Assembly (NCBI GenBank): GCA_000310025.1
Contig: FN649738.1
Coordinates: 492,149-556,148, forward strand
DNA length: 64,000 nt
From: Ectocarpus siliculosus
Taxonomy: Eukaryota > Sar > Phaeophyceae > Ectocarpales > Ectocarpaceae
Direction of reading: 5' to 3'
How positions within the stretch are numbered: position 1 is the first letter of the stretch; every line of letters begins with the position of its first letter. The position numbers and the translations under genes are program-made. Shown piece by piece: positions 1-64,000 of the stretch. The notes beneath the pieces are model-generated. The model was not told where the DNA came from, ran no database searches, and worked only from the letters and a program-made list of their open reading frames with translations.

Positions 1-611
1 CACGCTTCTCGAATGTCTGTAGAAGTTTGGCTAGCATGAACGGCGCGGCAGTCTCAGTTGGATGTTGGGTTCCCAGTTGAAGATTGAAGGCATAGTTTTT
101 TTCAAGGCAGCAGCCTAGGGTACGGTATCTCTGGGCAGATGACGTACGGGTTGTTATCCTTGTTTGTCATTGGTCCTCGAAGTGATGGGCTGTTTCCTTA
201 CTGGGGTCGGAGATGCCGGGGCGGGAACATAACAGATCCGGTCTCATCTACCCGTGTAGGGGGGGGGGGGGGGGTAGAGCTCCGCACTACACATAATCCA
301 ATCGATAAAAAAATCAGGCACAGGTGTACGAGGCGTGTTCCGCCGAATCATGACCCAACCCCCCCGACGAATGCATGAAGGAAGATACATTCCCGCCGGA
401 ACACAACACAAAATTTGTTCTGCCTCACCTCTCCGGGTTAAGGACGAGGTCTTCCAAGGGGACGCCGAAGACCCGTCCCCTCCCCTTAGCGCCTCCTCGA
501 CGGCCGCCCATCACGAACGCACCCGGATATCCTCCCGCCCCGGCCCTGGGACCAGCCGCTGTCATCTTTCGCCCGGAACTAGACGCTAAGTGCTCGTCGC
601 CTGTCGCTGCG

Positions 612-646
<35 letters not shown>

Positions 647-3600
647 GTCTCTTGCTGCTTCTTCCGGGTGAAGCAGGGCTGACGCTGATTTGGCGGTGCC
701 TCCTCGCAGCTCCACCCACCCGTCGCGGGTGCCGCCGCTGCTGCTGGCCTTGGCCTTGCTATCGTTGTTGTTGACGTCATCGTCGTCGCCGAAGATGTCT
801 TGGATCGTCTCGTCTAAGGACTGGACCGCCTTTTTTGATGACGGACACACCACAGTGTTAGTTTGGTGAGGCGCGTGAGCAACTAGGAGAGGCGTGTGCT
901 TGCGCGTTATGCGCTGGGGATATTCTACAGTGGAGCGGGGGGGGGGGGGGGGTACACTGTTCGTACTGGAGACACTTGATTGAGCACCGCGCAGCGAGTG
1001 GAGGTAGGCACGGCTAGCTCAGAAGCATGTCCTCTTGGCCAAACCATCATACACCACAACAGGAAGAGCCACGGAGCCCCTACCCCACCCCCACCGGCCA
1101 CATCAGTCGACGCCGATCCAAACCGTAGAGAGGCACGGATTGCGCCATACTGAATGAATCACACAGCACCCTGAGACGTTCACCACAAGCTACAACACCT
1201 GAAACATGGCCATCTGGGATGCACTACATGTTCGGTCTTTCAGTTTCAAGAACGGTTGGTTCCGGACGGGGACGGGGTATGTACCTTGTCGACCTTGGAG
1301 CTGACTGTGGCAAGCACGTCGTCCAGTTGCTCGTTCCAGTTCCCGTTTGCCAGCTGCGGGTGCCCCGAAAATCATCAGGCGGCATCGAGACCCCCAATTC
1401 CGGTAGCGCCGTGCAAGAGCAAGGCATCGGTTCGGGGGTGGCAACGGCGCGCAAAAGATCACCCGCATGGAAAAACATCGCGCAGCACCGAGGACAGGCA
1501 AGAGCGGGTGAGTAGCGAGCGCCGGAGATTGGCAGCGGGACGGAACCAGGTAACTCAAGTGCACGTGGCCGGCACGCCAAGACGTAACACGACGAGTGAA
1601 TGTCCTGCGACGTGAGAACCAGTACGAACGTCGTCGAGAGAGGCGGATGCATGTGCTGGCCGGGGGGGATGATTCAAGCGACGTCGGCGGTGCCACCTCC
1701 CGCCGCAAGCACGCTTCCTCACAGAGAAAACCGGAGCAGCATCCTTGACGATGCCTTACGCACACTACTGTCGCTCCTGTTCAACCGCCTCGAACCTTGC
1801 ACTAAAAGTAATTTAGGTGACACAATTTCCCCGTCGCAAGGACGGATGGCGTGGGGCTTCCATGACAGCGGATCATGTACCGACCACAGAGGCGGGTTAA
1901 TCGGCAGGTAGCTGCCCCACACTGTCAAGAACCTCAAAGCTGCCCAGCATCAAAGCCAACCCAGGTTTCCCTACACCAATTATCAGGCCATCACAGCGAG
2001 GCGTACAAAGGAACTTTGACGATGAACAAAACAATGTTTCTCCGTGAGAGACATAATCCTAAAACGGGCACGTGTCAAAGAAAAAGGCCCCCATCCCTGC
2101 GACCGGACCTGATCGATCTCCGACAGGGCCGAGGCGGCCCACCCCCCCATATCCGACCGCCTCCCCGCCGCCGCCGCCTCCTCCTCCCGCTGCCGCTGCC
2201 GCTGCTCCTGAAACCATGACACCGAACCGTGCTCAGCGGGTGGGACCCTCGCCGTTCCTGCCGCTGCCGACCTACCCATCGCCCCTCCCGCCACCGCCGT
2301 CTCATCGAACGAGCCGGGGGCGGTACGCGCGCGGGTACCCGAAGCAGCGGCTGCGGCGGCTGCGGCGGCGGCTGCGGCTGAAGATGCTTCTTCCGCGCGT
2401 CGGTCCCACTCTTCTTCCTCTTCCAGGATTGGCCAGCGCGGCGGGGTGTTGAGAGCCGATTGGTCGGTGTCGATTGCGACGTCGAAGGCTTCGAGGGCCG
2501 CGCACAGGCGCAGGAGGATGATCGATCCTTCTCGGCATCGTGCCAGGGCTGTCGGCTCGTAGAACACCTCGTTTTGACAGGGAAAGGGCGCGTGGACGGA
2601 GGAGGATGCAGGGAGCAGAGAAACTATTAACTTACGGCTGAACCGGGGTTAGCGGGGGGGGGACCGCCTTCGTATTATGTTAGTCAATGAAATAGAGAGG
2701 GGGTTTCGCAGCCCTAACCCTAATTCAACCCCATACCCCCTACTATGACCAACACTATCATCCTCGTGAAGGCTACTGCAGAGGGGGGGGGGGGGGGGGG
2801 AGTTGAGGATACCGTACGCACAGCCGTCTCTCTCACACAGCGGGCATGCCAGCAAAACAATTCGCTTGGGTTCGGGATTTCTTGGAAGACGCAAGCAGTT
2901 TCGAGAGGTTCAAGTCGGATCCCAATCACGCATATGCTTCATGTCATCGGCAACGAAGCCTGCTCCCCAAACCGGCACAAACACCGCACATCCAAACATC
3001 TGGCAGGCAATGTAGCTCTACGGGGCAGGGCAAGCCGAAAAAGAAACGCGCCCCAACGACAACCGGCCTACACACCTTGACGAGCCGGTCTTCCTCCAGC
3101 AACGCCGCCACGCAAGACTCCAGGCACTTGCACACCAGGCACTGGCGGATCCACGCCCTCGCCCTTCCCAGCGGCGTCGAAACGTGCGACAGGGAGGCCA
3201 CGGCCCCGACCGTGTTCCGGACGCTCGCAAGACGGCGCTCTCGCGGGCCCTGCCGGCCGGCCCCACCCCCCCCAATCGTAAGAGGGAGCCGCTCCACCCG
3301 CTCAAGGAAGGCCCAAAAGGGTATCACGCCTGGGACCGGAATAGGCAGTGGGGGGCACGGCGGTGTGGAGAAAGGGGTAAGGTACAGGGGTATCTAGATA
3401 CTGAATCGTGCGTGGGGGCGGGGGGATTGGCGGCAAGAGAGCCACGTTGGAAGAGGCTCCAACGGGTATCTCTCTTTCAACGTTTTGACGATGCCCACGA
3501 TAGTTGGGAAGCGAGGAGGCGTCATAGTGTATTATTGGAGAGGCTAGATGGACGCTAACTCACCATACACGTGAAAAATCCCATAAAAGAGGGGGGCACC

Positions 3601-5308
3601 GAAGTTCGACCTGGCATCGAATCATCGAAGTGAAACAAGCGGGGGGTTTCAAGATACCTGACACGCTACACTGTATTGTAACGGCAGGACACGAGCGGAC
3701 TACCCCGGGGAGCCAGATGATCAACTATCCTACGATCTCCTCTAATCCCCCCACCCCATCTCCCTTGCCACGAAGTGAACACCATTCAACAGAGCAACAC
3801 GAAAATACCGCCAGCCTAGCACAAAAACAAGCAGTGTCAATGTAGTAGCTTGAGTGCAAAGGCTACACTTCGGAGGCTTTTGTCTCCTTGTCGCAGGTGT
3901 AGGCGATCCCGAAGAAACCGAGACCCGCACACCAATATTAACCACCGATCCAACCAAACTCTCGTACTTATTTCAATAGCGCCAAAACCTCTTCAACCCC
4001 AAAGACTAGGGATGACCCTTTCTTCCTCTACCGTAGTGGTAGTGCCTCTCTCACCGAAGTCCTTAACCCGGATGCGATGGAACAGGCACTGCTCGATGGC
4101 GACGCACAACGCGACAGCCTCGGCGGTGTCTCCTCCAATCAACGGTGGCTGTTGACGCCGTGGAATCCCGCCCGTTTCGGAGACCATGCCCATGGCGCCG
4201 CCGGCCTGCTGCGGCGGGGCAACCCCCTCCTGCTGCTGCTTGGCTTGCAGCGCCGCCAAGGCTTGTGCGGCATTTCTAAGGTTCTTCACAAGCCTCGCTC
4301 TAGTGGCAGCTCGCTGAAGCAGAAGTATTCGGTGGTGCCGGGGGAAACGATATATTGGAAAACGCAGTTAGGCGGGAGTATGGTGGGAAGCGGGGCGTCT
4401 AGCGTGTCGTATTGGTATATTGTAGTTTGCGTTGAGTTATGTCGGCGGGGTTGAAGTTGGTCACATGCTCCAGTATTCAAGGAACAAAGAAGCATCGGAT
4501 TTAGCAAGGTTGCATTTTGAAAACATTGATTTGTGCATGCCGTCCAATAGAGAGGTTTGCGCCTACCTGAGTACAGTAGTCGAGAGAGGCTACGACCGAT
4601 ACAAACCCTTGGTGCCGACCCAAGTAATTGAAAAGACGGGAGTTTTGAGACAATTCAACTACAGGTGTGCATTGCATATAGACAGACTGCTGTGGGCAAA
4701 GTGTCTCGAAATTGCTGTGGGCTCTGGGTGTCAGTGTGCACATGCGGTGAGATTGTGTCAGGGCGCCTCTTAAGCGTAGGTTTATGTGCATGGTACCTTT
4801 CAGCAAAAATGTAAACCCCGGAGTACTCTGTAATGCGAGCGGATTCCCCACGTAGACGGCGGAGAGGCTGCATGTGGTCGGGTTAGGTATCGCAGAACCC
4901 GTGACGTGTTGGTTGGTATGCCTACAATAATACAGTGCACAGCACAGACGGCAGTTGGAGATATTAAAATCTTCAACTACAGCAGGCATGTCCCGGTCTA
5001 ATGCCTACGTATCGCATCATTGTCCATCAAAGAAACATGCCAGAAAATGCATTACGTACATAGTACTCCAACTCTGAGGCAACTTGGTGCCAACGTTTTC
5101 CATTGTTGCCTGCGTGGATGTGAAAAACGACAAGCCAGCAGACTTGACAGCGCACCGCAGCGGCTTGTGGTAGTCAGAGAAGGCTGTGCGACGAAGCAAG
5201 AGAGCAGGCACAACAACAGCAGACGTGTCTGACCTGTCTAGCTTCCACCTGCTTGCCGCTGTCGCGGCTGTCCTGAGGACCAGAGATGATGGAAGACAGC
5301 CAGCTCAT
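1..5308 (-). CDS. RUN-domain protein with probable RhoGAP domain (3' end off window)
   Basis: Six phase-consistent exons: 5308-5249, 4313-4055, 3329-3076, 2567-2109, 1353-1285 and 829-429 (or 820-429), plus a coding-like piece inside about 1-70. Exon 1 starts MSWLSSIISGPQ and joins in phase 0. A RUN domain spans about residues 65-220: GGDTAEAVALCVAIEQCL, then FWAFLERVERL, then TPLGRARAWIRQCL, then FYEPTALARCREG. RUN domains bind small GTPases (Rap, Rab, Arl) or motor adaptors at membranes. Then come Glu-rich and poly-Ala stretches, a short helix (LANGNWNEQLDDVLATVSSK) and RVFGVPLEDLVLNPER, which reads like the first strand of a RhoGAP domain. The minus frame near the left edge (PFMLAKLLQTFEKR) matches the next RhoGAP helix. 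The two RhoGAP pieces do not join in phase directly, so a short exon is missing between them. The RUN call is firm, RhoGAP probable, and the start exon is inferred from phase and composition. Confidence 0.65.
259..274 (+). repeat. Poly-G run (16 G)
   Basis: Uninterrupted G16 on the + strand, in the intron/gap of the minus-strand RUN gene, where it would be C16 in the transcript. Confidence 0.9.
607..646 (-). repeat. GCC/GGC triplet run coding poly-Ala
   Basis: About 12 GCC/GGC triplets inside the last complete exon of the RUN gene. On the minus strand they encode a run of 12-13 alanines. Being in frame they give length variation without frameshift. Confidence 0.8.
937..952 (+). repeat. Poly-G run (16 G)
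   Basis: Second G16 run, in the intron between the exons at 1353-1285 and 829-429 of the RUN gene. Confidence 0.9.
2783..2800 (+). repeat. Poly-G run (18 G)
   Basis: G18 run in the intron between the exons at 3329-3076 and 2567-2109. A telomere-like CCCTAACCCTAA stands about 70 bp away at 2715. Confidence 0.9.
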
Positions 5309-6886
5309 CGCTTGCACCGCTGGTGGCACCACCACGACCTGCCACAGAGTACAGCGTACAAAATACAGAGGACAGAGGACAGCGGACAATTGTCTCCTGG
5401 CTCAGCCTGCACAGGTGTGTGCAGCTTTGTTCAGGACGTGGGAGGGGGGGTATGAGCGGCCCCGCAAAATGAGGATCTGAAACGGCCGGCATTCCAACAA
5501 CAAAAAAATCCCGACGACAGAGAGAAGAGAGAGACAGGAAACCGAGCGCGCGCGGCACGTCTGCGTGCCCCTTGCAGCTTCACCTACGCCAAGCTCGCAG
5601 CGCAAAGTTGGATCACGAGCTAACGGTAACGGACGCAGGAGCGAATCGCAGGCCTTTGACAGAAACTCTACAATATTATCTTCAACACCGCTGTTTCGAT
5701 CCGCCGAGACCTGCTGGCAAAGGTGACGTCGGGTTACCTCGGAGGTGTTGTGTCCCGGCGAGAGTGCACCAGAAAATTCACAGACCCTTCTACGCTGAGG
5801 CGTTCAGCTTCACAACGGGGGTAAGACGCGGGCGCTTTAAGGTGTTGTTGTTGTTGACCGACTGAGGCATGTATGCCATGTATCATGCCCCAGCCACCGA
5901 CCAGCCACCGAAAGAGCGTCGTCGCTGACGTGAGAGGGACGGAGTTTGTTCTCTCGTTGTGTGTGTGCATCAGGTCGAGCCATGGACGCTGTTGTTGGGC
6001 TTAGATAAAGCTTTTTTATGCATTCTGGTCTCGACATATTTCGAGCGTGCGCGTTCCGTATTGATGGAAAGTATTCGGTGGGCTCTCGGGGTAAATGACA
6101 TCGTCTGGATCACCGCACCGGCTGCACCAGAGGAGTTCGCGACAAGTTCCTGGCGAACACACAGCAGTACAGACAAATTCGCAGTAAAAACACCATCTGC
6201 ACGAGACAAACAACGTTCTAGTCTAGTCTCTAGAACCTGTAGTCTGTTGAAGTCTCTAAATTTTAGTCCTTCCGGTTTACGTACATTTGTGCTCCCACAA
6301 GAAGTGATTTCCCCCAACTGACGAACCTCCAGTCCAAGAGAAAATACGAAAATGTTTGTACGGTATGAACATCCACCGGTCAGCTGTAGAACACGCACGG
6401 GAAAAACTCACCGAGGTTCCTTCTTCATATTGGTTGATAGGCGATTTGACGTTATGCCTGAAAGTTCGGCAGGATGCGCAGAGTGCCAAAACTTGTTTTC
6501 TTCACATCGACAGCGCGCGCTTGGTCACCTATGGCAGCGGTGTGGCGACGGGCATATCGATCCGCGACCTGCTATTTGTTACCTACGGCCACCGCACGGC
6601 CTATTAGCGGCCGCACACTGGTCGAGAACGCGGCGAGAGGGCGCTGGAGAGGGTTAAGGCTAGGAACCAACGCCCGACCAATCAGAGGCGTGAAACCGCG
6701 TCGATAGGAAGAGTCATTAACAGGCCGAGATACATATGATGGTAGCTATCGTGTTCCGTATGGCCGCACCTGCGACGGTGGTGTGGTTCTCGCACCGAAA
6801 CGTGAAACATCCATACCTTCTGCCCGACGTGTGCAACCGCCATGATGCCTTGCGTGCAGGCTGTTGGGAGCATCACGAGATACAGC
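5309..6886. other. Intergenic region between divergent genes
   Basis: About 1.6 kb between the first exon of the minus-strand RUN gene and the first exon of the plus-strand PKA-type gene, so it should hold both promoters. Short open frames occur on both strands but none has a recognisable domain or a convincing splice context. No tRNA, large repeat or TATA pattern was identified. Confidence 0.5.
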
Positions 6887-6919
6887 ATGGGGGCAAAGAA
6901 CTCGAAGAATGAGGACACG
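6887..6919 (+). other. Putative acylated N-terminal exon (MGAKNSK)
   Basis: This 33-nt exon reads MGAKNSKNEDT and ends at GACACG|GTAATT in phase 0, which fits the phase-0 acceptor at 7531. Gly2, Ser6 and Lys7 match the N-myristoyltransferase consensus. Apicomplexan PKA regulatory subunits also carry an acylated N-terminus in place of a docking domain; applying that here is inference. Confidence 0.5.
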
Positions 6920-9900
6920 GTAATTTTTCTGTGTGTCGTTCTAGAGTATAGTACATGCATAGTGCGGTGTTATATGATTCTGTCGGGTTCAGCTCTTCTC
7001 ACGCCATACCCGGGTATTGAGGGTTGAAGGACGAAATTGACTTGTCTGTCGGGCACCCCGCTGTCCCAACTGTGGTGCACCCATGCGTATACCGACATAA
7101 TCAAAGTTTGTTGTGTGCTTAAATCGAATGCAAACGTTACTGGAAGTGGGAGCTGTCGTCAATCCTCGCACGCAGTGCGAGTAGCGGCACGTCACTTTGG
7201 GTTGGAACGCAAGAATATTCCTACTCGGAGAATTGTTTTCCATCTTCCTGTGTTATCTCCATTTTGAGTCCAGCGCTTGCGTCACACTTCCTCCTACACA
7301 CACGGTGCCGTGTTTCCACGTAGTCGCGCCCACCCGTTATATTATCTCTGTTTCACCACAGAACAGTTATGGGTGTGTTTTCTTGGCCACCCCCACAATC
7401 ACGTTCCGCTGGATTATTCAAAAGTCGACGTCGCCACTCGTTCTTTCACGGCGGAGTGTTGTGCAGCGCCACATGTCTCACGACTACATCCCACTGCTGA
7501 ACCTCGCCTGGACTCCGGCATACACAACAGGTAGAGCAAGGGGCAGAGCCACCGCCATCTCCTGTGCCGAAGGGGGCGGTCAACCGCCGCAGACGCTGCA
7601 GTGTCAGCGCAGAAGTGGACGCATCTAAGGTGATACGAAGTATGACCCTGCTGTGCACCGTTCACCCGTACATCAGAGAACACCTTATTGTGCATGCATG
7701 CACCCACAACCGTAGCGAACACGATCTGAAGCATGTTCCACCGCAATTCAGGCTTGGGGAAGCTAAGGCAGATCCGCATCAACGTCATCTCAGAAATATA
7801 TTTCCTTCGCGTTGCACGTTTGGATATGCTGTTGGTGATTTCGAGGCGGAAGTGGTGGAACTACCACCACAATGGCGATAGATAGCTTGCACGGTCAGCA
7901 AGACGAGTTGCTCTGGAGCGCATCGGGTGTTGAGCGCCATACACCAATAACGGGTACTACGAAAACAGTAGCAAATAGCGCCATCCAGTGGGTTACAAAG
8001 CACTCACACAGTCCCCCCTTCGTCCCACAAAAAACAAAGCAAATCATCGACTGATGGACTCTTGTATATCCTGAAGAATCTAACAAACCACGAACCGTCC
8101 AAGGTGTGCATGCCCTTCCAACAATTATCCGATGGAAGCGATCACCTTGTTTCGGCAGGCACCACGGATAGACGGGTTGCCTCTGCAAAAATCATAAAAA
8201 CGAAGGCAATGACTCCCCGTACAATCTGCCCAGAACATACCGAATATGTTTTTCTTCTTGTCGGGAAAGGAGGCTTTTCAGCGACCAAATAGTCACCCAG
8301 GCATCCCCCCGATCTGCGTACAACAGAATATCGCAGGCTTTCCTAAGATATAGAGGAAGCAAAGCAAACGTCCTGTTTCTGACCCCCGCCGAATGCCACA
8401 GGCACCCCGCGTCAAGAAGGTAGTTCCCAAGACCGATGCGCAGCTGAAGGACATCGAGAAGGCTATCAGCAGATGCTTCCTGTTTTCCTCGCTATGTGAA
8501 GCTCAGCGCAAGGAGGTAGGTGTGTTGGCCTGGAATCCACCTTGTTACCACAGTATATCCCCATGCGTTTGGGCCGTGTCTGGTTTCCATGGTTTATACG
8601 TTCAGCTTCGAATTTTCCTTTTCCTGTCTTACACCTTTTCTTCGCTTGCAACCCATCTACTTTGTACCTTTGGTGTTCGATGTTTCTGATGGTTGTTGTT
8701 CTTGGTTCCCCACCACGCGTATCTTTCTGCCTTTCGTGGAACAAGGCGTTCATCGCTCGTCGCGACTGGTGTCACGTGATGTTCGATTGCTTTTATTTGT
8801 CATGAAGCGTTGCACGTGTCTTCGTTTGCTGCAAGTTTTCGTAAAACATACCTTTTTGCACCGCTCTGGTACCAGAGGGAGATTGACTCTCCGCTCCATG
8901 CCGCCCTCTTGAGCAAGAGCAAGAAAATTAGCAAGCCACGTTCAGTAGAAAGGCCACACAACCTGCCGACGGGGCATCGCTTCAATCCGTTGGCTGATGT
9001 TCTAGTAATGTCGACAATGTACCTTCATGTCGTATACCAGGTGGTTGACTCCATGGAGGAACGGAGGTATCAGTCGGGCGACGCTGTCATCGAGGAGGGG
9101 GGGCCCGGGGACTTCTTTTACGTCACGGGCTCGGGCGAGCTCGAGGTGCGTCCCTCGAGATCTCCTTGCACTATGTTGTTGTTGGTGCCGCTGTGCCGAT
9201 GCAGTTAGCTGCTGCTTCGAATTTTTGTACTTTCTTGAGCTCCAACCTAAGGTTTTAAAGGGAATTCCTTGGTCGGACGCAACGCTGCCGTGGTCCTCAG
9301 TCAGCTCGGCCTTCTGTACCTCGTTCAAAATGCTAGTTCTGGTGGTGTCCACAATTCCAGGGACGTAACCGGTACGCAGTGCAGGTACAGCACGGCAAGA
9401 TATGCGTTGGGGTTTGTGAATGTCCCCGAAACGTCCTTCCTGACCTTCAAGATGCAAGCCAGAAGACTGTACGCGATCGGTCTGTTGAGGAAAAGTGTGC
9501 TTGTTGGGCACAGTGCATGCTGAGCACCCAGGTCGTCGTCGCAAATTAACACGGCGTCACACACAGCTGTTTGAGTGCACGATCGCATTGCCAATGGACG
9601 AAAATTTTTCTTGCGTGACACCAGGACGCGAAAAATTCGAACACGCAAAGTTGACGCAATGATTAGCTCGATTTTCGCTGTGCTATGTTAGTGTGTGTCC
9701 TGCGATAAGTTGATTTTGGTGACCAAGGTCGAACGCCGAACCTGAAAACGAAAGCGGCGAGGATGAATACTCAGCTAAGCTGTTGTCCCCTTTTCCTCTC
9801 CCCCGCCTCACGGTGACAGCCGTATACAGTTCTACCATGGTTTCTCTTATCCGTCACACATCGGCCGTGTCGGTTCCTAAATACTAGTGAAGGCAGACAA

Positions 9901-12900
9901 CGTTGATTCCAAGCACGTATACGATAGCGGCGGGAACGTGTGCTGGGGTGCATTGCTCCCCCACACGGCATGCGTCAATAGCCGCATTCCGTTGTTCTCC
10001 ACGATATCTCCACAATAGCACATCTCTTGGGGACTGACCTTGTCACTCCCTTTCGAGATCAATGTCTGGTACAGAAACCGGAAGGAGCCTACGGTGTGGC
10101 CCTCCTTCTCCCAACGGACGACAAAGCTGAAGATATGGGGACGAAAAGTCGAACTTTTCTTGAAAACTGACCTTTAACTAGGGCACTAAGGAGTGATGCG
10201 GTGACTGTCGTTATGTTGTGACGGTTCTTTCCACAATCCTCAGGCGTGGCCACTACCGCCGAGAAGTCATGGGTGATGACATCGCTCGGCTGTGGTAGCT
10301 GGGGACCTTACCGCCCCAGCCTTCCATTCTCGCTGCTCCCTAACATATTGAATTTAGATTGGAGCAACGGTGAGCTTGACGGACTGTCGGATGAACATTT
10401 CAAGAAGCGAAATATGAACTACACCACGACGATTGCGTGAAGACCCCCCAATAAATCGCCGTTGCCACCCGCTGCCGCTCGCGTGCGCTTCGTCGTTCCA
10501 AATGTCGCACAAAACTAGGTGTTCATCGCGGGGAAGAACAACGATGAGCCCCTCCGCACGCTCAAGTCCGGCGACGCCTTTGGCGAACTTGCCCTCATGT
10601 ACAACTCCCCTCGCACAGCCACCGTCAAGGTATTGCGTCTAGATTAGAAAACCATTGCCTCACGGTGGAGAACTTAATTTAGCCCACGGACATTCCATCG
10701 TCAAGATCATAGGGCCCAGGAAGCAGCCCAACCGTCTTCAACTCCCGTCGTACAACCAGCCTTAACAGTCTTAACAAGGTCTTGTTTTTAGATTGATTGA
10801 GTCAGACATGGTCATCGTTGGTCGAGCGACGTACCGCGTTGCGCAGCTAATGGGCACATCATGGCAAGAAAGCCAACAAGAAATACACTCCCTCCCCCTC
10901 GCTGCACTTCTAACACCTCTAGCAACCCTGCCGAACGTTTGGCTCATCAAAGCCTAAGACTTTCCTTTCCTGTAGGCGAAATTTGGTCCAGGTACTGAAA
11001 CAGTGACTGTCTACGGCAGTACGTGCATCAAGATGGTGCATGACACCTAGAAGGGTTCTACCCTAGCACCAATCCAACCAAGAACAACGCTACGCGCGTA
11101 TTCAGGCGGTGACGGGGTGCTTGGTTTGGGCGCTGGATCGCACAACATTCCGGCACACCATCCTTGAGGCTGGGCAGCAGCGCCGCCAGAAATACGAGGT
11201 CTTCCTCGCCAACGTGAGTCCTTTCGGTCGATGCGGTACATCGTAGGGGAAGCGCTGGAGGTATGTCGTCGGCTGGACTCGCTTTAGCGGCGTCGCCAAG
11301 AGGCACGAGGTCTCCTTTGCTACCGGAAAGCTGTTGCATATCCTCCAGGTTTTGTATCGAACACATCGACGGGAGGGGGTTGGTATCATGTCTTGACATC
11401 AGAGTCACGACAACGAAATGACAAGGCCATACCAAACATCGTATGAACCACTCGATGTGCCGCACGAACGCCAAGCGTTGTATTTTTGGCAGGCTGAAAG
11501 CCGAGATCATTTGCCAACTTCAACTTCAAAACAACGATAGTGGGTATCGTTTCATTTGCCCTTCGTGGTCTGGTAGACGTGATTTGCTTTTTACGTGGGC
11601 GTACCTCCCCATTGCATCACAGGTGGCCTGAGATACCGCACCTCGGTATAAATGTTTTGAGTTGAAAAAATACGTCACGCATGTTCCGAACGGGCGTGGG
11701 ATCTTCGGTGCCATTTGATTCTCTGAAGAGTGAATTATCATCGTAGTATGCCATTTCGTGTGCGTCTTGAGTGGCACCAGGTCGGCCTCTTGGTGGCGTT
11801 TTCCGTAGTCCTCTTTAAAAGGGGATGATATCTTGCGCGGGCATGGTATCTGTATTCGCCGTCGGCAGCCTCTATCTCAGGTCCTGACTACTCCCTCGGA
11901 CGTCAACCAGGTCTTGTTCTTATGTTGCTACGTTGCTGATGCTGCCGTTATCTCCGCAAAATAATATCGATTTTCAGGTAGAAATCCTGAAGCGCGCGAA
12001 CCTCAGCGCGACGGACATCGCGCAGCTAGCGGATGCCGTGGAGCCCATCGCTTTTGCCGATGGTGAGGGCGGACCAAACAGCCTTGATTTGAGACATGTG
12101 CCAGAAAAAGTAGAGAAGGGGAACGAGCAACACATGTACCATTCAAATTGTGCGTGTTCGTCTTATCTGTTCTGGCGCCAGTCTTCCGATTGTTCGGTGT
12201 AGATGTTTGGCGTATCAGCCGGAGTCACACTGGGAGGAAAACATGTACATGACGCTAGCCTGGATAGAACAATGAAGGACAGGCGGCGTAGAGACGCTGT
12301 AGACGTTACCAAGTATTCGTTCGTCCGTGCGCACCAAGAGTCAGAGCTCCGCGTATTCTCCTGTTGAGGCGTCGGCAGCAGCTCACCCATAACTGTCAAG
12401 GACGTCTGAGTCGATGATGATTTCTAGCCTCAGTGGTTTTCGTGCTACAGTACTGCACGCTACACCTGCAGGTATCGCGTCAACGTGCTCATTATCATGT
12501 ATCAATGTGCGTCACTCCCCCCCGAAGGTGACACGATAATCAAGGAGGGCGATGACGACCGGAGCCTGTTCAAGTTTTACATCGTGGAGGACGGGGAGGC
12601 CAGGGCGTACGTGCATGAGGACGGGGAAGAAGTGCTCATGAGCCATCTGCACCCGGGTGAGATCGAAACATCCAAGATACGGGGGGCGGGGGGTGGCAAT
12701 TGACTGCAACGCACCACCTGAACGAGTTGGCCAAGGACATGCACCCCTTTCGAGGTGGAGCGGTATGGGGGGAGAGAGAGAGATGAACGTACGTGCCGAT
12801 TGTTTGTACGCTGGTTCCGGTTTAGAACAAGAACAACGGAGATTTACAAGGTCGGGGTTCGTTCACTATACGTTCGGAACCTGGTGCTGCCACAGGGCAT

Positions 12901-14286
12901 CCTAAGGATACTCAACACATGGTTAATGATATGGTGCAAAGTTTCCAAGGAGAAGAAGACACCATGCAGAAGAGATAACAAACAGCTTCTTGTACGGCGA
13001 CGAGATTGAATGGACAAGAAAAAATGACAGAGAAGCTACCAGCGCGCGGAACAGGGGCATTTTTGTGAACGGCTTTAGCCTAGCGTGAGTATTGCAGGAC
13101 AAGGGTGTGGGGCACCCTGCGCTCGAGGTTCGAGGGCAGCATGCATGCACTCCATCTGATTAGGGGGGGATGTTCGGGTAACCATTCTCAGCACAACAGT
13201 ACCGTGTAAGGAGAAGCTCGCCACTCTCAAGAACGACGGGAACAAGCAATGGCAAGGTGCAGCTACTTTTTCTTTCTGTACATGCGAACGCTCGCCCTTG
13301 GCTTAGAAAAGAAACTACGACGACGCGCATAATCTGCTTGTGGTAAGGTTTCAACATGTATGCGCGATGCACCCAACGAACGTCAGGTGACCATTTTGGG
13401 GAGAAGGCCTTGGTCGAAAAAACACCCCGGACGGCCACCGTGAAAGCCCACGGCCCCCTCAAGTGCGCCGCCCTCAGCATCGCTGGTTTTGAGCGGCTCA
13501 TGGTGAGAAACGTTGAAAACATGGTGGATCACGGAAATATGATACCTGCTGTAGTCTGCTTACAATAACATGTTGATGAAAGCAGATCTGGTTCCGCGTG
13601 TCTCGCTTTCGCACACAATATGTGGCGTTTCGGTGTGCCGAAGGTGTCTTGCAGCTCGGCTTACTTATGGCAGCGCAAAACTTTCGAATAAATACCCTGT
13701 GTTCTCTCTGAACGCGTCGCAAGGAAGAGCGCGGGGTTGGGCCAACAAATATTGCCCGGGGGTTCAATGATCGGGGGACACAAAAGCGACGAATGGAGGT
13801 TGTGGGGTGACGTTCTCATGGCCGTGGTTCACGTTCACACGTTGCCGTATCCGCAATTGAAAATTGAGGATGACGCGAGGAAATAGCTAGAGCCAATGGG
13901 GTAGATAGATCCACATGTGTTGTTGTTTCCTTCGCGCTAATTGCCGGTCCAACCGACCCGGAAGTCTTTGGTGGCCACAGGCCAACTAGCCTAAAGGGCA
14001 TAGACTACACCACGAATACCAAAGATAAAACGAATGTGAATAGGACGGAAAAAAAAATGAGCGTAGGGACAATACACCGGGGTGGAGGAGCGTCAATGTG
14101 TGGCGTTCGATGTCACAGGTACGTGTCGTTGCCTATCTTGTTTCTCAATCTCTGATCCTGGTGTCGGCCTGCCACGGTTCGTCCTTGACAACAAAACAGG
14201 GCCCTTGCGAAGACATCCTTACCACCGCTTACAACAATCCCGCGGATGTAAAGACCGGAAGGCAAACTCCTAGGGGAGGGGCTTGA
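6887..14286 (+). CDS. PKA-type cyclic-nucleotide-binding regulatory subunit
   Basis: Ten exons, all in phase, give 328 residues: 6887-6919, 7531-7629, 8402-8515, 9041-9145, 10519-10629, 11106-11213, 11978-12062, 12528-12656, 13387-13502 and 14200-14286. Order: N-terminus MGAKNSKNEDT (myristoylation-type), Pro-rich linker, inhibitor site RRRRCSVSAEV with Ser35, then KKVVPKTDAQL as in RI/RII subunits. CNB-A follows (phosphate cassette FGELALMYNSPRTATV, Glu140/Arg149), then CNB-B (FGEKALVEKTPRTATV, Glu267/Arg276) and a C-terminal GPCEDIL helix. Such subunits hold the catalytic kinase inactive until nucleotide binds. No dimerization/docking domain and no kinase domain are seen. The stop is TGA at 14284. 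Thr follows the cassette Arg in both sites, as in PKG. The domain exons are firm; the first 11-residue exon rests on its motif and phase only. Confidence 0.85.
7531..7629 (+). other. Inhibitor-site exon of the regulatory subunit
   Basis: An acceptor ACACAACAG precedes VEQGAEPPPSP and the donor AAG|GTGATA follows. The core RRRRCSVSAEV aligns with the RI-alpha pseudosubstrate region (RRRRGAISAEV) but carries Ser at the phospho-acceptor position. It would therefore be an RII-like substrate site that the catalytic subunit can phosphorylate. Confidence 0.8.
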
Positions 14287-16938
14287 CATCCTTGCACGGC
14301 CTTCCTCCTTCAGCTAACCTCTCTAGTCACCACAAGCCTTCTCCACCTCTGCATGGAGAGACCAAACAAACGACTTGCGTGTTGAGGAGTTTCAGTCGCG
14401 GCGGGGGTTGGTGGATGTGCGTCGAAGTGGCGACGGGTGCTGGCTACTATTCTCGCCTGGATGGAGAGCTACTCGCACCCAATACAACGTTGAGAGACAC
14501 CGGGCTGTTTACGGGCATTGATGGCGCCAAGAGGGCTGAAGCTCGGAGGAGGAGTGGCCAGACGTCCGTCATAGCGTAGTACGTGGCAACACGCTAATGT
14601 ATACGCTAGGATACGTGTTACCATGAAGTAGTTGAGCGGACTCCCGCACCGGATTGGGATGGCCATTGTTTCGGTGTGGCGGACGAACGAGCGGTACTCG
14701 TGCCGAAAACGAAAAGGAGCGGCGAGGAGTTTCATGGCGTTCAACATGGGAACCGTGCGTGCGCCCATCTGCCCCATTAAGCAAGGGTTCCCAAGTCATC
14801 CATCTTCGCAACTACGAGCATAGGTTAGAGAGTGGGGAGTGTGCTTTCGTGTGCTAGGCAGGCAAGCGTAGCTTACAAGGTTGTCCATAACGTAGACAGC
14901 GAGTGGTCTTACTCCGTGTGATGGAGTGGGAGAAGCGAGGGAGGAGGGGGGGGTCGGGAATGGGCGCGTCGTACGTACATGGTAGATGGCATCCGGCGGG
15001 CGGTAGAAGGTATTTATTAAATCGAGGATAGCAAACACACCAGTTTTCGTTCTGCAGGGAAAAGCGGTGTGAATATCGCACATCCTCCTTGCCGCGGTGT
15101 CAATGCAGAGCTGCACCTTGCACCGCAGTGGGCCCAAAGGCCCTTTGAAAGTGTTCTCGGTGCTGGTGGTGAAGCAATATATATCATGCCGTGGTTATCG
15201 AGGGAAATGAACATCGTTTTGTCGCTCTTGGATGAATTCCGATTGATCAGATCCGGCGTTTCAACGACAACCAAAATCGCTAGACGACAAGACTGCGCAT
15301 ACAATATAGGAGGGATCACACCAATTCCTGCACACTGAGACACAACGCGACTGTTCGGGGGTGTGATTACATGCATCTAAGTTCTGGGTACATTGCTGCA
15401 TGGATACCCGGGCCTCTCCTTTCTGGTCGGGGACGGAGATCAATCAGAGCCTCTTCGATCGAACATTGTTCAGCTCATTGTAGATCTTCATGACGCTATG
15501 ATAGAAAAGTGTGAAGCGAGAAATCCCCAACCTGCGGTTGAGCTACATAGTAAGCCTAAAGCCCTTCCTTCCCTCACCCCATCTCGGCTCGATATCCCGA
15601 TTTCTGGGCACACTTGTGAACATGCTGCACTGACCATCATTCGCTGACGAAAGCAAGCTTCCCGAGAGTGACAAAGGCAACGGTGATCGATTGTACAGAC
15701 ACCTCGCTGACAAAGGCCTACGCCTTGCCCGGCCTCCTCGGCCTCAAGACACGATTGACCAACCAACCTCCCACGTCCTGCCTTCGTCTAGCCTTGACAC
15801 CTTGCTGCTTGCTTCTCCACCGGTACACAATAATGAATGCACGGAGGAAACCTACTGTGCTATCCCGGGTTCAACGCCCCATCCCATTGACACGAACGGC
15901 GTCCTCCGATACACTGCTGTGCCGCGCCACCTACTAAAACAACGGGCCTATGCATACGATTGTGTGTACTAACCCGATGACTTCGCTTGGACGCCTTCAA
16001 AGTCCGTTGAACGTCGAGACAATCGTCTATTTGCTCAAACTTTCTTCGTCTATTGCAAAAATTGCAACCGCTTTGTTGACACGATTCAGCAGGTACCGTA
16101 GAAAAACTGGTGACCCGCGATTTGTTTTGGCGCGTGTGCGCAAGTGTGCATCACTGCCCCAGATATTCAGCTTCACGGATACGTACAAATAGGACTCCTG
16201 GGGTGCTCTGAGCTGAGCACAGGCACTCGTCAATCGCTTCCGAGAAATACGCCTATTCAGCCCGGCGATAACAAGACACATGCGCAAATGCATGACTTGG
16301 GTTTCCTGCCACAGTCAACCGTTCTCTACCCGCAAAACCCTCGAGCAATGTATTCGGACAGGGCCATTCCTTCAAGCCCAGCGGTGCTTTTGACGTCATG
16401 GGGTGGCGCCCGGCTAAAACCTCCGCAACGACTGGGTACAACGTTTCGCCCGACTTCCGCCTCCCTTGCGACATTTCGAACAAGCGAAAAAAAAATCACT
16501 ACTGTAGCACGGCAACACAATCGTAAGGGTAACGAAATGACAAAAACTGGGGCTGGCCTTTCCAATCAGCCAGTTGCCCGTGGAAGAAAAAGACGACAGA
16601 GAACATGACGTCGCCTGAAATGAACGACCCTGCGAGATCTGTTGGAGGGGTCTTCATATGCTGCTTTCACGCCCAAGCGATACGCATCATGGTGCCGGGA
16701 AGGGTTGGGGCTGGTTGGGAATGGGCGCCCTCCGTCAGCAAGCATACCGGGCCAAATGCGGGGGTCACGTGGTTGTTGAGCGCGCAAGATGCCTAGCGCG
16801 AATTCGACGGTGGCGTCACCGGGCGGCCCAAGCACACCACCGACGACATGCAAATTTTCACACGGCGACACCCCCTGACCTGTTCTTCTGCAAGAGAGCT
16901 GACCCGCGCTCTGCAGCGTCGACCGTGTCTCTCCTCGG
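14287..16938. other. Convergent intergenic region with one coding-like stretch
   Basis: This 2.65-kb stretch lies between the stop of the plus-strand regulatory subunit and the stop of the minus-strand helicase, so it should contain both 3' UTRs. Only 15393-15972 looks coding (next entry); otherwise nothing is recognised. A minus-strand open frame at 16566-17141 is a shadow of the helicase's last exon and its 3' flank. Confidence 0.5.
15393..15972 (+). pseudogene. Decayed-looking coding stretch of unknown identity
   Basis: Two neighbouring plus-strand open segments have protein-like composition: the first has NIVQLIVDLHDAMIEKCEA, the second RLYRHLADKGLRLA and a C-terminus LLKQRAYAYDCVY before a stop at 15970. 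Together they look like parts of one interrupted coding region. No family is recognised, and no promoter or splice context ties them to a neighbour. This could be a gene relic, a mobile-element remnant or chance. Confidence 0.3.
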
Positions 16939-19900
16939 TCAGTCGAAGACCGTGTGGAAGTCGAGCTTCGTCGCGACGTTCTCCCGAGCCACTGCCCCCC
17001 CCGCAACGCCCACGTCCTCGGCACGGCCACCGCTTCCGCCTCCTCCGCCGCCGCTGCACCCCGCCGAGAGGTGTCCCGCAGGAGCACTAGCATCGCCATC
17101 TGCGGCCGTGGGTCTTGTTTCTGGCGTTTGGGCACGGGCATCCATCCTTGTCGGGCCCCTTGTGACCTCTACTCCCGCTCCTCGTGGGCCGAAGGCTTTG
17201 TTGCCGTGGGTGATGTTGATGTCGCCTCGATACGCGGTTGTTGGATGCTGGCCAAACCAACCCCCGCCGTCTTCCTGCATCTGCTCGCCCCTGCGCACGG
17301 CACCGCCAGCCGCCCCATTGCTCTGAAATCTGCGTCGTCCTTCCTCCGTTCCTTGCGGCCATCCGCGCCCGGGACCTCCCGCCGCCGCCCCCCTTCCACC
17401 GTATGCTCCGCCGGCTTGGCTTCCGGCCATTCTAGAACCAGCCAAAGGGGGAGCTGAAACCCCTTGCCTCGACTGGGCCCGTTGATCTCCACCCCTCCGG
17501 GAAACGGTCGCGCTGATCGGAGCGGTTGACGCCGAGGTCAGAGGAGAAGCATGAAACCCGCGAGAGTTTGGAGTCACCGTTGATGCTCCCCCCACACCTG
17601 CCTCCTCCCCTCCGCGCCCGCTCCCGCGGCCGTCCGTGACCCCGCGCTTCGTCGACGGGGGTAACGACGAATTTGGGTACGGTTCACTGTACTGAGATGC
17701 CGCCTCATTCCGCCCAACGGCGGCGGGAAACGTGGTTGGTCGCCAGGACGACGTAGGTGCGCCTGACCCTACCGGCTGATTCGGGCCAAACCTATTGCCG
17801 TCGGCCAATGTCGCCATCGCCGGTTTCCGAGTTTCCAGGTTGGCTCCTTTTTTCTAATGATAACCAGGCGACGAGGATATAGGAGAGTTTCGTCAGGATG
17901 ACGGGGTAAGGGAGTATTGGGAGATATTCCAGCATGGAGATACGGGTGAAGGGACGGCACGGGAATTGGTTGATGTGAGCGTGGTGATTGGTCGCTCTGG
18001 TTGGCTCGGGGTGACGCCCGGACTAGCGTATCGATTTAGGCAGTATCCGCGTTGTTCTGGACGGGATTTGAATCCAACATGGCAGACCAGCAAGCCATAC
18101 CGCATTCCCGAAATCGTATTTGGCGAGTCTTACCGAGTGCGCTACGTCTCCTCGGTCGAAGAAGCTGCTGGTGTTTGCCCCAGCCTTCCAGCCCCGACCA
18201 CCTCCACCACCACCGCTAGACCCCGACGCCGCCCCACCGTACCCCCCGATAGGAGAGGAAAGCGGAGACGGATCGCGCACCCCCGCATCATGGTCGCCTC
18301 CTCCCCTTGTGCCACGAGTTATGAAGCGGTTCCTGTCTACATCTTCCTGTTGTACTCCTGCCCCTCCCAACGCCCATTCATCTCCAGGGGGCTCGCCCAC
18401 CGCCACCGCTCGCCCCACCCCTGGGACAGCATGGCGGCCCTTGCCTTGCTGCCTCGAAACGTCACCCCACGACCGGGCCGCTGGCGGCCGCCCGCTTCTC
18501 GCGCTAGGTGTGTGAGAGCTTGCCGCGGTGAGAGGTGGATGCATGACACGTTCCGGAGGCTGCTTGTGCGTCAACGGAAGCGGGTGCTCGATTGCGACCT
18601 GCCCGACGCCGGCGCCGGCGCCGCGGGCGGCGTGGTCTCCTACCCAATCGTTCCCGCTCGTATTTGCGCGCTGTTCCCACGACTGCCCGGCATCCAAAGC
18701 GTCCTGCTGGCGCGGTGGCTGCGGCTCGTACGCAAATGAAGAAAATTCGATGGCCTTCTCCTGCTGCTGCTGCTGCGGCTGCTGCTTCTGAAGCTGCTGG
18801 AAATGAGGGAGTAGAGGTTGCTGTGCCTGCTATACGGTAAGTCCGTACGGTAAACGCCTTGTTGGTTTTGGAAAAGGTTGTTCCAGTTGGCAAGGTGTGT
18901 AAGAGGTGCTGCTATCGTACTTTTCGAAGTAGAGGTGTCGATGATAGTATGCTGGAATGATGGAGATAGCAATACGGCGAAAACATCGTGGGTATTCCGA
19001 AATAGATTTCCGGGTTAGTTACTGCAGTCAATCTGTGCTCGAGGTAGGCCCGTCACGCTTCTTGAGCGCTCACGACGTGTTTCCGCACGGTACTGGCGCG
19101 TCAACCATTTTTTCATCACCTCAGGAGATCCCGCCGTCAAGTCGTAGGACTCGGAGAAAAGCTCGACCGCGGGGCCCCCGCCAGAACCCTGGCCAACATC
19201 CAGGGCCGAAGTGCTGGTGTTTCCCCGTCGACCGACCGAAACTCTCCTCGAGTTAGATGCGAGGACAAAAAATAGGCAACAGGCTTGAACAGGCCGCTAA
19301 ATACGGGATTGTGTTGACGTGGATCGGACAGTTCGACGAACGGCAATATCTACACACTGGCGGAAATGCCACGGCAGAGTTAGAGCCTGTTCCACCCCGA
19401 TGGGTATGGAGTACTCGGCCTTAACTTGCACGTAGAGACCACGTAACAACGCATGTGCTTTTCTCAATTGCGATGCTACGGTGACTCTTGCACGTGTCTT
19501 GTGCGGGGGATACGTGTCATCGCAGTGGGCAAGGGGCCAACACTGGACAAAACTGCATCCACACCGAAACACTGAAACACCAAGAGGAATATATCCATAC
19601 CAAGGCCCATCTACCGTATGCCACTTTTTGTATAGACCGGCGACAATGTTGGTGACAACTCAATTTGACATCGCACAACTAGAAACCGAGCATCGAACAC
19701 GAACGCAAACCTGCTCGAAGCACTTCCGCCGGGCGCTGCAAACCCGGCCGACAGCCACCGCGGACCCATGTTGGCAATAGTTCCAGGAAACGGGGACGAG
19801 GAGTTGCTACCGTTTCGCCCGAGGCGGTCCACTTCCACGCTTGAGGACATGTTCAGCTCGGACCTTGGCGCGATTACACCGGGGGAACGAAAGAAGCGGG

Positions 19901-22759
19901 TTGTGTTTGGGGGACGCCTTGTTGGAGAGTATCCGTGAACCCTAACAGGTGGTCTGTGAGTCTCGGGTCATGGCGGTTCATCACACGGGGGTTCGGAGAT
20001 AGGAAAGCGATTGGAAAACGCTTCCGCTTTCGTTGTAGCACATGAAATTTACTCTGATGAGGCGACCGACGGTGTGTTTCCGAGTAAACCGTATGAACAA
20101 CAGGAGCACACCGCCATTGCGTGGAAAAACACTGCCAGTGGTACCAACGCTTAATGTCGCCAACCGACACGGATCAACCTTCAGCAGTTATGGTTGATGC
20201 AAACGACGATATTGCATCAACCGATCTCGCAGAAATTCGCGGAAACACGTTGTTGACGTAGGCACAACCCCCAAACTTACGATAGTTGGTGGGGGAATAA
20301 GATATTTTCCGGACCTTTATTACCACCCAAGTGGGCAATTGCTGTTCGGAAGCAATCTGACGCGCACACATTTCGCAGGCAGAACGCTGATGCTCATCAC
20401 ACCAACGCCAGCAGCAGGCGACATGTACCACAACAACGCCGTCCAGTATGGCGAAACTCCGCAAACAAGCAATCAGAAGAACGTTGTTCCCCGACCCGGC
20501 CCCGAAAACAAATAGTTCAACTCGCGTATTTCCTCACCCTTTTTGCCTAAGCACAGTTCTCATCGCCGTCCCGTCCGGGTGATACGTCCCGATGCTCGAG
20601 CAAGTCACGCTCCCGCTGCCTCTGCCCTTCGACCCCCACGTTCGGCCGTTACCATTGGTGAGCTGCTTGGCCGGCGTACTCGTGCCGGCGGTGTCGCTCT
20701 CGGCCTTGCGCTACGGTGAGAGACAAAACGCAACCGAGAATGGTTGCCGTGACAATTCGCCCGAAATCCTCCTAGGTCGTTGTTGCTTCTTGCACGGCAA
20801 CGAACGTCGAGCGGTTTAACCCCGTAGTTGTATTCTGCAGGGCGGTCTACACTCCATTGTAAACGCATCGAGGAACGGTCCGAGCAGTGGATCGGACAAA
20901 CTTGAACCTAGACACCAAAACGTTCAACTTGACCCCTCTCGGGCACCTTCGTATATTAGAAACCTGGAAGCACGGCGTTCTACGTCGACATGCACGAGAA
21001 CAACAAGATGGAATCTACATGATTGTTGACACAGCGGTTGACTGCGGTGGGACAGCCTTCCCGGGTAAGCGCGTTTTGGGGAAAGCATGCGCAGCTTTAT
21101 TGAAATTGCGCATGGGCGACTGAAAGGGTCGTGCGTAAAAAACAGATGGGCCTCTGAGTTATCACAGTGCTGCTGAGCTCCCCGTGGGGGGGTGCAGTTG
21201 GGCCAGTGTTGGCGATGGGCACCTAACTGTCGATCGTCTTCAAATTGCGGGCCACTCCTTCAAATCGTTGGAATCAAAACTAGCTCGAGCCATGCCCTTG
21301 GCACACGATACCCCCCGCAAACACACGTGCCCATACAAAGCACTGCCCCATCAGACACAGAACAATTGATCGAGGGGTATTGCTTCACCTTGGCCGGCCT
21401 TCCGGGAGCCGGGGGAATACCGAGATCATCCCCGGCGTCAGACACACCAATCGCCCCTAGCTCCCCCCGGTTCATTCCCTCCGAGGGCTTTGCTTTGGCA
21501 GCGCCGCCACCTCCAGCACCACCCCTGCCAGCTGCTCTCGCTCGTTTCCTAATAGGTCGAACGGTTGTGTTGTGGTTATGTCGTTTGCGTATGAGACAAA
21601 AGTGGGTGCATGGACAGAGGTGAAGCCCTCCTACAAGATAAGACGACATGTCGGAGCTTGCATATCAAGGGCCCGAGTCGAACCCTAATGCCATGTAATC
21701 TGGCGCTATGCTATTGCAACGGCATGAACACCAACACCATTATAAGCCACAAGAAACATTGGAAACAACACCAACGCTGATACGGAAATAACCGACACCG
21801 ATATCGTCATCAACGAACAACAAACCCAGCACCAATGATGACGCCAGAATCGACAGCCATCACTGCCACCCGCGACAACTACAGGCAGTATTCAGCAGCC
21901 CATCCCCCATGCAAGCCAGATCAGCGTGTGGTCTTGCCTGGCAGACTCAGACAGCGCCGCGGCCTTGAACGACGACGCCAGGTCCAGCTGCCGCTCGCCT
22001 TCCGACCCAACCCCAACACCAGCCCGCCCTTTTCCTTTTCCCTTTCCTTTCCCGCGGCCAGCACCGGCACCACCGCTCTTTCCACCCCTGCTTCTCTTGG
22101 CCCCAGAGCTCCCCCTCTCGCCGGTAGAATGTCCGCCCGCCGGTTTCTTCCGGGTGGTTTTGTCGTTCGTTTCCCAGTCCAACCAGCCTGCCCTGTCCGA
22201 GGCAGGTGCCGACTCATCTACCGGGTCCGCCCCATCCTGTGGAAATCCGTACAAGTGAGTGGCAAAATCGTGCCATGTGTAGCAAGTGGGATAGAACGAT
22301 TGTGAGCATCCCTGATACGCAGGAAGGTTGGGGGGTAGTGGGTAGGCGAGATCGGGTGTGAAGGGCGAGGTGTTGTATTCGTACATCCCAGATGGTGGCT
22401 GCGAAGGAGGAATTCAGTGACTGCCTTAGACCGAAACGGACATGGGCGGGACACCTCACTTCGGTTTCAACATTGAACTTGTTGAATACACAGTCAAAGA
22501 TTGTACGAGAACGAGCTAGAGGCCCGTCGTGGAAGCCGAGGAAGAGGTTTCCTCCACACAGACTCATTATTATCCCCGATACAATATATATGCGGAACAC
22601 GGCGCGCGTTGCGCAGAAGAAGGCGTTGTGTTTGCTTTTCTGTCTCTTACCTCCTCGTCCTGGGCGTCCTGGTTTGCCGAACGCCGCGCGTTCTGTGACC
22701 AGATCGCGCGAAGATCCGCTACGCTCGCGAAACGGCTGTCTAGGCTGGATGGCTTTATC
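16939..22759 (-). other. HFM1: HFM1 exons 24-31: long disordered C-terminal tail
   Basis: Exons: 22759-22651, 22398-21938, 21548-21389, 20710-20538, 19863-19711, 19246-19120, 18820-18134 and 17853-16939. All borders are phase-compatible with exon 23, so this is one gene and not a neighbour. The tail is rich in Gly, Ser, Pro, Gln, Arg and Lys: a Gly/Lys ladder (GRGKGKGKGKG), a Gln run, Gly-rich repeats, and a final KLDFHTVFD before TGA. Aromatic patches such as WLDWETNDK and KAIEFSSFAYEPQ stand out as possible docking peptides. The last two exons (687 and 915 nt) are much longer than the others. The exon 25 donor is GC (GCCAG|GCAAGA). Expression should be checked because low-complexity frames can mislead. 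Confidence 0.75.
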
Positions 22760-25700
22760 CTGCAAGTGTTTGTTGAGCGAAGAATACAACACAAAGATCG
22801 AGTATGAAGGTATCCCAGGTAGGCACAGGTATCCTATAACGGCAACAAAGATGTGTCCCATGGTTTGTGCGAATGTAGACTATGTAGTCTATGACCAAAC
22901 AAAACGTGTGTACGTTAACGGTTGCACCAAATCTAGACGAAACGGGGAGGGCTCATTGCATTAGTTCCGGGAAAGCGAGTCGTGGAGATGAAAAGATGGC
23001 GAAATGAGCGAAGAGTTGTAACTTGGTTTGCTTGGCTGCGTTGCACTAATGTTCGGAGAAGTAAACCAGCATCACACACACGCACATAGACTCGCACACG
23101 CGACCTATGGAAGAAAGCAAGAAAATATATTAATTCAACCTTATTGGTAAAAAACGCAGTCCATCTTATATCACACGGAGACAAGATAGCGACATGGTTG
23201 CCACCTGAACGTTCTCGAGGGGAGATGAGAAACCTAAAACAGAGTTCTATGTTGTTGTCATGACCCCATCACCTGACATCTGCAACGTCCATGCCGCACA
23301 CCCCGGAGCAGATGAGCCAGAGGTGAATAGTAACGTCCTTCTCGATGGCCTCGACAGGGAGGGTGGCGCTGTGCATGCCCTCCATGTTGATCTTTCGGAA
23401 GAGCATCAGAGGCGAGGATGATAAAGGCGGTTCCTGTTGTAGCCGCGGCCGGCCGGCCCCAACACGCACGGCAAGGCGTGCGGCAAAGCGTTGCCGAGGG
23501 TCAATTGAGTGAGAGAGAATAACACTAAAACTCCACACGTAAACCCCTATTGTATGAAGCTCTCATCTAAAGACTTCCCTCTACGTGAGCATGCGCACGT
23601 CGTGCGGAGAGCATGATCACCGCAGTGGAATACGTGGCGAGCACGACAAGGTTGACGAAAACTACCAACCCGATTATGATTACGCCAGGTACAACCTATT
23701 TGATTAAGTACGGCATGCTTCCAACTTCTCCGACCCGAAGATATTGAGCGACAGGTGAAAACAGTCAATATTCCTCAAACATCTTCCCACGCACTGTCTC
23801 GACCGAAGGGTCCGAAAAAGCGCCGGCAGAACCCGAAAGAGGCGGTTTCGCTTCCGCGACCGCCCCATCTTTCCCGTTGGAACCGTTTGACGCCTGCGCA
23901 TCGCCATCTTCAACCGCTTCCTGAGAAGAGCCACGTGCGAAAGGACAGGGGCGTTCGGGGTATTCCTTCGCAAAGCATGGTAACAGCCTTCAGACCATCG
24001 TTCTTCGCGTCGCCACAAAGGTGGGACGCAGGGCGTCAGGTGCCTAGCTTTGCCGCGTCACCCGAATAAGTATGTTCGGACACGTGCGTAGAGCGTCGTG
24101 AAACATGAAACAGGCGTCTCGTTAAAAATATTTCGCCTACGTACCTGCGCTACGTTGTGATAACGAACACACATCGAGATAAACCTCTCGTTGCCTTGTG
24201 TTCTATTCGGTTGTGCAAGTCCCATGATATGAACGCGACGGTTGAGTTGATTGGCAGTTTTTTTTTGCTTGTTGCCTTCCAAGCTCCCTGCCGGTGGCTG
24301 GGAGAGTAGACCTGGCGCAGCCATTCAGAACGACCGACGAACGCGTGCAGAAAGCCCACCTGCGTCCTCCCTTGATTCTAACGACAACAATAGCACCATC
24401 AACTGCGTAAGTTCGCTCTCGCTGGACTCATCAGTGCTGAGAAGGGCGAAGAAAGCACAAGGTGGAGAATCAAGACACGTATATCTAATGAGAAAACAAC
24501 ACAATATCGCCACCATCACAACAATCGCCGAGACGAAAGCATCCGACACCACCACAAATATTTTTAACAGTGACAACCAACACGTATCGTCTGTACCATC
24601 GACAGCATACAATGCTGTACAACACCTGGCCGTCGTAGTACACGAGAAGTTGGAAGTTGGTGTCGTTCCGCCTCCAGCCAGTCGGTGGGGGGGCATACGC
24701 ATCGTCGGGGGGCTCAATGTACCCGTCAGAGAATGGGTCCGTTGTCTGGAACGCCGGTTCGACTCGAACCTGACCGAGAAACCGCAACAAAGCCAAAGCG
24801 TGATTGCAAATGTCCACTGGCCGTTCTCAGTCAGCAGCGCAACGCAGTCCACGACGCGTGCATATGCGTCAGCCTACAATAATAACGGGTTTCCATCTAG
24901 GTGACAAATTGTTCCCGCTGTACACAAACCTAATCCGTGTCGCCCCCCTCCATCAATTTCTATTTTTGAGAGTTGTGACGTTGGCTCGACTTGGTGGTTG
25001 TTGAGGCTTCAACTCCACTGCCCTTGGTACCGCAGAATTAGGCCGGAACTGGCTTGATCACCTGGAGTTCCTGCCTCCCGTCACCCATCTGCTGACGCGA
25101 CACGCTGGCTGTCAGAGCCCTCGTCAGCAGCTGTAGAGCGGCGTGGCGAATGCCTGTGAGGTTCAAGGTTGACCAACAGCAAGCAAGCCATATCTCACGT
25201 AACAACATTGCACGAGCTGTTTTGGCAGAAAATGTGGTCGTGGTGAAGGGGTCAAAGCGACTGAAGATCTTTCAAGTGTTCCCTGTTACCGTGCTACCGA
25301 GGCTTGCACCAAAAGGGTATCAAGAGGGAACCGAGGCAAAGTTGGTTGGAGTTGGAAAATGAACATGTTGCTGAAGTTCCGTATTTCAAGAGAATAGTCA
25401 ACATGAGACTAGCGATGCTCTCGACACGAGAGAACGACAGGTCTTCTGTGTCCACCTGGAACGATCGGGTCTCCCTGATGAAGTGTGCTGGTGGACACCC
25501 GTGAGCACAACTTTCTTCTGAACATACGGCTTGAGCTTATTGTTTCATCGCTATTGGTCGTTGTTTCTGACAGAGAGGGGGTCGGACGAATTATGAAGTC
25601 ACCTAGAGCGAGAACAGGTTGCAACTTCGTACAACGTGGTCACTGCACGCCGTATGATGTACGTATGTATGTAGGGATGTTTGCTCAATTAACCGTGGGG

Positions 25701-28700
25701 CTCCTCGCGTTCAACACTTGTTTGTTCGATTGGTTTTGCACCGGAAGAGGCCAGCCGTCGAGACAAGAAGCCGACCTTACCGTTGCCGAATGGGTGCTTG
25801 CGACCGGTGATGGCGTCGACCTTGACCGAAGTCGAACAGCCTAAATCGGTGAGCGTGATGATCCCACTAGCCTCCAGGCGCCCGCTCATGGTATCGCCCA
25901 CCCCGGGAAGCTGCTTCAGTTGCCCTCGCTGGTACAAGGAAGGGCGAGGCAGGAGAGGGTCTCGTTCAGTTGCTTTTCATTCGTCTCGGGACGACAGGAG
26001 CGCTCCCACTACAAGCCGGAAACATCGGCGACGTCCGGGCGCTGTGTACAAGTGAGGAGACCTGTGTTCCTTGCTCTTAAAAAAGACACTAGCCACCACG
26101 TCGTCTTAGCAATCAAGTGGCGGAGGAAACGAGGCGTTAATACTACTTCGTTGTTTGCCCTAGCCGCTGGTCAGCCTACCACTCATCCAAAGCGACACGG
26201 AACAGTCCCGTACCCTCGGCTAAGACAACGTTTTTCAGCGGGGAATTATGCACGTTGGCACTCTGCACGTTTCTGGTACATGTCACAAAAGACAAATCCC
26301 TTCTCAACATGCACCAAAACGCCACCACCACTACCACCACCACCAACACCACCAATGTGGTTTATCTCGAACGGGTGGTCTTTCATTGTTTATGTGTTTA
26401 TATTTTCGAACACCACCACCACCACCACCACCACCAACACCAACACCAACACCAACAATAACGCCACACATATCACCTCGGCATCCATCCACAGCCTGAG
26501 GCGGACCGAGCGCATGAGCCGCAGGGACACGGCGCAGCCCAACCCCCCGCCCCTGCCGGCGACCGCGAGCGACTCCGCACAGCAGCCGAGCAGCCTCGCG
26601 GACGTGTCGAGCATGGCGGTCTGTTCTCCCCTCAAGGTCCAGTCATCGAGGTGAAGGCCTCCGAGCGCAGCTTGGAGGAGAACCAGGGCCTAGATTGCGC
26701 TCGCGAAGACGGCGACGATCCCAGGCGGGTTCGATGAGTATAGGGCCGGTTAAACTTGGGGAACGACTTCCACAGTGGTTTGGACGATGCACTCCTGGAA
26801 CTGTCTTGAGGAAAACCGTTTCGATCATCCCGCGGAACAATGGAGTTTTCAACCTCTCCTTCGCACAACTACGAGAATAAGCACAAGCACAGAACAGAAT
26901 CAGAAGCGGTGGCAGAGGCACATCCGGCCAATGTTTCTCCTGTTCTTACTTTGTCTGCTGGCGTCCGCACCACCTCCTTCTTTGGCGGCGGGTATCGAAC
27001 TTTTTGGTTCAGGTCGTTCAGGAAACGCTTCTCTGCTCGTCGTAGTGGGACGTTGACCTCGTTGCACTCGGCGCACACTCGCAGGATGTCCCTGAAAAAG
27101 AAGCACAGACGAAGCAGTGCATTCTAGCATACCTCTGTGTCTCCAAAGCATTGTGTCTTCAAGGTACCCAAATTCCATCCCTGACCCAAAAACACGCCCG
27201 ACCAATTGAGGATAGTACATAGCGATAGAGAGCACACGCGCCAGAGACGAAGAAGCCTCCCGCTGACCCCGCACAATCTACCACACTACGGACAGTTTTG
27301 CTCAACCGCCCATGGTTCACCCATGGTTCACCCATGGGCCACCCATGGGCCGCCCATGGGCACTTCAACCTAGAACTTCGCCACCTCTACATCAACCTAG
27401 AACGTAGCCACCAGCGCCAACCTACCACGTATCGTATGAGCTTGGGGATAGGGTTAGGTTTAGCGTTAGTATTAGCGTTAGTATTAGCGTTACTAGCCGC
27501 TACAATGACCGTTCCAAAGCAGATAAGCTAATGTTTTGGAGTAAACTGGTTCCGGTTGAAGGGCTCTCATTGGTCGCCCATGGGCTGCCCACGGGCTACC
27601 CATGGGCATGCCCGTGGCCAGGGTGACCCGGGCAGGGTGACCCATGGGCTGCCCATGGGTGTCCGATGGGGGTTGTAGCAAAACTGTAGAAAGCCCCCCG
27701 CATGTTCACGAACACCAATAAACCGACTCTGTGACCCAAGATCCCCCTATTGCAAAACTGACCGGGTTCCGTGGTTCTCGGAAACCTCCAGGATGACCTT
27801 CATGGATTCAAAGCGAACCATGAAACGGCTGAACAGAACGCCGTGAGGGGTCGGCTGGACGGAGAACTCGTCGTCGTCCATGGCGATTACTCCAGCATTC
27901 CGCAGCTGAGACAAACACGAGCGATTGCAACGATACGAAGACGCGTCTAGGAGCAACGCGAGAGCCTGTCATTATTAGGGCAAGACAAACACGGCTCGAA
28001 ACAACGGAACGGAAATATCCGCTTCTAACCTACAGTTGTTGATGCATTTGGCCGGCGACAACCCTTTCACCACCAAAGAGCACAGGATTGTTCGCAAAGC
28101 ACTCGCTTCATGCCTAGTTTTGGAAGACCATTGCAACTGCGCTGAAACGAGCCTCGATGTCGGGGATCACGACGAGTCGGGGCTCGTGTAAGAGGAATGC
28201 AGACAATTTCGTCGTTTTCCGCGACAACCGTCCCAACAATATCGAGCAGCGGGTATCGGATGGGTCAGAAGTGCCGGCCGGCAAAGAAACGCTCGGGAAT
28301 ACATAGCAGAACCCGCAAGCGAGAATGGACCAGTCTGCGAACGCGAGATCAAAATCGGCTCGACATTTTTGAAGTGTTCAGGGGGTCGTAGTCCCTAGAG
28401 CGTGGAAGTTCTGGAGCTGTTTTATTGTAACCTTGCCCGCAGCGTAGCACAGCACTCAAGGCGGGCCTTTTCTTTTCCATGTCGGGGTACAGTTGGTGGC
28501 ATGGAGCTCACACCCAAAGCCTATCTGGCCTCCTGCGTTCACAGGGTGGCCTTCAAATGCCGAATGCTTGCTTTCAGAAGGTCATCCGGTCTTCCCGGTA
28601 TCATTCGAACAACAACATCAAATGAGGGCCGCGCTAGATTACACCATATCGTTTATCTCGCTTCATGCTCTCGCCTCCCGAACTTGTGCGAAAACTGTCT

Positions 28701-31700
28701 ACAAACTCGCCTGCTTCAAGCTGTCCAGACAGGTAGTCTGCATGTGGCCATAGAGTCCTCCGTCGGCAAGACCTGTGGGGAGCCCGTAGAACGACGGGTT
28801 CTGCTGACAGCGGATGAAGTAGAAGGTGCTTCGCTCACGCACGAAAGCGTGGAAGGCGTTATCGTGTCCGTATTGTTTGCGGGGGAGGGAATGGGGGTGG
28901 GAGGAGAAGGTGGTGTTTGTTTCAACATGTCATAGCATGTACAGGGGAGCGTCGTCCGCGCTGTGCACTTACTTGCGGTCTGCGATGTCCAGTTTGTGCA
29001 CCTAAGACATCGTGGTACACGGCCACCTGCTGAACACACGTATTTTTTGGCATTTCGCGAGGGCGATTTGTTTGGCGAGGCCAAACCCGTCCCTCCCACA
29101 ATTCAGCACAAGCGACCATGAACGAGGCCTCGCCCCGATCGCCACTCGGCAATTCCCATTGTGACCACAAACATCCTGCCTCTACACGGTGCACTTCTGT
29201 TGCGACGGTTTCAATGGTATGAGTTTGTCTCGTCAACCCGGTGTTATCACCGCGGCGCACAGGAGTCGCTTCTTCGTATCTCCCATCGAAATAAGAGGGT
29301 TCTGTATGCAATCAGAATCGGGACTGTTGTTCAACTCAGGTACCTTCTGAGCCACTCGATGGCCTCGCCGACGTCGTGAATGGTTTCTCCCTGGCACACC
29401 TGGAAAGGGGAAATAGTGACATCGATCACAGTAAATTCAGGGTCGAAAAATCTAGTGGACTGCTTCGGGTGGATGTTTGCAAATCACGTAGAGGGACGCA
29501 GGTACTGACTCATCCCTCGCTGCATATACCCCCGACGTGGCTATCTCAGACTATTTCTGAACGCTTCGAAGTGCTCGGAACGAAAGAACCACAATGCGTG
29601 GACTTGGACAGGAGTGAGACGCTCCACGATTGTCAACGTACTGAGAACACAAGGTCACAGGGACAGTGATTGGTAATATGTAAGCGATGATATTGAACTG
29701 GATGACAAAGCCATGTTTCGGACCTACGGTAACAGGTACCTGGTACGTGGCGTGGCATAGTTAAAGCGATTCGACTGCATCGATAGATGTAGTGCCACAT
29801 TCGACGCTCAGAGTCAAGAGGGAAACCAGCTATTTATGCTCTTGTCGCACATAGTTCACACACAGACCTCCGAGTTGAACGCCTCGAGAAGCTTCGCTTG
29901 GAGGGAGCTCTCGACCGCCTCCTGCCCTGCGCTCAGGCGCTCCAGGGCCTTCTTGTTGCGCTGTAGTTGGGGGTGAGATAGGCAATGACTGTATGGCGGT
30001 GTTGACCGAGAACACGCGCAAGATTTTAGGGTGCTAAACGTACGGTGTGAACCAACTAGGCGAACATTGAAAAACGCCTCAGCAACGTTCATTGTTGGTT
30101 GTTCGTTGATCGTGCTCAGATAACAGTGTCGGCTACCAAATTCGGCTTCCCCCTCACGCACATGCATGTACCAAGCCCAATTTGTTTTCAGATAATATGT
30201 GTGTACCCGCCTTGTTTACCAATTGCCACAATAAAACTGTCGCCCGAACCAATTTTTGGCGCCGTTCAATCGGTTTGTCATTGCGATCATTACGACCGTC
30301 CAAACGTTCTGGCAACATGAATCCTGATGAGCAAACCAAGAGAAACCGTAGAGGAACGACCAAGATCACCTCTGACGTCATGACTACCGCCACGCCGCTG
30401 CTGTCGAACCCCTGGCGTCCAGCTCTTCCGATCATCTGCAGGATGGCCGACCTTGACGAGGGGATGGGGGCAAGCAACATGGGTATATAAGTCAATCTGT
30501 CCGTTCGACATTCAGTGGTTCAGGTATCCGTTGATGTTGTGTCGATACCCCTTTTGGCGGAAATTCATATCTGAAGGACGCGGTTATAACCATGCCCAAG
30601 GTTGGTATTGCTGGTGAGTTCGGGCCAAAATCCCTAGCAGCCGTTGCTAACGTATTAAAATGTATTTCGTGTTCCGTCTCAAGACCGAGCTCGCCCGTGG
30701 TCACATGATGAGTTACACTTAATCTCGGGAACAATCACAAAAAATGTCATACTGAACCAGTGTACGTACCATTGAAGGTGCTGTTGTGAGTGTGAAATAT
30801 CGTTCAATGAAATGCAAGCCAATCTTGCGTTGAAGTTGATACGTCCGTGGTGTTGTTATTCAGAGAGGAGATATGGCTACGCGGGACTCAAGCCCTCCGA
30901 CTTGTTCTTTCGCGTTGTCCTCTACCTTTGTGGTTGTTGGTGATGTCACCCATTGCGTTTCATTATCTGTTGCTGTTTCGACTGACCGTCTTCTCTCTCC
31001 CGAGCCATCACGAATGTATCCTTTGGCTTCCGGTATGGAAACCTTACCTGGGCATCTCCTTGTACCCTTGTGCCCCTCGGTACTGATTTGTCCCCTTGAT
31101 CACAACCAGCCTCGCGGGCAGGTTCACACCCATGGCAAGTGTAGTTGTCGCGACAAGGACGGCGATACTGGCGAGGTACGGCATGGGCAACAAACAGGAG
31201 GGCGAGGCAAAACGCCGTGACGTGATTCACTCAGGAATAAATGAAAAAAATTAGAGGTGAACAGGAATGTGGCTGTCTGGGTTGAAACCGAAACTTCAGT
31301 CACACCGCAGCAATGTTGAAATATCTTTGAAATTTTTCCGTATACTCGCTTGACAAGCACGTCAGTTGAACCACTTTGGAAATGCATTCACGCACGGTCC
31401 TACTATGCATAGGTAAGTTTGATGGCAGACAATCGGTTGAAGGAACAACTGCAACTGGAAACAGGAACAACGTGCCTCTTTGTCATCCTCTTTATCATTC
31501 CGACGGATGTATCCGTGTCTACACCTGTCAACACGACTTCATACTCTCTAGCACCTGGGCTTGAATCGACACCCGAACGAAAGATATCATCGTATCCGCA
31601 CTTTCATCATTCAGAAAACTCTGTTCACGCAGTTTGTTGTTCACTTCATCCCAAGGATCCTTACAACCTGCCGGACAGGAACGCCCTTTCCACAAGACCG

Positions 31701-34700
31701 CGGTCACGGGGAGAAAGTCCCGAGTTGTGAATCGCCACGCCCCTCATCATTAGTTTGGCCAACTGCGGGTCCTCGGCCGTGTTCGCAGCAGTCGCTAGGT
31801 ACTGCATTACCACCTGTGTGAAAAGGGTAGGCTTGTTAGAGGTGGAGGATAAACAAGTCGCTGTCTTCAGAAACCCGCAGATCCAAACAATTCTAATTAG
31901 GCTTCTGTATGAATAATTTGGCAGTAGAGCAAACAATACATGATCAATCTTGCCTGGGAGCCCGTCCTTCTGGCGTAATCCGTCCCTTTGGCCAGGGAGC
32001 TAGCGACCGTTTCGGTGTCCTTCTTGCTACCACAGAACACCAAAGACGGCTTCCCGTTCGAGTACCTTGAGTAGGTTAGGATATGAAAGCGGTCAATAGC
32101 TCAGTTCGTTTGGCCACAACGAAAAACTAGGAATTCAGCGTTTGCCATCGTGGACTCTATTCTACAGATTCGCATGAATTTGGTTTGATTCTTCAAGAAA
32201 ACAACGAAACGATCCCGTTCCCTTGACCACTTGAACCTAGATTCTGAGAAAGACATCGTCCGAAGGAAACACGCAAACAAGTAGTCTACGTGGCACATCA
32301 ACAGCAGATATCAAGACTGGGAGATAGAACTACCGGGTTCATTCAATATCATACCTCGCAACGGTTCCAGCGACACGATTGTTGAGGCCCCGGTCAAAGA
32401 GGAAGGGTTTGCTGCCGGAAGGATAGCCGGCCACGTGCGTCTGAGAAGAAATCGTGATAGACACATGGCCGGAAATGAAGCATGGCGTGCAATGTTCCAG
32501 GCGTAGACTGTCGCCGGTCCGTTTGCGACAAGCCCAACGTAAGTGTCAGGCCGCTGGGTATCTCGTTCGGCTTGAGTTTGCGTGTACTTCGGATGCGCAC
32601 GGGTCTGAAGCAAGTTGCGATATTCATGTTTTAGGCGTTTGCAGCAGTTGCTGCAACTGCACGAATATGTTGTTTACTAGCTCCTTGGTGATTGGATAGA
32701 ACTCCTATCACTTCGAAGCATGCCCCGGACACTGGCGCAGACGTGTCGGGGAGAAAACAACCTCCCAACTTACGTTCCAGGTGGGCATCTTCAGGACCTT
32801 TCGAGCACTGTTCACGTGGCCTGGCGCACCACCGTGTCGGGTGTGCGAGAAACTCCTCATTCTGTTGCGCATATTGTTAAGCGTTTTAATTGTTTTGTGG
32901 GCCCTCTAGACAATATGTCGTCTTGCACTTTTCGTAATACCCTTGCTGAGTAGTTGGCCTGTGACCACGGATAACGTCCGTTTGTTTGTCCGGTTACCGA
33001 TGTTAGAGGAGACCCGATTGGGCTTCACAGTGAAAGACACAACAGCAAGACGGGCCATGCCATCGATAGCGTACCTGGAGAGGGACCGGCCTGAACTCAT
33101 CTCCAAATCGGAACACCTCAGCTCCAAGGAATGAACCAAAATCGTTGGCGTTGGGTAGCGTCGCAGACAGCGCAATGAAGCGCATCCGCGACGCGGGAAG
33201 CCCCATGGAAACCACCTGTTTGTATCGACCAAGCGCGGTTCCGTGACTCGTGTGTTGCGCTGTTGCGCCCATGACCAGTCTCATTCTCTCCGAAAAAAAC
33301 AATATCCGACTTGTCGTGTGTACAACGCCTGACCACCACCAAAAACAAATGTCATCGCCACCTATATAGCTCCGCCTCTAGCGGGAGACACGTACAAAGA
33401 AATAGGCGCGTTCACTGGATCAACCTAGAAAGAAGATGTGTCCTAAGCTATGCTGAGGGGCCGGTGCAGGTTGGCACCAAGTTCTCCTTCAGCCTACACT
33501 AGCCTGGAACAGCTGACCTTTGTCCTCGATCTCCCTTCCGGCGACACCCCGCGACAGGGCATACGCTTTGTTTCAACTCCGTCCCGTGCAAACAACAACG
33601 TCGACAACGCGAGAACAAACGTCTATTCTTTCTCTCACACCGCCCCTCTCCCACTATCAAGCGGTGGTGGCGTATTTCATACCTCCGTAGATCGCGAAAC
33701 CATCTTCATTCGAGCCAGGATCACCTCTAGCGTGGCACCTCTCTCCTCTCCGATCGTGTGAACTTCGTCGACTAGGACAAGCGCCACCGTGCCGACCTTG
33801 TCATGTTCCGTTTCAATGTACGTAGACAGGCCGTCTTCTTGGGAAGGTTTCGAACCAGATGCATTTGACAACCCCGCTTAACTGCTCTGTTTAGATTGTT
33901 CACAGACACACCAACGTAGACCTAGCCAAATACGACTACAGTAGCGCCAAGGCACGCCTGGACAACGTCAAAGAAGTGAAGTGTCAATGATTTAGTATCC
34001 CGTTTTTGATTGGGGTGTTGTATCTCGGTGATGCACACAATATCGCGTCAGCACCTCGTGTCTTGAATGTGACGCCTGTCTCGAATCAACTATCACGATT
34101 GAGTGATTGCTCTTGAGCCTCTTGCGAGATTAAAGAGAGATTTCAGCGCACTCAGGACCAGGACCCCGCCACAGAGATGGAGTTTAGCTCGGTCGTGTGA
34201 GTTCAAATGCTCAACGAGGTTGTGACGACTTGCCTCACATACGTCATCTAGCACGTACAGGCGCAGCTTCCAACGTATCCGTGGCGTACATGTATTCACT
34301 CGACTTCATTAGCAATGTTTCGCAGAACGGCACACACCAAGAACGCGTGCTCCTTCCAACGTCTGGTGATGCTGTCCCACTTTTCCGGCGTGGTGAGGAT
34401 GACATCCGCCGACGCCAGGTCTCGGAGGGACACCGAGCCCTTGGAGGGGCCGGAGGTGGAGTCGCTGGTGAGCTCGGCTAGTCGTATCCCAAGTGGTGAG
34501 AACTTGGCGGTCCAGTCGTCCAACGTTTGCTGACAGAGGGCCTGTGAGGAAGGGCGTGAGAGAAAAGTCCACGAGGAAAACCAAATATGTTGTGCATTGA
34601 GTAAACATTGTTATGAATCCAACAATTTCCTACGTCAAATAGCGCAGAAAATCTGAAATGCTTCAGGTTGAAAATATATTGGCATTGAGCCGGAGTGGAC

Positions 34701-37700
34701 GGTTCGTTTTATCTCGGCCGGGAACGGTACAATACAACCGCCACAACATTTGAGCCATGTTTGCAACTAGCGGAGATGGTGGAAATGGTTGGGGGGTTTT
34801 TCGGGGCGAGGCGAGGAAACTCTCGTCCAATCTGTGCGTTCTCGGACCGGCCTTCTACTTTACATTATCAGCGTCCAACACAACCTCTCCATGTCTCCTA
34901 CGAGGGCAATAGAACCAGTGAGTGTTTTCACACCACCAGGACCATCTGAGTGACCGAATGAGCCGTGAAGTTTTAAGGACTGGTTGTATTATGTACTTGT
35001 GTCTCTTTCACCTCACACCCTTGCCATATCATAAATGACAAGTGTCAATCGGTTCCTTGACGCATCTATGGCAACAGTTCTGGCAACCTCACTGGCTCCC
35101 CACGAATCGACCTGCTCTCGAACGGGTGAAAACAAAGTTTCCATTGCGTCGTCTGAGACCCAAGAAGAAATTTCCGCACGCAGGATTCAAGTGAAACATT
35201 CCCGTCCGAAGCCGCGATCGAAAGTACTCACTTTGATGGGGGAGATGTAGATGACCTTGCGGTTGCCGAGGGTGCCACCAGACTCTTGCCAAAGCCGAGC
35301 GATCGCCATTTCTAGAACAACCGTCTTGAACCAGCATGCAAATACAAGTACCAAAGGAAAGAAGAATGCGTGAAGAATGCGTTCGTGAATATTGTATTGC
35401 AAATTCATTCGCTACGGTTGGTGGAGACTGGCTGTCGCGAAATGAACGGGAATATCCTGACAACGTTTTTGAACTGTCTTGAGTGTCTCTCCAAGACACG
35501 GGAGAGGAGTGATGACATTCGCTGCCCCAGCCTGTCAAGGTCATTGCTCGATCGAGAGTGAAGTTCGGCATGCCCAACAAGAGCGGTGAATATAATGCGA
35601 ATTCATGTATGCTTAAATACCTGGCACACCCTTCGTTAGCTGTCCTGAATTTCCGGGTTATTCTTTCAAAAACGGTCGTATCAATGAAATATTCCTAGTG
35701 GCTCATTTGCAAGATTCGCAAGAATGGAACACGTTGTATATTTCACTCTTCAGAATGATACCATGCGTCTGGATCGATCACTTCTTGCAGGGTTCACCGT
35801 CCTCTATTTTTCCCATGCAGTAGCCCAAAGCGTCATGAAGAGTGATTTGGGTGGTATCGCGCTACCACGGTACAACCGCCAGCGCTGACTCTCGGATATT
35901 CCTTGGACGACAAGACTTGCCCTTGTTGTTAAGATAAAGTCCTTCCAGCGGCGTTCGCATAATATTGTTCATAATCCTCTTTGAATGAAGCGGCGTACGT
36001 TGTTGGAATCATAAGCACCTACGCGATGTGGCGTTGATAATGACCAATTTACCCCCTTCGTGCAACGACAGACCTTGCTCTATTAGGCCTGCTACCAAAA
36101 CCCACCTTGCCGCAACCCGTCGGCGCCGAGACGACCACGTTCTTGTCGCTCTTGGCAGCCGTCTGGAACAGTGCGCTTTGGATGGCGTTGAAGTTTTGGA
36201 ACGGCCAAATTCTGATCGAAAATGGAAGGGCCAGGACGAGGTGAAGAATGTCGGCGCCATGTTGTGGCGTGTTTTGCGTTCTATGTACTTGTGTTGCGTG
36301 CGTCACGGCGTGAAGAAGTGCAAGGTTCATGCATGTAGACCGAGTCACTCCCGACACTGTCCATGAGTAAAATATACCTGCCACAGTGACAGGTAGTAGT
36401 GAGTTTCGTGGAGTGACGTAGGCGGCGAGAGTAATACACAGTTCTTTGTCCGTAGAATTCCCGTCGATCAGGCGACTGTAGAACACGGTGTCCTCAGCGT
36501 GCTATACAAGCATGGACGCAACACCGTGCGTTCAAATGCGGCAACCATGAATGTTCTCGTGGTGCATTGTTCATTTGGTTTCAAAATGTGATCGCCGACA
36601 CTGCTGTGCGTGCTCGTTCGTACAGCTGGGATAGAAAATCCAACCTTAAGCTCTCGAACGATCGAAGGTTGAACCTATTTCGTCGTCAACGTTGTTCGTT
36701 GTTATGTCATCATTCCCTGCTATCGTTTCATAGGTTTCCGGCAAGGAAACTATATCAAATGTAGGTAATGGCAAAAGAAATTGATGCAGATGCGGTTTGG
36801 TGTGATGTGTGACAAGTGGAAGGCACGTGACACCTGCTGAGCTCCGGAGGGTAGACATCCTTCACTCCAACAAGCGAGGGCATCTGCCTCAGGGCGCTGC
36901 CTCTATCCATGCTGCTGTAACCATCGCCTCCGCCCGCCTCTTGTGCAGAAGCACCTACGCTCCTTGCTGCCGACGTTCCACCCGTGGAGGAAGAGCGTGA
37001 GCTCCGACTTCCCGAAGACCGAGCGGGTTCAGCAGTGACCCTTCTGGTTTGATGATGACTGTCGGGAGTGACTCGCGCCGAAGGCTTGTAGGGGTTCTGC
37101 ACCGCGGTGTGCGTACGGGTGTTTGTCATGGGAGGCGGCACGGACAGTCGCGGTGGCTGCATCGGCTCTGCAACGGGAGGCAGCAAGAGGTTGAGTCAAG
37201 GCAAGGATTAAGATGGAATCTGTGTTAATCGGTGTGGGCATGTACTGGCCCAGACGTGTCGTAGGTGGAATGGACATGGGTGCTGCTACCGGAACCGCGC
37301 TGGGAAAACGAGATGGAATCTGTACGTATTGGTCAAAGTGAAATAGTATCCATTGAGTGCAACCCAATGCTGTGTAACCCTGGCAACCAGGGACGCGTGA
37401 CTACAGTATTCACACATTAGACACTGTCACAAGGTGCAGGTGTATGCCTGGAAGAGGCCAGGACCACCTGTGAATCGCGGTATCCTTCTGCGGTTCATTA
37501 CCTGCATGGTCTGGCGTCACAAACTTGGGCTGGGAACAGATCGTTTCCAGAGCATCGTCCAGATACGGCGCTCCCGGTCCCCACCCCTGCCCAGCGTCTC
37601 TGCCATCCTCCCTTGACCACCGCCCCTTGCCACCGCTGTTTCCCCTAGACCGAGAATCCGACGATCGAAATGTGGTGCCGTAGTCGTCATCATCGCCTTG

Positions 37701-38264
37701 AGCTATCTGCCGATAGCTGTTGGTCATGCCATCGCGCTGTTGGTGCTGCCGCTGTCCAGTTGCCGGCGAGGCTTGATGTCTGGGGTTTGATGCACTGGGG
37801 TAACTTTGAACGGGATCGCGACCGCGACTTCCTCCACGGGGCAAAGCGTCTTGTTCGGTAGAGCTATCCGAGTCGGACCCGAGGTCCATATCCAGTCGGA
37901 ACCGCTTTCTCGCCATCACGGGCTCGCCGCCATGCGCGCCGCCTCCCCCCCTGTCGCCGGCAGATTCCATGCCTGTGGCTCTTCCACGGGTATTGCGGCC
38001 TAAACCCGCTTGGAAGAGCTGTGAAGGGTTCGGGATGGCGGCAAGGTTGTGCCGCGTGATGGTCTTCGTTGCTGTTGCTTTCACTGAACACGGGGTTGTT
38101 TCGTTGTCCACCCCAGCGGGAAGCTCGAGGTTTACGCTCACGAGCTTCCCCGATTCGGATGGTTCTATGGGCAGCTGCTCTTGGATTTCCTCTAGAGAAT
38201 CGAGGGTTAACTCGTCTTGGTGGGAGAAGCGAAGTGTGCGCTGGGACCGTCCGTATGCAAGCAT
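16939..38264 (-). CDS. HFM1: Meiotic DNA helicase HFM1/MER3-like, 31 exons
   Basis: A superfamily 2 Ski2-like helicase. HFM1/MER3 unwinds DNA 3'-5' and stabilises recombination intermediates for class I (ZMM) crossovers in meiotic nuclei. Thirty-one exons join with matching phase throughout to about 2,201 residues. Motif I is SAPTGCGK|T, II DEVH, III SAT, V ATTTLAMGVNLPAR, VI QMIGRAGRQGFD. A full Sec63-type region follows, with winged helix, helical bundle, HhH (LKQLPGVGDTMSGRLEASG) and a beta-sandwich ending ICSGVCGMDV. NRHPPFG-like RKHPFGN and STFYFIRCQQNPSFYG place it in the HFM1 branch rather than Brr2/ASCC3, which have two cassettes. The first ATG lies directly after a CCCCCGCAG acceptor, so an upstream exon (UTR or coding) is likely. 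The tail of about 925 residues is far longer than I know for this family. Three introns use GC donors. Only the exon 5/6 border is ambiguous. Confidence 0.9.
18063..18144 (-). repeat. tRNA-like (SINE-head-like) sequence at a HFM1 splice site
   Basis: On the minus strand an A-box-like TAGCGCACTCGG (18144-18133) and a B-box-like GATTCAAATCC (18075-18065) lie about 58 bp apart. The A box overlaps the last codons and GT donor of HFM1 exon 30. The fold is degenerate, so this is a candidate tRNA-derived element and not a tRNA gene. Confidence 0.3.
26316..26459 (+). repeat. CCA/ACC microsatellite
   Basis: Two blocks of CCA triplets (about 26316-26350 and 26410-26459, the latter shading into ACCAAC hexamers) lie in the HFM1 intron between exons 18 and 19. 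They create spurious His-rich or Thr-rich open frames. Confidence 0.8.
27305..27361. repeat. 10-bp CCCATGG(G/T) tandem palindromes, block 1
   Basis: Five CCCATGG cores at roughly 10-bp spacing in the intron after HFM1 exon 16. Units vary between CCCATGGTTCA and CCCATGGGCC. Each core is palindromic. Confidence 0.8.
27440..27496 (+). repeat. TTAGCG/TTAGTA degenerate telomere-like repeat
   Basis: A run of TTAGNN hexamers (GGGTTAGG, then TTAGCGTTAGTA repeated) lies between the two CCCATGG blocks in the same intron. It is interstitial and degenerate, not a chromosome end. Confidence 0.7.
27576..27668. repeat. CCCATGGGC palindromes, block 2
   Basis: About eight CCCATGGG or CCCRYGGG cores at roughly 10-bp spacing, bracketing the TTAGCG run together with block 1. 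All lie inside one HFM1 intron (27762-27092). Confidence 0.8.
29868..36211 (-). other. HFM1: HFM1 exons 3-13: helicase core
   Basis: Exons: 36211-36106, 35324-35232, 34541-34334 (or to 34338), 33876-33683 (or from 33834), 33215-33075, 32440-32355, 32065-31954, 31813-31668, 31167-31048, 30451-30370 and 29960-29868. The core opens FNAIQSALFQTAAKSDKN before motif I. VIYISPIK then joins ALCQQTLDDW, followed by TTPEKWDSITRRW, DEVHTIGEERGATLEV, RFIALSATLPNANDFGSF, KPFLFDRGLNN, GKPSLVFCGSKKDTE, GVAIHNSGLSPRDR and motifs V-VI. All ATPase motifs look intact. Up to about 45 residues are inserted between TTPEKWD and DEVH compared with human HFM1, depending on the exon 6 acceptor. The exon 9 donor is GC (CCCAG|GCAAGA). 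Confidence 0.9.
36834..38264 (-). other. HFM1: HFM1 exons 1-2: disordered N-terminus
   Basis: Exon 1 is 38264-37502 and exon 2 is 37167-36834. About 366 residues are rich in Ser, Gly, Arg, Asp and Gln (for example LDMDLGSDSDSSTEQD and a GQRQHQQRDG stretch). The segment ends MPSLVGVKDVYPPELSR, the usual lead-in to the helicase Q-like segment. No folded domain is seen. A serine/acid-rich N-terminus is typical of phosphoregulated meiotic proteins, which is inference here. Confidence 0.8.
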
Positions 38265-39290
38265 CTGCGGGGGGTTCAGCGGAGACACAAAAATGCAAAT
38301 TCCACGCGGGGGCGGATCGCAACATCTCAGTGTAAGTGGCACGGGGCAGCAACGACATCGGTTGTTTCACAAACAGCAGTGTTTTGTGTCTCTGAGAGGA
38401 ACCTGGCGACAGCACGAAGGCAACAATTGCGCGGATTCACTTCAGCGTTCTCCGTACTTACTCCACCGCAGCAGTACATATGTACAGTAGTGCAGCGTAC
38501 TTCTCCTTGTGGCAATGCAACAGCCTCTTGATGGTCATGCCAGCCCGTCCTTCCGTTCGGACTTTATGCGTGGCAGGTACGGCAATTCGTCCACTGCCGT
38601 CAAGAAGATAACTCGGTCCGGTACACCATACCCTCACGAAGCTGCGTAGTCGACTGTGGGTTGGTACCATCGCTGCGGCTGTTCCTTGGTTCGCAAAAGT
38701 AGAGGTTTGTCTGGCCTTCGTATGCCGCAGACATGTGTCAAGCCTTGACAAGCAACATGGAATACTTACATGCGAAGGGGGTATGCGTACACGCAACTGC
38801 CCCTACACGATGTGTCCTCCCTGCTGTGGCCTTCCCGGTGGCGGCGAAAAGAGCCCAATCGCGTTTTCTGCCGGAGACACATTTCATTCCACGGGGACCC
38901 CGAGATGCGGCGTGTTTGTTTATTTTGCAGAGCCCAATTGACATCACCGTCACATGCGGGACGTGCCACGCAAAATCTCGCGCCGAAACGAGACACACCA
39001 AAGTTTTGGCCGCAGGAGGTGTATTCTGGAAAACGTTGAGACTCAGCATCTTCACCTGTACGCGTTCTGCGTGGAAACGACACAGGGAAACAAGACATAT
39101 GTATTGTACGTAGTGACCTCTTCAGTTTCACACGAAGAAACGCAGTATCCGTTCACTTCTTGCAACCATCCGCAAGTTAACCATGGCGATGCTTCGGAGC
39201 GAGGCTCCAGAGGTGCAGTAGCGCACTTCTCCTGGCCGTTATGCTCTCTGTTCCAACTCCTCGCTTCTTTTGGTGTAGCATGGACAGGTA

Positions 39291-39446
39291 GAACACTATG
39301 TATGGTTCGCTGGGCCTATTCCGAGTCTTCACTCGAAGTCTGGCAAGAATCATCAAACACACCTGGAGGAACACTATGTATGGTTCGCTGGGTCTATTCC
39401 GAGTCTTCACTCGAAGTCTGGCAAGAATCATCAAACACACCTGGAG
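39291..39446. repeat. 78-bp tandem duplication
   Basis: Two copies of a 78-bp unit differ by one base (ggcctattcc versus ggtctattcc). The period is a multiple of three, so plus and minus frames both repeat 26 residues. The near identity implies a recent duplication. Confidence 0.9.
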
Positions 39447-39785
39447 GAACGAGTAAGACACCCTTTTACATACGCAATGCACGAACCACGTATCCCCGCA
39501 ACCCAGCTGTGCTCAGCAAATGCAATGTGCGAGGAGACCAATCACATCTTGTTCCGCAATGCAAGAAAGAAGCGATACATGCCTGATAGGGATTGCGGAC
39601 GTCATTTTCCCGGCCCACAAGAAGGACCCATTGGTTCAGCCAGAGAAGGCATGGTAAATGTGTATCCGGCGCTCTCAAGTGCTATATTCGTTCCAGCCTG
39701 CCGTCTCCCCCTGCCGAAAAAGCATTGGAAATAGCTGTCGGGACCCATCAAATTGCCGTCTGAAGCTGGAGGTCCGGCAACGTGT

Positions 39786-39827
39786 GTAGTGCGAGAAGTG
39801 TAGCGAGAAGTGTAGCGAGAAGTGTAG
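39786..39827 (+). repeat. 12-bp tandem repeat (GAGAAGTGTAGC)n
   Basis: Three to four copies of a 12-bp unit in the intergenic region. No function visible. Confidence 0.8.
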
Positions 39828-41809
39828 CGTATGGTTGGTTCGTGACCGAGAACCCGTGTGTCGAAACTGAATCCTAGCATACTCTAGATATCGGCTTGTG
39901 CTGTCGTCGAGTGATTTCGTCACTCTGAATTGTTCACCCAAAGAGGTGGCCACACAAAGAAAGCAACGTACAATCTACGCTCCGAAGCCCCTAGGCCGCA
40001 CGTTGTGAACGAAAGCGGGAAGGACAGCCTGTCCACATGTGTCAACCCATTGCCGTCCAGGTGACCAGAAGCACATCCTGCTGAGGAAAGCTCAAGACAT
40101 GTTGCTATTCATATATTTCAGAGACCCAACGAGCCACCATTGTGGACGCGCAGCAGCTACAGACGAAATGGAACCCCCCTTGCCACATCTAAGCACAAGA
40201 TGCCGAACACCCTTCGCAGGATGCAGCGTACTCTTCATGCGACTCGCCGAATACCTCACGGTGCTTCGCGCTTGGTGATGTGAGCGCCTGGTCCGGTGAG
40301 AACCTGGCGTGGTCCGTCCCGGCTTTGTAGGGATGCGCGGTCAATGGTCTAACGACTACGGCATGCACGACTACCCCCCCACCACATCTCCGGCCACTGC
40401 TCCGGAACTTCCTGTCCATCCATCCTAAGATTCGAGCAATGGCGCGACAACAAAAACATCCTAAGCCGCTCAGCACGAAGAGGGAGTGCTCACCAACTGT
40501 ACACTTAACAAAAATACAGCAGGACCCAAAGAATCGAGAATATGTGGCGGACAACCACGCGTGAAAAACAGAGTGTCTGGCAAAATTTCAAGCGAGGACG
40601 AAACTAGATTGGCATGTCGTCCGAGTCAGCAGCACACCAGATTCAAAGGACCCCAAATTTCAAAAGCGTCGGCGGCTTTCATTCGCAATCTGAGAGGGCA
40701 AAATGTGTGCGCACGACGCGCCCCATGGGAGCTCATCACACGTGAAGGGCACGGCTAACGCTTGCGACCAAAGTAAACACACGCCGTTTACGATATTGCT
40801 AAAAAATTACTCCACGCTATCGCGAGATTTCCAACCAAGACGAGAAATCTGAACGGCCTATTTGAAGAAAGCTATCGGCCCATGGAGCAAACACCGATAC
40901 AAAATTGACAACCATTAGATAATCGTGAATGACTACGCGGAAAATAACTAATATCTTAAGGAAAGCCCGCCACTATTTCAAATGATCGAAGGGACGCTAG
41001 TCTCAAACACTATTCGATTCGATTCTACGCCTGACTCACGTCCAATGAACCAGCACTTTCTAGCGGAGATGTGATTTCGAAAATGACGCCAGTAGCGTCG
41101 CCAAGCGGTATATCATACCGGACACACACCCTGCCTTTTCACACAACAAATCGTCTGAACCCTAACCTAGGCACTACACTAGAACGACTAGCGATGAAGC
41201 ACGCACGTGCCACGAAAGAGGCGTAGCTGACAAAACCGGGTCCTATAATATAGCGCACTCCTGGAAGACTAACCTCTCTACCTGATGTCTTTTCACAAGG
41301 TCAGCGGGAATTTTTGCACGATCGAAGCTAGTTAATGACTTACACAGAGGCAAATCGAAAATATGGAAAAACAACAACAAAGAACCCAACACCGATCTGT
41401 GACATGCCAGAAGAAAATCACTACACCAAACAGAACACACGACACTATGCATTTTTTTAGAAAATTAGTGAGAAGGCCATGCCCGGTTCGACACAAATCG
41501 TTTGCCAAAACAGACGAGTAAATCATGAAGCCAAAATTTGCGCGATCTGAAAGAAACGCGAACGCTGTCGAAAGCGCGGCGTCGATCCTGTTCCAATGCC
41601 CAAAACGCGACGCGACGGGCGTTGCAGAGCGATATCTAAAAACAAAGTTCGAGAAAACAATCCGGTAACTTCCTCACGGTATCTCATCCCCTGCTCTAAC
41701 CAAGACCCCCCCTCTGGACTGTTAGTCGAACTGTCAACTGATACCCTAGTGACGCTCCTTGAAATACATACCGATCGAATAATCTTGGAGCACTAGCCGC
41801 GCGACCACT

Positions 41810-44800
41810 CTACCCCACCAATGAAGCTCCTTCGTAGAGCATCGAATCCGTAAACTTGAAGTTCGGTTTAGTCCAGGCCTGTCGGACAGCGCGAGGAAGG
41901 AAAGCAAGATGCAACCAATGAGGGCAAGACCAGGGGCATGACATTGGCAAACTTGGTCTCGAACCTCAACCTGACATGTCTGCGTCATTGCAGCACAAGC
42001 AACGATTGGTCCACCTTCATGATCGCCACACCCACACACCAACATGATGCATGGTACACGAAAAGCGCTCACCTGCCGGGCCGTCTCCCTCATCGCCAGG
42101 TAGGTCTTGATGTTCGCCTGCAGGAAGGGGTACAGGTGGTAGGTGAGGCCGTGCTTCTCGGCCAAAGCGGCGACGCGCGACTGGACCGTTCTCAGGTTAT
42201 ACCTCGGCAGCTTCGGGAAGAGGTGGTGCAGCGTCTGCACACAAACAGCAACATTTTTTTCGCGGCGAGCACAAACGTGAAAGGGCAAGAGAACCGACGT
42301 GGTCGGGAACAATGGTGATCCGTAAGAAAAACGATGTGCAGAGGAAACGCTGTAAAGCATACGAGAATTCAATTCGTGGGTTGTCAAGGGGGATTAACAA
42401 ATACACAGCAGCCGTGTGGAGCGGGAGCCGATACTAAAGTGGCCCTTGCTTTTGCAAATAATCACGTAACTTCGCCCGCAGTTTGTCTCCACCCAACCAT
42501 GGTGTTTTTGATGGCCCACAACTTGTGAGAGCATTGGCTGTACCGAACAAGTGTTAAAGTGGTCTGTCTCAAGGTGATCCCTCGACGGGGGGGATTGGAA
42601 GCAAGTCGATGTCCTTGTGGAAGCATAACTATTAAAACCGTCTTGTATCACAGGCGTGGCGACGATAGACACCACTCGCGGAGAAAAAAGGGTAGCTCGA
42701 GGTCGGCAGTACGACAGAGGAAACTCCTAGCACAGTGCACCGTTCGACCCGGCAATGAGGAGCACCCACACTGACCAACCGAATCCCCAAACGGCTCCCA
42801 TGGTTTCCTTGTCCGCGCCGGGGCATAGATCGCGACGTCGACACGCTGAAACAACCACAAACGCCGATGTGGCCCATCCCACTAGCGCACGAAACTATTT
42901 GAATGCAGCCAAAGAGAAATTGTCGACAGCAGTACCAGCGTACTTGACGGTACCAGATTATCCCCTCCCTCGCCGAAGAAAGGCCGTGAAATTATGGGAA
43001 ATCGCGTTGTGGCAAACTTGGGCCGAGCCGTGTGTACATGACACAGCCATCGAAAAAAAAACAGCAAAGAAAACAGAAGGGCACCTGGAACTGGAGCCCT
43101 CCGTGGAACCAGTCCATCCACCGGTAGCAGTCCACGTCCAACGTCGTGTTGAGCTGCGTCACCACCCACCCTTCCTCGTCGTTGCTTCGAATACATGGCA
43201 ACCAAAAGAAGCGGGGTTTCGCCGCAAGTACGGCGGTACGGTGATCAGGTTGCGTGACGTTGTTGTTGTCGCGCACGTGAGGGCATCAAGTGCTTCTCAG
43301 GCTTTCCATTGCCGTTTCCATCACTTCCAGCCATGCGGTTGGTACGTTCGCGCTCACTGATATGGGGATCCCCAAGCAGTCACACTGGTAGCTCTCAACT
43401 GACGAGAGAATCTACCGCATCCTATACTGATGGGAACAGCAAAATGTCGGGGCGTCGTCGCCAGCATGATCCGTCGTCGTCGCCAGAATATGAAACGCTA
43501 TCCGCCTATTGCTGGTGGCATTGTATATTCCGTTGCGAGCAGTGGGACTTTAAACTTTGCTGAGGTACTTGAGCAACACTTGGACGCACTTGAGATCCGC
43601 GGATCGCGTTAACACAACTATCCATCAATGATGTCTAGTTTTTGGCATAACTGCGGCGAGTTGACAAAAAAAAAAAAAAACGATTACACCGGTACAAGAC
43701 ACTGAGCGTCCAAGCAAGCACATGACCAACATGCGGTGGTACTTGCACGCGCCAAAGCGGGAAACAGCTCCTCACCGGTACTGCGGCTGCTCCGTGACGT
43801 CCATCGAGAAGTGGCTGAGCGTGATCTGGACGTGCAGGATACCCGACACCGCGTGGGATACCAAGAAGTAGGAAGCCCGTGGCCAAGCACCCTGGGAGAA
43901 CGCCAGGATGAAACGAACAATAAAAAGTAGCAGCAGGACACGCAGTGGTTCAGGTATCGGACGACATGTACGTGCCAAACTTCCACGTCGTCACGGCATG
44001 TACAAAGGCCATAGAGCTGACGAAGCGCGTTTGGCAAGACGAACGAGAGGCGTCCTAACGGAGTGGACCGTTCGAGAACAACGATTCAACTGCATCATGT
44101 GTTCGACAAAACCAAAGTGCGAGAAGAAAACGCCCAGCAAGGGGTCATTGCGGCTGTCCAAACCCATCTATTGGGCAAGGCCGGCCGGGATAACATAGGG
44201 TAAAATGTCATGAACCTTCGTGCTGTGGGTATCACTTTCACTGCGGAACAAGCCGCGAGTTTGCCGGAACGAGAGTATCAAGAGGTGGCGGAATGTACCG
44301 TAATTGTGCGTGTTATCGCACCCCCGTGTTAGTGTTTTTGTATAGCGTACTTCTCCACATCTAGGAGGGTGCGAACACCAACTGATATCTCCCCGGAAAG
44401 CCCTCCACGAGATGTTTCCAAAACCACCCTTTTCGGAGGTGATGCCTCCCTGGTTGTGGAGAAATATGCTGTAGAAAAGCGCTAACACGGGGGTGCGATA
44501 ACGCGCACAGTTACGGTATTCCTCAACCGCCCATCCTCCCCTCCACGAACTCGCAGAGAACTACAAAGCTCCGGTCTCAAACGCGTACCACTTGATGTAC
44601 CGGAACGTGTCGAAAAAAAAAAAGACCAACCGATGGCGAGGTCCGCAACACTTTCAATGCATCCCTCCCAGCAGCAGACGGCAGCTACCGTTGTCCCTGG
44701 CCTACCTGCAAGTGGCTGCAAAGGTAGGCGTTCCAGCAGAAGAAGATAACGTACGAGAGCAGCTCGTGCACCCTCTTCTTGGCCCTGGCCTTGGCGAGAA

Positions 44801-47800
44801 CGAACACAATGGACTGGACGTACAGGAAGGTTCGGCTCAAGCACCTATCGAGGTAGTTCGGGCGCGATGCGAACAGGAAAAAGGGTTCGATCGGCGGCTG
44901 AGGCCACACAAGAGGGCCAGAGGCAAACGAGGGATGCGGTGAATGGTGCAGACACCTACAAACAGCCCAGCAGCATTGCTCGCAATCCCGCCAAGCAAGA
45001 AAAACAGAGTTTGAGAGAGCTGTGAACAAACTTCACAACGGCAAGCGAGGAGCCGGGGAACGAGGTCGGAGACCGCGGAAGAGGCAAGGCAGGTAACTCT
45101 CTGGTCGGGGAAAAACACACTGCACTGCTGTGCCAAACCAAAAAACGCTAACATGAGGGAGCACAAAAAACCCACAAAACATGATCCGTGCCAAAGACAG
45201 CGCGCTACACTCAGAAAGGTGGAGACTACTATTCAATCTCACACGAGAGAAAATACGACGTGGTGGATCCCCCGCTAAACACGTTACACGGGACACAGGA
45301 AACGCGTGACATTCACCCACACAATACGCCAACCCACACGACGCAACAGATCATACGTTCTTAGTTCTGGCGAAGCACGAAAAGTTGACAAGGGGTCGCC
45401 CTGATACGTACACGAGACAAGGGCTCGGGCGCCCGAAATGGCTCATGACCTTCTCATCTCTGACGATACGGCACAGTGGGTACACCAATCAGAGGGCGGC
45501 AGCGTCCCGCATGCTGCTCACATGAGGGGGTAGAAAAGAAGGTGCTGCACGGACACAAGGCACCGACCAAGGAAGTCGTAGATCATGATCTTGTCGTGGT
45601 ACACCGAGTACAACGAGGCGAAGAACTTGGGCGAAATCGCCATGAACGGGAGATGCTGGATGTCCGGGTCTAGCGACGAGCAAGAGAAAAGGGTTCGTCA
45701 ATGGTTGGAAAGCGTGAGAGAGAGATCAGACACGACGACAAATTCTGTATTATTATTGTTGTATCTGGATAAAGTTCCTGCTAAGCATACGCCGCCATTA
45801 AAAATAGGACGGAAACACACACAAACACACACAGGCAGCTCTATTCGGACCATATCCGTAACTTCGCCACACCTGACAAGAGGAGTTGAACGATGCAAAT
45901 ATTCTCGATTCCCCTTAATCATGAGTGCGAGATACGCCGTAATGTGTCAGGCTCACACGAGAGCGAACCCGCCACGTACGGCGGTAGGACCAGGGTGTCC
46001 GGATCAGTTCGGGGCATACGCAAAAAGAAAGATAACACAGACCACTGCCGTACGGCATCCGACGGCACCACACTCTATGTTTCGCCGTCCCAGAAATACG
46101 GACACCCGCTCACCGCAGTGTACATCGTTGCACACGACGTGGTGGATGTTGTGCGAGTCAATCCACCATTGAGGCCCGATCCCGAGAAGGGGAAGGATAA
46201 GGCAGTACGCCGTGAAGTCGTCCGAGGCTGTGAGGCGGGAAAAACACAACAGACGGCGACAATGTAACCACCGTGTGGTGAGCGCCCGGATTCTCAAATG
46301 GTCTGAAGAGGGGAACATGTGGGTTTCCGTGTTCAGAATTGTTCAGCTTCGCGGAACGGGTGTTGACGGCACAGGAAAAAAAAATATCCGTGAAGGGGTG
46401 TGGGTTCTATCCTAGTGTCGTTCACTTTTCGAAAGTCGAACGGAAAAAAACAAGCTCAAGGAACCACATTTCTATGATCACCGGCCACGGTTTGACCGCC
46501 GATGCTTGTCCAAACCGCATGGCCTTTGCGACTCATTGCTATCCTCCGCCGTCATATGGGAAGACAAGACACGAGGTCATGTAGGCCAAAAACATGGCTG
46601 TACAGGTATCAGCCCACTGATACATAGGGGTGATGTCCCCCAAAAGAAAAAAATAGTAAACGGCGGCGAACCCTCACCCCGGTCAGCAGTGTGGCTGCGG
46701 TGCCCGGCATCGTGGCCTAAGAACGCCAGTTGCTGCCAATAGAAACCCACGAGACCAGCCCCACAGAGCTGTATTCCCGTGCAGTCGCGATACGTGATAA
46801 CGATGTAGGCGCCAAGCGCTAGGATCGGCAGCAGAACGATGTATCTCTTGATGAAAAACCATGGATCGATCTGTGAGTGGCACGTGTCGGGGATGAAGGC
46901 GGGGTGGGGTCAAGATGAAAGCCAGGGCTTGGGGGGCACGTGCAGCTCGTTCAAGGCCGTCACTTTATCGTAAAGTATGCAAAGCACACTCCGAACGAGT
47001 TTCAACACCTTTGGGTGTCCCTTCGAATTTCTGGTCTCTATTAGAGACAGCGCGCGTTCATTCTCCGCGCTTGCCCTCTCAAAGCCTTCTTCGCCAACCT
47101 TTCGGTTATTTCCGCGAGACTGTGGTTGAGACAACTCGACAACCCGACGCCATTTTTTTCGTTTCCTTGCCCCCTCTCCAAGTTTCGCACTTGCTTGCCT
47201 GTATTGCACGGTTCACCGACAACGATCGAGGTGCTCGTCCGCAGCGCCATAAGACAGTAGTGCGAACCAAGGGATCAATCAACCCAAACCCAAACCTGAA
47301 ACCACAACGCTAACGCGTAACCGCGCCACCATTGACAGTTTTTTCTGATGTATACCCGTCCCCCCCTTCTTCACCTCGAACAGCCCCTCGTCCTCAATCT
47401 CCTGCCCGAGGGCCCTGAAGTCCTGCACGAGCGGTGAAGGCGTATACCCCACCAGCGTGCCGATCCGGAAACCCTCGAGCTTCTGTCGGTGCCGCGGCTC
47501 ACGGTGAAACGCCTCGAACACATCCGTTACGTCTCTGCACGATCACCCAAACAGGGGGGGGGGGGGGGGGGTTTTTCCCCAACATGAATGCTCCTAATAC
47601 ACTCCCCTGTGCAAATACTGGAGGAAGGGGACGGGGGAATGCAATGGGAGCCAAAGGTTGCCAAAAAAAAAAATGGCTTCCAGGGTTAACCAAAAACCAA
47701 ACAGCCCGGGGGGGAATCAATTTCCTGCCCATTTTTTTGTGAAAAAAGGGAATTTTCCCCCACCCGGGCCCCCTCTTTTTTAAAAAATCAATAAAACACA

Positions 47801-50408
47801 AAGGAAGGGGTACTGAAATGGAGGTCAAATTGGCTGGACAAATTTGGGGGAAATAAAAACAACGGGCCCCCTCTGCCCACTGTCGGGGTTTTCTCTTCGG
47901 GGTTTTTTGACTCTGCCTGTCCCCCATTTTATCCCGACCCTACAAACAACCTACCGGCCCACCTTTTAGGGCAGCCCTACAAACAACCCCCCCCAAAAAG
48001 TGATGAGGGTGCAGTGCCCCGGTACATGGCATACGCAGCAGCAGTACAACAGACCATGGAGTCTGAAAAAGCCCTTTCGCTTGAATCTGAGGTTCGTCTG
48101 ACGGCATCACACAGCAGTGTCAGACCCAAGTTCCAAGAACAAGTCTGCCGCGTCAAACCACGGAAGCCCGTGTATGACCATACTTGTCGTTCTAGGCGCG
48201 GGATAAAGAAAACACGGTTGTTTTCCCTCGGCTTGAATCGCTGAGTCTGTGTACTGCATGTAAGGACGTACGACAGAGTCAGCCAAGTTCAGTGTGCAGG
48301 GGACTGAATCTCTGCAGTTGTTCACAGGCACATGCACGACCTCACGTATACAGAGTTGTCTTTTTTTTTTCTTAATGTGACACAACCCATACATCCCCAT
48401 CCACAACGTCTAATAGGTAGATAACAATGAATTCATAGCGTCAGCGGAAACGATCTGTGTTTCTACGGTTTTCCGAGCAGCACACAGCGATATCTTCCCT
48501 TTGGTGTTCGTTGGGCTCTTCGAGTCCAAACACACCAAGCTGTGTGAGCTTGGGAAACGTCACAACCAACTGGTAGCTGGCGGCCAGCTGCGGGCCGGTC
48601 TACTTTTTCTGTCATCTTGTGATGATATTTGTGCCCTCATTGAGCCCACTCCGGAGGTATCATAAAAAATTGCTCATGTGCAGCAGCCTGACGGGGACCG
48701 GCCTTCGCGAGACTAATAAGTTTGTGAGGAAACAGAACAGGGAGGGGGGACGGAGACCCTAAATTTATTCCCGAACCTAACCCTACCTAACTCCCCTGGT
48801 TGTATGCTGTATCCAACACGTGATGGCTACTGCCTGATGGAGCACCTGCGATTTTTTTCTCATGGTGCACCGTTGTCAAGGCCCCGTTGTCGCGCGGTTG
48901 ATCCTACGGACAAATAAATCGACTCCGCGAAAAAAATGTGATTTAACCGCTCCGCTCCGCGACATGAACATCCGGTCCGTGAGGCTTTTCCTATCGGAAA
49001 AACCGCTCCGCCCCGCCCCGCTCCGCCCCGCTCCGCTCCGCTCCATGAAAATTTCAAAATTCGAAAAGAGCAAAAAACGTTCGCGGAGCGATCCTACAAT
49101 ACCACTCGTGAAGAATCCTGAAAAATTCGTACGCCATGAAATTTCTTCGTAAGCTAGTACATGCAGTCCTTACATAGTGGTCCAGGAAGAAGTTTAAGGT
49201 GCGTACTTGTATGAATACCTTGGAAACACGTCGGCACAAGACTATGTAGTCTACACACCCATCCATTTGTATCGAAGGGTGATTGCGAGCTGGTCGGCAC
49301 GGGTACACATGTGTCCTGGTGTGTTTTAGCCGATTTTCCACGAGGGCTGCTGTGTAACACATTATTCGAGAGTTTAACACTACAACAAAGTAACATTCCA
49401 GGTAGATAGGAATATGCCGTGTGGAGCCTCCAAGCCTACAAGCATCCCGGCGAAGTTCCTGGACCTTGCTTGGGACTTTATCCATCGGCAAAAAAACACA
49501 CCGCCGCTCAAACAACACACCGAACATTCATATCTATCCAAGTCCATCCCAGGGATGACATGCAGCAAAAAATAATATAATAGTGCTACGTGTGACCCAA
49601 CGGCGTTTCTACTAGTCTCCGAGGAGCGTACAGCGACATCTTCCCCGTGGGTAACAGGCTCAACAACAGCAGTTTGGTGGCCGTCATGTTTTGCATGTTG
49701 CAACGCATGTGAAGATAGATAGATTCGCTGATGGTTGCAAAAGAAGCTTTTTCCCAAACGTTCGCCAAGTTCTACAACGGGCGCGCACCGCCGATTCAGG
49801 CAATTGGGTGAGTGTTGGGTCTGGATGTGGAAGCATGCGGCGGGCTACGGGAGGCTGCCAGCCTGCCAGCAGCCTTCGACGTACTGCCGATTCTCCCATT
49901 AAGCCACCAGCGCGAGAGGTACAACTGCCGTACGGATCGCATGAGATACTGCTGTAGATCTGCCGCCCAAACGACAACCACGCCGTCAAAGTTGTAACCG
50001 TGACAACTCTAACTCTCTCCGTTCCTCTCCTCTCTCCCCTCTCCCCTCTCCTCTGGATGGCACCCACCTGCCGGAGATGTCGACGATGTTGCGCTCTCCT
50101 CCCGGGTGGTGCGGAGCCCACTTGCCCACGTCGTAGACACCGTCCCCGATGACGACCCAAGCATCATTCGCTTTGCAGTGCTTGTGGACCGCGTCCATCG
50201 TGACCTCCGGGTACGTTTTCGCCTCCCGTCTCTTGGCAGCAGCCGCAGCTTCGTCGCTCAGGGCCCGCGCATCCCGCGCCTTATTCTTCGCTGCGTCTCT
50301 TCTCCAAGAAGAAAGGGTCACGGCCAGCAGAGACGCGAACACCACGCCAGCCACCGAAAGCAAGTATCCCGGCGGCTCCTGCACGTCCGCGAGGCAAGAC
50401 TCCATCAT
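41810..50408 (-). CDS. Cytochrome b5-fused front-end desaturase, delta-8 sphingolipid desaturase-like
   Basis: A membrane desaturase of the ER using cytochrome b5 electrons to insert a double bond between an existing position and the carboxyl/base end of an acyl or long-chain-base substrate. Exons: 50408-50068, 47534-47356, 46870-46678, 46227-46114, 45669-45522, 44844-44706, 43891-43776, 43184-43085, 42234-42073 and 41878-41810. The N-terminus has a membrane stretch, then cyt b5 with HHPGGE and VFEAFH haem ligands. His boxes: FLGHDAGH, HNIHH (WWIDSHNIHHVVCND) and QTLHH split by an intron (GGLQFQ|TLHHLFP). DPDIQHLPFMAIS and the C-terminal DSMLYEGASLVG resemble fungal/algal delta-8 sphingolipid desaturases; substrate is inferred. 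Exons 2 and 3 do not join in phase, so a small exon (length 2 mod 3) is missing between 47355 and 46871. The ATG at 50408 (MMESCL) is the first in frame before the membrane stretch. About 530 residues. Confidence 0.88.
44290..44523. mobile_element. MITE-like element with ~55-bp terminal inverted repeats
   Basis: The left end (GGAATGTACCGTAATTGTGC, continuing TTATCGCACCCCCGTGTTAG to CTTCTCCAC) is repeated inverted at the right end (GTGGAGAAATATGC to CGCGCACAGTTACGGTATTCC) with few mismatches. The total is about 234 bp with no coding capacity. It lies in the desaturase intron between 44706 and 43891. Target duplication is not clear. Confidence 0.75.
47554..47571 (+). repeat. Poly-G run (18 G) forming the polypyrimidine tract of a desaturase intron
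   Basis: G18 on the + strand, C18 in the transcript. It ends 20 nt upstream of the acceptor of desaturase exon 2 (GTGCAG|AGACG), where a polypyrimidine tract is expected. Confidence 0.85.
47572..47945. other. Probable low-quality sequence block
   Basis: Immediately beyond the G18 run the texture changes. Nearly every residue falls in 2- to 8-base homopolymers (TTTTTCCCC, AAAAAAAAAAA, CCCGGGGGGG, TTTTTTTAAAAAA) and no known structure is seen. This is how base-calling tails after a homopolymer look. It lies inside the 2.5-kb first intron of the desaturase. Confidence 0.65.
48463..48512 (+). repeat. Diverged ~50-bp duplicate, copy 1
   Basis: It reads GTTTCTACGGTTTTCCGAGC and continues ...ACAGCGATATCTTCCC. 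A related copy lies at 49593-49642. The plus frame through it is open for about 68 codons (VSTVFRAAHSDIFP). Both are in the first intron of the desaturase. Confidence 0.5.
48992..49044 (+). repeat. CCGCT/CCGCC pentanucleotide repeat
   Basis: About eight CCGCY units, echoed by a short CCGCTCCGC at 48949-48960. It lies in the first intron of the desaturase. Confidence 0.8.
49593..49642 (+). repeat. Diverged ~50-bp duplicate, copy 2
   Basis: It reads GTTTCTACTAGTCTCCGAGG and continues ...ACAGCGACATCTTCCC. The plus frame is VSTSLRGAYSDIFP, aligned with copy 1. Differences sit largely at third positions, which hints at old protein-coding origin. Confidence 0.5.
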
Positions 50409-52695
50409 CCTGCAGTGTGCAGCTCTCCAACAACACAGGCTGCTATAAGAACTGCTGCGGTCTGCGCTGGTTTGCGAACGAACGGGGCAGATACGCGTGG
50501 ATGCGGCCACCGAGGTTTTAGCACCGTTCAAAATGTTCGGCCATCGAGTTTTTTTTTTCTCAATGTTATGTTGCTCCTAAAGGGCAAATGATGACGTATG
50601 CATACCTGTGTCTTACCTTCTACCTGGTACCATATTAGGAAAAATAGATACACGCACAGAAAGACTACCCATTCGAGATATACCCACGTTATGGATGCCG
50701 ACGGATGGATCATGTGGTGATTGCCTATAATTTACCGGACCGGCAATCGGCTTGGCGGCGGTGCGACACGGCCGCGCGAATGGTTGAGGCTTCTACAGGA
50801 CAGGTCCGAAATATAGAAACCTCATTTGGACCCAGGGTCACAACATACGTATTTTCCGTCGCCACGTTGTCGAGCACAGGTTTTTAGACGAGTGTTACAG
50901 TATAACAGAGGTGACGCGAAGTTGGAAAACAACAAAATAACAAAATTACAAATACGGTAGTTATCCTACTTGTAGGATCCGCCGCTGATAGATGGGCGTG
51001 GTCTATAAACCCAATTATTTTCTCTTGAAAATTCGGGCCTCATTTCCTGACCGAGCAAATGTCTTATTTGCGAGCCGCTTCGAAGTAGTGAACTGGGTAC
51101 AAAGAACACGGCATGCCCCCATCAGCCCCCCCTCGTGTACCGCACTGGATGCAGTGTGTGGCGCAGGAGGTATGGCGCAAGGCATACGCCTTACCGCCAT
51201 ATACATTCGCCTTACCGCCATCAGTCGTGAATCGTTTATGTCACCTTGATTCCAAACTTGGGGGATTAGTCGAGCATCCTATAACAATCCCTTCACGTCA
51301 TTCATACTTGTAGACAGCGGTCAGTCATATGCATGCTTAGAAACATACTTGCAGCACGTCGCAGTTTTTCGGCCTTATGGTGTCGACTTTAACATGAATT
51401 AATTCCTCAACGATGCGCCTAAACATATGGATTCACTTTTTAGGCGCTGGGAGTATTCGAAAAGCCTTTAGGCAGCATGGGACAACGAGGTTGTCGTGCA
51501 CCGACAATGCGTGCCAGACACACGATGCCGTTTCCGCTCGGGGTTGAATGAAGTCCCAGGGAATTAAGCATAGGTCACGCACAAAATCACGCTTGATTAC
51601 ACACAGTTTCGTCATTTTCCGATCCCCCTCGCAGTCAAACGCGCCGTATCGTGCGGGTTACGGCCACAGAGTCAACAACCAAACCAGCCCGTCCCCGATG
51701 AGCAGTCAAGGGCGATTCTCCGCAAAAATACACGAGCATCGTCGAACCGTTGTCTTGCCGCCCCTCCCCCCGCCTCTGTAAACCCACCGAAGTTCGTCCA
51801 ACCCTAGACTACAGACGTCGTGTACGCATCAATCCCCAAGAGCACCAGGCCGACAAGCTCGCCTTGTTTATGGGACGGCCGGCGTCATTTGGACCCGGCC
51901 TGAAAGTACCTCAAGGATACTGAGTCTCGGATGGCAGCGTTACTGCTGTGTCCTAGGTTGCTCGGACAAAAGAGCCACGATGCGGTGAGTGCCCAAAGCT
52001 GTGTCCACGACACCACCTTCCGAGTCAAATGTAGCTACTAAATTGCACACGCACGGACATTTCTGCGGGTGTAGCAGGAACAGTTTTGGGTGGGCGCGCC
52101 ACGCCAAATCCATACAAGGCAGAAAAATCTCCAATGTAAAGAGGAACCAGCCCCGTTTGACGATCCGCAATAAAAACGTCTCACTATTCCAGCAAGAACA
52201 AAAGGCAACCCCCCTCCCCCCGACCACCACCACGATAGATAGACTTGATTTATATACACGTAGACCTTTTCTAGGTCAGAGCGGGGTTAGCGTGGTCGAT
52301 CGCCCCTTGGCGTTCATTGCCAATCAAAAGGGTTCTAGGGAGACATTCCCAAACAAAATAAGAGAAAAAAAACGAAGAACCGTCGAGACCCTTGCACGAC
52401 GTGTCTCCCGCAGCCCAGAAAACATGCAAGTATTTCGTACTGATCTACCGCGTTCCGTATCACAGCTTCGCCCCCAGTCTACAGAACAGAAGGACGAAGC
52501 AACACGGAGAAAGGAATCGAGTACACTCAACACCGCGCATTCCGCAGGCGAGGGTTACTCGAGTCACGGTTGTTTGGCTTTCGCCGACCGGGCCACCATT
52601 CATTACACCAAGCGCGAGTAAGGAGGGGGGGCGTCCCTCCGTAAACCCTTATCGTCGCCCGCCGCGCGCTCTTGCAGCAGCAGAAGCCACCCGAA
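50409..52695. other. Intergenic region upstream of the desaturase
   Basis: About 2.3 kb between the desaturase start and the stop of the next minus-strand gene. Open frames on both strands (for example 51989-52621 plus) have no recognisable domain or splice pattern. Nothing functional is identified. Confidence 0.45.
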
Positions 52696-53518
52696 TCACA
52701 CAGACCACTGCAACATGTTCGGGTCGTTGTTGGGGTTGCGGAACTCTTGGCTTGACGCTGGTGCCTTCGGTTTCTTCGGCTGCGATCGTTTCTCGACTGC
52801 CTGTGCTCTCAGTTCTCTCTGGGAGGGAAGAACGCCAAACGGGAGGCAGCAGGAACGATGACATCAGATTAGCGGGGGCGAAGTGCAAACTAACGTGTCA
52901 ATTAACGGCGAGGGAGGGGACGCGCGCATGGAACAAGGTAAAACCGGGCGCCGAAATCAGGGGAGCGGTTGTGGTATTTAGCATCAGTTGATTGTAGCTT
53001 TTATGATCGAAGAAGCGTCGCAATCGAGTCCCTAACACCTTAAAAGGCCTCGGTGCGGTCGCTGCCAAACCTACCGCAAAACTCGAAGTCTTACGAACCT
53101 TCGCAACCCGCAAAGGAGGAAGAGGGGATGGTGCGGATCGATCCATGATCCACAAACCATGCAAGGAACAGACCCGCGTCGGTTCGGGGGTTCGGAAGGC
53201 AGGGGGCGCCACTGCTGTGATACAAAATCACTAGCAGCAGGCGGCAGCAAAACCGGCACTGTGCCCGACATTTGCGGACTGAGCAGCGCTCTACCTTATC
53301 CTTGGCAAAAACACAACTGGCAAAAGCACAGGCGACAAAGCAGCAAACAATTACATCAAGACACGGAAAAAGACCGAAACAACGCCGCCAACAAAGCAAC
53401 ATTTTCACCTGCCGCTGCCGCTCGGAGTCCGTCAAATTGTGATCAAATATTCGCTCCGGCTCGTCTTGTACTGCCGCTGGCGGCACGATAAGACACGGTG
53501 CATGGGAGGGGGGAATGG

Positions 53519-53550
<32 letters not shown>

Positions 53551-54043
53551 CAGCAACGACGACAGCAGCATTGGGATCGCGGTAATCCTCAGCGGGTGGG
53601 AGGCGGACTCGAGCAAGCAAGCTGTGGGAGGATGGCTCTCATGTACGATCTCCGAGGTCCGATCGGTAAAGCCACAAGAGCGTCGAGGCGCGACAAGCTG
53701 AAACACAAATTGGTCCTCGTGCAGGTTGGTAGGGGGGCTATCACGCATGGAAAAGAGAAACGCATGAAGAGGCAATCACGTCGTAATCAGACTTCGGCAC
53801 ACGTCTCATATCTCGTGGTTTGACCATGCGCCAGACCATGCGCCTACTTGGCGGCGCACCAAGTCCTTGTTCTGCGCGCCAATTCCATACAACCCGTCGC
53901 TTCTTTTCGCGCTGCAAATAGCTACTGCGTCACCAGGGTTCAGCTCAGCTCACCTCGCGCTGCCGCTGCCTCGTCTGCCCTTCTTTGTCTCTCTTGCTGG
54001 TGCTCCGCCGCGGTCCCTAGTCGTTGCCCTCCTCCGCTACCAC
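52696..54043 (-). CDS. Small coiled-coil protein, 3' three exons (unknown)
   Basis: Three exons join in phase: 54043-53954, 53476-53409 (acceptor at 53477, or 53471 as an alternative) and 52818-52696 ending in TGA. The readable part is GSGGGQRLGTAAEHQQERQ..., a charged helix rich in Ala, Arg, Glu and Gln, then DEPERIFDHNLTDSERQRQ joined to RELRAQAVEKRSQPKKPKAP, and the C-terminus NNDPNMLQWSV. The 5' exon was not found. I do not recognise the family. A short Gly-rich N-terminus followed by an Ala/Arg/Glu helix recalls small VCP-interacting (SVIP-like) proteins only in general shape. The intron between the first two exons holds a (CAG)n run. Confidence 0.5.
53521..53570 (+). repeat. CAG trinucleotide repeat
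   Basis: Nine CAG triplets then interrupted CAG/CGA triplets. Under the gene model above it is intronic. It produces a misleading poly-Gln open frame on plus and a poly-Ala frame on minus. Confidence 0.8.
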
Positions 54044-55373
54044 CTGTTTGTAAAACGACATGACGACGAATCAGCAGCTTCGAGAGAAAGGTGTGAAGTG
54101 CCCCCGCTCTTCACAAGTGATGCAAATCGATCTGTTGCGAAAGGCGAAAGAGATCAATTAACTTTCTCTACCACCTCTGACGAGAAACTCGACCACCTGA
54201 ACCTCTTGCTACGATAAGGGGGCGTCAGGTGTACTCGTAGCACCTGCATAGTGCTGGACGATTTGTTGGGAATACATGCACGGAGACTACGGTAAGAAAC
54301 TTCTGTTGGATTTCCTTGAGGCAAATTGGCTGTTTAACGTCCGTTTGCGGGGAATCTTTTCGCATTTTTTGCACGTCAGACCTATACCAGGAGAGGCCCA
54401 CTCCTACTTCGTACTTCCTGTCTACAAGTCTCGTCTGCAAGTCCTGCAAGTCCTGTCTACAAGTAAAGGGGTGCCAAAAACCTTTCTGTCTCAACCAGCC
54501 ACACAAACATTGCCCTATCCGATCTATGGACCAGGGGGTGCACAGAGTTAGGCAGACAATGCAACTCCTAGAGCTACTCGGTCATGTAGCGGCCTATGTT
54601 CGCCCGGAACTCCTTCATTTTCAACACCCAGAAAAAATGGCCTCCACATTGCGTACGGCAGGCGGGCCAAAATACATCAGGCGGGTCAAAAAACATTAGC
54701 AGCAACATCTTCACAGCGGTAGTTGACTTGCTCAGAGATAGGGTCACACGCTAATGACCCGAGCTGCTTGAAAAAGAGCGTATACCCCCTACTGCAACAC
54801 GGCTCCTTCAGGCCCTACTTTAAATTCGTCGTATGCGAACAGAAACAACGTAAGGGATGTGGGTTATGTGTTGTGTCGTGTTTTTCGTCCAACTTATTAT
54901 GGCGACAGTCCCCCCTTTCTTCGTGGTGGGACGTGCACTACACGTTTCACTGCTGTAAGTACTACACTTCACAGTAGTGGATTTTTTGTACAACTGTAAT
55001 AACCATCGAGGAACACCCAGGAGGGGGAAACCACTGGGCTTTTTCCTTCCTTTTCATTTTCTTTTCGTGCCCCACCTTCCTCCTGCGGTGTGTGAAGGGG
55101 GTGCAGAAGACGAATTTTGATGTTGACTAATTTTGAAATCAAACGCAAGAGCACCAGAAATTGCACAACAGACACACCAGACCAGTAGAAAGGCACCGCG
55201 AAAAACAGCAATCGTTGATTCTCGCACAGGACGGCAGTAGAGGCTGCTCAAAACATACATTTCACGCGTCTACCTCCACACGCCTCCTTTGAAATCAAGA
55301 TAAAAATTCGCACCATTCTAAATTCTAGTCACAAGAGCCAAAACGGAAGGCGCTCAAACAAGGTCAATTTTGA

Positions 55374-55834
55374 GGGTTAGGTGTCGCATTCTATTGTCAT
55401 CAGTAGAGGACATCATGAAGATGGGTCGTGTGTGCTGGCACGGGCAGGTTTGCTACTGGAGCTGAAATATCGAAGGTCGCAGCAGCCTCTGAAAACAGTC
55501 CGAAATCTGCGCCGGAACCAAGCGGCATCCAACATTTGTCACAGCTGTGCTCGCCGCCACGGACCCCAATCTCCTGAACTGCGGGTTTACAGCAGTAGCT
55601 GATGCCACTAGCTACTGCTGACGACCCGTGGTTCAGGGGTTTACGACCCGTGGCGGTGAGCACGGCTGTAACGAATGTTGGATGCCGCTTGACTCCGGCA
55701 GATTTCGGACAGTTTTCAGAAGTTGCTGCGACCTTCGATATTTCAGCTCCAGCAGCAAACTTGAACGTGCCAGCACGCACGACGCCTCTTCATGATGTCC
55801 TCCACTGATGACAATAGAATCCGACACCTAACCC
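55374..55834. mobile_element. Foldback MITE (whole-length inverted repeat, 461 bp)
   Basis: The sequence from GGGTTAGGTGTCGCATTC is repeated inverted up to CGACACCTAACCC, so the two arms of about 200 bp are near-complete reverse complements with roughly 10% divergence and a tiny centre near 55604. There is no coding capacity. Ends are 5'-GGGTTAGGTGTCG. No clear target duplication is visible. Presumably mobilised by an unrelated transposase. Confidence 0.85.
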
Positions 55835-55859
55835 GTGCGGGAAGGTTGTTTTCTTTCTT

Positions 55860-56140
55860 TGTATAGGATTAAAGTATGGGAAAAAGAGCCAGCGTCCGTA
55901 CCCCTTTTCTGCACCCCCGTAAGGTGCGTGCTGTTTTTTTTTTTATCGCGGGAAGGGTCCAGCCGCCGTCCCTTTCGCTCGTCAACGTGCTAAGGTCGAA
56001 CTTTGGTACCAACGAGAGCTTTTCAGCTTTTTTTCGCTTTCGCCCGCAAATTTGTAATTTTTCACCCCATGGGGATTCGATCTCACGACTTTGCGACTAG
56101 CGGTTTCGAGGTTATTATCACTAGACCACCTGGGCGACCG
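55860..56140 (-). mobile_element. tRNA-derived SINE (Glu-tRNA-like head)
   Basis: On the minus strand the head reads GGTGGTCTAGTGATAATAAC, an A box as in tRNA-Glu, and about 45 bp later GTGAGATCGAATCCCC, a B box. The arms no longer pair well, so it is not a functional tRNA. A body of about 200 bp follows toward lower coordinates and includes an A-rich stretch at 55936-55947. The left limit is uncertain. Confidence 0.65.
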
Positions 56141-56495
56141 TCTTCACAGGGATGCGGAGGCAAAAGAAGAAGTTCGAAAGAGCCGGTTCACACCCAAGGC
56201 ATGGTGTCAAAGTAGAGCGATGCTTTCGTGTCCATGACCAATCCATACAACAGCAGCCCCCTCCGTGCACATGCTAGTACCCCAGCCATCTCCACTACAC
56301 CAGCCACAGTTAGCAGCAGAATTTACAACACCCTCTGTGCGAGCTGTGCCGAAAAACGGCATTTCTATGCATACATTACTCGCTACTGCTGCTGTACTCG
56401 CAGGTATTTTAACCCCGTTCATCTTGCGTCACACTTCATGATGACCGTGTACATGAAAATATCGCACACCTTGACAGATTATCAAAGCTCGACGA

Positions 56496-56898
56496 TTACT
56501 CGATAGCAGAAAGTGTGGCGGCGTCCAAAATGGCGGGGTTGTAACCGTCTCGTCGAGAGCTTTCCGAAAACGCATTCCTTGATTTTGGCATCCCAATCCT
56601 CTTCGGCGTGGAATCGAGCTTGCAAAAACGGTCCGGGGGTATGGTATCTTACGTACGTGCGTGAACGACACCAAGTTGCGCTGATATTGCCGTCCTATTA
56701 CATACTGCGAGCTGGCTGTTGCGACTCGCTCGGAAGCAATCGTGATGACTTACCTCTCGGGGAATGTAGATAGCTGCCCGTTCCGTCATTTTTCCCGAAG
56801 CAATCACAGCAGTTCCCCATGCTGTGGCGATTGTTTCTCTGTCGACAGAACTTGCTGGGTTGGAGTTCGGAGCGAGCGCAGAGGGGGGGTCTACACTG
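56496..56898 (-). CDS. Unknown protein, last two exons
   Basis: The penultimate exon runs from about 56898 (or 56895) to 56754 and contains ASSVDRETIATAWGTAVIAS and GKMTERAAIYIPRE. It ends in a canonical GAG|GTAAGT donor in phase 0. The last exon, 56618-56496, reads LDSTPKRIGMPKSRNAF and ends NPAILDAATLSAIE before TAA. Composition and phase support a real C-terminus. The upstream exon (phase 2) was not found; it would have to lie in or beyond the start of the opposite-strand DGK-like gene. Family not recognised. Confidence 0.5.
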
Positions 56899-57314
56899 CT
56901 AGGAACAGGACACCACAAGGGCGGTGGGGCGCACGAGGCTCCGCCAAATCATCCAATGGAGCCATCACGGCTGATCACGTGTCACATCATACATGGGATC
57001 TCCCAGGCATCAAGTCAACTCCTACTCGCTTCCCTCTCGGCCTTCTATCTCGCGACGCGCTATCCCTCGACTACCCTAGAACCCAGCACTCTTGCGGAGG
57101 TTCCCGCACAGGCGGGTCCCTCCCACGACCGGAGGATAAGACGGTGGTCCCCCCTCGATCCTCGCTCCCGCGAGCGGCGCGACTACAACCCGACGCTAAT
57201 TCATTTTTCAGTTCCGGCAAGGCTCGGCGAAGCAAGGGCAGCCGGACAGGCCGTGTGTCCCCTCCCGGCCAGCGGCCTGAAGAGAAAGAGGAGGTAAAGA
57301 GGGCATGCCGAGAG

Positions 57315-60300
57315 ATGCCTCCTATTCGGCTCAAGCTGCGGGACATGCCCCGCTTGCAGGACGGGCCGGCCGGGGGCGATGACAGCAGCAACGTCAACAA
57401 GCACAAGCGGGCAGCGGCGGCAGGAGAACCGCAGCAGAGCTCAGCCGGGATGGCTGTCGGTGCGGGCATCGCCGCGCGGACTACGGAGCAACTGGCGGAC
57501 GCTTGGCGGATCTGGCCGGTGATGACGATTTCAGCCGTGCACTCGGCAGTGAAGGGCTGGTTCACACGGATGGATGCTGCCCTTCTTGGGCTTCCAAGGG
57601 GGCTAGGACCAGCGGTGTCGTCGTTGGTGAGCGAAACGCTGGTCCTGCATGCATTCGTGCTTGACCCGCAAACTTTATTCGGCAACCTCGAAGCGGCTAT
57701 GCACCTTGCTCAGCGCTAGAGGAATCAACGTTGCAGTCGGAGCATTATTCTACGAACAATTTGCTCATCTTAGGGTGCCGGGCCATCTGTCAATCCGCGC
57801 ATTTTTGAACTGGTTTCATGTCTCAGCTCGATTGACGCACCGAGGGACGAAAGTCCCGCCGCACCGCAAAACGCGTGCTCTGTGCGCAGCGTCGACGGGA
57901 GCAGTCAGTCGGGGCAAGCATGCCCTCGATCATGCATACGACGTGTCTCGAGGGTGGGCGTACCAACATATACGCTTCGTTGACATACTCACGGCATTGC
58001 TTCGTTTTTCACGTCAAGAGCGTAGACCCGTGGTAAAGAAGTCTGTAACTTTAGTCTACACAATTGAGGGCAACAACAGATAGCATCGTGTATCAACCAC
58101 TCCTTGTAGCTACACCTCACACACCTTCATGAGTGTGTGTTGCGGTGGACGTTGGAACGCCTCCAAGCGACCAGATGGAAACAGGAAAGCATGGTGAATC
58201 TATGAATCGAGCAGAAGAGGGGAATATGCTTTCAAACTCACAGACCACAGAATCAATCCTTTCGCATAGTCATGTTCAACTGTACAGGTGCCCTACCCCT
58301 TCAGGGCACCAGATACGTGTTCGAAAACAAATACCATCGTGACATCCGGCTCAAGACCTACTAGTGCAATATACCCATAACCCTGCACATGTGCCCTATT
58401 CATCCACATGCATAGTCGATGTAAACGAAATGGCAGTGAGATGCACAACTACCGTGCGACGTGGACAGATGGCACCGGTCGGGTAGATGGCACCGGTCGG
58501 AGAGATCGCACGGACGCGTCCACAAGAAAACAGAAGAAAAAAACCGTAACAATAATAAAACCATCGCGCCTGGTGCCATCTCTCCGCCTCCTACATACGG
58601 TAACTGTTGTGAGTGCGCTATGGCTCCCTGCTTTTTTTCTGTTCATGCAGGTCCCCGAACACGGGTGCTAGGTGGTGATGCCCTCCTCTGCTATGTTGTT
58701 GATTCCTTTTGCCTCAGCCGTTTGTTCTGTCTGCCCCGCCGCCCCGTTGGGCACGCGCGTACGCTGCGCACGCAACCTCCCCTCCATCCCCCTGGCAGAT
58801 TCGTCTCTTGTCGCTGGCGATCGCCGCTTCCATAGTCACCTCGGTGATCACCAGGACTTCCCAGGACCTGCTGAAGCTGCCATCGAGGGCTTCCAAGGCC
58901 GTTGGAGATCCTTCCAGGTACACCCAAGCTCTTGCTCCCGCTCTGCGTTGCTGGCATGCATGCGCAGCGTGCTCTTCTTTATCGTGTACAGAAACAATAC
59001 AATATCGTTTATTTCCACAGGTCAAGAGTCAAGGATATACTCATGTTTTTCGGTTTTTGGCACCTTTTTTGGCCCGTGAAGAATGAAGTAGACGGAATGG
59101 GTGTGGCATTCAGAGGGCTACAGCACGGCCAGGACCACTGGCTTATCTTGTTGTAGTTGAAAGGTGGTGCTTGCATTGCTTCTGCACTCGGCTTCCTCGG
59201 ACCTACGAGCTAACCCTGCACCCTCACGGCGAACCACAATCGAATCTGAAACCGAATTCGCAACTTTCAAGGCCCTGCCCACCACACTCCAGTTGTCGTC
59301 GCACGTTTCCTGGTGGCCACAATTCTAGCCTTAAGTCGATGTTAGCCCTGAGCCTGGTCTCAAACTTGCTCTGAGAGCGCCCGAGGCAGTCCGGAAACTT
59401 TCGATGATGGCGTGAACCCATATAAGGTTGACTATCGGTAGCATGTTGCAAACCCAGTCGCCTTTCCAAGCTCGCTATTCCGTCTATGTAGATGGAAGGT
59501 CAAGATAAACACCTGCCCCCCAATCCCTTTCTTGTCGCCACCAATTCCGTGTTCTGGAAGTTGGCCTTGAGAACATCTGTGTACACACCGCTTGCGCGTT
59601 TTTGTTTTGAGGCTATCAGTATCGCCCCGGGTGTCGTTTCGTTATCCGGTACTCTCTCGTTGCTGTCGCACTTTTCGAGATTCCTTCACCCGTTTTTTTG
59701 GTGGGTTGGCGTACGTACCCGCACACGACAACGTACTACTGAAAATATTTGCCTCTCTCTCTCTTTCTCTCTCCGACTCTCTGTCTCTCTGTCGTCCTTC
59801 CCCAAATCCCGCTGTCGGTGTGCTTGCGGGGTTACCCTCACCACGCTCACGCGTCGGCTACAGCTACACTCCGGGTAGGCACAACTGGGTGGCGGCTCCC
59901 TCTCGGTGGGACCCCCACTACTGCAGCGTGTGCAGCGAAGCCATCGCATGGAACTCAGACGCCGGCGTCCGTTGCCAGGTGGGTCGTCATGCCGTTGTAG
60001 ATTCGTCAATGATCGTGGAGCTCCTAGGCTGCAAATTATCGTGACATTCATGCTAATTGGTGTATGGCGCTACTGCTGCAACGTGACGTGGCAGCAACGC
60101 CGTGGGGGTTCGTGGGTAGGTATTGGAAGTCAACGAATGCGTGCTACGAGATCAGACTGAGGCAGCGTTAGCAATCGTGCTTGACGGGCTCGCCAGTTGT
60201 TTCTAGCGTGACCCTTGCTGTTCGTCGGCTACGCATGGTTAGGGGCGGCGGTTGTTATTTCCAAGACACTGTTTTTTTTTTCCAGTCTCCGGGAGGAAGC

Positions 60301-63300
60301 TTTTGGCCATAGGTTGTTTTGTGTCCCCAGTTATTCCTTGCCTTCCGGTAGTCTAGAGTTGATCAACTCTCTCGCGCTTGTGCGGAGTAGAAAGAATAAC
60401 ACCTCTTTACCGTTCGGGAACTGCGGTTTAGCCCACCCTACCGTTTGCGGAACGGAGGCGTTTCCCAGTGCTGCGCCCCCTCCCCCCCCTCGAACGTTTG
60501 GTCTTAAATGCCGCCCTCTTGTTCCGCGACGTCCCTCATCGTTCCGTCGAAGATTTGCGGGTCGCATGCGCACGCGAGCTGCAGCAAGCGCGCCCATAAG
60601 GAAGGGTTCGGATGCAAGACCCTGTGCAGCGCGGACGTGGAGATGTCTCACAAGCGGCTGTATCACCCACTGGTATGTGTGCTGCTCGTTTTGTGGTTGT
60701 CATGGTGGTTATTACGCTACGAGTAGTAGTGTCGCTAGCATCAGTTCCATTCATCTTCGGTGTTTTTTTTTTTATCATTTTGTTCTGCTGTCGACCGTTC
60801 ACTGACCACTTACATGTTGCAATTTCATCGTAAACACGACATGGTTATACTGTTGCTGTGCGGCGGACGTTTATAGGAGGAGGCCGAGGACGAAGACGAC
60901 GACGCTTGCCTCCTCCCGGAACCGGAGGAAAAACCTCCTCCTGTCATGCGGCACCAGTGGATGCGCGGGAGCATCGACGACTCTCAGGTATACACGGCGT
61001 CAGTGGGTGCACGCACGAGGTCTGCGCGTGCTTTGTGTGTGTGTTGGCTATTCGCATGGAACGCGCCTAGTGGGCTGGCCGTGTGAAAATACGTCAGTCT
61101 CATTGCGATTAATAACGGAGAACTGTGTGTGGGTGTTCATTATGTGCATCGACCTTGCCTTCTAACCGGCCGACGTAATCATTAGACTTGAGTCTCAGTG
61201 CGGCTAATAACGGAGAACTGCTGCGTGTTTTTTTTTTTGTGCCGTGCTGCGAATCTGGCAGCCGTGTGCCGCCTGCGGGGGTTCTTGCGCTGGCAGCGGC
61301 GCCACGGGACAGCACGGGTTCTCCTGCGCCTGGTGTAAGCTACAGGTGAACCTGCCGTGATGCAGAGAGGAGAGTTTTTTTGCCGGAGTCTCGTCGGCAC
61401 AACGCTAGCGGTACCAATAGTTGTGGCCAGGTTTTGATGTAGTGCGGTCCCTATGGACAACCCGGCGCTGTTTTGGTAGAGAACAGGATGTGTTTGGTCA
61501 CCAACACATTACTCGCATACTCTCCTCCAAGGACATTTAAAGCATTGTGGTGTATTCTTAGTTTGATTCGGCACCACCTACGAACGACCCCATCGCCTTC
61601 CCCCAGCAACGGTTGAGATGCCGGTTGAAGGTCGCATCCGTGCCATCACCCGGTGATGTACTACGCCGAAAGGTTCGTACACAGCCGTCACCGTCGTCGT
61701 CGTCCATGCCACCATAGTTGCCTTAGAGGATTGTGCGATGTTGTCGTTTACCACTTTTTAGCTGGAGAGGATGGTGTACCGCTGGCTGGAGAGGATTTGT
61801 GATGTTGTGTGGTTGGCAGCGCCTCGGACATGGGAAAAGTACCGGCCTGATACGCTTCTGTGTCCCCTTTCGCCACCCCTATCGTCGCCACGCAACATGG
61901 AATTTAAGCCGTGGAAGACCGGCCTTGTGGCCGGGACGGACGTGATTACTTGCCAAGGAAGGAAAACTCAAACGAACCGGGTGTCATCTCGCTCACAGCA
62001 GTAGTGTTTCGTCGATGTTGTGAAGAACTTTTCGACGAACGAGGTGGCCAGAAACTGCTGGTCTGGTGCTTGTTTTTTAGGTTGGTGCCCCTCGTTGTTG
62101 TCGACTTTATCTTCGTTTCGCCTCCTTCAGGTGCACGAGGGCTGCATCTCCCGCATGGCCCACACGGAGTGCTCGCTCGGCCGACACCGCCGGTTGATCC
62201 TCCCGCCGACCGCCGTGCTCAAGGACCAGCCGCGAAAGAAACGTGAGAGGACCCCCCGCCAGGGAGGTGTACTCATTTGAACCCATGCCGTAGTCGTAAG
62301 ACCATTGACGTCGCGCCCAGACGGAGCGACATGCGGGGTTTTGGCCGGCCCAGGCTAATTAGCCTACATTTCACAAGGATGACCCGGAAGCTGGCCATTT
62401 CTCCCTCGAGGGTGTGTGTGTGATATCGTATGTATCAGTTTCTCCTTATTTGGTCAAGCAACAGCAGTCGTCGCCGCAGTAAATAATTTCGGTTTAAATT
62501 GCCTTTTTCCCGCGTAAGCTTTTTTTTTTTCACAACCATCGTGGCCCTTCAGTTGGAAAGCATGGGGCACGGCCAACAGTTTTTTTAGATGCTTCCCCCG
62601 CGTTACAGACGCTCAAGAGTATTAGGAAATGTCCGTCCATGAAACGAGGACCGCTGTGTTCCCCTCTAGCTCGAGCCCAATCACTGCTCTACTTCATCAC
62701 CTTCCCCTTGAAATATCCGCTCCTCCCCCCCGCCCCCTACATCCTGGCATTCCTATTGGTATACTGTACAGGCGGTCTCATCCGGGACGCGGTGAGCAAG
62801 GTGCGGAGGGTCCTTCCCGGACACCGCGAAGACGAGTGCGATCCGTCTTCGTACAGCGTTGATCCGAACGACCCCGAAGCGGTAGCGCCGGCGACGGGGG
62901 GAGCATCGGCCGGGCAAGGCGCAGGCTCTTCGGACGGAGGAGGGTCCGACCAGGGGAGCGGATTCGTGGAGGCCGTGAGGGAGGCGGCGGCGGCGCTGGA
63001 CGTCTCGGGGGCGAAGGGGGTCGGGAGCCGGCTTGCCGGAAAGGTGCGAGATAGGGTTGCCAAGGTGGAGCGTGGAAGTCCCCCGAATGGGATCGATCGG
63101 GTGCACGCACCTGCCAGCAGGCGTTGATCGCGTCGTCGCTGCGAGATGTTCTGTTTTGCCACGTATGTACGGGTCACGTTTTTTTTTTTTTAGGTCCCCG
63201 AACACCGATCGCATGGTTGGTAGATGATACGGTTGCCTTCGGAGGAAATACATCAAGTTTCTTAGGCCTTGGAACGAGCGAGAGTTAACGATGAACGCTG

Positions 63301-64000
63301 CTGTTTTTGTCCACCCACTGCCGCCACCGCGGGCGCCGTCGTGCAAAGGTTCGGGACGCCGGCGAGAAGGTTTTGGATGCCGGGTTCGACGTGGCAGCTG
63401 GCCTTGATGTCGCCGGGGACAGCGCTAAGGAGGGGGGGCGGCGGCTGGCGGAGAAGGTGTTGGACGCCATGCCGATCGAGCTCGAGGACGATGTGTGGGA
63501 AGAAGCGTTAAAGGGGGAGGGGTACAGGAGTGTGAACAAGGATGTAGATGACGATGGTGGTGGTGGTGACGGTGATACTGAGCCGCCGCCCCCTGCGACT
63601 AGTATTCGTGAGTCCGAGGTCGACGGAGTGTGGGAGGAGGCCCTCTCCCTGTCGGCTGCGGCGAAAGAAGAGGAGGGGGAGTCGCCGCTCGCAGGCGATG
63701 CCGAGGGGGAGAGGACGGCCGCGGGGACGGCCGTGAAAGGGTTGGCGGGGGGAGATGAGGCGTCATCGAGGCGCGGGGGCCAGTCATTGCGACCGAGGCC
63801 AGCAGCGGGGGAAGAAACAGCGGAAGAAGCGGTCGCGGAGAGGGGAGGGGATGAGCGGACCATCGGGTGGTCGTCTGAAGAGCGAGGGTCTCCTGGCATT
63901 GCAGCAGATGACGGTGATGGTGATCAAAGGGATGTCGATGGTGATGGCGACGGTCAAGGTCGGGGTGAAAGCGGCGGCGCGTGGGTTTCGGGGAAAAGTG
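57315..64000 (+). CDS. Diacylglycerol-kinase-like protein, DGK-epsilon type N-terminal part (3' end off window)
   Basis: Nine phase-consistent exons: 57315-57626, 58799-58917, 59864-59978, 60553-60672, 60877-60987, 61262-61345, 62131-62242, 62772-63064 and 63349 to the edge. DGKs phosphorylate diacylglycerol to phosphatidic acid at membranes. Visible: an N-terminal segment, a membrane helix (IRLLSLAIAASIVTSVI), C1a (HNW...CSVC...CQICGSHAHASC) and C1b (RHQWMRG...CAAC...CAWCKLQVHEGC) ending CSLGRHRRLILPPTAVL, the hallmark close of the DGK extended C1. A membrane helix followed by two C1 domains matches DGK-epsilon. A low-complexity acidic/Ala linker of at least 300 residues follows. The kinase domain is not in the window, so activity is inferred. 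The start (MPPIRLKLRDMPRLQ) is the first ATG in the open frame after the acceptor near 57211, and an upstream start is possible. Confidence 0.7.
59752..59801 (+). repeat. CT-rich microsatellite
   Basis: CTCTCT/TCTCTC tracts in the DGK-like intron, about 60 bp before the acceptor of the C1a exon at 59864. Confidence 0.75.
62772..64000 (+). other. Acidic repeat-containing linker of the DGK-like protein
   Basis: After the C1 region come two related helix-like units (REAAAALDVSGAKGVGSRLA and RDAGEKVLDAGFDVAAGLDV...) and two copies of a D.VWEEAL motif (DDVWEEALKGEG, DGVWEEALSLSA), in a Gly/Asp/Glu-rich background. No catalytic glycine-rich loop appears before the edge. Confidence 0.6.

What the first reader, a model, noticed from the sequence alone, without database searches (positions are those of the whole stretch)
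10519..13502. Both nucleotide pockets carry the PKG-type Thr after the phosphate-cassette Arg
The cassettes read PRTATV (Thr150) and PRTATV (Thr277) where PKA subunits have PRAATV, and CNB-B opens FGEKAL as in PKG. In PKA/PKG studies Ala-to-Thr at this position raises cGMP affinity. A kinase-free regulatory subunit with PKA architecture may therefore respond to cGMP, or to both nucleotides.
Basis: partly seen in the sequence, partly recalled or inferred. Interest (0 to 1): 0.7.

Follow-up and report, generated by a model that had tools for sequence, protein, structure and literature searches.

The report
PKA switch with cGMP-type binding pockets
A probable brown-alga gene encodes a protein kinase A off-switch whose messenger pockets carry amino acids that normally mark cGMP sensors, so it may answer to cGMP as well as cAMP, which would be unusual because protein kinase A is generally held to answer to cAMP.

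Summary
A ten-exon gene (6887-14286, +) encodes a 328-residue protein with two cyclic-nucleotide-binding (CNB) domains, an RRRRCSV inhibitor site and no recognisable kinase or docking domain. Both cassettes read PRTATV (Thr150, Thr277). It is a PKA regulatory subunit, best matched by RI-alpha and RI-beta. Its genome also encodes a PKA catalytic subunit.

Thr alone is weak: human PKG I CNB-A has it and prefers cGMP only about two-fold. CNB-A here also has Leu129-Arg130 in beta-5, exactly 20 residues before Thr150. Leu, Arg and Thr at these places are the guanine contacts of the cGMP-selective domain of Plasmodium PKG. Engineering Arg and Thr there into RI-alpha gave equal cAMP and cGMP affinity. 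CNB-B has only the Thr (Ser257 at the Arg position), plus Tyr311 in the register of PKG's capping Tyr351. None of 8 tabulated PKA-R domains has that Arg or Thr; 3 of the 8 have Lys at the Arg position.

Best reading: a PKA regulatory subunit answering to both cAMP and cGMP, a new variant of a known kind. Binding was not measured and no stramenopile orthologue was available.

The parts
6887..6919 (+). Exon 1: MGAKNSKNEDT. The G2/S6/K7 pattern resembles an N-myristoylation signal. In-frame ATGs at 6842 and 6845 make the start uncertain.
   Evidence: the motif itself is recalled
7531..7629 (+). Exon 2: inhibitor site RRRRCSVSAEV, aligned with RRRRGAISAEV of RI-alpha; Ser where RI-alpha has Ala
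8402..8515 (+). Exon 3: PKA-R linker PRVKKVVPK and start of CNB-A
9041..9145 (+). Exon 4: CNB-A, N-terminal beta strands (GDAVIEEGGPGDFFYV)
10519..10629 (+). Exon 5: CNB-A beta-5 Leu129-Arg130 (Arg codon 10555-10557) and cassette FGELALMYNSPRTATV with Thr150 (10615-10617), all in one exon
11106..11213 (+). Exon 6: end of CNB-A and inter-domain helix
11978..12062 (+). Exon 7: start of CNB-B; a Thr lies where RI-alpha has Trp in DKWERL (Trp260 capping role recalled)
12528..12656 (+). Exon 8: CNB-B beta strands; Met256-Ser257 at the PKG Leu-Arg position (Ser codon 12641-12643)
13387..13502 (+). Exon 9: CNB-B cassette FGEKALVEKTPRTATV with Thr277 (13431-13433), followed by HGPLKC as in RI
14200..14286 (+). 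Exon 10: GPCEDILTTAY..., C-terminal helix and stop; Tyr311 (14230-14232) lies 34 residues after Thr277, as PKG I-beta Tyr351 lies 34 after Thr317
   Evidence: Tyr351 from PMC4412288, Thr317 recalled

Best explanation
The gene encodes the separate regulatory subunit of a protein kinase A in a probable brown alga. Its RRRRCSV segment would occupy the active site of a free PKA catalytic subunit. When a cyclic nucleotide fills the two CNB domains, the catalytic subunit is let go. CNB-A has the residues that recognise guanine in PKG (Leu-Arg in beta-5, Thr after the cassette Arg). CNB-B has the Thr and a PKG-register capping Tyr but not the Arg. It should therefore bind cGMP and cAMP with similar affinity and release its kinase in response to either, unlike animal PKA. 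Shown: gene model by homology, residues, their register, and the presence in the genome of genes for a PKA-C, CNB genes with kinase exons downstream, and two class III cyclase genes. Inferred: the start codon, pairing of this R with that C, which messenger each cyclase makes, nucleotide affinities, and membrane attachment by N-myristoylation in place of a docking domain.
For: PKA-R identity: RI-alpha/beta are the top five PDB hits, colinear over query residues 11-308 including inhibitor site and linker; two CNB stretches and no kinase in Pfam. Free PKA-C gene on contig C20: 223.7 bits to PKA-C alpha against 171.5 for the best PKG listed. Register: Arg130 to Thr150 is 20 residues, as R473 to T493 of PfPKG CNB-D (PMC4412288) and T192 to A212 of RI-alpha. 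Table: Arg at -20 in 0 of 8 PKA-R CNBs, 3 of 4 Plasmodium PKG CNBs and 3 of 9 other CNBs of this genome, those 3 lying upstream of kinase exons or motifs. Ser/Thr at +1 in 0 of 8, 4 of 4 and 5 of 9. RI-alpha T192R/A212T binds both nucleotides equally, and in cells the CNB-A mutant but not the CNB-B mutant (G316R/A336T) answers 8-CPT-cGMP (PMC4565163, a meeting abstract, whole text). A cyclase on C24 matches a guanylyl cyclase receptor best, narrowly (48.4 bits; adenylyl cyclase 5 at 46.4), and has an acidic residue where adenylyl cyclases have Lys (rule recalled).
Against: No binding data. CNB-B lacks the Arg. Thr without the Arg gives only about 2-fold cGMP preference in PKG I-beta CNB-A, and HCN channels have Thr yet prefer cAMP (recalled). 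Lys sits at the Arg position in 3 of 8 PKA-R CNBs (Plasmodium CNB-B, both of Toxoplasma) and in PfPKG CNB-A, so a basic residue there is not confined to PKG. Thr after the cassette Arg also occurs in a Toxoplasma protein of another kind (PCR12) and in this genome's C43 CNB, which has no Arg. No stramenopile orthologue was reachable, so Arg130 or Thr could be private to this genome. No structure was modelled. Kinase-fused CNB genes in the same genome are more obvious cGMP targets. A class III cyclase with an adenylyl-type Lys is present on C14.
Confidence: 0.55

Rival explanations
1. An ordinary cAMP-selective PKA regulatory subunit. Thr and Arg are tolerated lineage variation and cAMP still dominates in the cell.
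For: CNB-B lacks the Arg, and a basic residue (Lys) at that place is tolerated in 3 of 8 PKA-R CNBs; Thr alone barely discriminates in PKG I-beta CNB-A; [quoted passage not shown] an adenylyl-type cyclase gene is present.
Against: The guanine-contact residues occur together in CNB-A at exact PKG spacing, and 0 of 8 tabulated PKA-R CNBs have the Arg or the Thr. The same two changes made in RI-alpha abolish cAMP preference.
Confidence: 0.3
2. A cGMP-selective regulatory subunit: a split PKG in function, built from PKA parts.
For: Arg and Thr in CNB-A, Thr plus PKG-register Tyr in CNB-B; a cyclase gene closest, though narrowly, to a guanylyl cyclase is present.
Against: In RI-alpha selective activation by cGMP needed Arg+Thr in both domains, four changes; CNB-B has Ser257 in place of the Arg.
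Confidence: 0.12
3. The pockets answer to a different ligand, such as nucleosides, as in trypanosomatid PKA.
For: Precedent in PMC10959531.
Against: Both phosphate cassettes keep the cassette Glu and the phosphate-binding Arg (FGE...PR), whereas the trypanosomatid pockets have glutamates that clash with the cyclic phosphate.
Confidence: 0.03

Closest known systems
Animal PKA RI-alpha / RI-beta
   Same: RRRRxxx inhibitor site, linker, two colinear CNBs, GPLKC and GPC-DIL segments of CNB-B
   Different: Thr instead of Ala in both cassettes, Arg in CNB-A beta-5, Ser in the inhibitor site where RI-alpha has Ala, no docking domain found, caps not at the RI positions (RI caps recalled)
Plasmodium and Toxoplasma PKA-R
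   Same: Free R subunit, lacking the docking domain (PMC5746546, PMC6152992; passages); Toxoplasma PKAr1 has an acylated N-terminus
   Different: Ala in all 4 cassettes tabulated; Thr or Lys at the beta-5 position
PKG (human PKG I; Plasmodium PKG CNB-D)
   Same: Leu-Arg in beta-5 plus Thr (in CNB-A here); capping Tyr register as PKG I-beta (in CNB-B here; partly recalled)
   Different: No fused kinase; PKA inhibitor site and linker; Arg absent from CNB-B
Engineered RI-alpha T192R/A212T (PMC4565163)
   Same: The same two positions and residues in CNB-A, here occurring naturally
   Different: This protein also has a CNB-B Thr without Arg, comparable to A336T alone
Fucus vesiculosus male-biased PKA-R (PMC3652789)
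   Same: A brown-algal PKA-R listed with Ectocarpus protein CBJ34040 as its match (passages)

Membership tests
PKA regulatory subunit (R) | Two tandem CNB domains, no kinase domain in the polypeptide | tested here: met
   Pfam: cNMP_binding in 2 stretches, no other family at E up to 0.01; no kinase motif by regular expression in the window
PKA regulatory subunit (R) | Inhibitor/pseudosubstrate site upstream of CNB-A | tested here: met
   RRRRCSVSAEV aligned with RRRRGAISAEV of RI-alpha
PKA regulatory subunit (R) | Near full-length colinear similarity to known R subunits | tested here: met
   E 1.4e-60 to RI-alpha, query residues 11-308 of 328
PKA regulatory subunit (R) | Dimerisation/docking (RIIa) domain; not universal: reported absent in Plasmodium and apparently in Toxoplasma PKAr1 | tested here: not met
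   No RIIa in the protein; the single genome hit at E up to 0.1 is on contig C23. A diverged domain in a missed upstream exon cannot be excluded.
PKA regulatory subunit (R) | Binds and inhibits a PKA catalytic subunit | not testable with these tools
   A PKA-C gene exists; pairing untested
PKG | CNBs fused to a C-terminal kinase domain | tested here: not met
   Stop at 14286; no kinase motif found in the window
cGMP-type CNB pocket | Thr (or Ser) after the cassette Arg | tested here: met
   Thr150 and Thr277
cGMP-type CNB pocket | Arg in beta-5, 20 residues before that Thr | tested here: inconclusive
   Met in CNB-A (Arg130), not in CNB-B (Ser257)
cGMP-type CNB pocket | Measured cGMP preference | not testable with these tools
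   Needs a binding assay

The most novel reading that the evidence does not exclude
A naturally occurring PKA regulatory subunit that carries the PKG guanine-recognition residues in CNB-A and couples a separate PKA catalytic subunit to both cGMP and cAMP. It would be a further exception, beside trypanosomatid PKA, to the rule that PKA answers to cAMP, and a natural case of a switch known to me only as engineered.
Probability: 0.5. Interest if true: 0.7.

Novelty: new variant of a known kind. Interest (0 to 1): 0.5.

Why it matters
PKA and PKG are treated as separate wires for cAMP and cGMP. [quoted passage not shown] A free R subunit carrying PKG's guanine contacts makes 'can PKA be a cGMP receptor in nature?' directly testable with one recombinant protein. 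Diatoms, also stramenopiles, induce guanylyl cyclases during sexual signalling (PMC5485032, passages), and a PKA regulatory subunit is strongly male-biased in the brown alga Fucus (PMC3652789, passages). A cGMP-capable PKA-R would be a candidate effector; that link is inference.

Tried and rejected
Considered and rejected: that the gene is a PKG whose kinase exons lie further on (stop at 14286, no kinase motif found in the window). That Thr is simply the default in this genome (other cassettes there have Ala, Ser, Asn, Lys or Thr). That FGEKAL is a cGMP marker (Lys308 of PKG I makes no contact with cGMP).

Led nowhere: relatives in viral contigs and in prokaryote genomes, none confirmed (both scans reach close relatives only). 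A natural cGMP-binding PKA-R in print: none among the papers listed, which showed 0 to 15 papers each; I did not read most of them, so this is weak evidence of absence. One search held a badly chosen phrase and says nothing. A word search in one book of meeting abstracts gave nothing relevant. Two papers are not held. One search asked whether PRNASV cassettes resemble a known type and gave only general CNB matches. No structure was predicted: the spliced protein is not contiguous in the DNA and I did not send it.

Limits of the residue table: its fragments were copied by hand from earlier outputs. Of the 19 CNB matches, 2 are this gene; the table holds 9 rows from the other 17. L010 (PRGESV) and L014 (PRSASV), both on C346, have cassettes but were left out. 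L007, L008, L013 and L016 do not reach a cassette; L011 and L017 lack a standard one. The CNB-A of the C3 gene, read later (L033), is FGHLALMYSKPRSASV (His for the Glu, Ser at +1) and is not in the table. For PKG the table has Plasmodium falciparum CNB-A, B and D and one further CNB-D (5dyk); the degenerate CNB-C and the other domains of 5dyk are left out. Yeast, Euglena, RII and trypanosome PKA-R are not in the table because their sequences or beta-5 residues were not printed. The C25 CNB-A row has a one-residue shift before the cassette, so its -20 residue is unreliable. The cassette regular expression was mis-specified and found nothing; no conclusion rests on it. The kinase scan can miss motifs split by introns.
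Full report
What is there. Reading the + strand exon by exon gives a ten-exon gene (6887-6919, 7531-7629, 8402-8515, 9041-9145, 10519-10629, 11106-11213, 11978-12062, 12528-12656, 13387-13502, 14200-14286). All nine introns begin GT and end AG, and the product has 328 residues. Coding GC is 61% (third positions 75%) against 50% in the introns. The finding's range is exons 5 to 9. Thr150 and Thr277 are as stated. The start is uncertain: ATGs at 6842 and 6845 are in frame with 6887.

What family. The best matches among solved structures are PKA RI-alpha and RI-beta (E 1.4e-60 and 3.3e-59), colinear over query residues 11-308 and 5-308, including an inhibitor site RRRRCSVSAEV against RRRRGAISAEV and the linker PRVKKVVPK against YVRKVIPK. 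Pfam finds cNMP_binding in two stretches and no other family at E up to 0.01. No kinase motif was found in the window by regular expression. It is therefore a free PKA regulatory subunit. No docking domain was found, as reported for Plasmodium PKA-R (PMC5746546, passages) and Toxoplasma PKAr1, which instead has an acylated N-terminus (PMC6152992, passages). MGAKNSK at the modelled N-terminus fits an N-myristoylation signal (motif recalled), but only if translation starts at 6887.

Its partners. The genome (189 Mb, 492 contigs, unnamed; probably a brown alga from size, composition and intron density, which is inference) holds a free kinase on C20 whose joined pieces match PKA-C alpha at 223.7 bits against 171.5 for the best PKG listed. 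Other CNB genes have kinase exons or motifs downstream on the same strand: C25 and C3, C4 and C483, and a kinase-like exon 5 to 6 kb beyond the CNB on C43. On C479 one kinase-like VAIK motif follows. Of the 19 matches to the window protein, 9 are this gene and 10 lie at seven other places. I recognised no second kinase-free two-CNB PKA-R among them, but C13:3.02M is unresolved: one cassette and no kinase motif in the 9.9 kb read. A class III cyclase on C24 matches the guanylyl cyclase of the natriuretic peptide receptor best (48.4 bits, E 8.7e-12; YKLDTVGDAFVVV against YKVETIGDAYMVV), but adenylyl cyclase 5 follows closely (46.4 bits). One on C14 reads IIKFCGDAV, with the Lys typical of adenylyl cyclases (residue rule recalled). 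Both messengers can plausibly be made.

What decides cGMP against cAMP. In PKG I-beta CNB-A, Thr193 contacts the 2-amino group of cGMP, but the domain prefers cGMP only about two-fold; beta-5 there has Leu172-Cys173 (PMC3080414, passages). In the cGMP-selective CNB-D of Plasmodium PKG, Thr493 acts together with Leu472-Arg473 (PMC4412288, passages and one section); EC50 values were 37.8 nM for cGMP and 7.4 uM for cAMP. That domain also has a capping triad (R484/Q532/D533) that matters for affinity, and this protein's CNB-A has Leu at the R484 position. Putting Arg and Thr into RI-alpha CNB-A (T192R/A212T) or CNB-B (G316R/A336T) made it bind both nucleotides equally; with both pairs it was activated selectively by cGMP. 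[quoted passage not shown] Shabb 1990 on the Ala-to-Thr change I know only from its title in a reference list and from recall.

Applied to this protein. CNB-A has Leu129-Arg130, twenty residues before Thr150, in the same exon: the PKG arrangement. CNB-B has Met256-Ser257 before Thr277: Thr only. Among comparison domains, Arg at that position occurs in 0 of 8 PKA-R CNBs (RI-alpha, RI-beta, Plasmodium, Toxoplasma; two each), 3 of 4 Plasmodium PKG CNBs and 3 of 9 other CNBs of this genome (C3 CNB-B, C4, C483). Lys is there in 3 of the 8 PKA-R CNBs and in PfPKG CNB-A. Thr or Ser after the cassette Arg occurs in 0 of 8, 4 of 4 and 5 of 9. Yeast and Euglena PKA-R also lack Thr: Ala in CNB-A, Gln and Val in CNB-B. 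Tyr311 lies 34 residues after Thr277, the spacing of Thr317 to the capping Tyr351 in PKG I-beta (Tyr351; Thr317 and the intervening sequence recalled). The RI-alpha Trp in DKWERL is aligned with a Thr (capping role recalled).

How it most likely works. The inhibitor site docks in PKA-C; nucleotide binding at both CNBs releases it. By analogy with the engineered RI-alpha, CNB-A should take cGMP and cAMP about equally. CNB-B should resemble PKG I CNB-A or RI-alpha A336T: cGMP affinity raised, cAMP not excluded. I expect dual responsiveness (0.55), ordinary cAMP selectivity (0.3), or cGMP selectivity (0.12).

What was not tested. No stramenopile orthologue was reachable: searches found no relative, but those collections hold viral contigs and prokaryote genomes. 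No binding or structure was computed.

Noticed in passing
L045 (C25:4105000-4114900): A CNB gene with kinase exons downstream on the same strand has Ala in its CNB-A cassette (FGELALMYNIPRAAT) and Lys in CNB-B (ETRKAT): in this genome a probably kinase-fused protein has the PKA-type residue while the free R subunit has the PKG-type one.
   Followed up: partly
window 6842-6919: Two in-frame ATGs upstream of 6887 would add up to 15 residues and remove the myristoylation-like start; a possible acceptor (gtgcag) lies between them and 6887.
   Followed up: partly
L057 (C20:229500-233500): A free AGC kinase with PKA-C features, a candidate partner of this R subunit.
   Followed up: yes
L051 (C43:222901-232800) with L043: A CNB with cassette PRTATV but His at the beta-5 position, with a kinase-like exon (VGDPHYMAPEQ) 5 to 6 kb downstream.
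   Followed up: no
L005/L046 (C13:3022031) and L001/L044 (C479:937797): CNBs with Asn after the cassette Arg (PRNASV), a residue in none of the PKA-R or PKG domains tabulated; a PDB search with one of them gave only general CNB matches.
   Followed up: partly
L033 (C3:4788308-4788454): CNB-A of the C3 gene reads FGHLALMYSKPRSASV: His replaces the cassette Glu that binds the ribose.
   Followed up: no
L007 and L008 (C346, C9): Near-identical CNB exons on two contigs, perhaps a recent duplicate or haplotype copy of a multi-CNB gene.
   Followed up: no
L020 (C23:3626730): The only RIIa docking-domain match found in the genome at E up to 0.1; contig C23 has no CNB match.
   Followed up: no
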